A stretch of DNA of 39,557 nucleotides, taken from assembly GCA_903825445.1 (NCBI GenBank), contig CAIKAS010000119.1, forward strand, positions 1 to 39,557, written 5' to 3'. Position 1 is the stretch's first letter, and every line of letters starts with the position of its first letter. The stretch comes from an uncultured Acidobacteriia bacterium. GTDB lineage: Bacteria; Acidobacteriota; Terriglobia; Bryobacterales; Bryobacteraceae. Under the pieces are notes generated by a model. It did no database searches, was not told where the DNA came from, and worked only from the letters and a program-made list of their open reading frames with translations. Positions 1 through 39,557 of this stretch are shown in pieces. The translations under genes and the position numbers were made by a program.

Positions 1-570
1 GGCCCTGCCGAACTGGCGTATCTGGCGCAGTCGCGAGTTCTGTACGAAAAGCTGCTCGGCCGCCAGCCCGTGGCGTTTCCGCGCGCCGGCTTTACCCTGA
101 TTGACGAGCGCACCGCGAAGCGCATGCGTCGCTATAACCTCGGTCTCGCGGACCTCTTTACGAATGACCAGACGCTCCAGCTGCAAATGTCCGCACAACT
201 CGTGCCGGCAGAGCTGCGGAGCAGCTTAGCATCCACGGAGCAGTCCGTCACGCAGGCTTTGGACTCACTCAGTGCAGATCTCAGCCGCTTTGACGTCTCG
301 CTCAGCGGTGCCCTGGCTACCAGCCGTCGCAAGATCGAATATCAGCTTGGCAAGATCAGCCGCAAGACCGCCTCTCAGATCATGGCGCGGGATTCGCAGG
401 CCGCAGCCGATGCACAGTCGCTTTCCGGTCTGGTGTTCCCTGAGAAGCATTTGCAGGAGCGGCTCTATTCCATCGTGCCGTTTTTAGCGAAGTTTGGACA
501 AGGCGTGATTGGCGACATCTACGAGCAGGTGCAAATCGGCAGTCCCGAGCACCGCCTTCTCACGATCTGA
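1..570 (+). CDS. bshC: Bacillithiol biosynthesis cysteine-adding enzyme BshC, C-terminal part
   Basis: This is the 3' part (189 codons) of a gene that begins left of the window; the frame is open from base 1. BshC is thought to add cysteine to glucosaminyl-malate in the last step of bacillithiol synthesis, in the cytoplasm. The visible start (AELAYLAQSRVLYEKLLGR, then PVAFPRAGFTLID) matches the conserved stretch just before the long C-terminal coiled coil of BshC. The coiled coil follows as a helical, Gln/Ser/Ala-rich region (about visible residues 60-130). The protein ends with a FPEKHLQER motif and a short Ile-rich tail, as family members do. A GTG at 70 is an internal codon, not a start. 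The gene converges on the next one with an 11-nt gap. Family recognition is good; enzymatic function is from family knowledge. Confidence 0.88.
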   Translation, partial: GPAELAYLAQSRVLYEKLLGRQPVAFPRAGFTLIDERTAKRMRRYNLGLADLFTNDQTLQLQMSAQLVPAELRSSLASTEQSVTQALDSLSADLSRFDVSLSGALATSRRKIEYQLGKISRKTASQIMARDSQAAADAQSLSGLVFPEKHLQERLYSIVPFLAKFGQGVIGDIYEQVQIGSPEHRLLTI

Positions 571-581
571 TCTCCAATTTC

Positions 582-3080
582 TCAGCCCAGTGCGCGCACC
601 GCGTCTTCGATCTGTTTTGCAATCGCTTCCGCATCATCGCCCGTCACCCGCAACGGCGCACCAAATTGTACCCTTGCGCGCCCTGGCGAAGGGAAGCGCG
701 CATCCCGGTGTAGCACTCGCTCCAGGCCTGTCAGGCGGACCGGAACTACCGGCACGCCCAGTCGCGCCGCCAGCATGCCAACGCCCGGGCGGAACGACAG
801 TATCTCGCCCGCATCCGTCCGTTTACCTTCCGGGAAAATCAAAATTGAATACCCGTCGGAGACCAACCCGCCCGCATATCGCAGTGCTTCCCGTGTCCCC
901 GATTCCCGCTGAGGCAGCGGGAAAACATTGAACACCAGCGACGCCAGAAAATAGGCCAGCCCATCGCGAAAACGTTCTCCCGCCGTGTGGCGCTTCGGAT
1001 GATAGTGGGCATCGAAGAATTCTTTCATCACGGCCGGCGCGAGTCTGTAGCGCCACTTCGGCGGCAGTGCCGAAAGAATCGCCGGACCATCGAAGAAGCT
1101 CTGGTGATTTGACGCGAAGATCACCGGCGCGTCCAGATCCCGCAGGTTTTCGAGGCCCGAAACGTCTAGCCAGGCAAATGCGCGCGTCAGCGGAATGATG
1201 AGTCCCGGCACGGCGATCCGGCGCACGGCGCGCGCCACCGCTGCTCGGTTCCACTCGGGAAAATCGAAAGGATCTTCCGCTGCGCCGGGGGTAGCTGCCT
1301 TCAGGTGCACCAAATCGTCCACGGTGCGCGCGTTAGCGAAACTTGCTTCGTCAACCGGCGCTCCAGTCTTCCGCTCCAGTTCCATCAGCAGTTGTATTCG
1401 ATCCAGCGAACTCAAGCCGAGGTCGTCCAGCGAACTGGCCCCGGTTATGGCGCGGCCGCCCGCATACTTCCGAATCACTTCTTCCACGGAGGTATCGGCA
1501 GACGCGGGATTTTGTGCACTGGCCGCTGTACTGCCTGCAACCCAGGCCGCCACCTCTCCCCGCTTAAGCTTGCTGGTTCCGGAAGTTCTGGGCAGCGCGG
1601 CACCCGGCCACATCGACCACCCACGCACCCTTTGATGCGACTCTAGTTTGGAGTTAGCTTCGCTGACGATTGCCTCCGCATCAAAACCTTCATCCAGAAT
1701 CAGCACCGCATGCACAATTTCGCGCGAGCCGTTTCTCTCCGCCACTACCGCCGCTTCCCGCACTCCGGCGATCGCCTGTAGAGCGCGTTCCACGTCCTCG
1801 GGATAGACGTTCAGCCCGTCCGGCGAAACGATCATCTCTTTCTTGCGTCCTAAAATGCTCAGCCGCCCATCGGCGTCGAGCGCACCAATATCGCCTGTGT
1901 GAAGAAATCCCTCCGCATCCCGCAGGCTCGCCGATGCCTGCCCGAAGTAGCCGGGAGTGATGTTATCGCCCTTCAGCAGCACTTCGCCATCCGGTGCGAT
2001 GCGGATCTCCACCCCTGCGATAGCTTTACCTACCGAGCCTTTCCGCGTCTCGAACGGATGATTCAGCGTTGCCACCGGCGCCGTCTCTGTGAGCCCGTAG
2101 CCCTGAATCACGACGTAGCCCAGCTTGCGCCAGAACTCTTCCAACTCCGGATCCAGCGGCGCGGCCCCCACCACGAAGCTCCAGAACTTCCAACCCAGCA
2201 GGCGATGCACGCGGCGATATTGCCACCATCGTCCGTACCATTTGCCGCTCCTCGGCGGCTGGCTGGCTGCGGGAACGGATTGCAACACGTAATCGCGAAG
2301 CAGCTCGAGCATTTGCGGCACACACACCAACACGGAAATCCTCCGCCGGTGAATCAGGCGTGCCGCATCGCGAGGGCTCGAGCCCGGCATGAAGAACACC
2401 TGCCCCTCCAGCATCGCCGGAATAAACGCGGCCATCGATTGCCCAAACATATGGCTGAGTGGCAGCAGATTCAGAAAACGGATCGGCTGGAACGGCCCCA
2501 TATAGCGCCGGTATTTTTCGATGCCGTGATCGATCGGTTTCAGGTTCGCCAGGATATTGCGATGCGTGAGTGTGACACCCTTTGGCTCTCCAGTAGCACC
2601 GGAGGTAAAGAGAATTTCCGCCATATCGTCTTCTGGAGCCGGAGCGAACTCGCCCCCCACCGCCTGAGAAGCCGAATGTGAATCGATCACACCGCGCATC
2701 GGCCAAACCGGACAAGGAAGCGTGTCTGGCGACGTCAGGCCTTCGCCGATCAGCAGCGCCCGCGCGTCTACGATTCCCGCGATACGCTGCACGACAGTCG
2801 CCGACGAGCGAAAATCGATCGGAACTGCTATCACACCTTCGAGCAGGCAGCCCCACAGCGCCACGATCCACTCCGGCCTGTTTTCGCACCAAAAGAGAAT
2901 CCGTTCGCCGCGCTTGATCCCCGCCTCGCGCAATCGTGCGGCGAATCCGGACGCCGCTGCGGCCGACGCGGCATAGCTGAGCCGCACCGGACCTGTGTCG
3001 CCTTCATAGCGCAGAAATTCAGCGCGACTCTTGCTCCAGATCCGAAAGAAGGCAGCTAACGATGGTGGGTTCCCAATCAC
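582..3080 (-). CDS. Fused AMP-dependent acyl ligase, acyl carrier domain and PlsC acyltransferase
   Basis: A three-part lipid enzyme of 832 residues with a GTG start. Residues about 1-520 are an ANL-family acyl-activating enzyme: the P-loop is FTSGATGEPKGVT (158-170), followed by GYGLTETAP and a LHTGDIG motif. Residues about 530-595 are an acyl-carrier domain with LGLSSLDR, where S558 is the predicted phosphopantetheine site (the usual DS is SS). Residues about 630-832 are a 1-acylglycerophosphate acyltransferase with the catalytic H659-x4-D664 (NHQSFFD) and a FPEGKRT motif. By family it should activate a fatty acid with ATP and pass it to a lysophospholipid. E. coli Aas joins the same enzyme types but with PlsC first and no carrier in between. 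It lies 45 nt downstream of the isomerase-like gene on the same strand and may be cotranscribed. Confidence 0.9.
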   Translation of the reverse strand: MIGNPPSLAAFFRIWSKSRAEFLRYEGDTGPVRLSYAASAAAASGFAARLREAGIKRGERILFWCENRPEWIVALWGCLLEGVIAVPIDFRSSATVVQRIAGIVDARALLIGEGLTSPDTLPCPVWPMRGVIDSHSASQAVGGEFAPAPEDDMAEILFTSGATGEPKGVTLTHRNILANLKPIDHGIEKYRRYMGPFQPIRFLNLLPLSHMFGQSMAAFIPAMLEGQVFFMPGSSPRDAARLIHRRRISVLVCVPQMLELLRDYVLQSVPAASQPPRSGKWYGRWWQYRRVHRLLGWKFWSFVVGAAPLDPELEEFWRKLGYVVIQGYGLTETAPVATLNHPFETRKGSVGKAIAGVEIRIAPDGEVLLKGDNITPGYFGQASASLRDAEGFLHTGDIGALDADGRLSILGRKKEMIVSPDGLNVYPEDVERALQAIAGVREAAVVAERNGSREIVHAVLILDEGFDAEAIVSEANSKLESHQRVRGWSMWPGAALPRTSGTSKLKRGEVAAWVAGSTAASAQNPASADTSVEEVIRKYAGGRAITGASSLDDLGLSSLDRIQLLMELERKTGAPVDEASFANARTVDDLVHLKAATPGAAEDPFDFPEWNRAAVARAVRRIAVPGLIIPLTRAFAWLDVSGLENLRDLDAPVIFASNHQSFFDGPAILSALPPKWRYRLAPAVMKEFFDAHYHPKRHTAGERFRDGLAYFLASLVFNVFPLPQRESGTREALRYAGGLVSDGYSILIFPEGKRTDAGEILSFRPGVGMLAARLGVPVVPVRLTGLERVLHRDARFPSPGRARVQFGAPLRVTGDDAEAIAKQIEDAVRALG

Positions 3081-3125
3081 AAGAAGAGCGGTAACCCTAC
3101 GATAACAGCCCGACGCCGAATGGCG

Positions 3126-3959
3126 TTAGCTCGCCAGCAGTCCCCGCACGTAAGCCAGATTGCGGCGCATATCGTCGTCAAGAGCGCCCGGACGTGAATC
3201 GGTTTCGAGGTTGGCGAAACCACTGAAGCCGATATCGCGGATGGCGGCCAGAACCTGCGCAAACGGAATCGCGCCGTCCCCCAAATAGAGCGGCTTGTCC
3301 TTCAAATGGATCTGGCAGATGCGATCCTTGCCGAGCCATCGGATTTCTTTCAGGACGTCGTAGCCGCCGATGTTGGTCGAATTGCCCACGTCGTAGTACA
3401 CAAGAACGTTCGCTGAGCGCGACCGGTCCATGATGCGGACATTTTCTTCCGCGGAGTTTTCATCCTCCAGTCCGAGAACCACACCCGACTTTTCGGCCTC
3501 CGGAGCAAGTTCCCGCAGAATGTCGCCGACGTAATTGCGCTCGTCCGCCGTCTTCAACGCGTTCTTGCTGAAGAACGGCAGCAGCAGAACCCGCGTCTTC
3601 AGCGCCGCCGTCAGCCGAATCGAGTCGTTGACCCACCGGACCGCGAGCTTGTCGCTCTTCAGTCCATTCACGTGCAGCATGTCGACGCAGGTGCCATCGA
3701 TGGGAATTCCGGCCCCAGCCGAAAGTTGCAGGTAGCGGGCGACCGTGGCCGGATCGTCGGCAGGCAATCTGCCATCCACCAGTTTCTGGCCAAATGAGAC
3801 CTGCACGCCATCGAAGCCAAGCTTCCCGGCAAGGATCACCGATTCAGGGTTGGCGGTCAGCTTGAGGTTCCAGTCGGTAATTCCGATCCTGAGAGCGTTA
3901 CTGGCACCACGCAAAGTGCCTGCTGCGACGGCAGCGGCCAGGAACGAACGTCGAGTCAT
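3126..3959 (-). CDS. Exported sugar phosphate isomerase/epimerase-like TIM barrel protein
   Basis: 277 residues of the xylose-isomerase-like TIM barrel (AP endonuclease 2 superfamily). The N-terminus MTRRSFLAAAVAAG is a twin-arginine-type leader, so folded export is likely. Four probable metal ligands stand at the expected strand ends: Glu in LGLEDEN, Asp in YYDVGNS, His in IHLKDKP and Glu in NLETDS. This is the E-D-H-E set of the family. The substrate cannot be read from sequence; exported members are common in Acidobacteriota and Planctomycetes near sugar catabolism genes. The start has an excellent Shine-Dalgarno sequence (GGGGGAGG, 6-7 nt upstream). A TATATT hexamer at 3984-3989 on this strand could be the -10 box, but no convincing -35 is visible. 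The gene diverges from the cytochrome c gene. Confidence 0.82.
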   Translation of the reverse strand: MTRRSFLAAAVAAGTLRGASNALRIGITDWNLKLTANPESVILAGKLGFDGVQVSFGQKLVDGRLPADDPATVARYLQLSAGAGIPIDGTCVDMLHVNGLKSDKLAVRWVNDSIRLTAALKTRVLLLPFFSKNALKTADERNYVGDILRELAPEAEKSGVVLGLEDENSAEENVRIMDRSRSANVLVYYDVGNSTNIGGYDVLKEIRWLGKDRICQIHLKDKPLYLGDGAIPFAQVLAAIRDIGFSGFANLETDSRPGALDDDMRRNLAYVRGLLAS

Positions 3960-4067
3960 GTTTTGCCTCCCCCGAACCCCTCTAATATACTGCCGTTAGG
4001 CATTCCGCATTGGTATATGAGATCGAAGACAGTAACACCATTTGTAAACCAGTTGGAGGGGTATAAA

Positions 4068-4925
4068 ATGCAAAGGATTTGGCCGATCGTCTTGCTCACG
4101 TGTCTGACTGCCGTCACCGTCATGGCCCAGCCGCCGCGCTCGGCTGCCGCCACAGGCGCTCAGCGCACCAGCGGAGATTCCGTGGGGCCGTACAACAAGC
4201 AGCTCGTGGACCCAGCCGCCGCGGATCGTGGCCGCCACCTCTACGCCACCGAGTGCGTCGATTGCCACGGCCCCACTGCCCGGGGTTCCGACACCGCGCC
4301 AAATCTGATTCGCTCGAATGTCGTGCTGCACGACCGCGTCGGCTCCGAACTCGGTCCCTTCATGAAGAAGGGCCATCCGCTTCAGAGCAAGGGGAGCAGC
4401 GCCAACCTGACCACCGAGCAGGTAGCCGACCTTTCGCACTTCCTAAAACAGCGCGTGGACGATGCCCTGAAACGCCAACCCATGGGCGACCACATCAACA
4501 TCATCACCGGCGACGCCGCAGCGGGAAAGGCGTACTTTGAGGGCGAGGGCAAGTGCACCATGTGCCACTCGGTCACGGGCAATCTGGCAGGCATCGGGAA
4601 TCGCTTCGCGGAACCCGTCGACCTTCAGCAGGCCATGCTATTCCCGACTGGACGGGGACGCGGCGGTCGCGGATCACCATCTCTGGCGCCTGTCATGCTG
4701 ACGGTTACGCCGCCGGGCGGGCAGCCCGTGAAGGGAGAACTGGTGTTCCTCGACGATTTCGATGCGCAGCTTCGCGATTCCAGCGGCAAGCTTCACACAT
4801 TTGAACGCACCGCCGCTACGAAAATCGAAAAGACCGACCCGCTGGCAGCGCACCACGCTCTGCTCGACCGCTTCACTGATAAGAACATCCACGACCTCGT
4901 CATCTATCTGGAGACTGTGAAATGA
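4068..4925 (+). CDS. Periplasmic diheme c-type cytochrome, partner of the PQQ dehydrogenases
   Basis: 285 residues when started at the ATG at 4068, which has a GGAGGGG Shine-Dalgarno 5-6 nt upstream; an earlier in-frame ATG at 3963 would only add an unsupported leader. A signal peptide ends near MAQ (residue 21). There are two CxxCH heme sites, CVDCH (63-67) and CTMCH (163-167), so two cytochrome c domains, followed by a roughly 90-residue beta-rich tail that I do not recognise. The last four bases overlap the start of the next gene (ATGA), so translation is coupled to the first PQQ dehydrogenase. The likely role is to accept electrons from the two downstream quinoproteins and pass them towards a terminal oxidase. 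The order cytochrome then dehydrogenase is the main support for that role; the partner is inferred. Confidence 0.87.
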   Translation: MQRIWPIVLLTCLTAVTVMAQPPRSAAATGAQRTSGDSVGPYNKQLVDPAAADRGRHLYATECVDCHGPTARGSDTAPNLIRSNVVLHDRVGSELGPFMKKGHPLQSKGSSANLTTEQVADLSHFLKQRVDDALKRQPMGDHINIITGDAAAGKAYFEGEGKCTMCHSVTGNLAGIGNRFAEPVDLQQAMLFPTGRGRGGRGSPSLAPVMLTVTPPGGQPVKGELVFLDDFDAQLRDSSGKLHTFERTAATKIEKTDPLAAHHALLDRFTDKNIHDLVIYLETVK

Positions 4926-6481
4926 ATCGCCTCCGAACGCTTGCACTGATTGCATTCACTGCCGCTGTTTCCCTTCAGGCGCAGCCGCCGATGCCCACCG
5001 ATTCATGGCCAACTTACAATGGCGATTTTTCCGGCCGGCGCTTCAGTCCGCTTACTAAGATCAACTCAACTAACGTCCGGAGCCTGACACTCTCCTGGAT
5101 GTGGCGCCTGAGCGCCAGCGGAGGCTCCAGCAGCAATATCCGCAGCACGCCCCTGATGGCGGACGGTGTCATCTATCTTTCTACCGAAGACAACGCCTTT
5201 GCGGTGGACGCGCGCACCGGCCGCGAGCTTTGGCACTACATCTGGGCCAGCAGCGGCGGTCGCCACAACGGCAACAAGGGCATGGCCATGTTCGGCAACT
5301 TCCTCTACTTCGAGACGGGCGACTGCCACTTGGTTTCCCTGAACAAGGAAGACGGCAAGCTGCGCTGGTCAAAATCCATTTGCGATGTGGATCAGTTTTA
5401 CTTCGCGTCGGTGGCGCCGGTCGTTGTGGGTAACCACGTGATTGCCGGCGTGAGCGGCGACGATTCCGATGTGGGCGGCTACATCGAATCCCATGACCCG
5501 GAGACCGGCGAGCTCCAGTGGCGTTTCTATACCGTGCCGCAAAAGAAGGGCGACGCCGGTTCCGAATCCTGGCCAAACGACGATATGTCTTCGCACGGAG
5601 GCGGCATGACGTGGGTGCCTGTAACGTACGATCCCGAACTGAAGATGATCTACGTCACTACAGGCAATCCCCAACCCGTCATCGCCTATGCGAACCGCAA
5701 GGGCGACAATCTTTACACCTGTTCGCTTGTCGCAGTGAACGCGGATACTGGCAAGATGGTATGGGCATTCCAGTCCTCGCCGCACGATACACACGACTGG
5801 GATTCCACACAGACCGCCGTGCTCTTCGACGGGCAAATCAACGGCCAGCCTCGAAAGCTGGTGGCGCAGGCCGCCCGAAACGGCAAGTTCTTCGTGCTGG
5901 ATCGGGTCACGGGCAAGGCCATTATTTCCACGGAGTTCGTGAAGACGAACTGGTCGCTGGGCTTTGACGCCAAGGGCCAACCGATTCCCAATCCGGAGAA
6001 GAATCCGTCGCTCGCAGGCACTCTTGTCAGCCCCAATTCAGGCGGCTCGACGAATTGGTTTCCGCCGACCTTCAGCCCGGCGACAGGGCTGTTCTACGTT
6101 AACGCCAGCCGCAACTTCGGTGAGTTCTACCTCTACGACGCCACCGATAATCCGCAAGGCTGGGGCGGAAATTCACAGGGCAGCTGGTCCGAGAACATGC
6201 TGGAGGCCATCGACTACAAGACCGGCAAGGTCAAGTGGAGGCACCCCTGGGAGGGTGGGGCCAGTTACGGACTTCTCTCGACAGCAGGGAATCTGATCTT
6301 CAGCGGAGCGCCCGGTGGTTCCATCGAAGCGCTGAACGCGACCAACGGAGATCCGCTTTGGCACGCGCGACTCGCTGGTGGCGTGAGCAACTCGCCAGTC
6401 ACGTGGGAACTGGACGGAACCCAGTACCTGGTTGTCGGAGGCGGCGATACGCTGTACGGATTCGCCATGCTGGCGAAGTAG
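4922..6481 (+). CDS. PQQ-dependent (quinoprotein) alcohol dehydrogenase, copy 1
   Basis: 519 residues with a Sec signal peptide ending around SLQAQ. The body is an eight-bladed quinoprotein propeller: repeated tryptophan-docking motifs are AVDARTGRELW, SLNKEDGKLRW, SHDPETGELQW, AVNADTGKMVW, AIDYKTGKVKW and ALNATNGDPLW. The segment HDTHDWDS carries D292 and D294; D292 is the likely catalytic Asp, and the Asp two residues on is the position associated with lanthanide coordination in XoxF and ExaF-type enzymes. No adjacent Cys-Cys pair is present, unlike methanol dehydrogenase. There is no fused cytochrome domain; the overlapping upstream gene supplies one. It should oxidise an alcohol or sugar in the periplasm; the substrate is unknown. 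No pqqA-E genes are in view. A close paralogue follows 2 nt after its stop. Confidence 0.88.
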   Translation: MNRLRTLALIAFTAAVSLQAQPPMPTDSWPTYNGDFSGRRFSPLTKINSTNVRSLTLSWMWRLSASGGSSSNIRSTPLMADGVIYLSTEDNAFAVDARTGRELWHYIWASSGGRHNGNKGMAMFGNFLYFETGDCHLVSLNKEDGKLRWSKSICDVDQFYFASVAPVVVGNHVIAGVSGDDSDVGGYIESHDPETGELQWRFYTVPQKKGDAGSESWPNDDMSSHGGGMTWVPVTYDPELKMIYVTTGNPQPVIAYANRKGDNLYTCSLVAVNADTGKMVWAFQSSPHDTHDWDSTQTAVLFDGQINGQPRKLVAQAARNGKFFVLDRVTGKAIISTEFVKTNWSLGFDAKGQPIPNPEKNPSLAGTLVSPNSGGSTNWFPPTFSPATGLFYVNASRNFGEFYLYDATDNPQGWGGNSQGSWSENMLEAIDYKTGKVKWRHPWEGGASYGLLSTAGNLIFSGAPGGSIEALNATNGDPLWHARLAGGVSNSPVTWELDGTQYLVVGGGDTLYGFAMLAK

Positions 6482-6483
6482 CT

Positions 6484-8040
6484 ATGGGAGCCGTTCGCAT
6501 CTCTGGTATCTGCGTGCTCGCCGCGTTGGCACTTAGCGCGCAGCCGCCGATGCCGACCGATGCGTGGCCGTCGTACAACGGCGACTTTTCTGGTCGACGT
6601 TTCAGTTCGCTGGCTAAAATCAACGATCACAACATCACTTCGCTGACACTCGCATGGGTGTTTCGCATGACGTCCACCACAGGCACGGTCAATCCGCCGC
6701 GTGGCACGCCTCTCATGTCGGGTGGTGTGGTCTATTTCTCCGGCACGGATAACGCCTGGGCGGTCGATGCGCGTACCGGCCGCGAGATCTGGCACTACAC
6801 CCGGACAAGTCTCGTCGGCAGACATTTCTCCAACCGCGGCATGGGCATGGACGGCAATCAGGTCTTCTTCGAAACGCCGGATTGTCATTTGATCGCACTG
6901 AACAAGTCCGACGGCCAGGTTCGCTGGACCAGCGTCATCGCCGACATCGACCGGTTTTACTATTGTTCGGTGGCTCCGGCCGTGATAGGCCACCATGTCA
7001 TCGCAGGGGTCAGTGGCGACGATCTGGACATCCCCGGATTTATCGAAGCGCACGACCCGGAAACGGGCGAGCTACAGTGGCGCTTCTACACGGTGCCGCA
7101 ACATACCGGCGATCCCGGAATGAGCTCCTGGCCCAATACAGACATGGCCTCACACGGCGGCGGCATGACGTGGCAGCCTGTCACCTACGACCCTGAACTA
7201 AATCTGATCTACGTTACGACGGGCAACCCGCAACCCGTGATCGCCAACGCAAACCGGCCCGGCGACAACCTCTACACGTGTTCAATCGTGGCTGTCAACG
7301 CCGATACCGGCAAGATGTCATGGGCCTTTCAAACCTCACCGCATGACACGCACGACTGGGATTCCACACAGCCTGCCGTACTGTTCGATGCCGATATTGA
7401 CGGGAAGCCACGCAAGCTCGTGGCGCAGGCCGCGCGGAACGGTCACTTTTTCGTGCTGGACCGCGTTACGGGGAAAGCTATCGTTTCGACAGAATTCGTA
7501 AAGACTAACTGGTCGATGGGCAACAACGACAGCGGTAAGCCGATTCCGAATCCTGCCAAGTACCCGTCGCTGGCTGGAACCCTGGTAAGCCCGAATCAAG
7601 GCGGTGGCGTGAACTGGTACCCGCCGACATTCAGTCCGATCACTGGTTTGTTCTACGTGAACGCCGCCCGGTCATTCAGCATGTACTACCTCTACGATGC
7701 TACCGACAATCCGCAGGGCTGGGGCGGCAACGACCGCAGTGGCTGGTCCGAGAGCATGCTGGAGGCGATCGATTACAGAACCGGCGCCATCCGCTGGAGT
7801 CATCACTGGGAAGCCGGAAACGTCTCCGGACTGCTTTCGACCGCCGGGAACATCATCTTTACAGGCGCACCCGGGAACGCGTTCGAGGCGCTGAATGCCA
7901 CAACCGGGGAGCCTCTGTGGCATTCCCACCTGGCAACGGTTGCGAGTGTTCCGCCGACGACATGGGAACTGGACGGTATTCAATACGTGCTGGTTGGCGG
8001 TGGCGACTCGCTGTACGCTTTCGCCATGCTGGCGAAGTAG
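6484..8040 (+). CDS. PQQ-dependent (quinoprotein) alcohol dehydrogenase, copy 2
   Basis: 518 residues starting at the ATG at 6484, two bases after the stop of copy 1; the frame stays open upstream inside copy 1, but the signal peptide (MGAVRISGICVLAALALSAQ) fixes the start. It is collinear with copy 1 and, judged by eye, mostly identical in the middle third, including NPQPVIA, GDNLYTCS, the HDTHDWDS motif (here D291 and D293) and SLAGTLVSPN. Differences cluster near the N-terminal blades (ASGGSSSN against TSTTGTVN) and in loops after NTNWS-type residues, which could tune substrate choice. It is a tandem duplication sharing one cytochrome c partner. No Shine-Dalgarno is obvious, so coupled re-initiation is likely. 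Its stop abuts the convergent neighbour with no intergenic base. Confidence 0.88.
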   Translation: MGAVRISGICVLAALALSAQPPMPTDAWPSYNGDFSGRRFSSLAKINDHNITSLTLAWVFRMTSTTGTVNPPRGTPLMSGGVVYFSGTDNAWAVDARTGREIWHYTRTSLVGRHFSNRGMGMDGNQVFFETPDCHLIALNKSDGQVRWTSVIADIDRFYYCSVAPAVIGHHVIAGVSGDDLDIPGFIEAHDPETGELQWRFYTVPQHTGDPGMSSWPNTDMASHGGGMTWQPVTYDPELNLIYVTTGNPQPVIANANRPGDNLYTCSIVAVNADTGKMSWAFQTSPHDTHDWDSTQPAVLFDADIDGKPRKLVAQAARNGHFFVLDRVTGKAIVSTEFVKTNWSMGNNDSGKPIPNPAKYPSLAGTLVSPNQGGGVNWYPPTFSPITGLFYVNAARSFSMYYLYDATDNPQGWGGNDRSGWSESMLEAIDYRTGAIRWSHHWEAGNVSGLLSTAGNIIFTGAPGNAFEALNATTGEPLWHSHLATVASVPPTTWELDGIQYVLVGGGDSLYAFAMLAK

Positions 8041-9135
8041 TTAGCCCTTGCCGCGAAAGAGGAACACCAGCTCAATAATCAGGATCACGACGACCATCAG
8101 TTCCAGCGCGAAACCGCGGCTTTGGTAGAAGCGGTCCATCATGAACCGATAGAGTTCGCCCGCCGTGTTGAGTTTCTGATCCACCAGTTTGCGGTAGTCC
8201 GGGACCCCGATCCTGTTCGCGGCAAGGCGATAGACACGGGCCGCGAACATGTCGCTCAGAAACTTGATCGAATTATCCACCCGCTCAGTAAGTTCCCGCA
8301 CGTCCAACTGAATCGCATTCAGGCGTTCCGCCTCTCTGGCCATGCGCCAGCGACCCAGAAAGCCAGTCCCGCGGCTCACCGCGTCGTAGACCTGTGCCAA
8401 AAGCAGCGTCAGAACGTGATCGTAGTGGCGAAACTCCAGTAACTGCGAATTCGCGTAGGCAAGCAGCTGAATAGTGGATGCGGCGCCCTCGGCCGTGTCG
8501 TAAATCAGGGAGGCACTCCAACCGGCGATGAGGAGGTCTCCGGGGAAATACGAAAGTTTCGATTTCAGTACATCGGATGTCTCATCCGCGGACAATGGAG
8601 CCGTTTCGCCGCGCACTAACTGTGCAATCGCGGGACCATGTCGGGAGATAAGCTCTTCGGCTGTCAGAATTTGCCCGTCGTTCTCAATTGGCAGGATCTG
8701 GATCAGATGATAGTCCTCGGTCAACTGGTAATCGTAAGGCTTCACCAGCGCTGCGGTCACTTGTTGTTGACAGGAACGCACGACTTCCACGGATTGTTTT
8801 TCCAGCTCCGGTGAAGTCATCCATTCGCCGGCTTTTCTCACAAGTTCGTCCCAGCTGTACTCGAAGCGGCGTTCAAACTCGATACTCACAATGCCGTAAT
8901 CGTAGTAGTGGACTTTGCACTGACCCGGTTCTCCGCCATGTGCGTTGTAATCCCGGCCCTGGCTGACGGGTGGGCGTTCGAAGCGCACATATTCGGGCGC
9001 CAGATGCCGGAACTGCGGCTCACGTACCAGTTCGGGAGTACCGAGTATGCGCCGCAATTCGTTCAGGCGAATTTCGTCGCACAGATCGTACAGGAAGAGA
9101 CTTCGAAACGATCCTGAGACGGCGTATGGCGGCAT
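8041..9135 (-). CDS. DUF155/Rmd1-like membrane-anchored protein
   Basis: 364 residues, ATG start. The overall plan matches the DUF155 (Rmd1/RMND1) family: an N-terminal mixed region with conserved aromatic strands (KVHYYDYGIVSIEFER), a long helical region, and a single C-terminal hydrophobic helix preceded by a LYRFMMDRFYQSRGFALEL signature (about residues 325-345), then VVVILIIELVFLF and a short basic tail. Yeast and human relatives act in mitochondria and at the nuclear envelope; bacterial function is not established. I recognise the family mainly from the C-terminal signature and the tail anchor, so the assignment is moderate. The stop codon directly adjoins the stop of the PQQ dehydrogenase on the other strand. 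No Shine-Dalgarno is evident before the start. Confidence 0.65.
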   Translation of the reverse strand: MPPYAVSGSFRSLFLYDLCDEIRLNELRRILGTPELVREPQFRHLAPEYVRFERPPVSQGRDYNAHGGEPGQCKVHYYDYGIVSIEFERRFEYSWDELVRKAGEWMTSPELEKQSVEVVRSCQQQVTAALVKPYDYQLTEDYHLIQILPIENDGQILTAEELISRHGPAIAQLVRGETAPLSADETSDVLKSKLSYFPGDLLIAGWSASLIYDTAEGAASTIQLLAYANSQLLEFRHYDHVLTLLLAQVYDAVSRGTGFLGRWRMAREAERLNAIQLDVRELTERVDNSIKFLSDMFAARVYRLAANRIGVPDYRKLVDQKLNTAGELYRFMMDRFYQSRGFALELMVVVILIIELVFLFRGKG

Positions 9136-9183
9136 GCAGGCTTCTGCCCGATTCTCTCACGCCGCTGGAATGAGACGTGAAGG

Positions 9184-10656
9184 CTACTTACCGATAACCG
9201 CGCCCGTTGTCTCGTTCAACAGAACAGGTTGGGTGCGGGGAGCAGCCGAGAAATTGAAGAGATCGAGCGGGCTCCCTGCAATCGCGTCGAACGACTGGTC
9301 TCCGATGCGACCCAGATTCCAGTTGTCCTCGATGAATCGCGTAATCGAACTCAAATCGGTCAGGTCATGACTAACGTAGTTCTGCTTGGCCCAAGGGGAA
9401 ATTACCAGAAATGGCAGGCGCGTGCCGTATCCGCACCGGTCGAGATAGGCTCCGGGAGCTGGTGTGCCGCACATGGCCTTTCCGGCGAGAGTATCCTGCG
9501 CCGGGTCGTTGGATTGACTTACGATCGGCGGCATCACGTGATCGTACCAGCCATCGGAATCGTCGTAGGTGATCATGATTGCCATATTGCGCCACTCCGG
9601 CAGTTGCATCAGCGCATTAATGGTCTCGACCAGAAACTGTTGTTCCTGGAGAGGCGACGAGTTCGCAGGATGGCCCGTCTCCGCAGACGTAGCCTTGAGA
9701 AAGCTAACGGCAGGCAGGTTGCCTGCCTGTGCCGCGGTCCAGAAGTCATTGAGCGCATAGTTATGATTGGCCTGATCCGCCGATGTGCCAATCACCGCAG
9801 GGGAGGTCGGAGGCAGATGATGAATATTCGACGTGCTCTGGTAATACTGGAACGGCGCGTAGTGGCTGTTGTAAGTGGACGGGCAGGAGGCAAACGGTAT
9901 CGGCTGGCTATTCGCGGATTGAACGAAATCCGCGTAGAACCAACCCCAGCTTATATTCTGTGCGTTCAGCAGGTCTCCGATATTCTTGCCTGTCATTTGG
10001 ACAGGTGTGCCGTTGGCAGTGGTCACGCAATCGTCAAACCCGGCCTCCACATTGGCAATCACGGAACCATTGGCCACCTTGCTCTTGATCGTGAGCACGC
10101 TGGTCTCATGCGTCTGCCCGGATATCAGGTTCAGATGGCCCATCACGGTTGTGCCGAATTCAGAGTCGAAGAAACTGTCGCTCATGGCATAATGCTGCGC
10201 GTAGTTCCAGAGGGCGGTAACGGTATTGCCGTCATAATAGCCCATATTCAGCCCTGGCTGGCAGCCTGTGGCGCTGGTACTTTCGGGGAACTTGTCGAGC
10301 AACCCATTGTCGTAGGCGCTTTGTTCGTCTGCATAGTGATTATCGTTGTCGCAGGTGATTTCCTGGCTGCGGTCAAACCGAAACGGCGCCACAGAATTGC
10401 GGTTATTACTGAGCAACGCAGGCGTCAGTCCGTTTACCTGGGGCGTTCCGGGAGCGGCATTGAATGGCGGTTCTCCAACAGGATTAAGCGCCTGTGGGTA
10501 AGTTCCAAAGTAATGGTCGAAGGAATTGTTTTCGTCGAAGATTACGACAAGGTGCTGGATCGGTGTCGTCGCAGCAGGAGCCGCGGGCTCGGCCCCCGAA
10601 GCGATATTACCGATTGCAGCCAAAGCCACGCAGATTCTCAATGTCCGTTTTTTCAA
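9184..10656 (-). CDS. Secreted phosphoesterase (phospholipase C / acid phosphatase AcpA family)
   Basis: 490 residues from a TTG at 10656, which has GAGGGA 7 nt upstream and opens a signal peptide (KKRTLRICVALAAIGNIASGAEP). The frame continues upstream to 11055 but that part lies inside the CAP gene and has no leader-like character, so I reject it. The family is recognisable from HLVVIFDENNSFDHYFGTYP near the mature N-terminus (metal-binding Glu-Asn), AMSDSFFDSEFG, MGHLNLISG, and the C-terminal ITYDDSDGWYDHVMPP with its Asp and His ligands, followed by RLPFLVISPWAKQNYVSH. Members hydrolyse phosphocholine lipids or phosphomonoesters outside the cell. The substrate cannot be assigned. A -10-like TATTCT lies about 22 nt upstream of the start. 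Confidence 0.87.
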   Translation of the reverse strand: MKKRTLRICVALAAIGNIASGAEPAAPAATTPIQHLVVIFDENNSFDHYFGTYPQALNPVGEPPFNAAPGTPQVNGLTPALLSNNRNSVAPFRFDRSQEITCDNDNHYADEQSAYDNGLLDKFPESTSATGCQPGLNMGYYDGNTVTALWNYAQHYAMSDSFFDSEFGTTVMGHLNLISGQTHETSVLTIKSKVANGSVIANVEAGFDDCVTTANGTPVQMTGKNIGDLLNAQNISWGWFYADFVQSANSQPIPFASCPSTYNSHYAPFQYYQSTSNIHHLPPTSPAVIGTSADQANHNYALNDFWTAAQAGNLPAVSFLKATSAETGHPANSSPLQEQQFLVETINALMQLPEWRNMAIMITYDDSDGWYDHVMPPIVSQSNDPAQDTLAGKAMCGTPAPGAYLDRCGYGTRLPFLVISPWAKQNYVSHDLTDLSSITRFIEDNWNLGRIGDQSFDAIAGSPLDLFNFSAAPRTQPVLLNETTGAVIGK

Positions 10657-10771
10657 TGGGCGTCCCTCGCAGAATATGTAACGATACCAGGTCTGCGTTA
10701 CGCGACAGTGACGTTGGCATGACGATCTGGAAACGCAATAATAGCGGGACGGAGGAGGGGATTCCCAGCCG

Positions 10772-11344
10772 TTAATAGGGTCGTTTGCCGACCCAATTGC
10801 CGGGCGGGTCGTATTCGCAGACCCATACCTGGCGGACTCCACCGCGAGCGAATGCGCACCCAACTTTCTTAGTGTCGTTCCAGACGATCTGAGTGTAGTG
10901 GCCGCAGACGCCACGACACGTGTTCGCAGTGTAATCGTAATACTTCGACTCACTGGCCCAATCGCGTACCACGTCTGACGGACGAGCAAGCGATCCTGTG
11001 ATCTCAAACAGATTACTGCCGTATTCTGATCGCGCGGGATGTTCGAACCTGCCACTTGTCAGCAGGTTTTCAGCCCAGCCCTTCGCCATGGCGGCCAGTT
11101 GATCGGACCACACCAGCGGGTTGGCGCCAACGCGCGCCCGCTCAGAGTTATGTGCGGCCAGAGCCTCGCGAGCGAGAGCGGCATCATTGGGGGTACCAGA
11201 ATCCGGCGTAGCCCTTCCTTCCGCTGGTTTCGGCGATGAAGATGTCGCTTGCGGAGGGTCCCCAAAGTGCCGCCACTGGGCCAGACAGGCTCCCCCCACT
11301 GCGGCAGCCAGGAACATCACAACTGCCAGCCGCTTAAGACTCAT
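10772..11344 (-). CDS. Secreted CAP (SCP/PR-1) domain protein
   Basis: 190 residues from the ATG at 11344, chosen because it opens directly on a signal peptide (MSLKRLAVVMFLAAAVGGACLAQ); TTG at 11392 and another ATG in between are possible but add a non-leader extension. After a Pro/Ser-rich linker the CAP domain runs from about residue 55 to the end, with the usual motifs: AHNSERARVGANPLVW, the helix with WAENLL, YGSNLFE, the HYTQIVWNDTKKVGCA motif (CAP1, with His-Tyr-Thr-Gln) and VWVCEYDPPGNWVGKRPY at the C-terminus. Two cysteine pairs probably form disulfides. Bacterial CAP proteins are extracellular and mostly of unknown function; lipid or sterol binding is known for eukaryotic relatives. 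It precedes the phosphoesterase gene by 115 nt on the same strand. Confidence 0.9.
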   Translation of the reverse strand: MSLKRLAVVMFLAAAVGGACLAQWRHFGDPPQATSSSPKPAEGRATPDSGTPNDAALAREALAAHNSERARVGANPLVWSDQLAAMAKGWAENLLTSGRFEHPARSEYGSNLFEITGSLARPSDVVRDWASESKYYDYTANTCRGVCGHYTQIVWNDTKKVGCAFARGGVRQVWVCEYDPPGNWVGKRPY

Positions 11345-11406
11345 ACCCCATTTGACGCATAGCAACGGCATCCCGGAGTCATGAAAATGCAATTTTTAAT
11401 CTCGGA

Positions 11407-12504
11407 TCACACTCGCCAGAACCACTTCCTCCGGTACATGGTGTATGCGATTGCGTACATCAGCAGCACGTAGGCGGCAGCGTAAAACAGCGAGGCGTTC
11501 GCAGGTGAGAAGTTCGGTACGAAGACAGCCCGGTAAATCGAAGTATGCCAGCCTGTTACCGACAATAGTTCATCGCCCAGTTCGGAGGCCATGTAGACCG
11601 CGATTGAATTCATCCCCATAATGACGGCGGGCCGCACATAGCGTTGGTAACCCAGATGATCAAACAGCCAGATGAACATGGCAAACAACACGAAATCGAG
11701 ACCGCCCATGAACAGCGAAAACGAACTCGTCCAGAGCTTCTTGTTGATGGGCAGCCAGATACTGCAAACCAGCCCCAGGGCGATCAGTGCGTTGCCGGAG
11801 AAGAACATCCACGTGACCCGCTCCGTCAACTGGCGTTGCACACGCAGTAGATGGCCGGCCATGACGCCGAATAAAGCGGTCGCGATGGCCGGGAGAGTGC
11901 TGACAATTCCTTCCGGGTCCCAGGTCTTGGTGGAGTGGTAATTGTGTGCGCCCAGCACGATGCGATCAATGTAGTGCGCCAGGTTGCCCTCCACATCGAG
12001 ATGGCCCGCGCCGAAGCTTGGCACCGGCACCAGGGTCATCAGCAGCCAGTAGATGACGAGCAGACCGACAAGCCACATCAGCTGCGCACGAACTTTGAAA
12101 TAGAGAAAGATCGCGACCGCGATGAAATAACAAATCGCAATGCGCTGCAGCACCCCAAGCAGGCGTTGGGTGGACAGATCGAGAGGGAAAGCATAGACGA
12201 TCAGGCCCAATACATAGAGAATCAGCGCTCGCCGTGCGGCCTGCAGCAGCAGCGTGGTTTTCGGAATACCAGCAGTGAGACGTGCGCCGAGCGACAGCGT
12301 GATGGCTACCCCTGCGATCCACAAGAATGAGGGGAAGACTACGTCCGTGATGGTCCACCCGTTCCAGGCGGAATGTTTCAGCGGCGCGTAGGAATAGTGC
12401 CCGTCGCCGGGGTCATTGACCAACACCATGAGCGCGATGGTGACACCGCGAAAAGCATCGAGGGAGACCAGGCGTTTGGTTTGGATTGAGTCAGGCTGAG
12501 TCAC
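11407..12504 (-). CDS. HGSNAT/NagX-like transmembrane acyltransferase (DUF5009)
   Basis: 365 residues, GTG start. The N-terminus RLVSLDAFRGVTIALMVLVN followed by WNGWTITDVVFPSFLWIAG is the hallmark of the heparan-alpha-glucosaminide N-acetyltransferase-like family, an acyltransferase-3 relative. About ten hydrophobic segments follow, including a Trp/Leu-rich pair and the final AAAYVLLMYAIAYTMYRRKWFWRV. Family members move an acetyl group from cytoplasmic acetyl-CoA to an amino sugar across the membrane, using a conserved His. The sugar acceptor here is unknown. It lies 62 nt upstream of the CAP gene on the same strand and diverges from the small exported protein with 50 nt between starts. A TATCAT hexamer 15 nt before the GTG is a possible -10. 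Confidence 0.83.
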   Translation of the reverse strand: MTQPDSIQTKRLVSLDAFRGVTIALMVLVNDPGDGHYSYAPLKHSAWNGWTITDVVFPSFLWIAGVAITLSLGARLTAGIPKTTLLLQAARRALILYVLGLIVYAFPLDLSTQRLLGVLQRIAICYFIAVAIFLYFKVRAQLMWLVGLLVIYWLLMTLVPVPSFGAGHLDVEGNLAHYIDRIVLGAHNYHSTKTWDPEGIVSTLPAIATALFGVMAGHLLRVQRQLTERVTWMFFSGNALIALGLVCSIWLPINKKLWTSSFSLFMGGLDFVLFAMFIWLFDHLGYQRYVRPAVIMGMNSIAVYMASELGDELLSVTGWHTSIYRAVFVPNFSPANASLFYAAAYVLLMYAIAYTMYRRKWFWRV

Positions 12505-12541
12505 AGTTAGTTCGTGAACATGATATCAGCGGGTCCCGCGA

Positions 12542-12547
12542 TAGACT
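12542..12547 (+). promoter_or_regulatory. Leaderless-type -10 of the exported hypothetical gene
   Basis: TAGACT lies exactly 7 nt before the ATG at 12555, and no Shine-Dalgarno is present. No recognisable -35 was seen. Confidence 0.4.
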
Positions 12548-12554
12548 GCTAATC

Positions 12555-13124
12555 ATGAGGTATCTGATCTGGACAGCCGGCGCACTGTTGACTGGCGTAC
12601 TGCTGCTGACAGCGGCGAATCCGGCAACCGGCCACGCGGCGAATGGCCGGGTGGAAGTATCCGCGTTGTTCATGGATGCGGTCGCAGTGAAGCAGGCCAC
12701 GGGCTCCGATTATGGCAACGCGTATACCGTAATCGAAGTGACGATAACGCCGAAAGACAAGCCAATTGACGTGCAGCCTGAAGATTTTCTTCTGCGGCTG
12801 AGTTCGGAGGCCGACAGCAGCGGACCCATGGCCGCGTCGCAGGTGCTCGGCGCGGGCGGTGGCCTCGTGGTCCACCGAGAACAGGAGAATGTAATCGGCG
12901 TGACGGGAACAAATCCCGCGAACGTCGGAATCTCAGTCGGCGACGGCGGCGCTTACGTCCCGCCGGCGCGAATTGCCGTACTTCAAAGCAGGATGTTGCA
13001 GGCGAAAACGACAGCGTCGCCCGTGTCGGGATTGCTGTTCTTCCCGTTTGCGAAAAAGAAACCGAAGGATCTGGACCTGGTTTACAGCACGCCCGGCGGC
13101 AAGCTGCATATCAGTTTCAAATAG
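12555..13124 (+). CDS. Hypothetical exported protein
   Basis: 189 residues. I chose the ATG at 12555 because it opens a signal peptide (MRYLIWTAGALLTGVLLLTAANPATG) and lies 7 nt after TAGACT, a leaderless-type -10; an in-frame start at 12486 would run through the divergent neighbour's start region. The mature part alternates beta-type segments (TVIEVTITPKDKPIDVQPEDFLLR, then a Gly-rich turn and VVHREQENVIGV), which resembles the immunoglobulin-like fold of DUF4352-type extracellular proteins, but I cannot assign a family. The C-terminal third has FFPFAKKKPKDLDLVYSTPGG, like the conserved end of such domains. There are no cysteines in the mature chain. It converges on the MFS gene with an 8-nt gap. 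Confidence 0.72.
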   Translation: MRYLIWTAGALLTGVLLLTAANPATGHAANGRVEVSALFMDAVAVKQATGSDYGNAYTVIEVTITPKDKPIDVQPEDFLLRLSSEADSSGPMAASQVLGAGGGLVVHREQENVIGVTGTNPANVGISVGDGGAYVPPARIAVLQSRMLQAKTTASPVSGLLFFPFAKKKPKDLDLVYSTPGGKLHISFK

Positions 13125-13132
13125 ACGGGAGA

Positions 13133-14452
13133 CTATTCCGTCGCGCGCGGCTTCCAGACGATCGGAGTAACAGGATCGATCTGAGTCCAAATAAAGAAAC
13201 CCGCAACGTAAACCGCGGCGCCCATGTAGAGCACGTAATCCCAGTTTCGGTGTGACGCCTGCAGCACCAGACCTGAAACCGTTCCGTACAGAGCCCCACC
13301 CGCATTGCCCACCATGTTCATAGTCCCCGCGACAGTACCCGAGTAACTGCCTGAAATATCCATGACGGTACCCCATGCGGCGGGCATCACCAGATCATTG
13401 CAGACACTGGAAAGCGCAATTGCGGATACAACAAAGTAGGGATCATGCAGCAGCGTGGCGAGGATCAAACAGGCGGAAGCACCTGCAAATCCAAAACAAG
13501 CCGACAGCTTTCGCGCTTTGCGAACGCTCCCGGTCCAGCGGGTCATCGGCTTTGCCATCATGCCGCACGTGATGGAGCCAATCCCGCCCATCAACAGTGG
13601 CAGCACTTTCAGGAATGTGCTGTGATTAACGTCCAGATGAAAACGTTCGTCGATAAAGGTGGGCGCCCATGTGATCAGGAAGTACCAGGTGAAGCTGACC
13701 GCGAAGTATTGCGCGCAGAGCAGCACCACAGTTTTCGACGCCAAAAGATCGCGCCACGGGAAGCCATGCGGCGCGGGCGGGGCGTTGTGTTTCAGCAGAT
13801 CGAGTTCGGCCTGGTTAACGGCCGGATTGTCACGCGGGTTATCGCGAAACCACCAGGCGAAGGCGACGGTCCAGAATATACCGAGGCAGCCAAATGCGGC
13901 GAACGCCAGACGCCAGTCCATATAGCGGAACAGTACGGCGATGATCAGGGGTGTGAATGCGCCGCCCCATCGGGAACTCATCCAGATAATGCCTTGTGCA
14001 CGCACGCGTTCCGTCTGCGGTAGCCAGATAGCAAAGGCTCGCGCGATATTCGGATAACAGCCCGCCTCGCCCGCGCCGAAAAGAAACTGAGTGATCCAAA
14101 GGGACGCGAAGTTCCACGCCCGCCCTGTCAGCGCCGTAAACACGGACCACCAGATCACGATGCGCAACAGGACATTGCGCGGCCCCATCCGGTCCCCCAT
14201 AAAACCGCTGGGAATCTCAAACAGCGCATAGGCCGTCGCAAAAGCCGTAAAGACCAGGCCCATTTGCGCGTCGCTGAGATGCAGCGCGGTGGCTACCTGC
14301 TTACGCGAATTCGAAAGCGCGACGCGATCGATATACGTCACCATGGACAGCGCGACCGCAAAGGCAACCACGCCGTGCCGAACGCGTGTGGGTTTCTCGC
14401 CCGAGCCGCCTGGCTGTTTGGGAGTCGTCTGATTCGTTGAAACAGAGGCCAT
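13133..14452 (-). CDS. MFS permease, anion:cation symporter (ACS) type
   Basis: 439 residues, ATG start. Twelve hydrophobic segments are visible. The first has MVTYIDRVALS and the loop between segments 2 and 3 holds GFMGDRMGPRNVLL, the major facilitator motif A (G-x3-D-R-x-G-x-R). Segment 4 has FLFGAGEAGCYPNIARAFAIW, and RVRAQGIIWMSSRWGGAFTPLI follows; together these match the ACS family (hexuronate, galactonate, phthalate and similar organic anions). The particular substrate is not readable. There is no Shine-Dalgarno; instead TATGAT lies 8 nt upstream of the ATG, in a back-to-back promoter arrangement with the GNAT gene. No catabolic genes for a hexuronate are adjacent, so the substrate gets no help from context. 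Confidence 0.87.
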   Translation of the reverse strand: MASVSTNQTTPKQPGGSGEKPTRVRHGVVAFAVALSMVTYIDRVALSNSRKQVATALHLSDAQMGLVFTAFATAYALFEIPSGFMGDRMGPRNVLLRIVIWWSVFTALTGRAWNFASLWITQFLFGAGEAGCYPNIARAFAIWLPQTERVRAQGIIWMSSRWGGAFTPLIIAVLFRYMDWRLAFAAFGCLGIFWTVAFAWWFRDNPRDNPAVNQAELDLLKHNAPPAPHGFPWRDLLASKTVVLLCAQYFAVSFTWYFLITWAPTFIDERFHLDVNHSTFLKVLPLLMGGIGSITCGMMAKPMTRWTGSVRKARKLSACFGFAGASACLILATLLHDPYFVVSAIALSSVCNDLVMPAAWGTVMDISGSYSGTVAGTMNMVGNAGGALYGTVSGLVLQASHRNWDYVLYMGAAVYVAGFFIWTQIDPVTPIVWKPRATE

Positions 14453-14460
14453 AGTCTTGC

Positions 14461-14470
14461 ATCATATACT
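14461..14470. promoter_or_regulatory. Overlapping back-to-back -10 boxes for the MFS and GNAT genes
   Basis: ATCATATACT holds TATACT for the plus strand (14465-14470), 7 nt before the GTG at 14478, and TATGAT for the minus strand (14466-14461), 8 nt before the ATG at 14452. The two hexamers share two bases. No clear -35 is found on either side. The whole promoter region for both genes would lie within 25 nt. Confidence 0.45.
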
Positions 14471-14477
14471 GGCGCAA

Positions 14478-15272
14478 GTGGCAGCGGAATTCGAATCACT
14501 GGAAGCAAATCTGCGGCAATCATTCAGGGTGCTTGCGCAGGGCCGTCCGCGCGGGGATGTGACCGAACTGGAGGGCGTCAGCATTGCATCGCTGGGTGCG
14601 GCGTTCCAGATGTTCAACGCCGCGTTTCTGAATCAACCGGTGGCCACCAGGGATGAACTGGAGGCCCGTATCATCTGTGCTGCCGCACTTTTTCAGGAAC
14701 GCCGACTGCCATGGGCGTTCTGGATTTGCGAAGACTGGCTGACCCGTTCCGTGCGCCGGATTCTGGTGGCAACGTGCCGCGAGTTCGGGCTACAGATTGC
14801 CGCGGAGATGCCGGGTATGCTCGCCGAATCGCTGCGCGTGCCAAAACGAGCGATGCCTCCGCTCAACATCGTACGCGCGAGTGACGACACTGCGATGGAA
14901 GACTTCCGCACGATCGGTTCCGCCTGTTTCCACGTGCCTCCAGCGTGGTTCCGCGAAGTATTCGACGATTGGATGCCATGGCGGGAATTCGCTTGCTGGG
15001 TAGCGTATCGAGGGGAAACACCGGTGGCGACGGCGGCTACCGTGGTTTCCGGCGGCGTCATTGGCCTGTACAATGTGGCCACGATGCCGCAAGAACGAGG
15101 CAATGGGTACGCCGAGGCAATCATACGGCACGCCATCGCGACAGCATCCCGCGACTCCGGTCTGCAGCGTGTGATTCTTCAATCGACCGCATCGGGCGAG
15201 CGCCTCTACAAGCGTCTGGGATTTCGCGAAGTGTCTCGACTGGTGGTGTTTAACTCCAGCGGCGCAGACTGA
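14478..15272 (+). CDS. GNAT-family N-acetyltransferase
   Basis: 264 residues if translation begins at the GTG at 14478, 7 nt after TATACT; a TTG at 14457 in the same frame would add seven residues but would cover that -10 box. The N-terminal half (about 1-130) is helical and not recognisable. The C-terminal half is a GNAT fold: NIVRASDDTAMEDFRTIGSACF begins it, then WVAYRGETPVATAATVVSGGVIGLYNVAT, the acetyl-CoA loop QERGNGYA (motif A, Q/R-x-x-G-x-G/A), and the closing RLYKRLGFREVSRLVVF typical of motif B. The acceptor is unknown. It reads divergently from the MFS gene and is followed by proline dehydrogenase 28 nt after its stop. Confidence 0.83.
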   Translation: MAAEFESLEANLRQSFRVLAQGRPRGDVTELEGVSIASLGAAFQMFNAAFLNQPVATRDELEARIICAAALFQERRLPWAFWICEDWLTRSVRRILVATCREFGLQIAAEMPGMLAESLRVPKRAMPPLNIVRASDDTAMEDFRTIGSACFHVPPAWFREVFDDWMPWREFACWVAYRGETPVATAATVVSGGVIGLYNVATMPQERGNGYAEAIIRHAIATASRDSGLQRVILQSTASGERLYKRLGFREVSRLVVFNSSGAD

Positions 15273-15287
15273 CTGAAACCGCGGGCG

Positions 15288-15293
15288 TACGAT
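15288..15293 (+). promoter_or_regulatory. Possible leaderless-type -10 of proline dehydrogenase
   Basis: TACGAT lies exactly 7 nt before the ATG at 15301, and it favours that start over the GTG at 15298. The preceding gene ends only 15 nt before this box, so cotranscription is an alternative and the box may be chance. Confidence 0.3.
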
Positions 15294-15300
15294 CAGGGTG

Positions 15301-16224
15301 ATGCCGCTTCGCGCCACACTGCTGTATCTTTCGCGCCACAAGGGGCTGCGTGCGTGGGCGGAACATTCTTCAATCGCGCAGCAGCTGTCTTCCAGGTTTA
15401 TCGCGGGCAAGGGACTCGATAACGCGCTGGCTGTTTGCAGGCGAATTCGCGAACAGGGCGTTACCACCACGCTCGATTACCTCGGTGAGAACGTCACGTC
15501 CCTCGATGAAGCTGCCGCCTGCCGCGACATGTGCATCGCAGCCCTGCGAGCCATGCGCGCGGCTGACCTGGAACCCAACGTATCGTTAAAACTGTCGCAA
15601 TTCGGAATTGATCTGGACGAGCGGGTCTGCGAAGCCAATGTCCTCACACTGGTTAAGGCCGCAGTTTCGATCGGTGGTTTTGTACGCATTGACATGGAGG
15701 GAAGCGCGCTTACCGACCGGACGCTGGCGCTGGTCAGGCGAGTCCACGCGCAATACTGTGCGTGCGGCACAGTCATACAGGCCTATCTCTATCGCAGCCC
15801 ACACGATCTGGCGGAGCTGATCGCGGATGGCATTCGGATACGCCTCTGCAAGGGCGCTTATCTGGAGCCGGCTTCCCTCGCCTATCCCGAAAAAAGCGAA
15901 GTCGACCGGCACTACATCGGCCTGGCACATCATTTGCTCGGCGCAACGCAGACTCACCCCGGATGCTATCCTGCAATCGCCACGCACGATGAACGGGTGA
16001 TCGACCGCGTGGAACGCTTTGCGGTGAACAATGGAATCTCGCGCGATGCGTTCGAGTTTCAAATGCTATACGGAATTCGCAGGGACCTGCAACGGCGGCT
16101 GGTAGATGACGGCTATCGGATGCGCCTGTATGTTCCCTTTGGGGAAGCGTGGTTTCCTTACTTCATGCGACGGCTCGCCGAGCGGCCGGCAAATCTGTTG
16201 TTCCTGCTCCGAAACCTGTTTTGA
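15301..16224 (+). CDS. Proline dehydrogenase (monofunctional PRODH)
   Basis: 307 residues, the usual length for monofunctional bacterial enzymes. It oxidises L-proline to pyrroline-5-carboxylate using FAD and passes electrons to quinone. The TIM-barrel motifs are all present in order: DYLGENV, NVSLKLSQFG, VRIDMEGSALTDRTL, VIQAYLYRSPHDL, RLCKGAYLEP, ATHDERVI, FEFQMLYGIRRDLQ, and RLYVPFGEAWFPYFMRRLAERPAN near the end, with the paired Arg residues that hold the proline carboxylate. The start could be GTG 15298 or ATG 15301; I chose ATG because TACGAT sits exactly 7 nt before it. No P5C dehydrogenase gene is in view, so the second step must be encoded elsewhere. It converges on rfbD with an 8-nt gap. 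Confidence 0.92.
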   Translation: MPLRATLLYLSRHKGLRAWAEHSSIAQQLSSRFIAGKGLDNALAVCRRIREQGVTTTLDYLGENVTSLDEAAACRDMCIAALRAMRAADLEPNVSLKLSQFGIDLDERVCEANVLTLVKAAVSIGGFVRIDMEGSALTDRTLALVRRVHAQYCACGTVIQAYLYRSPHDLAELIADGIRIRLCKGAYLEPASLAYPEKSEVDRHYIGLAHHLLGATQTHPGCYPAIATHDERVIDRVERFAVNNGISRDAFEFQMLYGIRRDLQRRLVDDGYRMRLYVPFGEAWFPYFMRRLAERPANLLFLLRNLF

Positions 16225-16232
16225 ATGTTCGT

Positions 16233-17099
16233 TTACCCGAGTCTCGCGACCAGGTAACTCGCCACAGCTTCAGCCAGCGGGGGCATTGGGATAATGCCGC
16301 ACTCGCGCATGCGCGCATTATCGAGTGCGGAGAACTTCGGACGGCGCGCGGCAGTTCGATACTCGCGTTCGTTCGTCGGCTGCAGGTCGGCACAGATGCC
16401 GGCCTTTTCAAAGATGAGCCGCGCATATTCAAACCACGAAACAGCTTGGCCGCCGCCGCAGTGAAAAATGCCCTCGAGATCGCGTTCCAGCATGTCGATG
16501 GAACGACTGGCGAGCAGGGGCGCATAGGTTGGCGACGCAACGTGGTCTTCCACAACGCGAATCGGTTTCCCTTCGCGTGCCAGCCTCAACATCAGTTCGG
16601 GGAAATTGCCGCGAGCCGTATTCAGCCCTCCCGGTCCGAAAACGCCCGAAGTACGCACGATCAGCGGGCGCGCAAGGTAGGCCTGCGCGTACAATTCTCC
16701 CGCCAGCTTAGAGACGGCATAGGCGCCCAGCGGATGCACCGAATCGGTTTCCGTATATGACCGCCCGAGCGTACCATCAAAAACATAGTCGGTGGAAAAG
16801 TGCACCAGCCGTGCGTCATTCTGCCTGCATGCAAGCGCCAGATTCCGCACTGCAAGGCCGTTGGCCTCAAACGCGGGAAGCGGTTCGCGCTCGGCCACAT
16901 CCACCTGGTTGTACGCGGCAGCATTAAACACAACTGATGGATCGAACTCCGCGAGCACACGTTCCACTTGCTCGCCGTTGGAGATGTCGAGCTTCGCCCG
17001 CGCAAAGCCCTTGACTTCATATCCGCGGCGCCTGAGTTCGGCGCATAACTCCACACCCAACTGGCCGGAGGCGCCAAATACCACTACACGTTTCGCCAT
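16233..17099 (-). CDS. rfbD: dTDP-4-dehydrorhamnose reductase
   Basis: 288 residues from the ATG at 17099; the frame is open further upstream but those codons lie in the preceding gene. It is a short-chain dehydrogenase that reduces dTDP-4-dehydro-L-rhamnose to dTDP-L-rhamnose with NADPH, the last step of the pathway. Visible motifs are the nucleotide-binding GASGQLG (residues about 9-15), VVFNAAAYNQVDVAE, the STDYVFDG strand with the catalytic Thr-Asp, YAVSKLAGE (catalytic Tyr and Lys) and RTSGVFGPGG. The usual companions rfbA, rfbB and rfbC are not in this window. It is the last gene of a four-gene minus-strand unit (LysR, zinc ribbon, PilZ-like, rfbD), beginning 2 nt after the preceding stop, which is an odd setting for the enzyme. 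Confidence 0.9.
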   Translation of the reverse strand: MAKRVVVFGASGQLGVELCAELRRRGYEVKGFARAKLDISNGEQVERVLAEFDPSVVFNAAAYNQVDVAEREPLPAFEANGLAVRNLALACRQNDARLVHFSTDYVFDGTLGRSYTETDSVHPLGAYAVSKLAGELYAQAYLARPLIVRTSGVFGPGGLNTARGNFPELMLRLAREGKPIRVVEDHVASPTYAPLLASRSIDMLERDLEGIFHCGGGQAVSWFEYARLIFEKAGICADLQPTNEREYRTAARRPKFSALDNARMRECGIIPMPPLAEAVASYLVARLG

Positions 17100-17101
17100 T
17101 G

Positions 17102-17437
17102 TCAGATTGTTACCGGTGTCCTTTTCGGCGCCACGGTGCCGAAACGCTCGGCCAGGCGCGAGAGTGTGTCGAAATCCCGCAAAACGTGCCGCAACCGTAC
17201 GCGGACGGAAAAGCCATCTCCGCCAGGGGAACACTGTTCCACTTCACCCAGCCAGATCGCGTCATCCGCATCGATGCGCACGGCTGCCCCGGGTTCAATC
17301 GGGCGTTGCGAGGTGAGTTGCATCATTGGCTGCGCAAGGGCCTGCATGACGGCCGTGAACGAGTCTTCGGTGTTCGATTCCGGGTTATTCTCCGAACTAA
17401 CCACCACATCCTGCAGGATTTTCACAGTGACGTTCAT
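17102..17437 (-). CDS. Small PilZ-like protein
   Basis: 111 residues, ATG start. The central segment EPGAAVRIDADDAIWLGEVE followed by a Gly-rich turn and VRVRLRHVL has the strand spacing of PilZ-type beta barrels, a family that includes c-di-GMP receptors. The classic RxxxR and D/NxSxxG motifs are not clear, so nucleotide binding is doubtful and the family call is tentative. The N-terminal part (residues 1-45) is polar and probably disordered. It begins 6 nt after the zinc-ribbon gene and ends 2 nt before rfbD, so it is part of that operon. Confidence 0.55.
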   Translation of the reverse strand: MNVTVKILQDVVVSSENNPESNTEDSFTAVMQALAQPMMQLTSQRPIEPGAAVRIDADDAIWLGEVEQCSPGGDGFSVRVRLRHVLRDFDTLSRLAERFGTVAPKRTPVTI

Positions 17438-17443
17438 GAACTG

Positions 17444-17890
17444 TTACCAGTGAAAGACCTGGAATACGGAAGCCACCATGGCCCCGGCCGCAAGAAACAA
17501 TAATATGCCTGCCCATGCCGCCCACGAGAGCCCCGCAAAACCGCTGCGCGGAGACAGAACCGGACTGGGAGGGGAAACCACTTCTGCCTGTCGCGCCTCC
17601 CTTTGAGCCACAATTTCCGTCCACTGCTCTTTTCCCGCACGGTCGGCGATCACGATCATGCCGGAGTTCACGCCGTTGGTAGTTTCCTCCAACTGACGGC
17701 GCAGAGATTCGGGAACCTCCTGCACGGAGCGATAGAACGTGCTTTCGTTACCAGTCGCAATCATTACTGCGGAGGTCTTCACAATGCCGGAAACCTGACG
17801 CACAATTTTGACACCGCACTCCGGACAGTTCGCCGCCGGCGTTTCCAGTTCGGCATGGCAATGAGGACAGATCAAGAGCGTGTACCTCAC
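17444..17890 (-). CDS. Zinc-ribbon protein with C-terminal membrane helix
   Basis: 148 residues. The GTG start overlaps the stop of the LysR gene (GTGA). The N-terminus has a compact zinc ribbon, with CPHC at 8-11 and CPEC at 22-25. The middle (40-115) is soluble and polar, and it ends in a single membrane segment (about 120-145: WAAWAGILLFLAAGAMVASVF). This topology, a cytoplasmic zinc finger with a tail anchor, is common in uncharacterised bacterial proteins, including zinc-ribbon regulators. I do not recognise a specific family and propose no function. It is translationally coupled to the regulator upstream, and a PilZ-like protein follows after 6 nt. Confidence 0.72.
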   Translation of the reverse strand: MRYTLLICPHCHAELETPAANCPECGVKIVRQVSGIVKTSAVMIATGNESTFYRSVQEVPESLRRQLEETTNGVNSGMIVIADRAGKEQWTEIVAQREARQAEVVSPPSPVLSPRSGFAGLSWAAWAGILLFLAAGAMVASVFQVFHW

Positions 17891-18831
17891 TCTCCCGCGG
17901 GCCGCGAAACCAATTGGCTGTTGGCGCTTTGCTGGCTATTGGGATTTTGCGATCCGAAGTGCGCCAGCGTTACCTGAATGAAACCCAGGGCCGCCTTCGA
18001 AAGCGCCTTGTCTTTCCGGTAGACCAGGCCGAGTTTCCGCACCATCGGCTCCGGTGCGAGCGGGATGGATCCAAGCAGGCCCGCGGCCGCTTCTTCCAGC
18101 ACCGTGGCGCCGGCCAGAAAACTGATGCCCAGCCCCGCGATCACGAAGCGTTTCATCGTTTCCGTGGAATCGAGCTCCATGGAAACCTGCAGATCGTCTT
18201 CCACTTTCTCAAACCATGCATTCAGGCGCGACCGGGTGATGCCGGACTGCGGCAGAAGCAGCGAATACGGCAGAACGTCTTCGCAAGTCACCCGATCAAA
18301 ACCAGCAAGGGGATGCCCGGCGGGGACCACGCAGCGGATTTCGTCGCGGTAAATATCGACGATTTGAACTCGCTTCTCGGAAACAGGTAACTGGGTCAGC
18401 CCGAAATCCGCGACATTTTCCATGACGGCTTCGACAACGCGGGACCCATAAGATCGGTTGACCTGCAGTTGTACTCCCGGAAACTGCACTTTGTACTCTG
18501 CAAACACGCCAGGCAGTACATAGATGCACGTCGCCTCATTAGCGGCAATGACAAGTTCTCCCCGCGGCGACGACTCCAGCTCATTTAGCGCGTTCTGCGC
18601 CTGCCGACGCACATCCATCATCTGTTCGGCGTATTGCGCAAACAACTTGCCCGCAGTGGTGAGTGAAATACGGCTGCCAAAGCGTTCGAACAACTCGCAC
18701 TTGAGTTCATGTTCCAGCTGACGAATCTGCGCACTGATTGCCGGTTGCGTCCGGTAACAGGTCTGCGCGGCCTTAGAGAAACTCTTCAGCCTGACGATTT
18801 CCAGGAATGTGTGGATCTGATCGAAATCCAT
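17887..18831 (-). CDS. LysR-family transcriptional regulator
   Basis: 314 residues. The N-terminal winged helix-turn-helix (about 1-62) has the standard LysR layout: FLEIVRLKSFSKAAQTCYRTQPAISAQIRQLEHEL, then LFERFGSRISLTTAGKLF. A linker helix follows, then a type-2 periplasmic-binding-like effector domain (about 90-295), with RGELVIAANEAT at its start and AGLGISFLAGATV near the usual position. The final 20 residues are Gln/Ser/Asn-rich. The effector is unknown. It is first in the four-gene unit with the zinc ribbon, PilZ-like and rfbD genes. A perfect 7-bp inverted repeat with T-N11-A spacing lies about 92 nt upstream of the ATG and is the obvious candidate for its own binding site. Confidence 0.9.
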   Translation of the reverse strand: MDFDQIHTFLEIVRLKSFSKAAQTCYRTQPAISAQIRQLEHELKCELFERFGSRISLTTAGKLFAQYAEQMMDVRRQAQNALNELESSPRGELVIAANEATCIYVLPGVFAEYKVQFPGVQLQVNRSYGSRVVEAVMENVADFGLTQLPVSEKRVQIVDIYRDEIRCVVPAGHPLAGFDRVTCEDVLPYSLLLPQSGITRSRLNAWFEKVEDDLQVSMELDSTETMKRFVIAGLGISFLAGATVLEEAAAGLLGSIPLAPEPMVRKLGLVYRKDKALSKAALGFIQVTLAHFGSQNPNSQQSANSQLVSRPAGE

Positions 18832-18922
18832 GCCTAGTGCCGTTAAACCCGCTGACGCCCGTTACGAAACACGTCAACCAGGATGTATCACTGCATTTTA
18901 GCAACAAACATACGATTGAAGC

Positions 18923-18943
18923 GGATTTCACGAAACGAAATCC
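18923..18943. promoter_or_regulatory. Inverted repeat, candidate LysR box
   Basis: GGATTTC and GAAATCC form perfect arms around a 7-nt spacer, and T18927 and A18939 give the T-N11-A pattern of LysR-type binding sites. It lies about 92 nt upstream of the LysR start on the minus strand, the place where autoregulatory sites of this family usually occur. An A-run follows on the plus strand only, so this is not an intrinsic terminator for either neighbouring gene. The rest of the 18832-19030 gap holds nothing else I can name. Confidence 0.45.
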
Positions 18944-19030
18944 AAAAAACATTTGGAGCTCACGTTGTTTCAATGCCCGAATATATGGCGAAACTCCCCG
19001 TCGCGGAGCCGTCCGAAATGACGGTCCGGG

Positions 19031-20014
19031 CTATTTCCCCTCTTCCACCCACGTGATCCCGGTCAGGCTGCCCTGCCCTGTAAGCAAAGTTCTGTTCCCG
19101 GAGCCATCCAGATTAGCGCAGTACACATTGCCACCCAGATCGGTGTAAAACATGCGACCGCCCTTCAGATCGAGAGCGATGCCAATGCCTTCTTTGAGGC
19201 CACCAGTCAGAATCTGCTGATCCTGCCGTTTTGTGGGATCAAAACCCGAAGGGGGGTCCATGGGAGCACGGCTGACGGTGTTGCCCCGGGGCGGATCGCC
19301 GCGGTCCGTCCAGTACATGACGCGGTGTGCAAGGTCGAGATCCATGTCTATGGGTTCGGGCAATCCGGCGAACAGCGTTTCGATATCGGTGCGGTTGAGC
19401 GGAGTCTGACCTTTCGGAATTTCCAGATTCGCGCGAAATACCCGACCGTTGCCGCCACTTCCTTTCTGTGTCCAATAGACCTTCCCGCCCGCGACGTCCA
19501 GCGCGATACCGACACACCAGTTCGTCGCATCTTTCCGCGCAGCATCCCCCTGCGCGGTTTCGACAAGCGTCTCTATATTGGAGCCATCGATATTGGCGCG
19601 CATGATGCGCATGCCTTCGCGATCGGACCAGTACAGCTTGCGATGCTGTGTGTCGAGCTTGAGTTGTTTCGGGGTCCAGGTACCGGCTTTCGGGACGATG
19701 GTGGTGAGATTACCGCCGTCCAGATCCGACTGTTCGATGGTGCCGTCGTTCGCGCTGACGTTCCCCATGTTGGTCCAGTAGATCTTCTTTGCGACGGTAT
19801 CGACAACGATTCCATCGGGACCAGCCGTACGGCCACTGAGAATCGTCTTAAGATCGGAGCCGTCGTCTTTCGCGGAGAGTACGCGGCCGCCGCCGGGTCC
19901 GCCAATACTGAGATAAAAGAGGCGCCCCCCCGGCGTCGGGACCGGCGCGTTTTCAGCCGCGAACAACACTGCGGAAAAGCCAAGAATGACGGCGGTCTTG
20001 TAGCGGAAAAGCAT
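19031..20014 (-). CDS. Exported YWTD-repeat beta-propeller protein
   Basis: 327 residues with a signal peptide (MLFRYKTAVILGFSAVLFAAE). At least five repeats of the LDL-receptor class B type are visible, each built on a Y/F-W/Y-T/S-D core: KIYWTN, KLYWSD, KVYWTQ, VMYWTD and MFYTDLGG. Six such repeats normally close one six-bladed propeller, which fits this length. The family is a protein or ligand-binding platform; no catalytic residues are apparent. The function is unknown. TATACT lies 9 nt upstream of the ATG and would give an mRNA with almost no leader. The previous gene on this strand ends 51 nt upstream. Confidence 0.8.
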   Translation of the reverse strand: MLFRYKTAVILGFSAVLFAAENAPVPTPGGRLFYLSIGGPGGGRVLSAKDDGSDLKTILSGRTAGPDGIVVDTVAKKIYWTNMGNVSANDGTIEQSDLDGGNLTTIVPKAGTWTPKQLKLDTQHRKLYWSDREGMRIMRANIDGSNIETLVETAQGDAARKDATNWCVGIALDVAGGKVYWTQKGSGGNGRVFRANLEIPKGQTPLNRTDIETLFAGLPEPIDMDLDLAHRVMYWTDRGDPPRGNTVSRAPMDPPSGFDPTKRQDQQILTGGLKEGIGIALDLKGGRMFYTDLGGNVYCANLDGSGNRTLLTGQGSLTGITWVEEGK

Positions 20015-20023
20015 AGTGCTGAC

Positions 20024-20029
20024 AGTATA
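20024..20029 (-). promoter_or_regulatory. -10 box of the YWTD propeller gene
   Basis: TATACT on the minus strand, 9 nt before the ATG at 20014; the -35 position holds only TTCCTC. A near-leaderless transcript is implied. Confidence 0.35.
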
Positions 20030-20065
20030 TGCCTGTTCGCCCCCGTGAGGAAGCCTCGCTTCACA

Positions 20066-21082
20066 CTACTTCAAGGGCGAAACGGCGTCAATGGCGAAAC
20101 CCGCCGTTACCGGTCCAACGCCTTCGACGGAATACACCGCGACTGGGCCGGAACCGGATAGCTGCTCCATGGCCACGGACCCGGCTCCGGGTGAAAGCAG
20201 ATACAGGCGCAGTAAAGTTGACGGTGTCCGCGGTGCTCCAGCGTCGCTCAGTGCGCGATCCAGTCGCTGAACTGCGAGCGCGGCGTCCTTTCCCCCAACG
20301 CCAAACGCAACCTGCGTACCTGTGAACGCGATGCGAGGCGCCACCAGACCACCGCCGCGCGACACACCTTCACAACTCGCCTCTGTTTGCCATGCAAGCC
20401 TGCGAGGCTGAACCAGGTTGGCTGCGGCTCCAGGGAATCGTGCGGTCACCATGCGGAGGAGTTCCGGCGCTTCGTCCAGGCCGCTGACGAAGCATGTAAC
20501 TGCAAGCGGAGGTCTGCCGTTCATTTTGGCTGCGAGATGGTCAATCGCCGTTTGGAGAAGCGCCTTCTGTTGAGTGCCCGGTTCGGTGGCGGAGACAATT
20601 TCAGCAGGATGGAATGTTACGCCATCTTTATTCACGGGCTTCTTGCCCAGCGACACGGTCTCGAGGACAATCTGTGCGTCGTTGAGGGTCAGGGCACCCG
20701 CCTGCAAAACACTGATGGAGGGCAGAGGGCCGTGCTTGTCACCCAGGACGTCGGCTACAATTTGCGGAATGCGACGGATGTCACCATTGCCCGCGGAAAA
20801 AGCACGGATATGGACAATTGGCGCGCCGCCGCTAAGCTTCAGGACCGCTTTGATCGCGTCCCGCGTCTGTTGCGACAGGAGCCCCTGACCCGAGAGTGGC
20901 GAAACGTGGAAGACGAGACGATCCACGTCGCCCACGGCAACCAGCGGTGGGTCCTTCGGGATAGCGAGCGTCTGGTTATTCTTGTCCTGCTCCGTTTTGA
21001 CCGGCGAGGGGGACCGTTGGGCAAAAAGAACAGCGACCGACAGCATGGCCGCAAAGCCTGTGAGTAAACGCTTGTTTGCCAT
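20066..21082 (-). CDS. Exported Rid (YjgF/RidA)-like domain protein
   Basis: 338 residues from the ATG at 21082, which has TTGGGGA about 6 nt upstream; a TTG 9 nt earlier is less likely. A signal peptide (ANKRLLTGFAAMLSVAVLFAQ) predicts export. Residues about 45-150 have the alpha/beta order of the Rid fold: FHVSPLSGQGLL, a helix, APIVHIRAFSAGNGDI, then LPSISVLQAGALTLNDAQIVLE, which takes the place of the conserved strand holding the RidA catalytic Arg. That Arg is not there. The second half (about 190-338) again looks like a Rid-type unit but is more diverged. Cytosolic RidA hydrolyses enamine intermediates; an exported version lacking the Arg probably does something else. The family call rests on fold-like motifs and is moderate. 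Confidence 0.55.
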   Translation of the reverse strand: MANKRLLTGFAAMLSVAVLFAQRSPSPVKTEQDKNNQTLAIPKDPPLVAVGDVDRLVFHVSPLSGQGLLSQQTRDAIKAVLKLSGGAPIVHIRAFSAGNGDIRRIPQIVADVLGDKHGPLPSISVLQAGALTLNDAQIVLETVSLGKKPVNKDGVTFHPAEIVSATEPGTQQKALLQTAIDHLAAKMNGRPPLAVTCFVSGLDEAPELLRMVTARFPGAAANLVQPRRLAWQTEASCEGVSRGGGLVAPRIAFTGTQVAFGVGGKDAALAVQRLDRALSDAGAPRTPSTLLRLYLLSPGAGSVAMEQLSGSGPVAVYSVEGVGPVTAGFAIDAVSPLK

Positions 21083-21136
21083 GGTCCCCAAGAATGAATT
21101 CTATCGGGGCATTCACGGTCGCTTCGTTTCAGAGGT

Positions 21137-21631
21137 TCAGACTAGCTGCCGGGCAACGTCCGCATCCTCGGTGCGTCCGCGCAGAACGGTGATCCAGAAG
21201 GACCCGTCCGCGCACTGAAAGGCCATTCGCTCCAGAACTTCCGTACCTGGGATCCGGAAATGGTAAGCGCCTCCATCCACCACAGAAGGAATGCCAAGCT
21301 GTATCCCCGATGGCAAGAGACACTTCAGGTTTCCGCCGATCATATTGGCCAGTTCGGCGAGCGCATCCCGCACGTCGTCGTCGACTCTTCCCGGCGGATC
21401 CATGGAGAGAAGGCGTCCCGCAAAACGACACGCCTGCTCGGCGCCGCAATCCACCAGCAGCGCACCATTCCAGGCACCGGTCAGATGGACACCAGAGGTC
21501 AATTGATTCAGGTCCGGGCACGATGGTGTCCCGCCCTGGCTCACTTCCAGGCCCAGCATGGTTCCGAATACGGACTCCACTATCTGTGCAACGTCGCCCG
21601 GCGGTATTTCGATACTCGAATTAGTCAGCAT
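21137..21631 (-). CDS. cheX: CheX-like CheY-P phosphatase
   Basis: 164 residues, ATG start with AGGAAAA 8 nt upstream. The active-site helix of CheC/CheX phosphatases is present once: E93-x2-N96 in LAELANMIGGNLK, with GN at 100-101. One such helix and a C-terminal beta-rich half (FRIPGTEVLERMAFQC) point to CheX rather than two-site CheC. It removes phosphate from the response regulator, ending the signal. Last gene of the chemotaxis-type operon, 14 nt after cheR. No CheZ or CheD is present, so this would be the main phosphatase. The downstream Rid-like gene is 54 nt further and probably not part of the operon. Confidence 0.85.
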   Translation of the reverse strand: MLTNSSIEIPPGDVAQIVESVFGTMLGLEVSQGGTPSCPDLNQLTSGVHLTGAWNGALLVDCGAEQACRFAGRLLSMDPPGRVDDDVRDALAELANMIGGNLKCLLPSGIQLGIPSVVDGGAYHFRIPGTEVLERMAFQCADGSFWITVLRGRTEDADVARQLV

Positions 21632-21645
21632 GGGTTTTCCTCGTT

Positions 21646-22479
21646 TCAGCGCGCCACATAGACAGTAGCGTTTCCTTCAGACTTCCTGTCGAACCACTCA
21701 TCGACGCCGAACGCAGTTTCAGCGCCTCCCAACAGCAGCCAGCCACCGCGGAACAGCGTGCCGTGGATTTCTTTCGTTATTTGTTTCTTTGTCTCAGCGT
21801 CGAAATAGATCATGACGTTACGGCAGAACACCAGGTCGAAGGGACCCAGTGCGCGCATGCTCTTCCGGAGGTCGATGGTCTCGAAGCTCACCATCCGACG
21901 CACCGCCTCACTCAACTGCCATTCCACACCGGCACGGCGAAAGTGTTTCACCTGCAGGATGGCGGGCAGACCGCGGTTCACTTCGATCTGCTGAAACTTG
22001 CCTGTTCGCGCTCGTTCCACAACCTGCGACGAAAAGTCTGTGCCCAGGATTTGTATATTCCAGTCGCCGAGTCCTTCTTCGAGAAGAAGCATGGCCAGAC
22101 TATAGGCTTCCTGTCCAGTCGATGCCGCTGCCGACCAGAAGCGGAGCCTTTTGGTATCTCTCCGCTCGTCCCTCAGGCGGGGGAGCAGGATGGATCGGAT
22201 GGCATCATAGTGGGCTGGATCGCGGAAGAAATAGGTTTCATTCGTTGTCATCGCCTCGGCAATCTGGCGCTTGACGTCTGGCTTGCTTGTGGCCTGAAGA
22301 AGCGCGCACAGATCATTAATAGAACCCAGGCCAAGTTGCCTGACGATTGGCGTCAGACGGCTTTCAAACAGGTAATGTTTATCCCCTTCGAGCACAATGC
22401 CCGTCTGGGAGTAAACATGTTCCTGAAGAAACCGGTAATTCTCCGAGTGAATCTCCATCACCGACGTTTGGCTAAGCAT
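21646..22479 (-). CDS. cheR: CheR chemotaxis protein methyltransferase
   Basis: 277 residues from the ATG at 22479, with AGAGGA about 6 nt upstream; the longer frame upstream has no start signal. CheR moves methyl groups from S-adenosylmethionine to glutamates on the receptor. The N-terminal helical domain (about 1-90) ends with TTNETYFFRD (78-87), the receptor-facing motif, and the Rossmann domain opens with FWSAAASTGQEAYSLAM (114-130), the CheR SAM-binding signature. FCRNVMIYFD is the usual motif around residue 215. There is no extra tail or pentapeptide tether. It lies 16 nt after cheB. Confidence 0.93.
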   Translation of the reverse strand: MLSQTSVMEIHSENYRFLQEHVYSQTGIVLEGDKHYLFESRLTPIVRQLGLGSINDLCALLQATSKPDVKRQIAEAMTTNETYFFRDPAHYDAIRSILLPRLRDERRDTKRLRFWSAAASTGQEAYSLAMLLLEEGLGDWNIQILGTDFSSQVVERARTGKFQQIEVNRGLPAILQVKHFRRAGVEWQLSEAVRRMVSFETIDLRKSMRALGPFDLVFCRNVMIYFDAETKKQITKEIHGTLFRGGWLLLGGAETAFGVDEWFDRKSEGNATVYVAR

Positions 22480-22495
22480 CCATTTCCTCTTATAA

Positions 22496-23629
22496 TCAGG
22501 CCGCCATGCGCAAAATTTCCGGCACGATTTGATCAAGCGGCAACACACGATCTGCGATCCCCGCATTCACTACAGCGCCTGGCATGCCCCAAACAACACT
22601 CGAGGCCTCGTCCTGCGCGAGGATACTGGCGCCCAGGGCCTTGAGAATCTCCGCCCCTCGCAACCCGTCCTGTCCCATGCCGGTCATGATCGCGGCGATG
22701 GCCGCGCCGGCATAAACTTCTCCGATCGAGGCAAATAGCGCATCCACCGCGGGGCGGCACGAATTCTGGGGCGCCGCCTGATCCAGACGCACGAACACGC
22801 CGCCGCCGTTTTGCATCACTTTCATGTGAAAGTCCCCTGGCGCAATCAGAATGGTGCCCGGCTCAAGCGACTCACCATCACTCGCTTCCCGCACAGGCAA
22901 CTTGCACAAAGTGTGAAGGCGCTCTGCGAGCAACCGCGTGAAGAGCGGCGGCATGTGCTGCACCACAAGAATCGGTAGCCGGAATCCGGCTGGAATCTCC
23001 GGCAGGATCGCGCCCAATGCAGTTGGTCCCCCCGTGGAAACGCCGATCACCACTACTTTGGGCCGTAGCTTTGAGCCTTGAAACGATCGCTGTAATCCGG
23101 GCACGCTCACAGGCGACGGCCGAGCAATCGACGGGGTCGTTGGGATCGGCGAAGGCGCAGTTCCAATTGCGGCGCCGGTTTGTCCTGGCAGACGGAAGAA
23201 CTGTTTGATTCTGGGCACAAGTTCTTCCCGAAGACGCGTCATTGAACGCTCGAGCGATCCTTCATTAGAGACCTTAGCCAGATAATCATCTGCCCCCAGG
23301 GTTAATGCCTCCAGAGTTACTTCGGCCCCGCGTGCGGTAAGCGTGCTGAACATGATGACCCTCAGATCGGGGTATTCGCGCCGGACGCGACGGAGAGTTT
23401 CGAGGCCATCCATTTCGGGCATTTCGATGTCCAGTATCAGAACGTCAGGATTGAGCTGCGGAATCCTCTGCAGTGCTATCACTCCATTCGAAGCCGATCC
23501 TACAACTTCGAGCAAGGTATCTTCTTCGAGGGCATGGGCGACCAGACGGCGGATGACGACTGAATCGTCTACCACCATCACCCGAATCCGCTCCCCTGCC
23601 TGGAGCAATCGCCTGTTCGCCGCAGCCAT
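22496..23629 (-). CDS. cheB: CheB chemotaxis-specific methylesterase with receiver domain
   Basis: 377 residues, ATG start with AGGGAA about 6 nt upstream. The N-terminal receiver has the acidic pair D21-D22 and phosphoacceptor D67 in ILDIEMPEMDG. A proline-rich linker spans about 145-190. The C-terminal esterase holds the catalytic triad: S198 in GVSTGGPTAL, H225 in VVQHMPP and the Asp in MTGMGQDGLRG near residue 320. It removes methyl groups from the receptor (and may deamidate glutamines) when phosphorylated by CheA. It is between cheY and cheR with 12 and 16 nt gaps, so it is within the operon. Confidence 0.94.
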   Translation of the reverse strand: MAAANRRLLQAGERIRVMVVDDSVVIRRLVAHALEEDTLLEVVGSASNGVIALQRIPQLNPDVLILDIEMPEMDGLETLRRVRREYPDLRVIMFSTLTARGAEVTLEALTLGADDYLAKVSNEGSLERSMTRLREELVPRIKQFFRLPGQTGAAIGTAPSPIPTTPSIARPSPVSVPGLQRSFQGSKLRPKVVVIGVSTGGPTALGAILPEIPAGFRLPILVVQHMPPLFTRLLAERLHTLCKLPVREASDGESLEPGTILIAPGDFHMKVMQNGGGVFVRLDQAAPQNSCRPAVDALFASIGEVYAGAAIAAIMTGMGQDGLRGAEILKALGASILAQDEASSVVWGMPGAVVNAGIADRVLPLDQIVPEILRMAA

Positions 23630-23641
23630 TCCAGTTCCCTC

Positions 23642-24016
23642 CTAGAAGGAGACTCCGGCAAGCAGCAGCTTGTCCAGAAGTATGTCCTTCGTGAACGGCT
23701 TCATGACATACTCATTAGCTCCGGCTTCGAGCGCGGTTACCATCTGATCGACTTCAGTCTCGGTAGTAACCATCACGACCTTCATCGCCACGTTTGCCGG
23801 GTTCTGGCGCAAGCTCTTGAGCAGGTCGAGGCCATTCATCTCAGGCATGTTCCAGTCCGCCAGAACCAGAGACACGTCGGTCGGCTCGGCCGCGAGCACT
23901 GCGAGAGCTTCCCGCCCGTTACCCGCCTCGCGGACCTCGCACCCAAGCTCCCTCAAAGTTCGGGAGAGAATCATCCGGACGACTTTGGAATCGTCCACCA
24001 CCAGCGCTTTGATCAT
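23642..24016 (-). CDS. cheY: CheY-like single-domain response regulator
   Basis: 124 residues, a stand-alone receiver without an output domain. All catalytic positions are intact: D8 and D9 for magnesium, D54 in LADWNMPEM, T84 in VTTET and K106 in MKPF. It would be phosphorylated by the CheA of this operon and carry the signal to its target, a flagellar motor or another machine such as type IV pili; no motor genes are in the window, so the output cannot be decided. It lies 17 nt after the receptor gene and 12 nt before cheB. Confidence 0.92.
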   Translation of the reverse strand: MIKALVVDDSKVVRMILSRTLRELGCEVREAGNGREALAVLAAEPTDVSLVLADWNMPEMNGLDLLKSLRQNPANVAMKVVMVTTETEVDQMVTALEAGANEYVMKPFTKDILLDKLLLAGVSF

Positions 24017-24033
24017 AGTTTTTTACCCTGCAT

Positions 24034-26043
24034 TCAGAACGTAAACGTCGAAATTACCGTCTGCAGCCGGGCCGCCATTTGGCTCAGCTCCTGCGATGCT
24101 TTCTGTGTGTCGTTAGCACCCTGCGTGGTATTTTTCGCGGCAACGGCCACCCCGTTGATGTTCCGCGCAATCTCGCCGACTCCTTTGGAGGCCTCGCCCA
24201 CGCTGCGGCCGATTTCATTAGTCGTCACAGTCTGTTCTTCCACCGCAGAGGCGATGCTGTTGGAGATGTCGTTGATCTGGGTAATAATGGTTCCAATCTC
24301 CTCGATAGCCTTGACGGCGCCTTTGGTATCGCCCTGAATTGCGTCGATCTTACGGCCGATATCCTCAGTGGCTTTGGCTGTCTGCTTGGCGAGTTCCTTT
24401 ACTTCGTTGGCGACAACTGCGAAGCCCTTACCCGCCTCGCCTGCCCGAGCGGCTTCAATCGTGGCGTTGAGTGCCAGCAGGTTGGTCTGCTGCGCGATGG
24501 ACGTAATCACCTTGATCACGTTGCCGATCTCCTGGCTCGATTCGCCCAGCCTTTTTACCGTTTCGTTGGTGGAGTGCGCCACGCTGACGGCATTCTTGGC
24601 CACACGAGCGGATTCATTGGCATTCTTGGAAATCTCACGGATCGATGCCTGCATCTGCTCGGAGGCGGACGCCACCGAGGCGACGTTTTTCGAGATCTCC
24701 TCGGAAGCAGCCGACACTACGTTCGCCTGAGTCGCGGTCTCTTCCGCGTTGCTTGCCATCTGCTGGCTTACGGCCGTTAATTCTTCGGCGGAAGAAGCGA
24801 GCGTCGTCACGTTTTGCGCCGTGACTCTGAGGGGTTCCACGACCGTATCGAGGGTCCGGTTGATGCCCTCGACAATCCTCCGGAAATCGCCGGGATGTCT
24901 GGAGGCGTCGGCACGGGTACCAAGCTCCCCGTCAGCTGCTGCCCTTCCCAGTGTGTCCGTGTCGGAAATCAAAGCTCTCAGGTTGGTCCGGACTTGTTCA
25001 ACCGTGTCGTTGATAAAGGCTTTTTTGCCGGGGAACCTTTCGAGTTCAGCTTCAAAATTGCCTTTGCCGAATTGGGAAACGCAAGCCATGGCTTTCTTTG
25101 TTACGACCAAGTGTCCCTGAACCATGTGATTCACCGCCGAGGCCATACCGGCAAACGAACCAAGAAGTTTCTCCGGTGCGATAGTGACATCGGTGTCCCC
25201 TCGGTCGTGCTGGTCAGACATATGTTGCATCGCCTCGATGAAACCGTCCAGCTGCGTGTTGATCGCCTGTCGGATTTCGCCAACCTGTTCGGCTTTGTCT
25301 CCGGCTGAACACACGTCGTCCAGTCGAATTCCGGCAGCCACGAGCATCTGCTCCAGAGTGTTGAGCATGAATGCATCGCCGATCGCCTGAAGGTCAAGAT
25401 TGCAAACCCGGCCGACCGCAGCCTCGATTTCCCGTACCCTGTCTTCGTCGGCGATATCCCTCCGCAGATACTGCCCGACCAGCCGCTGAAATTCCGCATA
25501 AGAGCCGACTTGCCACTTGAGCGGCAGATTGAATCTGTCGCTCACCGAGCCAACCTGCAGACGTTTCTCGAAATAGCGGCTGTCCCAATTGATCAAGGCA
25601 CCGGCGAAGACCTCAGTGAAATACGCCGTCTGGGCCGCTTCGAGGTGCTTGCGCAGAGCGGCCAGGGGCATCCCCTTCCCAACGGCTATCGATTCAAAAA
25701 ACTGGCGCGTCGGGGGGAAGTCAAACTGCCAGTCATAGAACTCCCGGGCTATATCCGCCGCTACACTCTGTGCCCACGGCGCCAAATCTGCGAGCAGGGC
25801 GGCGTCGCCCGGGCCGAGACGAATGAATTGCCGTCGCGCGGAGAGACTCTGTTCGTCCATGCCGTACCGGCGGGCGATAGAATCGGCAGCACCCGCCGAG
25901 GGCCAATTCACCTGCACAGCGGCGTATCGAGCCGGCGCGGCGACCCGTGGCAAGTCGGCCACTGCGGCTCCGCCACCTTTAGCGCTGCGGCCTGCATTCG
26001 AAGTGCCGTTCGATTTACCGTTCGTCTTGTTTGTCATGTTCAT
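24034..26043 (-). CDS. Soluble globin-coupled chemotaxis receptor lacking the heme-ligand His
   Basis: 669 residues. The ATG at 26043 is taken as the start, though the GGAG upstream fits the second ATG (26037) equally well. After a low-complexity tail (about 1-30), residues about 55-215 are a globin-coupled sensor domain, with [11 protein letters not shown] and [10 protein letters not shown] in the right places. Residues about 270-440 are several HAMP-like units, and 440-669 is the MCP signalling domain with the [26 protein letters not shown] hairpin type tip. There is no membrane segment, so it is cytoplasmic. In HemAT-type sensors a His in the segment SIHLRIGLLPKW binds heme; here the equivalent is S168 in [14 protein letters not shown]. 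It is the only receptor in the operon. Odd points: the missing ligand and multiple HAMP units. Confidence 0.9.
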
Positions 26044-26056
26044 ATCTCCAGATTTC

Positions 26057-26605
26057 TTAGCTGCAATGAGCCGGCTCAGGCCCAGTGACCGGCAGCGGTC
26101 CTCTGAGGGCGGTCTGCGGGGCGACACCCGGTGCGCTCCCCACGGTAAGATCCACAGTCCGCTCGGCATCCAGAATCAGCAGAAGCCGCCCGTTCAGCTT
26201 GTGCACGCCACGAATTAGTTCGCGGCTGGCGAGATTCAAATTGTCCGGAGGGCGTTCCCAGGTAGCCGCGTCTACGTCCAATACGTCACCGATCTCGTCC
26301 ACCAGCAAACTCACGGGGCCATCCTCGGTTCGGACCACAACATTAATGGACGTCTGCTCTCCGACGCGCGGCGCCAGCCGAAGACGGCGTCGCATATCAA
26401 TAGCGGCCACTATCTGGCCGCGCAAATTGATCAGCCCCTCGATGACGTCCGGTGCCTGGGGCACGCGAGTCATCTGCTGGGGGAGCAATACTTCCTGCAC
26501 ACGGAGAACATCCACACCCAAGAACAGTTCCGCCACGAAGAACGTGGCGAACTGGCCACTAGTCCGCGCCAGTTCGGATCTCAAGGTCGTTGTTTCGCTG
26601 CGCAT
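26057..26605 (-). CDS. cheW: CheW coupling protein
   Basis: 182 residues from the ATG at 26605, with AAGGGAAA 7 nt upstream; the frame is open further upstream but inside cheA. The CheW fold is clear: [23 protein letters not shown], the hydrophobic turn [28 protein letters not shown], then [24 protein letters not shown] and the [10 protein letters not shown] ending. It links CheA to the soluble receptor. The last 25 residues are Pro/Ala-rich and extend past the usual fold. It begins 2 nt after the cheA stop and ends 13 nt before the receptor gene. Confidence 0.92.
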
Positions 26606-26607
26606 GG

Positions 26608-29220
26608 CTATTTCCCTTCCCCCGCCCAGGCCGGGGTGGGTTCGCATGGAGCAAGGTGCGAAGCAAGGCGCGAAACGGATTGGAGCATAGCTTCCTGATC
26701 GAACTTCCTCTGGCAATCCTGGAATCCCGCCGTGCGGAAGGCTGCCGACTGAGTCTGCTCACCAGAGTTAGCCAACGCGAGAACCGGGATGCGAGCCCAC
26801 TCCGGACGCTGGCGCATAGCTGCAAGCAGGTCGGAACCGCCGTTAAGCGAGAGGTCGAGCGCCGCTACAACGACATCGACCGATTGCTGCTCCAGACCCC
26901 GAATTGCTTCATCGAGATTCCCCGCCTCGAGTACCCGATAGCCCGCCATGTCCAGTTCGTTCCGGATCAGGCCGCGCGAAAAGGCCGACGCCTCGGCAAC
27001 GAGGATACGTTTCCCTTTGACAGATTCGCCGCCGTCCTGAAGCCAATACTTCGTCGCATTCATGACGTATTGGAGATCGATAAAATCCGTGACCCGATTG
27101 CCAATCACGGCCGAGCCAAGCAGTCCCTTGCGCGTGGATCGCTGCCTCGCCTCTGCCGCTTCTTCAACAACATCCAGAATTTGATCGACCACCATGCCAA
27201 CACTGCGATCGCCATCGTTAAATACCACCACCTGCAGAGGATCTGCCTGCTCGCTTCGATCCATAATGCGGGATTCCAATACATCGGCGAGAGGGACCAA
27301 AGGGAGAATGCGATCCCTGTATTGCACTACCTGGCTTCCGCTGGCATGTTCGATGGAGCTTGCTGGAAATTCTTCGAGCCTGGCGACCAAAGAGAGTGGA
27401 ACGGCAAGCCGTTCGAAGGAGCCAGACCGGAACAGAAGCAGCCGTTGCAGTTCCACGTCCGACTGCGTCTTTTGTTCCGCTGCCGCCCGAGTCTGTTCAT
27501 GCAGTTCGGTCAGCACGCCGGAGCACTTGCCGACGCCGAGCACGTCCAGAATGAGTGCCACCCTGCCATCACCCATAATGGTTGATCCGGCATAAAGCGA
27601 GAGGCCCTTCAGTTGCTTACCCAGGGGCTTAACAACAATCTCCTGAGTATCGTTAATGCCGTCCACCACGAGGCCAAACTGCCGGTCTTCAGCCTGAAGA
27701 ACCACCAGATTGACGGCCCCGGTTTCAGCGGACTTCAGACCGAGCACCTGGTTCAGGTAAGCAATTGGAAGCAGACTCCCCCGCCGCCGATACACCGGCG
27801 TTCCGTGCACGTGCTCAATTTGCTTTTCATCGGAGTCGCGCTCCAGCCCAATCAATTCGATCAAACTGACCTGAGGGATGACGAACCGTTCGCCTCCGCT
27901 CGTGATGACGAGGCCCGGAATAATGGCCAGAGTGAGCGGGATCTTGAGCTTGATCGTGGCGCCTTCGCCTGGGCGACTGAAGATATCGACGCCGCCGCCG
28001 ATTTTTTCAATGTGGGACTTTACTACATCCATGCCCACGCCGCGCCCGGACAGGTTCGTCACGGCTTTCGCAGTCGAGAAGCCGGGCTCAAAAATCAGGT
28101 TCAGCGTTTCACGATCGGTCAGCTTTTCAGCTTGTTCGGGACGAAGCAGTCCTTTCTCAATCGCCTTTTGTCTGACACGCGCGACATCAATCCCCGCGCC
28201 GTCGTCGCCGATTTCAATATTGACCTGACCTCCTTCGTGATAGGCACGCAGAGTGAGTCTCCCCTGGGGCGACTTCCCCGCACGCATACGGACATCGGGC
28301 AATTCAATGCCGTGATCGCACGAGTTTCGAACCAGATGGACGAGCGGATCTTTGATAGCCTCGATAATGGTCCGGTCAAGTTCCGTCTCGGCGCCATCCA
28401 TTTCCAAATGAATCTGCTTCTGCAGCGCTACAGCCATATCGCGAACAACGCGGGGCAACTTGTTCCAGACCATGCCGATGGGCTGCATTCGTGTCTTCAT
28501 GACACCTTCCTGCAGTTCGGCTGTGATCAGATTCAGACGCTGTGACGCTGAATTAAGTGCCGCGTCCTCGCGTTCTGTGGTGAACTGGAGGATCCGATTG
28601 CGCGTCAGCACCAGTTCCCCAACCAAATCCATGAGTTTGTCGAGCAATCCTACCCCAACGCGAATGTTCGCGTCGGCGACATGTGAAGACTTGGCTGCGT
28701 CTTCGTCAGGTACCCTCGCGTCGACGCTCTCAGAGACGATAACCGAAGGTTGTTTTGCAGACGGAGGTAGTGGCGCAGCCGCTGACGCGGATAACGGTTT
28801 AGCGGACTCTGGCTGCTTCTCCGGCGCAGGACCTAACTGCGCCGCCGCGTGCAAACGTGCGATCAAGTCGTCCAGGTGGTCCGGGCCTTCCTCTCCGCTG
28901 GCTTCAATCTGCGCCAGTACCTTTCGAGTGGCGTCTACTGTGTCGAGGACCAGAGATACCAGAGACGGAGTGAGTTCCCGCTTGCCGTCGCGCAACTGGC
29001 TCAGCAGGGTCTCGGCGTGGTGTGTAAGTCGTTCCAGAGCTGAGAACGCCAGAAAACCGCACGTGCCCTTGATCGTGTGAAATGTGCGGAAAATACTTGC
29101 GAGCAGAGCCGCATCTTTCGGGTTCTTCTCAAGCACAACGAGATCCTGGTCCAGGCGCGCGAGGTTTTCATAACTCTCCACCAGGAATTCACGGATCAGT
29201 TCCTTATCTTCCTCTTGCAT
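26608..29220 (-). CDS. cheA: CheA histidine kinase with two CheW-like domains and a degenerate receiver
   Basis: 870 residues, ATG start with AAAAGG 5 nt upstream. Domain order: Hpt (1-105, phospho-accepting H48 in RTFHTIKGTCGF), an Ala/Pro-rich linker in place of a recognisable P2 (about 125-185), dimerisation and HATPase (about 190-440; N box HLVRNSCDHGIE, G1 DDGAGID, G2 SGRGVGMDVV), CheW-like domain (about 445-580), a second CheW-like domain (about 595-735), and a C-terminal receiver fold (about 745-860). The receiver lacks the phosphoacceptor: where Asp should stand, eight residues before the NG turn, there is Ala, and the acidic pocket is AEAS rather than DDS. So it is a hybrid kinase with a probably unphosphorylatable receiver. 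It is the first gene of the operon and diverges from pdxR. Confidence 0.94.
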   Translation of the reverse strand: MQEEDKELIREFLVESYENLARLDQDLVVLEKNPKDAALLASIFRTFHTIKGTCGFLAFSALERLTHHAETLLSQLRDGKRELTPSLVSLVLDTVDATRKVLAQIEASGEEGPDHLDDLIARLHAAAQLGPAPEKQPESAKPLSASAAAPLPPSAKQPSVIVSESVDARVPDEDAAKSSHVADANIRVGVGLLDKLMDLVGELVLTRNRILQFTTEREDAALNSASQRLNLITAELQEGVMKTRMQPIGMVWNKLPRVVRDMAVALQKQIHLEMDGAETELDRTIIEAIKDPLVHLVRNSCDHGIELPDVRMRAGKSPQGRLTLRAYHEGGQVNIEIGDDGAGIDVARVRQKAIEKGLLRPEQAEKLTDRETLNLIFEPGFSTAKAVTNLSGRGVGMDVVKSHIEKIGGGVDIFSRPGEGATIKLKIPLTLAIIPGLVITSGGERFVIPQVSLIELIGLERDSDEKQIEHVHGTPVYRRRGSLLPIAYLNQVLGLKSAETGAVNLVVLQAEDRQFGLVVDGINDTQEIVVKPLGKQLKGLSLYAGSTIMGDGRVALILDVLGVGKCSGVLTELHEQTRAAAEQKTQSDVELQRLLLFRSGSFERLAVPLSLVARLEEFPASSIEHASGSQVVQYRDRILPLVPLADVLESRIMDRSEQADPLQVVVFNDGDRSVGMVVDQILDVVEEAAEARQRSTRKGLLGSAVIGNRVTDFIDLQYVMNATKYWLQDGGESVKGKRILVAEASAFSRGLIRNELDMAGYRVLEAGNLDEAIRGLEQQSVDVVVAALDLSLNGGSDLLAAMRQRPEWARIPVLALANSGEQTQSAAFRTAGFQDCQRKFDQEAMLQSVSRLASHLAPCEPTPAWAGEGK

Positions 29221-29463
29221 GTGTGCCTTTTCGCGACTCCGCCAATCTCACTGCCGACGTCTTGTGCGCTGCAGTCTACAGCAACACCGACATTTAGCCC
29301 ATTGAGCCTCAAGGACTCTTCGGATTTCCAGAGCGGAATTTTGAACTATTTTTCGGGACGCGGATTCAGCACGATTCAGGGTCTGCTGACGTTGTCGCGC
29401 CGAGCGTCTGAGTTTAACCACGCCGGCGCGTACTCCCTCATGGCTTCGCGTCCCCAAAAACCG
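29221..29463. other. Intergenic region between cheA and pdxR
   Basis: This is the largest non-coding stretch of the window (289 nt with the pdxR promoter). It holds the cheA Shine-Dalgarno at its left edge and an 11-nt palindrome TTGAGCCTCAA at 29302-29312. I see no convincing cheA promoter on the minus strand; nothing else stands out. Both operons must start from this gap. Confidence 0.5.
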
Positions 29464-29489
29464 ATTGGACGGTCTTGCAACAGTCCAAT
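29464..29489. promoter_or_regulatory. PdxR operator candidate: perfect inverted repeat around the -35 box
   Basis: ATTGGAC (29464-29470) and GTCCAAT (29483-29489) are exact inverted repeats with a 12-nt spacer. The presumed -35 TTGCAA (29475-29480) lies inside that spacer. A regulator bound here would cover the promoter; PdxR is the natural candidate because its own gene is immediately downstream. The assignment to PdxR is inference. Confidence 0.6.
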
Positions 29490-29509
29490 ATGGATGGTAC
29501 CCTGTCAAT
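29475..29509 (+). promoter_or_regulatory. pdxR promoter, leaderless type
   Basis: -35 TTGCAA (29475-29480), exactly 17 nt, -10 TACCCT (29498-29503), then 6 nt to the ATG of pdxR at 29510. No Shine-Dalgarno is present before that ATG, so transcription should begin at or beside the start codon. Confidence 0.5.
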
Positions 29510-30973
29510 ATGCAGTTGCGGCCGGAATTGGATAGCACGTCGGAAGTCCCGCTTTACCGCCAATTAGGCAGTTACGTGCAGCGACTCATCACCGCAGGCG
29601 AGTTGCAAGGGGGGGATCGACTCCCGCCAACCCGTGAATTGGCTGGCCAACTTGGACTGAACCGTACTACGGTCTCAGCTGCGTATGAATGGCTGGAATC
29701 TGAAGGTCTTATACAAGGTGCAGTGGGCCGGGGAAGTTTTGTGCTGGGTGCGCCGTCTCGTCCGGCCGGGGAATCGCAGGACATCAACTGGGCACGTTCC
29801 CTCACGCCTTCGATGTTTAGTTCCAGTGGCTCGCCAGCTTCGAACGTCATCGACTTCTCGAGTTCCCGTCCGTCGGAGTTGCTTTTTCCTCTGGAAGAAT
29901 TTCGCGAATGTTGCAGCGAGGTCCTGGCGGGACCGCGTTTGCAAACGCTGTTGCAGTTGGGTTCGCCACTCGGTTATGGGCCGCTTCGGGCATGGTTGCT
30001 CACGCGCGCCAGGCAACAGGGGTTCGCGGCCGATGGCGACGACATTTTGATCACGAACGGATGCCAGCAGGCCGTCGATATCCTGCGACGGGCTCTGACC
30101 CAACCAGGGACGAAGGTCGCGATGGAGGAACCGGTGTATCCCGGTTTACGAAACCTGTTTCTAGACGCAGGCGCGGAGCTTCTGGGAGCGCCGGTGACCG
30201 GTGATGGCGTGGATCTGATCGCACTACGGAGGGCGCTGGATGCCGGCGCCAAAGTGGTTGTGGTTACTCCCTCGTTCCAAAATCCAACCGGCGCCACGGT
30301 CCCGGCAGCGGCACGGTCTGCACTAGCTGCTATGGCGCGCAACGCCGGGGCAGTTGTGATCGAAAACGACATTTACAGCGGGCTTGTGTATGCCGGCAGC
30401 GGCCTGCCCAAACTGAAATCGTTCGATACGAACGTGATTTTGCTGGGCAGCTTTTCAAAAATCGCGTTTCCAGGCGTACGCGTGGGCTGGATCATTGCAC
30501 CAAAGCCCGTGATCGCGCGCGCGGCGGAGTTGAAACAGCTGACCGACCTGCATACGGATCAGCTCTCCCAGGCGTTTCTGCTGCAGTTCGCGGAATCGGG
30601 CAGGCTCGCCAGGCACGAAGCCACTGTAATTGCGGCAGGCCGGGAGAAACTGCGGGCAGTGGAGCAGGCCTGCGCAGAGCACCTTCCCGGCTGCCGTTAT
30701 CACGTGCCGGATGGCGGCATGAATATGTGGATCGATTTGCCGGCCGGGCTGGATTCCGGCGCGTTGCGCGGACTGGCGCGGCAAGCCGGTGTGGACTATC
30801 TTCCCGGCCGTTATTTTTCCGTATCGCGCTCGCTCGATAGCGGGCTGCGTCTGAGCTTTGCCGGACTGACGCCGGCGGAAATCAAGCGCGGCATCGAAAT
30901 CCTTGGCGAAGTAGTGAACAGCGCTGTAAGATCACGTGACGACGCGTCCAGGCCGACGCTGGCATTCGTTTAG
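29510..30973 (+). CDS. pdxR: PdxR: MocR-type regulator of pyridoxal phosphate synthesis
   Basis: 487 residues. I took the ATG at 29510 because the winged-helix begins at once; an in-frame upstream ATG at 29465 would lie inside the operator. Residues about 14-80 are a GntR winged helix ([14 protein letters not shown], then [31 protein letters not shown]). The rest is a fold-type-I aminotransferase, with NPTGATVP and the PLP-binding K317 in [18 protein letters not shown]. In this family PLP occupies the aminotransferase part and controls DNA binding, typically of pdxST. Here pdxS and pdxT follow at once in the same direction, which makes that role very likely. The operator and promoter sit immediately upstream, so autoregulation is likely too. 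Confidence 0.9.
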
Positions 30974-31005
30974 AAGTTTTCGGAACTCAAACAGGAGACA
31001 AATTT

Positions 31006-31890
31006 ATGCTGCACAACGAAGAATGGCGGTTGAAAGTCGGGCTGGCCGAGATGCTCAAAGGTGGCGTGATTATGGACGTGGTCAACGCCGAACAGGCCGT
31101 GATCGCGGAGAAAGCGGGCGCGTGCGCTGTGATGGCACTGGAGCGCGTGCCATCCGATATCCGCAGGGATGGTGGCGTGGCGCGCATGTCCGCCGTCAGC
31201 ATGATGCGCGAAATCATGGCCTCGGTCACGATTCCAGTGATGGCGAAGGCTCGCATCGGTCACTTTACCGAAGCCCAGATCCTGGAAGCCATGGGCTGCG
31301 ATTACATCGACGAGAGCGAAGTGCTGACGCCTGCCGACGAAGAACACCACATCGATAAGCGCCAGTTCAAAGTGCCGTTCGTTTGCGGTGCGCGCAATCT
31401 GGGCGAAGCGCTGCGGCGCATTGCGGAAGGTGCGGCGATGATTCGGACCAAGGGCGAAGCGGGGTCCGGCAATATTGTGGAAGCGGTTCGGCACATGCGC
31501 ACGATCGTCAAAGAGATGCGCCAGCTGACGGTGCTTGGCAAGGAAGAACTGGTTCACGAAGCAAAGCTGCTTCAGGCGCCGCTCGAATTGGTGGAATGGG
31601 TGGCGGAGCACGGTAAACTTCCGACGCCGAACTTCTCTGCCGGTGGAATCGCCACTCCGGCCGACGCCGCGCTGGTGATGCATCTGGGAGCGGAAGCTGT
31701 GTTCGTCGGCTCCGGAATCTTCAAGAGCGACGACCCTGCGGCGCGCGCCAAGGCCATCGTCATGGCAACCACGTACTACAAAGACCCGCAGAAGCTGCTG
31801 GAAGCCAGCGAAGGTCTCGGGTTCGCGATGCCCGGCCTGGATATTGCGAAGCTGCCTGAAAGCGAACTGATGCAGACGCGTGGGTGGTAG
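31006..31890 (+). CDS. pdxS: Pyridoxal 5'-phosphate synthase lyase subunit PdxS
   Basis: 294 residues, full length. It builds PLP from ribose 5-phosphate (or ribulose 5-phosphate), glyceraldehyde 3-phosphate and ammonia supplied by PdxT. It is highly conserved: [16 protein letters not shown] at the start, [30 protein letters not shown] (first catalytic Lys), [28 protein letters not shown] (second catalytic Lys), [17 protein letters not shown] and [10 protein letters not shown] (phosphate loop). The ATG has AGGAG 8 nt upstream, 33 nt after pdxR. The pdxT gene starts 2 nt after the stop. Confidence 0.97.
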
Positions 31891-31892
31891 GG

Positions 31893-32483
31893 ATGCCTGT
31901 CACCAGGAAGCGCGTCGGAGTGCTCGCTTTACAGGGCGACTTCGACGCGCATGCAAAAGCCATAACTCTGGCTGGCGGTGAAGCGGTAGAAGTGCGGACT
32001 GCCGGGCAACTGAACTCGGTCCAGGGACTGGTGATTCCTGGCGGCGAAAGCACCACCATGCTCAAGCTGCTCAACATGATGAACCTGATCGAGCCGCTGG
32101 CGGAATTTGTTGCGACCAGACCGGTGTTCGGCACCTGCGCCGGCGCGATTCTGCTGGCGACGGAAGTCCTGAACCCCTCCCAACAGAGTTTCGGGGCGCT
32201 GGATCTCACTGTAGAGCGAAATGCTTACGGACGCCAGATCGACAGTCGCGTGGCAAGTATTTCTCCGGGCGCCGAATTCCAGCGGCGCGCGGGGGAGGGG
32301 GACGTGGAGGCCGTCTTCATCCGCGCGCCGATTATCCGGCGGGTTGGTCCGGCAGTAACCGTGCTCGCCAGCTATGATGGTGATCCGGTACTGGTGGAAC
32401 AAGGACGACATATGGTCGCCACATTTCATCCGGAATTGACCGACGACGCGAGGGTACACCGATTATTCCTGAGCAAGATCTGA
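31893..32483 (+). CDS. pdxT: Pyridoxal 5'-phosphate synthase glutaminase subunit PdxT
   Basis: 196 residues from the ATG at 31893, 2 nt after the pdxS stop, with GGTAGGG just upstream. It is a class I glutamine amidotransferase that hydrolyses glutamine and channels ammonia to PdxS. The triad is visible: nucleophile C82 in FGTCAGAILLA, H179 and E181 in ATFHPEL. GVLALQGDFDAHAKA and VIPGGESTTM are family signatures. Its stop overlaps the presumed CTG start of the phosphatase gene. Confidence 0.96.
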   Translation: MPVTRKRVGVLALQGDFDAHAKAITLAGGEAVEVRTAGQLNSVQGLVIPGGESTTMLKLLNMMNLIEPLAEFVATRPVFGTCAGAILLATEVLNPSQQSFGALDLTVERNAYGRQIDSRVASISPGAEFQRRAGEGDVEAVFIRAPIIRRVGPAVTVLASYDGDPVLVEQGRHMVATFHPELTDDARVHRLFLSKI

Positions 32484-32872
32484 AACGGGTTGTCTTTGTG
32501 TGTCTCGGCAACGTTTGCCGGAGCCCCATGGCGGAAGGGTTCGCCAATTGTTACGGGCAGGACGTGCTTCGGGCGGAGAGTCGCGGGCTGGCTCCAGTGC
32601 CAAATGTGCCGCGTAACGGCATTTTGGCCATGCACGAAAAGAACATCGACATCTCAAAGCACGTTTCGCGGCGCTACGATCCGGTGGACGCCGGCATGGC
32701 GGATGTGATCGTCAATATGTCGGACTACCCGCTGCCGGGCAAGCAACCGAACAATCTGATCGTCTGGAAGATCGTTGACCCTTACGGACAGCCGATTGAG
32801 GCATTCCGTGCAACCCGCGACACGCTGGAGCAGAAAGTGATGTCGCTGATTCTGCAACTACGAAAAGGGTGA
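32480..32872 (+). CDS. Low-molecular-weight protein tyrosine phosphatase-like protein, probable CTG start
   Basis: 130 residues if started at CTG 32480. The family begins with KRVVFVCLGNVCRSPMAEG, the first strand and P-loop CX5RS. A GTG at 32498 would remove the KRVVFV strand and leave the P-loop cysteine at position 2. The only codon that keeps the fold and lies in frame near pdxT is the CTG, which overlaps the pdxT stop as CTGA. The DPY general-acid loop (WKIVDPYGQP) is present near residue 95, so the catalytic residues are intact. Members dephosphorylate phosphotyrosine or, in related branches, reduce arsenate; I cannot choose between them from sequence. It ends the pdx operon. Confidence 0.85.
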   Translation: MKRVVFVCLGNVCRSPMAEGFANCYGQDVLRAESRGLAPVPNVPRNGILAMHEKNIDISKHVSRRYDPVDAGMADVIVNMSDYPLPGKQPNNLIVWKIVDPYGQPIEAFRATRDTLEQKVMSLILQLRKG

Positions 32873-32979
32873 TTTTCCGATAAAGCCACCCTTGCCGGCA
32901 GGAATTTTGTGTTATTGTCTATCAAATGCGAGATGGATGAGCTGTTCGTCGATCCATTCCGCAGCGCGGGAGACAGACA

Positions 32980-35106
32980 ATGCAGAAATTCGTCGTCTAT
33001 TTGCTGTATAAGATCGAATCCCACGGCCGGCGACTGATCGCGGCCGCCATTGTGCTGTTGGTTCTTTTTCTCCTCGTCCGCTCCACCACATGGGTAGGGG
33101 CGCTCGAAAACGGATCGCTCAGCGGCAGGGACGATCGTTACGCCGCCACGGTTTCAAAAGACGTCTTTGGGGACAGTTTTTCAAAAGTCGTTTACCTGAA
33201 CCAGGGGTGGGATTCGACGGACAGCCTCTGGTTCTACAACACCACGCAGGGTTCCGATCTTTTACCCTACGACTTTTTCGTATCACTTGAACAAGCAGAC
33301 TCCGAAGAGCCGTTTACGTCGCGGGAGAACATGAACCGCTACCGTTATCTGCCGCAAAATCCGTCGGGCGGAGATCCCGATGGCCTTCCTGTCGGGATGG
33401 TGGCGGATACCTACTGCGGAAAGCGTGTTCTCGGGTTGCAGGAGAAATATTGCGGTAAGACCTATGTTGGGTTCACCTGCGCCGCATGTCATTCGTCCCA
33501 GGTGAATGTGAATGGCGTCGGAATCCGGATCGACGGAGGGCCAGCAGCGGCCGATATGGACGGATTCATGAGCGGCCTTGCCGCCGCCCTGGACAAGACA
33601 CTCACGGACCCGAACAAAAGGACGCGTTTTGTGAGCAAAGTGCGGGATCGGTGCACATTTACAAAAAGCGTGTCGTTGAACTGCGACTATCGCAGTAATC
33701 AGGCGGTCCTGGACGACCTGAAGACCTACGCGCTGCATCTCAAAGCATACAATTTCTTCAACGCAAGCTATTACACAATCCAGAAAAAAGATACTCCGCT
33801 TGAGTACGGGTACGGCCGGCTCGACGCATTCGGGCGCATTTACAACCGCGTGCTGGAGCATGTGACGAGCCGGCAGGGTCTGGTGAATCTGTTGACTCCC
33901 GTCCTGGGTCCGGACCAACTGGCTACTGTGATGGCCAAAGTGACCTCCAAAACGGTGTTGAGCGCCGAGGACCGCGACTCGGTTGAGCAATCGCTGATGG
34001 ACACACTGGCAGCAGATACCTCAAAGCTCGACACTCTTCGGAAAGGGATGTTTAATTCGCCGAACGCGCCGGTGAGCTATCCCTTCCTGTGGGACATCCC
34101 GCAAAGCGATTTCGTACAGTGGAACGGCATCGGAGCTAACGCGGGGGCGGGCCCGCTGGGGCGAAATACAGGCGAGGTGATCGGCGTCTTCGCAACGCTG
34201 GACTGGGAGGCGACCGAACGCTGGATGCCAGCACCGCTCACTGGTTTTCTTGGGCTAGGCCCGAAGGATATTAGATTCCAGTCTTCCGCCAAGGGGCATA
34301 ATCTGGGGCAGATCGAGGACCGGCTCAAAACGCTCCAGGCGCCGAAATGGGAGGAGGCACACAAACTGGGGCTACTCCCGGAGTTCGACTCGCAGCGAGT
34401 GACACGGGGCAGGCAGTTGTACAACGACCATTGCCTGAGTTGCCATGCCGTGATCAAGGACACCACCGATCCCGGCCGGAGAGTGGTTGCGCAGATGGAA
34501 AAGTTCTCCGTCGCGGGTACGGACCAGACCATGGCGAACAACAGCGTTCAACACCAGGGCTATAGCGGCATCCTGCGAGACCAATACGCCAGCACCGACG
34601 TTGGCAGTCTGCTGCTGACGGAAAAGATGCCCGTTGCCACGCTGTTGATCAAGGCGACAGAGAATGTGGTCGCGACGCCCGACCCCGATAAATGGTTCTT
34701 TACCAGGTGGGCGGACTGGGCGGTGGACCTGATCCGGGGCATCCATGGCAATCCTGTCAAGGCCTCAGCGAAGCAGGGGAATTATCTGCCGGACACCCCG
34801 ATGACTCCGTTCAGCTCCCTGCTCGCTTACAAGAGCCGCCCACTCGACGGAATCTGGGCCACGGCGCCTTATCTTCACAATGGCTCAGTGCCGACGTTAT
34901 ACGATCTGCTGCTGCCTCCGTCCCAACGTCCGACGAAGTTTACAGTCGGCAGCAGGGAGTTCGATCCGGTGCACGTCGGGTTTAAGAGCAGCGGCTATAC
35001 CGGATTCGTCTTCGACACGTCGCTGCCGGCAACAGCAATGCCGGCCATGACTACGGATCTAGTGGTTTTTCGGAACAGGACCGACTGGATCTGGTTGAGT
35101 ATCTGA
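32980..35106 (+). CDS. RoxA-like diheme c-type cytochrome, membrane-anchored
   Basis: 708 residues, ATG start with GGGAGA about 8 nt upstream. A single N-terminal membrane segment (about 18-36) is not clearly cleaved and may be an anchor. Two heme sites are present: CAACH (167-171) and CLSCH (485-489). Between and after them are motifs of the diheme peroxidase / RoxA rubber-oxygenase superfamily, notably LNQGWDSTDSLWFYNTTQG near the N-terminus, and YKSRPLDGIWATAPYLHNGSVPTLYDLL near the C-terminal end (in shorter form: RPLDGIWATAPYLHNGS). RoxA uses a heme to cleave polyisoprene with oxygen, while MauG and CCP relatives use peroxide. Which activity applies here is unknown. A P450 gene follows 28 nt later. 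Confidence 0.82.
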   Translation: MQKFVVYLLYKIESHGRRLIAAAIVLLVLFLLVRSTTWVGALENGSLSGRDDRYAATVSKDVFGDSFSKVVYLNQGWDSTDSLWFYNTTQGSDLLPYDFFVSLEQADSEEPFTSRENMNRYRYLPQNPSGGDPDGLPVGMVADTYCGKRVLGLQEKYCGKTYVGFTCAACHSSQVNVNGVGIRIDGGPAAADMDGFMSGLAAALDKTLTDPNKRTRFVSKVRDRCTFTKSVSLNCDYRSNQAVLDDLKTYALHLKAYNFFNASYYTIQKKDTPLEYGYGRLDAFGRIYNRVLEHVTSRQGLVNLLTPVLGPDQLATVMAKVTSKTVLSAEDRDSVEQSLMDTLAADTSKLDTLRKGMFNSPNAPVSYPFLWDIPQSDFVQWNGIGANAGAGPLGRNTGEVIGVFATLDWEATERWMPAPLTGFLGLGPKDIRFQSSAKGHNLGQIEDRLKTLQAPKWEEAHKLGLLPEFDSQRVTRGRQLYNDHCLSCHAVIKDTTDPGRRVVAQMEKFSVAGTDQTMANNSVQHQGYSGILRDQYASTDVGSLLLTEKMPVATLLIKATENVVATPDPDKWFFTRWADWAVDLIRGIHGNPVKASAKQGNYLPDTPMTPFSSLLAYKSRPLDGIWATAPYLHNGSVPTLYDLLLPPSQRPTKFTVGSREFDPVHVGFKSSGYTGFVFDTSLPATAMPAMTTDLVVFRNRTDWIWLSI

Positions 35107-35134
35107 AGATACTCTGACTCAAAAGGAGATCGCG

Positions 35135-36445
35135 ATGACACCCGCACCCTACACATACCTGCAGCGGATCGATCACGAACCGGAGAAGACAAAGCTGCAA
35201 CTCGTCCGGCAAATCATGGCGGACGACCCATTGGGCTTCTTCAAAGAACTGCGCGCCAATCGTCCGATTCTGGTCCTTCAGGAGTGCACACTCGTCGCGT
35301 TATACGAGGATGTTGTGGAGATGCTGAGCATGCCGGCGATCTTCACCGTGGCGCTCTACGCCCCGAAAATGGCCAACAGCTACCTGATGATGCACGACGA
35401 CGATGCGCTGCACTACCGCGAGAAATCGATCATGCAGGGGTTGCTGAACCGAGACGACATGCCGTTAGTACGCAAGATGGTAACCAAGACTGCGGCGTCC
35501 ATCCTTGCGAAGGCAGGAGGAAAGATCGATGCCGTCGACGAGTACTGTCGATTGATTCCGGCGACGATTGTTCGCGACTATTTTGGCCTGATCGGGATGC
35601 ACCGCAAGGACCTGATGGAGTGGTCGTATTGGGCACAGGTGGATACGTTTTATAACCAGCCATTCGATATTGCGACGCCGGAAGAACGGAAACAGATTGA
35701 GGATAGCCATGTGGCCTCCGGCAAGAAACTTGGAGAATACATTGCAGCGCTGACGCTCACAAAGGCGGTGGCTGTGAAGTTTGAGTTCCTGACAGCGCCT
35801 TTGCGGAAGCTTTGGAACTTCATCGCGCGGAAGGAGGATCGGCTGCCTGACGACATTGTGAGCCGCATGATGCGGACCAGATTTCCGTCCGAGGTCGATT
35901 TCGATTTGCAGCGGGCGGGCGTTAACGCGGGCGGCCTGCTGATTGGCACGATCGAGACAACAGCACAGGCTTCCGTGCAGACGATACAGTATCTGTTGCA
36001 ACATCCCGATATCTTTGAGAAAGCGAAGAATGCGGCAGGGGTGCCGGATCCGGCGCAGTTCGACGCGATCGTCTGGGAGGCGCTGCGCTTTGTTCCAATT
36101 TCTCCTTACATGTTCCGGCAGACTTCCCGCGAATACACAATCGCTCAGGGGACCGGCCGCGAAACGACGATTCCTGCGTTGACGAACGTTCTGGCACTGA
36201 CGCAATCTGCGATGTTCGACGACAGGGCGTTCGAGGCCCCCGACGAGTTCCGCGCCGGACGGAACTGGTATCACTACTTCACGTTTGGTTTTGGCGCTCA
36301 CGAATGCCTGGGCAAGTATGTGGGGATGGTGATGATTCCGGAGATTGTGAGGCAGATGGTGCTGCAACCGGGGCTCACAGCAAAAGGGGATATTGTTTAT
36401 GGTGGCCACATGCCGACGTCCTACCCCCTGACTTGGCTAAGCTAA
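35135..36445 (+). CDS. Cytochrome P450
   Basis: 436 residues with AAGGAG 8 nt before the ATG. Three P450 signatures are visible: the K-helix WEALR (E-x-x-R), the heme loop FGFGAHECLGK with C391 as the thiolate ligand, and an I-helix with LLIGTIETT. In the I-helix the usual AG pair is GT but the acid-alcohol pair ET remains, so oxygen activation looks possible. It has no fused redox partner, and no ferredoxin or reductase gene is in the window. The adjacent diheme cytochrome could be its electron or peroxide partner, or the two could act in turn on one substrate; that is inference from the arrangement. The substrate is unknown. Confidence 0.92.
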   Translation: MTPAPYTYLQRIDHEPEKTKLQLVRQIMADDPLGFFKELRANRPILVLQECTLVALYEDVVEMLSMPAIFTVALYAPKMANSYLMMHDDDALHYREKSIMQGLLNRDDMPLVRKMVTKTAASILAKAGGKIDAVDEYCRLIPATIVRDYFGLIGMHRKDLMEWSYWAQVDTFYNQPFDIATPEERKQIEDSHVASGKKLGEYIAALTLTKAVAVKFEFLTAPLRKLWNFIARKEDRLPDDIVSRMMRTRFPSEVDFDLQRAGVNAGGLLIGTIETTAQASVQTIQYLLQHPDIFEKAKNAAGVPDPAQFDAIVWEALRFVPISPYMFRQTSREYTIAQGTGRETTIPALTNVLALTQSAMFDDRAFEAPDEFRAGRNWYHYFTFGFGAHECLGKYVGMVMIPEIVRQMVLQPGLTAKGDIVYGGHMPTSYPLTWLS

Positions 36446-36450
36446 AGCGA

Positions 36451-38307
36451 TTAGCGAGGAGTCGCGCCGCAGCAGCGCGCACTTGCGGGTGCAGTGATAC
36501 CGTCGCCCACGCGGGAAAATCCGGGAATGGAGACGGGCAGCTTTCCATCCACTGGGATTTCCCCAAACATCGCTTTCACCGCAGCCACTTCAGACGGAGG
36601 AACGGTGCTGTAAGTCGCGACATACGCCGCAACATCGGGAAAGTTACGCAGCAGATATGGATTACCCATCGCAACGAATGCCACGGGCTTCTTCGTGGCG
36701 AGCAGATCCAGCACCAGCTTCGGCAACGCTCCGCCCATTCCGGCGCTGCCTCGATTCGCCGCCACGGAAGCAAAGGCTGCAATCACGAATTGCCCTGCCC
36801 CGGCGCCACGCTGCAAGAGTTCGCTGAGCTGGGACTCCGACATGGTGGAATCGGCGCGTATGACGATTGCCTGCGGCCACCGTTTACGGACTTCGGCGGC
36901 GAACGCCACGCCTTCTACCGACGCCGGGCCTTCGACCATGGTGTAGAACACCGTGAAGCTCGGATTCTTTAACGGCAGAATGTCGCCCGTATTCCGCACC
37001 AAGGTAACGGAACGGTCTGCGATCTTCTGTGCGGCGGCATTGCTGCCCGGGGTATCGACTAATTTCTCCAGCTGGGTCAAGTCGGCCAGCCTGGCATTGG
37101 CGAGTCCAACGCTGGCCTTGGCTGTCAGAATACGCATCACGCTGTCGTCGATGCGCTTCGTGGAGATGCGACCGCTCTTTACGGCCGCAGCCACGGCATC
37201 GATCGCCAGCTTCGGATCGGCGGGCATCAGCAGGACGTCGGCACCGGCTTCCAGTGCGCGCACGGCGGCATCGCCGACCGTAAACCCGTGCGCGATGCCA
37301 CCCATATCGAGCGCGTCGGTTACGATCAGGCCATTGAAGCCCATTTCCTCCCGCAGAATACCAGTCAGAATCTTCGGGGAGAGAGTGGCGGGCAAACCGG
37401 GATCGTCCAGTGCCGGCACCGCAATGTGAGCGGTCATGATGGAATCGACACCGCTCTTGATCGCCGCACGGAACGGAGCCCACTCCAGCGACTCCAGACG
37501 GGGCCGATCGGCCGGAATCGTCGCCAGATTCATGTGCGTATCTGTGGATGTGTCCCCGTGACCGGGGAAGTGCTTGGCTGTTACCAAAACCCGATATCTG
37601 GGATCCGCGTGGGCACCATCGATGAACGCACTGACGAACTGAGACACCTTCGCGGGATCTTCGCCGTAGGAGCGAATATTAATGATGGGATTGTCGGGGT
37701 TGTTGTTGACATCGGCGTCAGGAAAGAACAGCCACTGGAAGCCCATAGCCCGGGATTCCTTCGCCGTAATTTCGCCCTCCACGCGCGCTTCCTCGGGATC
37801 CCCCGATGCGGTGAAGGCCATGGCGTGAGGAAAGATAGTTGTCGCCTCGATTCGCATGGAAGCGCCGCGCTCGAAATCGCCCGCCACGATCAGCGGCACC
37901 TTCGCGAGCTTCTGCATGCGATTGATAAAGCTGGCGGTCTGCATAGGATCTGCCCTGGCAACAACACGACCATTCGCCAGATTGACCAGGATGAGTCCGC
38001 CGACGTGCTCTCTTGCCACCAGGTTGTTGAACTTCTTCGCATCGCGGGGACGCAACGGGCGTCCATTAAAAGGAATAATCACCAGTTGCGCAATTTTCTC
38101 GCGCAGCGTCAGCGAGGCCATCCAGCGCGAGACCGCAACCTCCGGCGATACCGGCACTGACGGTTTCGCTGTGGCGCTTTTTGGCGCATGTTTGCGGGTA
38201 GCCGCGGAAACGGGAGTGAGACCGAACACGGCCAGGAAAACGACGAGTCCGAGCGGGACAAAACCGGAAGGCCGGCCGATAGAGTTCGACCAGTCCCGGA
38301 CGGACAT
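36451..38307 (-). CDS. Glycoside hydrolase family 3 (beta-N-acetylhexosaminidase/glucosidase-like)
   Basis: 618 residues with an N-terminal hydrophobic segment (about 15-36) that acts as signal or anchor, then an Ala/Lys/Pro-rich linker. The GH3 barrel has RVLVTAKHFPGHGDTSTDTH (240-258) whose His-Asp pair is typical of the NagZ branch, and the nucleophile D331 in LIVTDALDMGGI. The second, alpha/beta sandwich domain (about 430-610) is present and diverged. It probably releases terminal N-acetylglucosamine or glucose outside the cytoplasm; NagZ-type members act in cell-wall recycling. The start ATG overlaps the stop of the response regulator gene by one base (TGATG), so the two are made together. 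Confidence 0.9.
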   Translation of the reverse strand: MSVRDWSNSIGRPSGFVPLGLVVFLAVFGLTPVSAATRKHAPKSATAKPSVPVSPEVAVSRWMASLTLREKIAQLVIIPFNGRPLRPRDAKKFNNLVAREHVGGLILVNLANGRVVARADPMQTASFINRMQKLAKVPLIVAGDFERGASMRIEATTIFPHAMAFTASGDPEEARVEGEITAKESRAMGFQWLFFPDADVNNNPDNPIINIRSYGEDPAKVSQFVSAFIDGAHADPRYRVLVTAKHFPGHGDTSTDTHMNLATIPADRPRLESLEWAPFRAAIKSGVDSIMTAHIAVPALDDPGLPATLSPKILTGILREEMGFNGLIVTDALDMGGIAHGFTVGDAAVRALEAGADVLLMPADPKLAIDAVAAAVKSGRISTKRIDDSVMRILTAKASVGLANARLADLTQLEKLVDTPGSNAAAQKIADRSVTLVRNTGDILPLKNPSFTVFYTMVEGPASVEGVAFAAEVRKRWPQAIVIRADSTMSESQLSELLQRGAGAGQFVIAAFASVAANRGSAGMGGALPKLVLDLLATKKPVAFVAMGNPYLLRNFPDVAAYVATYSTVPPSEVAAVKAMFGEIPVDGKLPVSIPGFSRVGDGITAPASARCCGATPR

Positions 38308-38783
38308 CAGCGGTTGCCCGCCGACTTTCTGGAGACAAGTTTGGCTCGGGTAGTTTTCGCCGTTGCACTGCCGCTCTCCGGAGCGGGCGGGCGCCGGCGG
38401 GGTGCCTGATGCGCCAGTTTTCGCACTGCGCGTAACAACTCCGTGACTTCCTTGTTGCTCTTGAGGATCAGTTCGTCGGCGCCGGTATTTTCCTGATTCA
38501 GCCCCAGGACGCCGATGAAGCCCGAGAGCAAAATAATCCGTGCCGGCGAGTCGGAAGAGCGGATGAGCCGGATCAGATCGCCGCCGTTCATCCCATGAAG
38601 ACGATAGTCCGTCACGACAACGTCGAAACGGGACCGCTTAAATAACTCCCAGGCCTCTTCCGCATTGCTGCTGGTGGTGACCGTGAACCCGTCCGCCTCG
38701 AGGATGAGGCGGCGCGCCGTCAGCCCGTTTGGATTGTCGTCGACAAGTAGAATTGCAGCAGAAGAAACAGAGTCAGATTTCAT
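38307..38783 (-). CDS. Single-domain response regulator with basic C-terminal tail
   Basis: 158 residues. The receiver has D15-D16, phosphoacceptor D59 in VVVTDYRLHG, Ser in LLSGF in place of Thr, and Lys in ELILKSN. Residues about 125-158 are a proline-rich, strongly basic tail (SGSATAKTTRAKLVSRKS) without a recognisable fold. There is no output domain. It lies upstream of, and is coupled (TGATG) to, the GH3 gene. There is no Shine-Dalgarno, but a good promoter is present with its -35 44 nt upstream of the ATG. Confidence 0.87.
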   Translation of the reverse strand: MKSDSVSSAAILLVDDNPNGLTARRLILEADGFTVTTSSNAEEAWELFKRSRFDVVVTDYRLHGMNGGDLIRLIRSSDSPARIILLSGFIGVLGLNQENTGADELILKSNKEVTELLRAVRKLAHQAPRRRPPAPESGSATAKTTRAKLVSRKSAGNR

Positions 38784-38798
38784 GAAGGGAACGGTTGA

Positions 38799-38827
38799 AG
38801 TTAACAGACCTGTGACACGACTGTCAA
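38799..38827 (-). promoter_or_regulatory. Promoter of the response regulator-GH3 operon
   Basis: On the minus strand TTGACA (38827-38822) is a perfect -35, followed by exactly 17 nt and TTAACT (38804-38799) as a weak -10. The ATG is 15 nt past the -10, so the leader would be only about 8 nt and would have no Shine-Dalgarno. Confidence 0.55.
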
Positions 38828-38930
38828 CAGTTTTTTATCCGCTTGAAAGCGAAGGAAATTCAGTTCTTGACTTCGGGCAAGACTGGCGGTAATTTATCGC
38901 GAACACAGCGACGTAAGCGGCACATCAAAA

Positions 38931-39557
38931 TTACTCAATCGGTCTCGGAGCCTTGTAGCCAGACTTGGCAACAATGGTGTACTTAATTGGTTTACCCTTC
39001 TCGTCCTTCATCACGAGCGGCTGGTTGGTGGCCGGATCAATGAGCTGCACGGCGATCTTGCGGTACTTGCCGTCTTTCTCCTGATTGGATGGAGCATAGG
39101 CCAGCGTGTATTGGCTTCGCATAGTGCTTTGCAACGCCGCGAACGCATCGGGCAGTTCAGCCGCCCAACGCGGGAAAAACGCCTGCCCGCCCGTCTCTTT
39201 CGCGAAAGTTTTCATTTCGTTATCGGCCTGCACCTGGGTCAGGCCCGCCATTGCGCCCGGATTCATCATCTGCTGCAAACCGATCGAGTAAATGGGCACA
39301 CCGGAATCCTGCAACTTGCGCCGGGTTTGATCGAAGGTGATCTTGCTGAACGTGTCAACGCCGGAAGTCAGAGCCAGGATCGCCTTACGCCCTTCGATAT
39401 TCGACATGCGGTCCGCAGTGTCGGTCAGGGCGTCGAAAACGTTCGCTTCTGAAAAATCCGGAAACGTGAAGCTGCGCAGCGCCTGCTGGAGAACATTGCG
39501 ATCATTCGTAAAGTCGCAGACTATCTGAGTGCGCAGATCGTACCGGATGATCGCGAC
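38931..39557 (-). CDS. VWFA-domain protein of the acidobacterial type, C-terminal part
   Basis: 208 codons visible; the gene continues past the right edge, so the start is outside. The segment SNIEGRKAILALTSGVDTFSK followed by LQDSGVPIYSIGLQQM is a von Willebrand A domain; LTSGVDTFSK corresponds to the third part of the metal-site region, and VYSIG-type strands follow. It ends with the FAALQSTMRSQYTLAYAP stretch and a beta-rich tail (YRKIAVQLIDP...) seen in the large VWFA-related family of Acidobacteriota. These are usually exported; the signal peptide would be outside the window. Function is unknown. Confidence 0.8.
   Translation of the reverse strand, partial: VAIIRYDLRTQIVCDFTNDRNVLQQALRSFTFPDFSEANVFDALTDTADRMSNIEGRKAILALTSGVDTFSKITFDQTRRKLQDSGVPIYSIGLQQMMNPGAMAGLTQVQADNEMKTFAKETGGQAFFPRWAAELPDAFAALQSTMRSQYTLAYAPSNQEKDGKYRKIAVQLIDPATNQPLVMKDEKGKPIKYTIVAKSGYKAPRPIE

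Follow-up and report, generated by a model that had tools for sequence, protein, structure and literature searches.

A chemotaxis-operon globin receptor of an uncultured Acidobacteriota bacterium has probably lost its proximal heme ligand in a single lineage

In globin-coupled sensors the proximal histidine is the ligand of the heme iron. A che cluster of an uncultured Acidobacteriia bacterium encodes a globin-coupled chemoreceptor with a serine in place of this histidine, which raises the question of whether the ligand is truly lost, whether such a loss is a family trait, and what a receptor of this kind may still do. The stretch of DNA analyzed (hereafter the window, 39,557 nucleotides) is a single contig, C119, from a 6.27 Mb assembly that comprises 364 contigs and has a contamination value of 9.2; its best-matching contig records are from Acidobacteriota, many of them named Bryobacterales or Bryobacteraceae.

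The receptor gene (24034..26043, minus strand) was delineated by its ORF, Pfam matches, upstream sequence and hydropathy as a cytosolic chemoreceptor of protoglobin-HAMP-MCP type. Its longest ORF reaches position 26169 and overlaps cheW; as this longer frame runs into cheW, the start is probably the ATG at 26043 or 26037, both with GGAG immediately upstream. Counted from M43 of the longest ORF (residue 1 in the receptor numbers S168, Q178 and H133 used below), the protein has 669 aa, and its frame is open without stops. The hydropathy maximum over 19 aa is 1.11, with no transmembrane-like stretch, so the receptor should be cytosolic. The N-terminal sensor globin domain (203 aa, 25300..25908, minus strand; the extent used in alignment A1, supported by Pfam, AlphaFold2 and Foldseek) matches Protoglobin (PF11563) with 75.9 bits against a curated cut-off of 25. 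It is accompanied by a HAMP_N3 domain (24976..25104, minus strand) and by an MCP signalling domain (24136..24627, minus strand; PF00015, 122.1 bits), which makes the protein a member of the MCP family and within which we recognized what we take to be the hairpin-tip motif.

The surrounding genes, all on the minus strand, form a cluster in the order cheA-cheW-mcp-cheY-cheB-cheR-cheX according to ORFs and Pfam: cheA (26608..29220), cheW (26057..26716 as the listed ORF, within which the true start probably lies further inside), cheY (23642..24016), cheB (22496..23629), cheR (21646..22566) and cheX (21137..21631). Both the MCP domain of the receptor and its che partners are intact by Pfam, and the cluster contains no other MCP gene, in agreement with the first-pass annotation of this DNA, which had called the receptor the sole one of the operon. 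The CheA of the window has two CheW-like stretches and a C-terminal receiver (REC) domain beyond the usual Hpt, dimerisation and ATPase domains. Downstream of cheX (19031-21091, minus strand) lie two ORFs, one with an Ldl_recept_b match and one with no Pfam match.

The same annotation had drawn a gap-free alignment with the heme-contact segment of HemAT, in which the proximal His becomes S168 and the following Tyr becomes Q178, and all of this held, including frame, residues and coordinates. When aligned by HMMER with four sensor globins of solved structure (8h17, 5ohe, 2w31 and 1or4), the serine falls opposite their histidine, and no gap lies nearby. The counterparts in HemAT (1or4) are His123 for the serine and Tyr133 for the glutamine, and in HemAT Tyr133 is a partner of His123. 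At these two columns the A1 numbering, used below, happens to coincide with that of HemAT (proximal His, 123; Tyr, 133). The serine (residue 123; 25540..25542, minus strand) is encoded by AGC versus CAT or CAC in the relatives printed, and the glutamine (residue 133; 25510..25512, minus strand) by CAA versus TAC or TAT, so that each codon is at least two base changes away from those of the relatives. The distal side is retained: Tyr58 (25735..25737, minus strand), which aligns with HemAT's distal Tyr70, and Gln93 (25630..25632, minus strand), in the E helix opposite a histidine of 2w31, are each identical in 28 of the 28 other rows of A1. Thus, of the residues that mark a heme-based globin-coupled sensor, the window has the distal Tyr, and in helix F it has Ser in place of the proximal His.

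To place this change within the family we collected 30 non-redundant globin domains besides that of the window, from 80 loci, 61 genomes and 237 genomes; a partial match starting past the proximal column (L154) stands outside this set. The proximal column is His in 30 out of 30, and no second Ser was found among these 30 rows. The expectation of the first-pass annotation that orthologues with the same che neighborhood would share the Ser therefore failed, as these orthologues keep His. The HemAT Tyr133 column is Tyr in all 28 rows that accompany the window in A1, and Val in one row outside A1 (L092). Within the family, 26 of 237 genomes, that of the window among them, carry the domain, as do 17 of 80 loci retained out of 337 contig candidates. 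Among its closest known counterparts are His-bearing che-cluster receptors of Acidobacteriota (L019, L084, C181 and others), with domains up to 76% identical to that of the window and in many cases with the same cluster order. Among 19 non-redundant loci with His-bearing globin receptors, 14 show cheA in view, 13 of them in the order cheA, cheW, mcp and one (L007) with the receptor before cheA. Other receptor types also occur in the corresponding slot of related genomes: PAS receptors in L015, L017, L020, L021 and L023, and in L025 a receptor consisting of HAMP repeats only (Pfam at 0.001), without a recognized N-terminal sensor. In L007 a sensor-less poly-HAMP MCP (11176-13185) lies beside the globin receptor.

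At 34 columns conserved in at least 95% of rows the window departs at two, which are exactly the proximal His and the following Tyr. The number of departures is not unusual (four other full-length rows also have two, elsewhere). A similar picture emerged at 91 positions common to the eight closest relatives, where the window has six private changes: H123S, I126F, F130L, Y133Q, K157R and F169C. As the relatives have from one to seven private changes each, the number is ordinary, but the placing is not, with four of the six falling within residues 123-133 (hypergeometric P about 0.001; P 0.04 for two of four when the two reported residues are excluded). For a wider stretch, 119-135, the corresponding values are P 0.003 and, without the two reported residues, P 0.07. 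The accompanying residues are Phe126 (TTC, 25531..25533; Ile in 26 and Val in two of the 28 others), Leu130 (CTC, 25519..25521; Phe in the eight closest relatives, Leu in four of the 28 others) and Cys169 (TGC, 25402..25404; Phe in 26, Leu in one and Met in one of the 28 others), all on the minus strand. Judging from their closeness to the His in sequence, we infer that the private changes face the heme site. In this lineage, then, replacement of the proximal His by Ser and of the following Tyr by Gln would have been joined by further changes nearby in sequence. Errors of assembly or sequencing, in a bin that resembles a metagenome, would be a trivial source of such a pattern, and the fragmentation and contamination of the assembly given above leave some room for it. 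We consider this source very improbable: both key codons differ by two or more bases, there are four further private substitutions, the frame is preserved, and the gene lies within a contig of 39.6 kb whose che cluster is intact.

A sensor that has lost its ligand could be on its way out. Under such a scenario heme sensing was dropped with no replacement and the globin is disappearing, as in the relatives without a recognized N-terminal sensor; the HAMP-only receptor of L025, in the same slot, and the HAMP-only MCP next to the globin receptor of L007 could be regarded as its end points. The domain, however, is not visibly decaying by sequence and model. Its end branch measures 0.19, within the range of the eight other clade members (0.083-0.28; this clade, and the place of the window next to L019 and L005, have weak support in the tree). 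A dN of 0.16-0.22 separates it from its eight closest relatives, synonymous sites being close to saturated. It keeps 32 of the 34 near-invariant columns. An AlphaFold2 model of the A1 domain has a pLDDT of 94.7 and a pTM of 0.89, and all 13 PDB matches found by Foldseek at E ≤0.001 are sensor globins (8h17, 5ohe, 5ohf, 2w31, 1or4, 1or6 and 9dsf; TM by target length 0.76-0.88), 8h17, 2w31, 5ohe and 1or4 among them confirming the sensor globin fold. Ordinary branch length and dN, the open frame and the confident fold all speak against decay, which we regard as improbable.

Could another residue hold the iron? The domain might still bind heme, with the iron held by Tyr58, by H133 or by an external ligand that occupies the vacated proximal position, and the receptor might then sense redox state, NO, CO or heme. 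Retention of Tyr58 and Gln93 in all A1 rows is in line with this reading, and Tyr58 might ligate ferric heme. The first-pass annotation had named H133 (residue 88 of A1; 25645..25647, minus strand) as a candidate alternative ligand. This residue lies in the E helix, and different alignments give different answers as to whether it points toward the iron. Opposite it are Arg in 8h17 and Lys in 2w31, with no gap in either alignment between H133 and the following invariant Tyr, while in the HemAT alignment it stands opposite Thr95 (own residue count of HemAT), two residues before a four-residue gap, a position more favorable to the idea. The column is His in 19 of the 28 other A1 rows, and all 19 also have the proximal His. 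H133 as a substitute ligand is therefore possible but unconvincing. In the alignment to 2w31 it is Gln93 that stands opposite a histidine, which we take for the HisE11 named in the title of a paper. There are precedents for unconventional coordination: a globin is known in which the proximal and distal sites have changed places (PMC4476040), and rhizobial sensors with Glu at the proximal position (F8) were modelled as still holding heme (PMC4648194). On the other hand, a His to Ala change at the proximal position abolished function in two receptors, HemAT and Atu1027, the latter requiring His100 (PMC10851874). On balance, heme held by another residue appears unlikely, though less so than decay.

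The window receptor need not be the sole input of its cell, as the bin holds a second che cluster and further MCP genes. This second cluster seems to be split between two contigs. C181 carries cheA, cheW and a globin receptor that has the proximal His and is truncated by the end of the contig; C260 carries an MCP tail, cheY, cheB, cheR and cheX. GC content and tetranucleotide correlation, used as a composition check on bin contamination, failed to separate C119, C181 and C260, and the second cluster may come from a contaminating organism.

Published sensor globins already include some that lack the proximal His, rhizobial ones among them. HemAT of Bacillus subtilis (1or4/1or6) resembles the window receptor in its N-terminal sensor globin, cytosolic location, MCP output and fold match, and differs from it by having His123 and Tyr133 where the window has Ser and Gln and by the lack of HAMP domains between the globin and MCP domains (PMC7542364). 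Its globin domain binds ethanol with heme taking no part (PMC7542364), and its pocket residues are treated in PMC13401364. Among rhizobial globin-coupled sensors 21 have Glu at F8, an assignment that the authors thought might be an alignment artefact while citing earlier reports of other F8 residues (PMC4648194); a profile alignment of the four Glu loci described below supports it at the sequence level. Like the window receptor these sensors have a proximal residue other than His, and several of their genes lie near chemotaxis genes, but their Glu is common to many species whereas the Ser of the window was seen once (PMC4648194). To the extent that the four Glu loci are representative, rhizobial che clusters start with the receptor gene, unlike that of the window.

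Another parallel is Atu0514 (MCP514) of Agrobacterium fabrum, compared here by its description, a cytosolic protoglobin-HAMP receptor of 514 aa at the cell pole (PMC8466855) for which three conserved globin residues are reported missing (PMC10851874). It is the only receptor of the Agrobacterium che operon, and its loss weakens responses to four different chemicals, for which the authors argue for team signalling (PMC8466855). The window receptor shares with it the Protoglobin-HAMP-signalling architecture, the status of the only MCP gene of a che operon and the missing globin residues, in another phylum and another operon. RsbR domains of Bacillus stressosomes are non-heme sensor globins, one of them crystallized with a fatty acid, which have lost both the proximal His and the distal Tyr (PMC4976288). 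The window shares with them the sensor globin fold kept after loss of the proximal His; it differs in keeping the distal Tyr (Tyr58) and in having HAMP and MCP domains rather than STAS output in a stressosome. Moreover, the RsbR loss is clade-wide while that of the window concerns a single lineage inside a His-bearing family. Among the papers listed in literature searches on this loss, none dealt with it in Acidobacteriota; as far as searched, the Acidobacteriota case and the single-lineage change inside an otherwise His-keeping family are new.

To assess how often the proximal column varies more widely, Protoglobin was sought in 396 Acidobacteriota genomes (match in 40, own included) and in 299 genomes from the phylum of a Paraburkholderia record, L058 (match in 86). 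The alignment included 42 of 48 Acidobacteriota rows and 111 of 115 rows of the second phylum (row totals by our own count). Dropped were L193 (not aligned), the two rows of the window itself and pieces of one gene (G519), and six weak rows (G626, G412, G912:C32, G853, G692 and G864) were left out; some redundancy persists, L179 and L196 being one gene and L232 and L237 overlapping. Of the 153 loci aligned, 139 have His at the proximal column, four Glu, three Arg and two Met, with one each of Thr, Ser, Ala, Leu and a gap. Pfam identifies the rows with Glu, Arg, Thr or Ser as Protoglobin-MCP proteins (the Ser row, L263, at 31.4 bits), the Thr row L185, also an MCP, having been entered in the MCP count by hand because its locus was cut; the Ala row (L311) gave no Protoglobin match at 0.001 and is doubtful. 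At the four Glu loci (L312, L313, L314 and L315) the receptor heads a che cluster and is followed by cheY, cheA, cheR, cheB and cheY; each has His at the HemAT Tyr133 column. Their open frames of 580-590 aa with no HAMP match at 0.001 make them only partly alike to Atu0514 (514 aa, with HAMP). Three of the four Glu genomes (G697, G907 and G761) encode, at another locus, a globin MCP that keeps His and shows no cheA within the stretch seen, much like the Atu0514 and Atu1027 pair of Agrobacterium. The Thr receptor of another Acidobacteriota genome (L198, 5866-7257, minus strand) has Glu at the distal Tyr column and is the only MCP of a cheW-cheR-cheW-mcp-cheA-cheB cluster. The three Arg rows (L318, L319 and L320) are globin MCPs that all come from genome G817, and the stretches fetched around them contain no cheA. 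Only three plasmid records turned up, with distant globin sensors.

Two generalizations were tried on this survey and rejected. The first, that ligand loss is tied to location in a che cluster, found no support within the fetched stretches (5.5 to 20 kb, some ending at contig ends): 6 of 11 His-less receptors (the window and the doubtful L311 included) versus 15 of 33 His-bearing ones were so located (P 0.73), 13 of the 15 having cheA above 100 bits and two (L327 and L345) being assigned by eye at contig ends. The second, that diguanylate cyclases never lose the proximal His, unlike chemoreceptors, was suggested by a first count, since withdrawn, of 10 His-less rows out of 43 with MCP versus none out of 36 with GGDEF (P 0.0015), the latter recognized by what we assumed to be the GGDEF motif. 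Pfam confirmed all 37 rows with this motif as GGDEF proteins (36 with His and one with a gap) and found GGDEF in seven more His rows, but His-less GGDEF proteins were found as well. The Met and Leu rows are of diguanylate-cyclase types with Protoglobin scores around the cut-off of 25: L268 (Leu, 24.5 bits) has GGDEF, L195 (Met, 24.1 bits) has it by way of L199 (1136-2608, plus strand; diguanylate-cyclase type, weak Protoglobin, Met at the proximal column), and L194 (Met, 27.9 bits) has a weak DosC-type middle domain in a cut sequence. With these three counted, P ranges from 0.016 to 0.19 by the choice of rows, related rows not being independent. Of the 70 His rows of other output, 10 carry reductase domains and look like flavohemoglobins rather than sensors.

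Overall, we somewhat favor, from sequence comparison and the structural model, a lineage-specific loss of the proximal heme ligand in a still-folded input domain, with fold and distal residues kept. As to the suggestion of the first-pass annotation that the receptor binds no heme, binds it in another way or senses something other than oxygen, the conservation of the Ser that was to support it is absent (0 of 30), but its core stands: a sensor globin that is otherwise intact but lacks the proximal ligand as well as the Tyr after it is unlikely to sense O2 through heme in the ordinary way. We infer that the domain most likely carries no heme able to serve in O2 sensing, and hence that the receptor has ceased to be a HemAT-type aerotaxis sensor. 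What it does instead is a matter for tentative ranking. The most likely role, though one we would put at below even chances, is by analogy to Atu0514 that of a heme-free dimerizing input cap, the receptor entering the array formed by the CheA and CheW of its own cluster and supporting other receptors; the lack of a link between ligand loss and che-cluster location counts against this picture. Next comes, as a more speculative option, binding of another small molecule in the emptied, more polar cavity. Retention of Tyr58 and Gln93 is odd for a cavity that is not used. Along the same line, one lineage of a His-bearing family might have remodelled its cavity on the proximal side to suit a ligand other than heme, with the distal residues and signalling chain left in place, and if so, the Glu, Arg, Thr and Ser receptors in unrelated genomes would represent repeated outcomes of this kind.

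Globin receptors are readily annotated as oxygen sensors. The window receptor, together with the published rhizobial Glu cases, argues against inferring aerotaxis from a Protoglobin match alone, and side by side with its His-bearing relatives, one of them in the same bin, it provides a ready comparison for the part that heme plays in receptor signalling.
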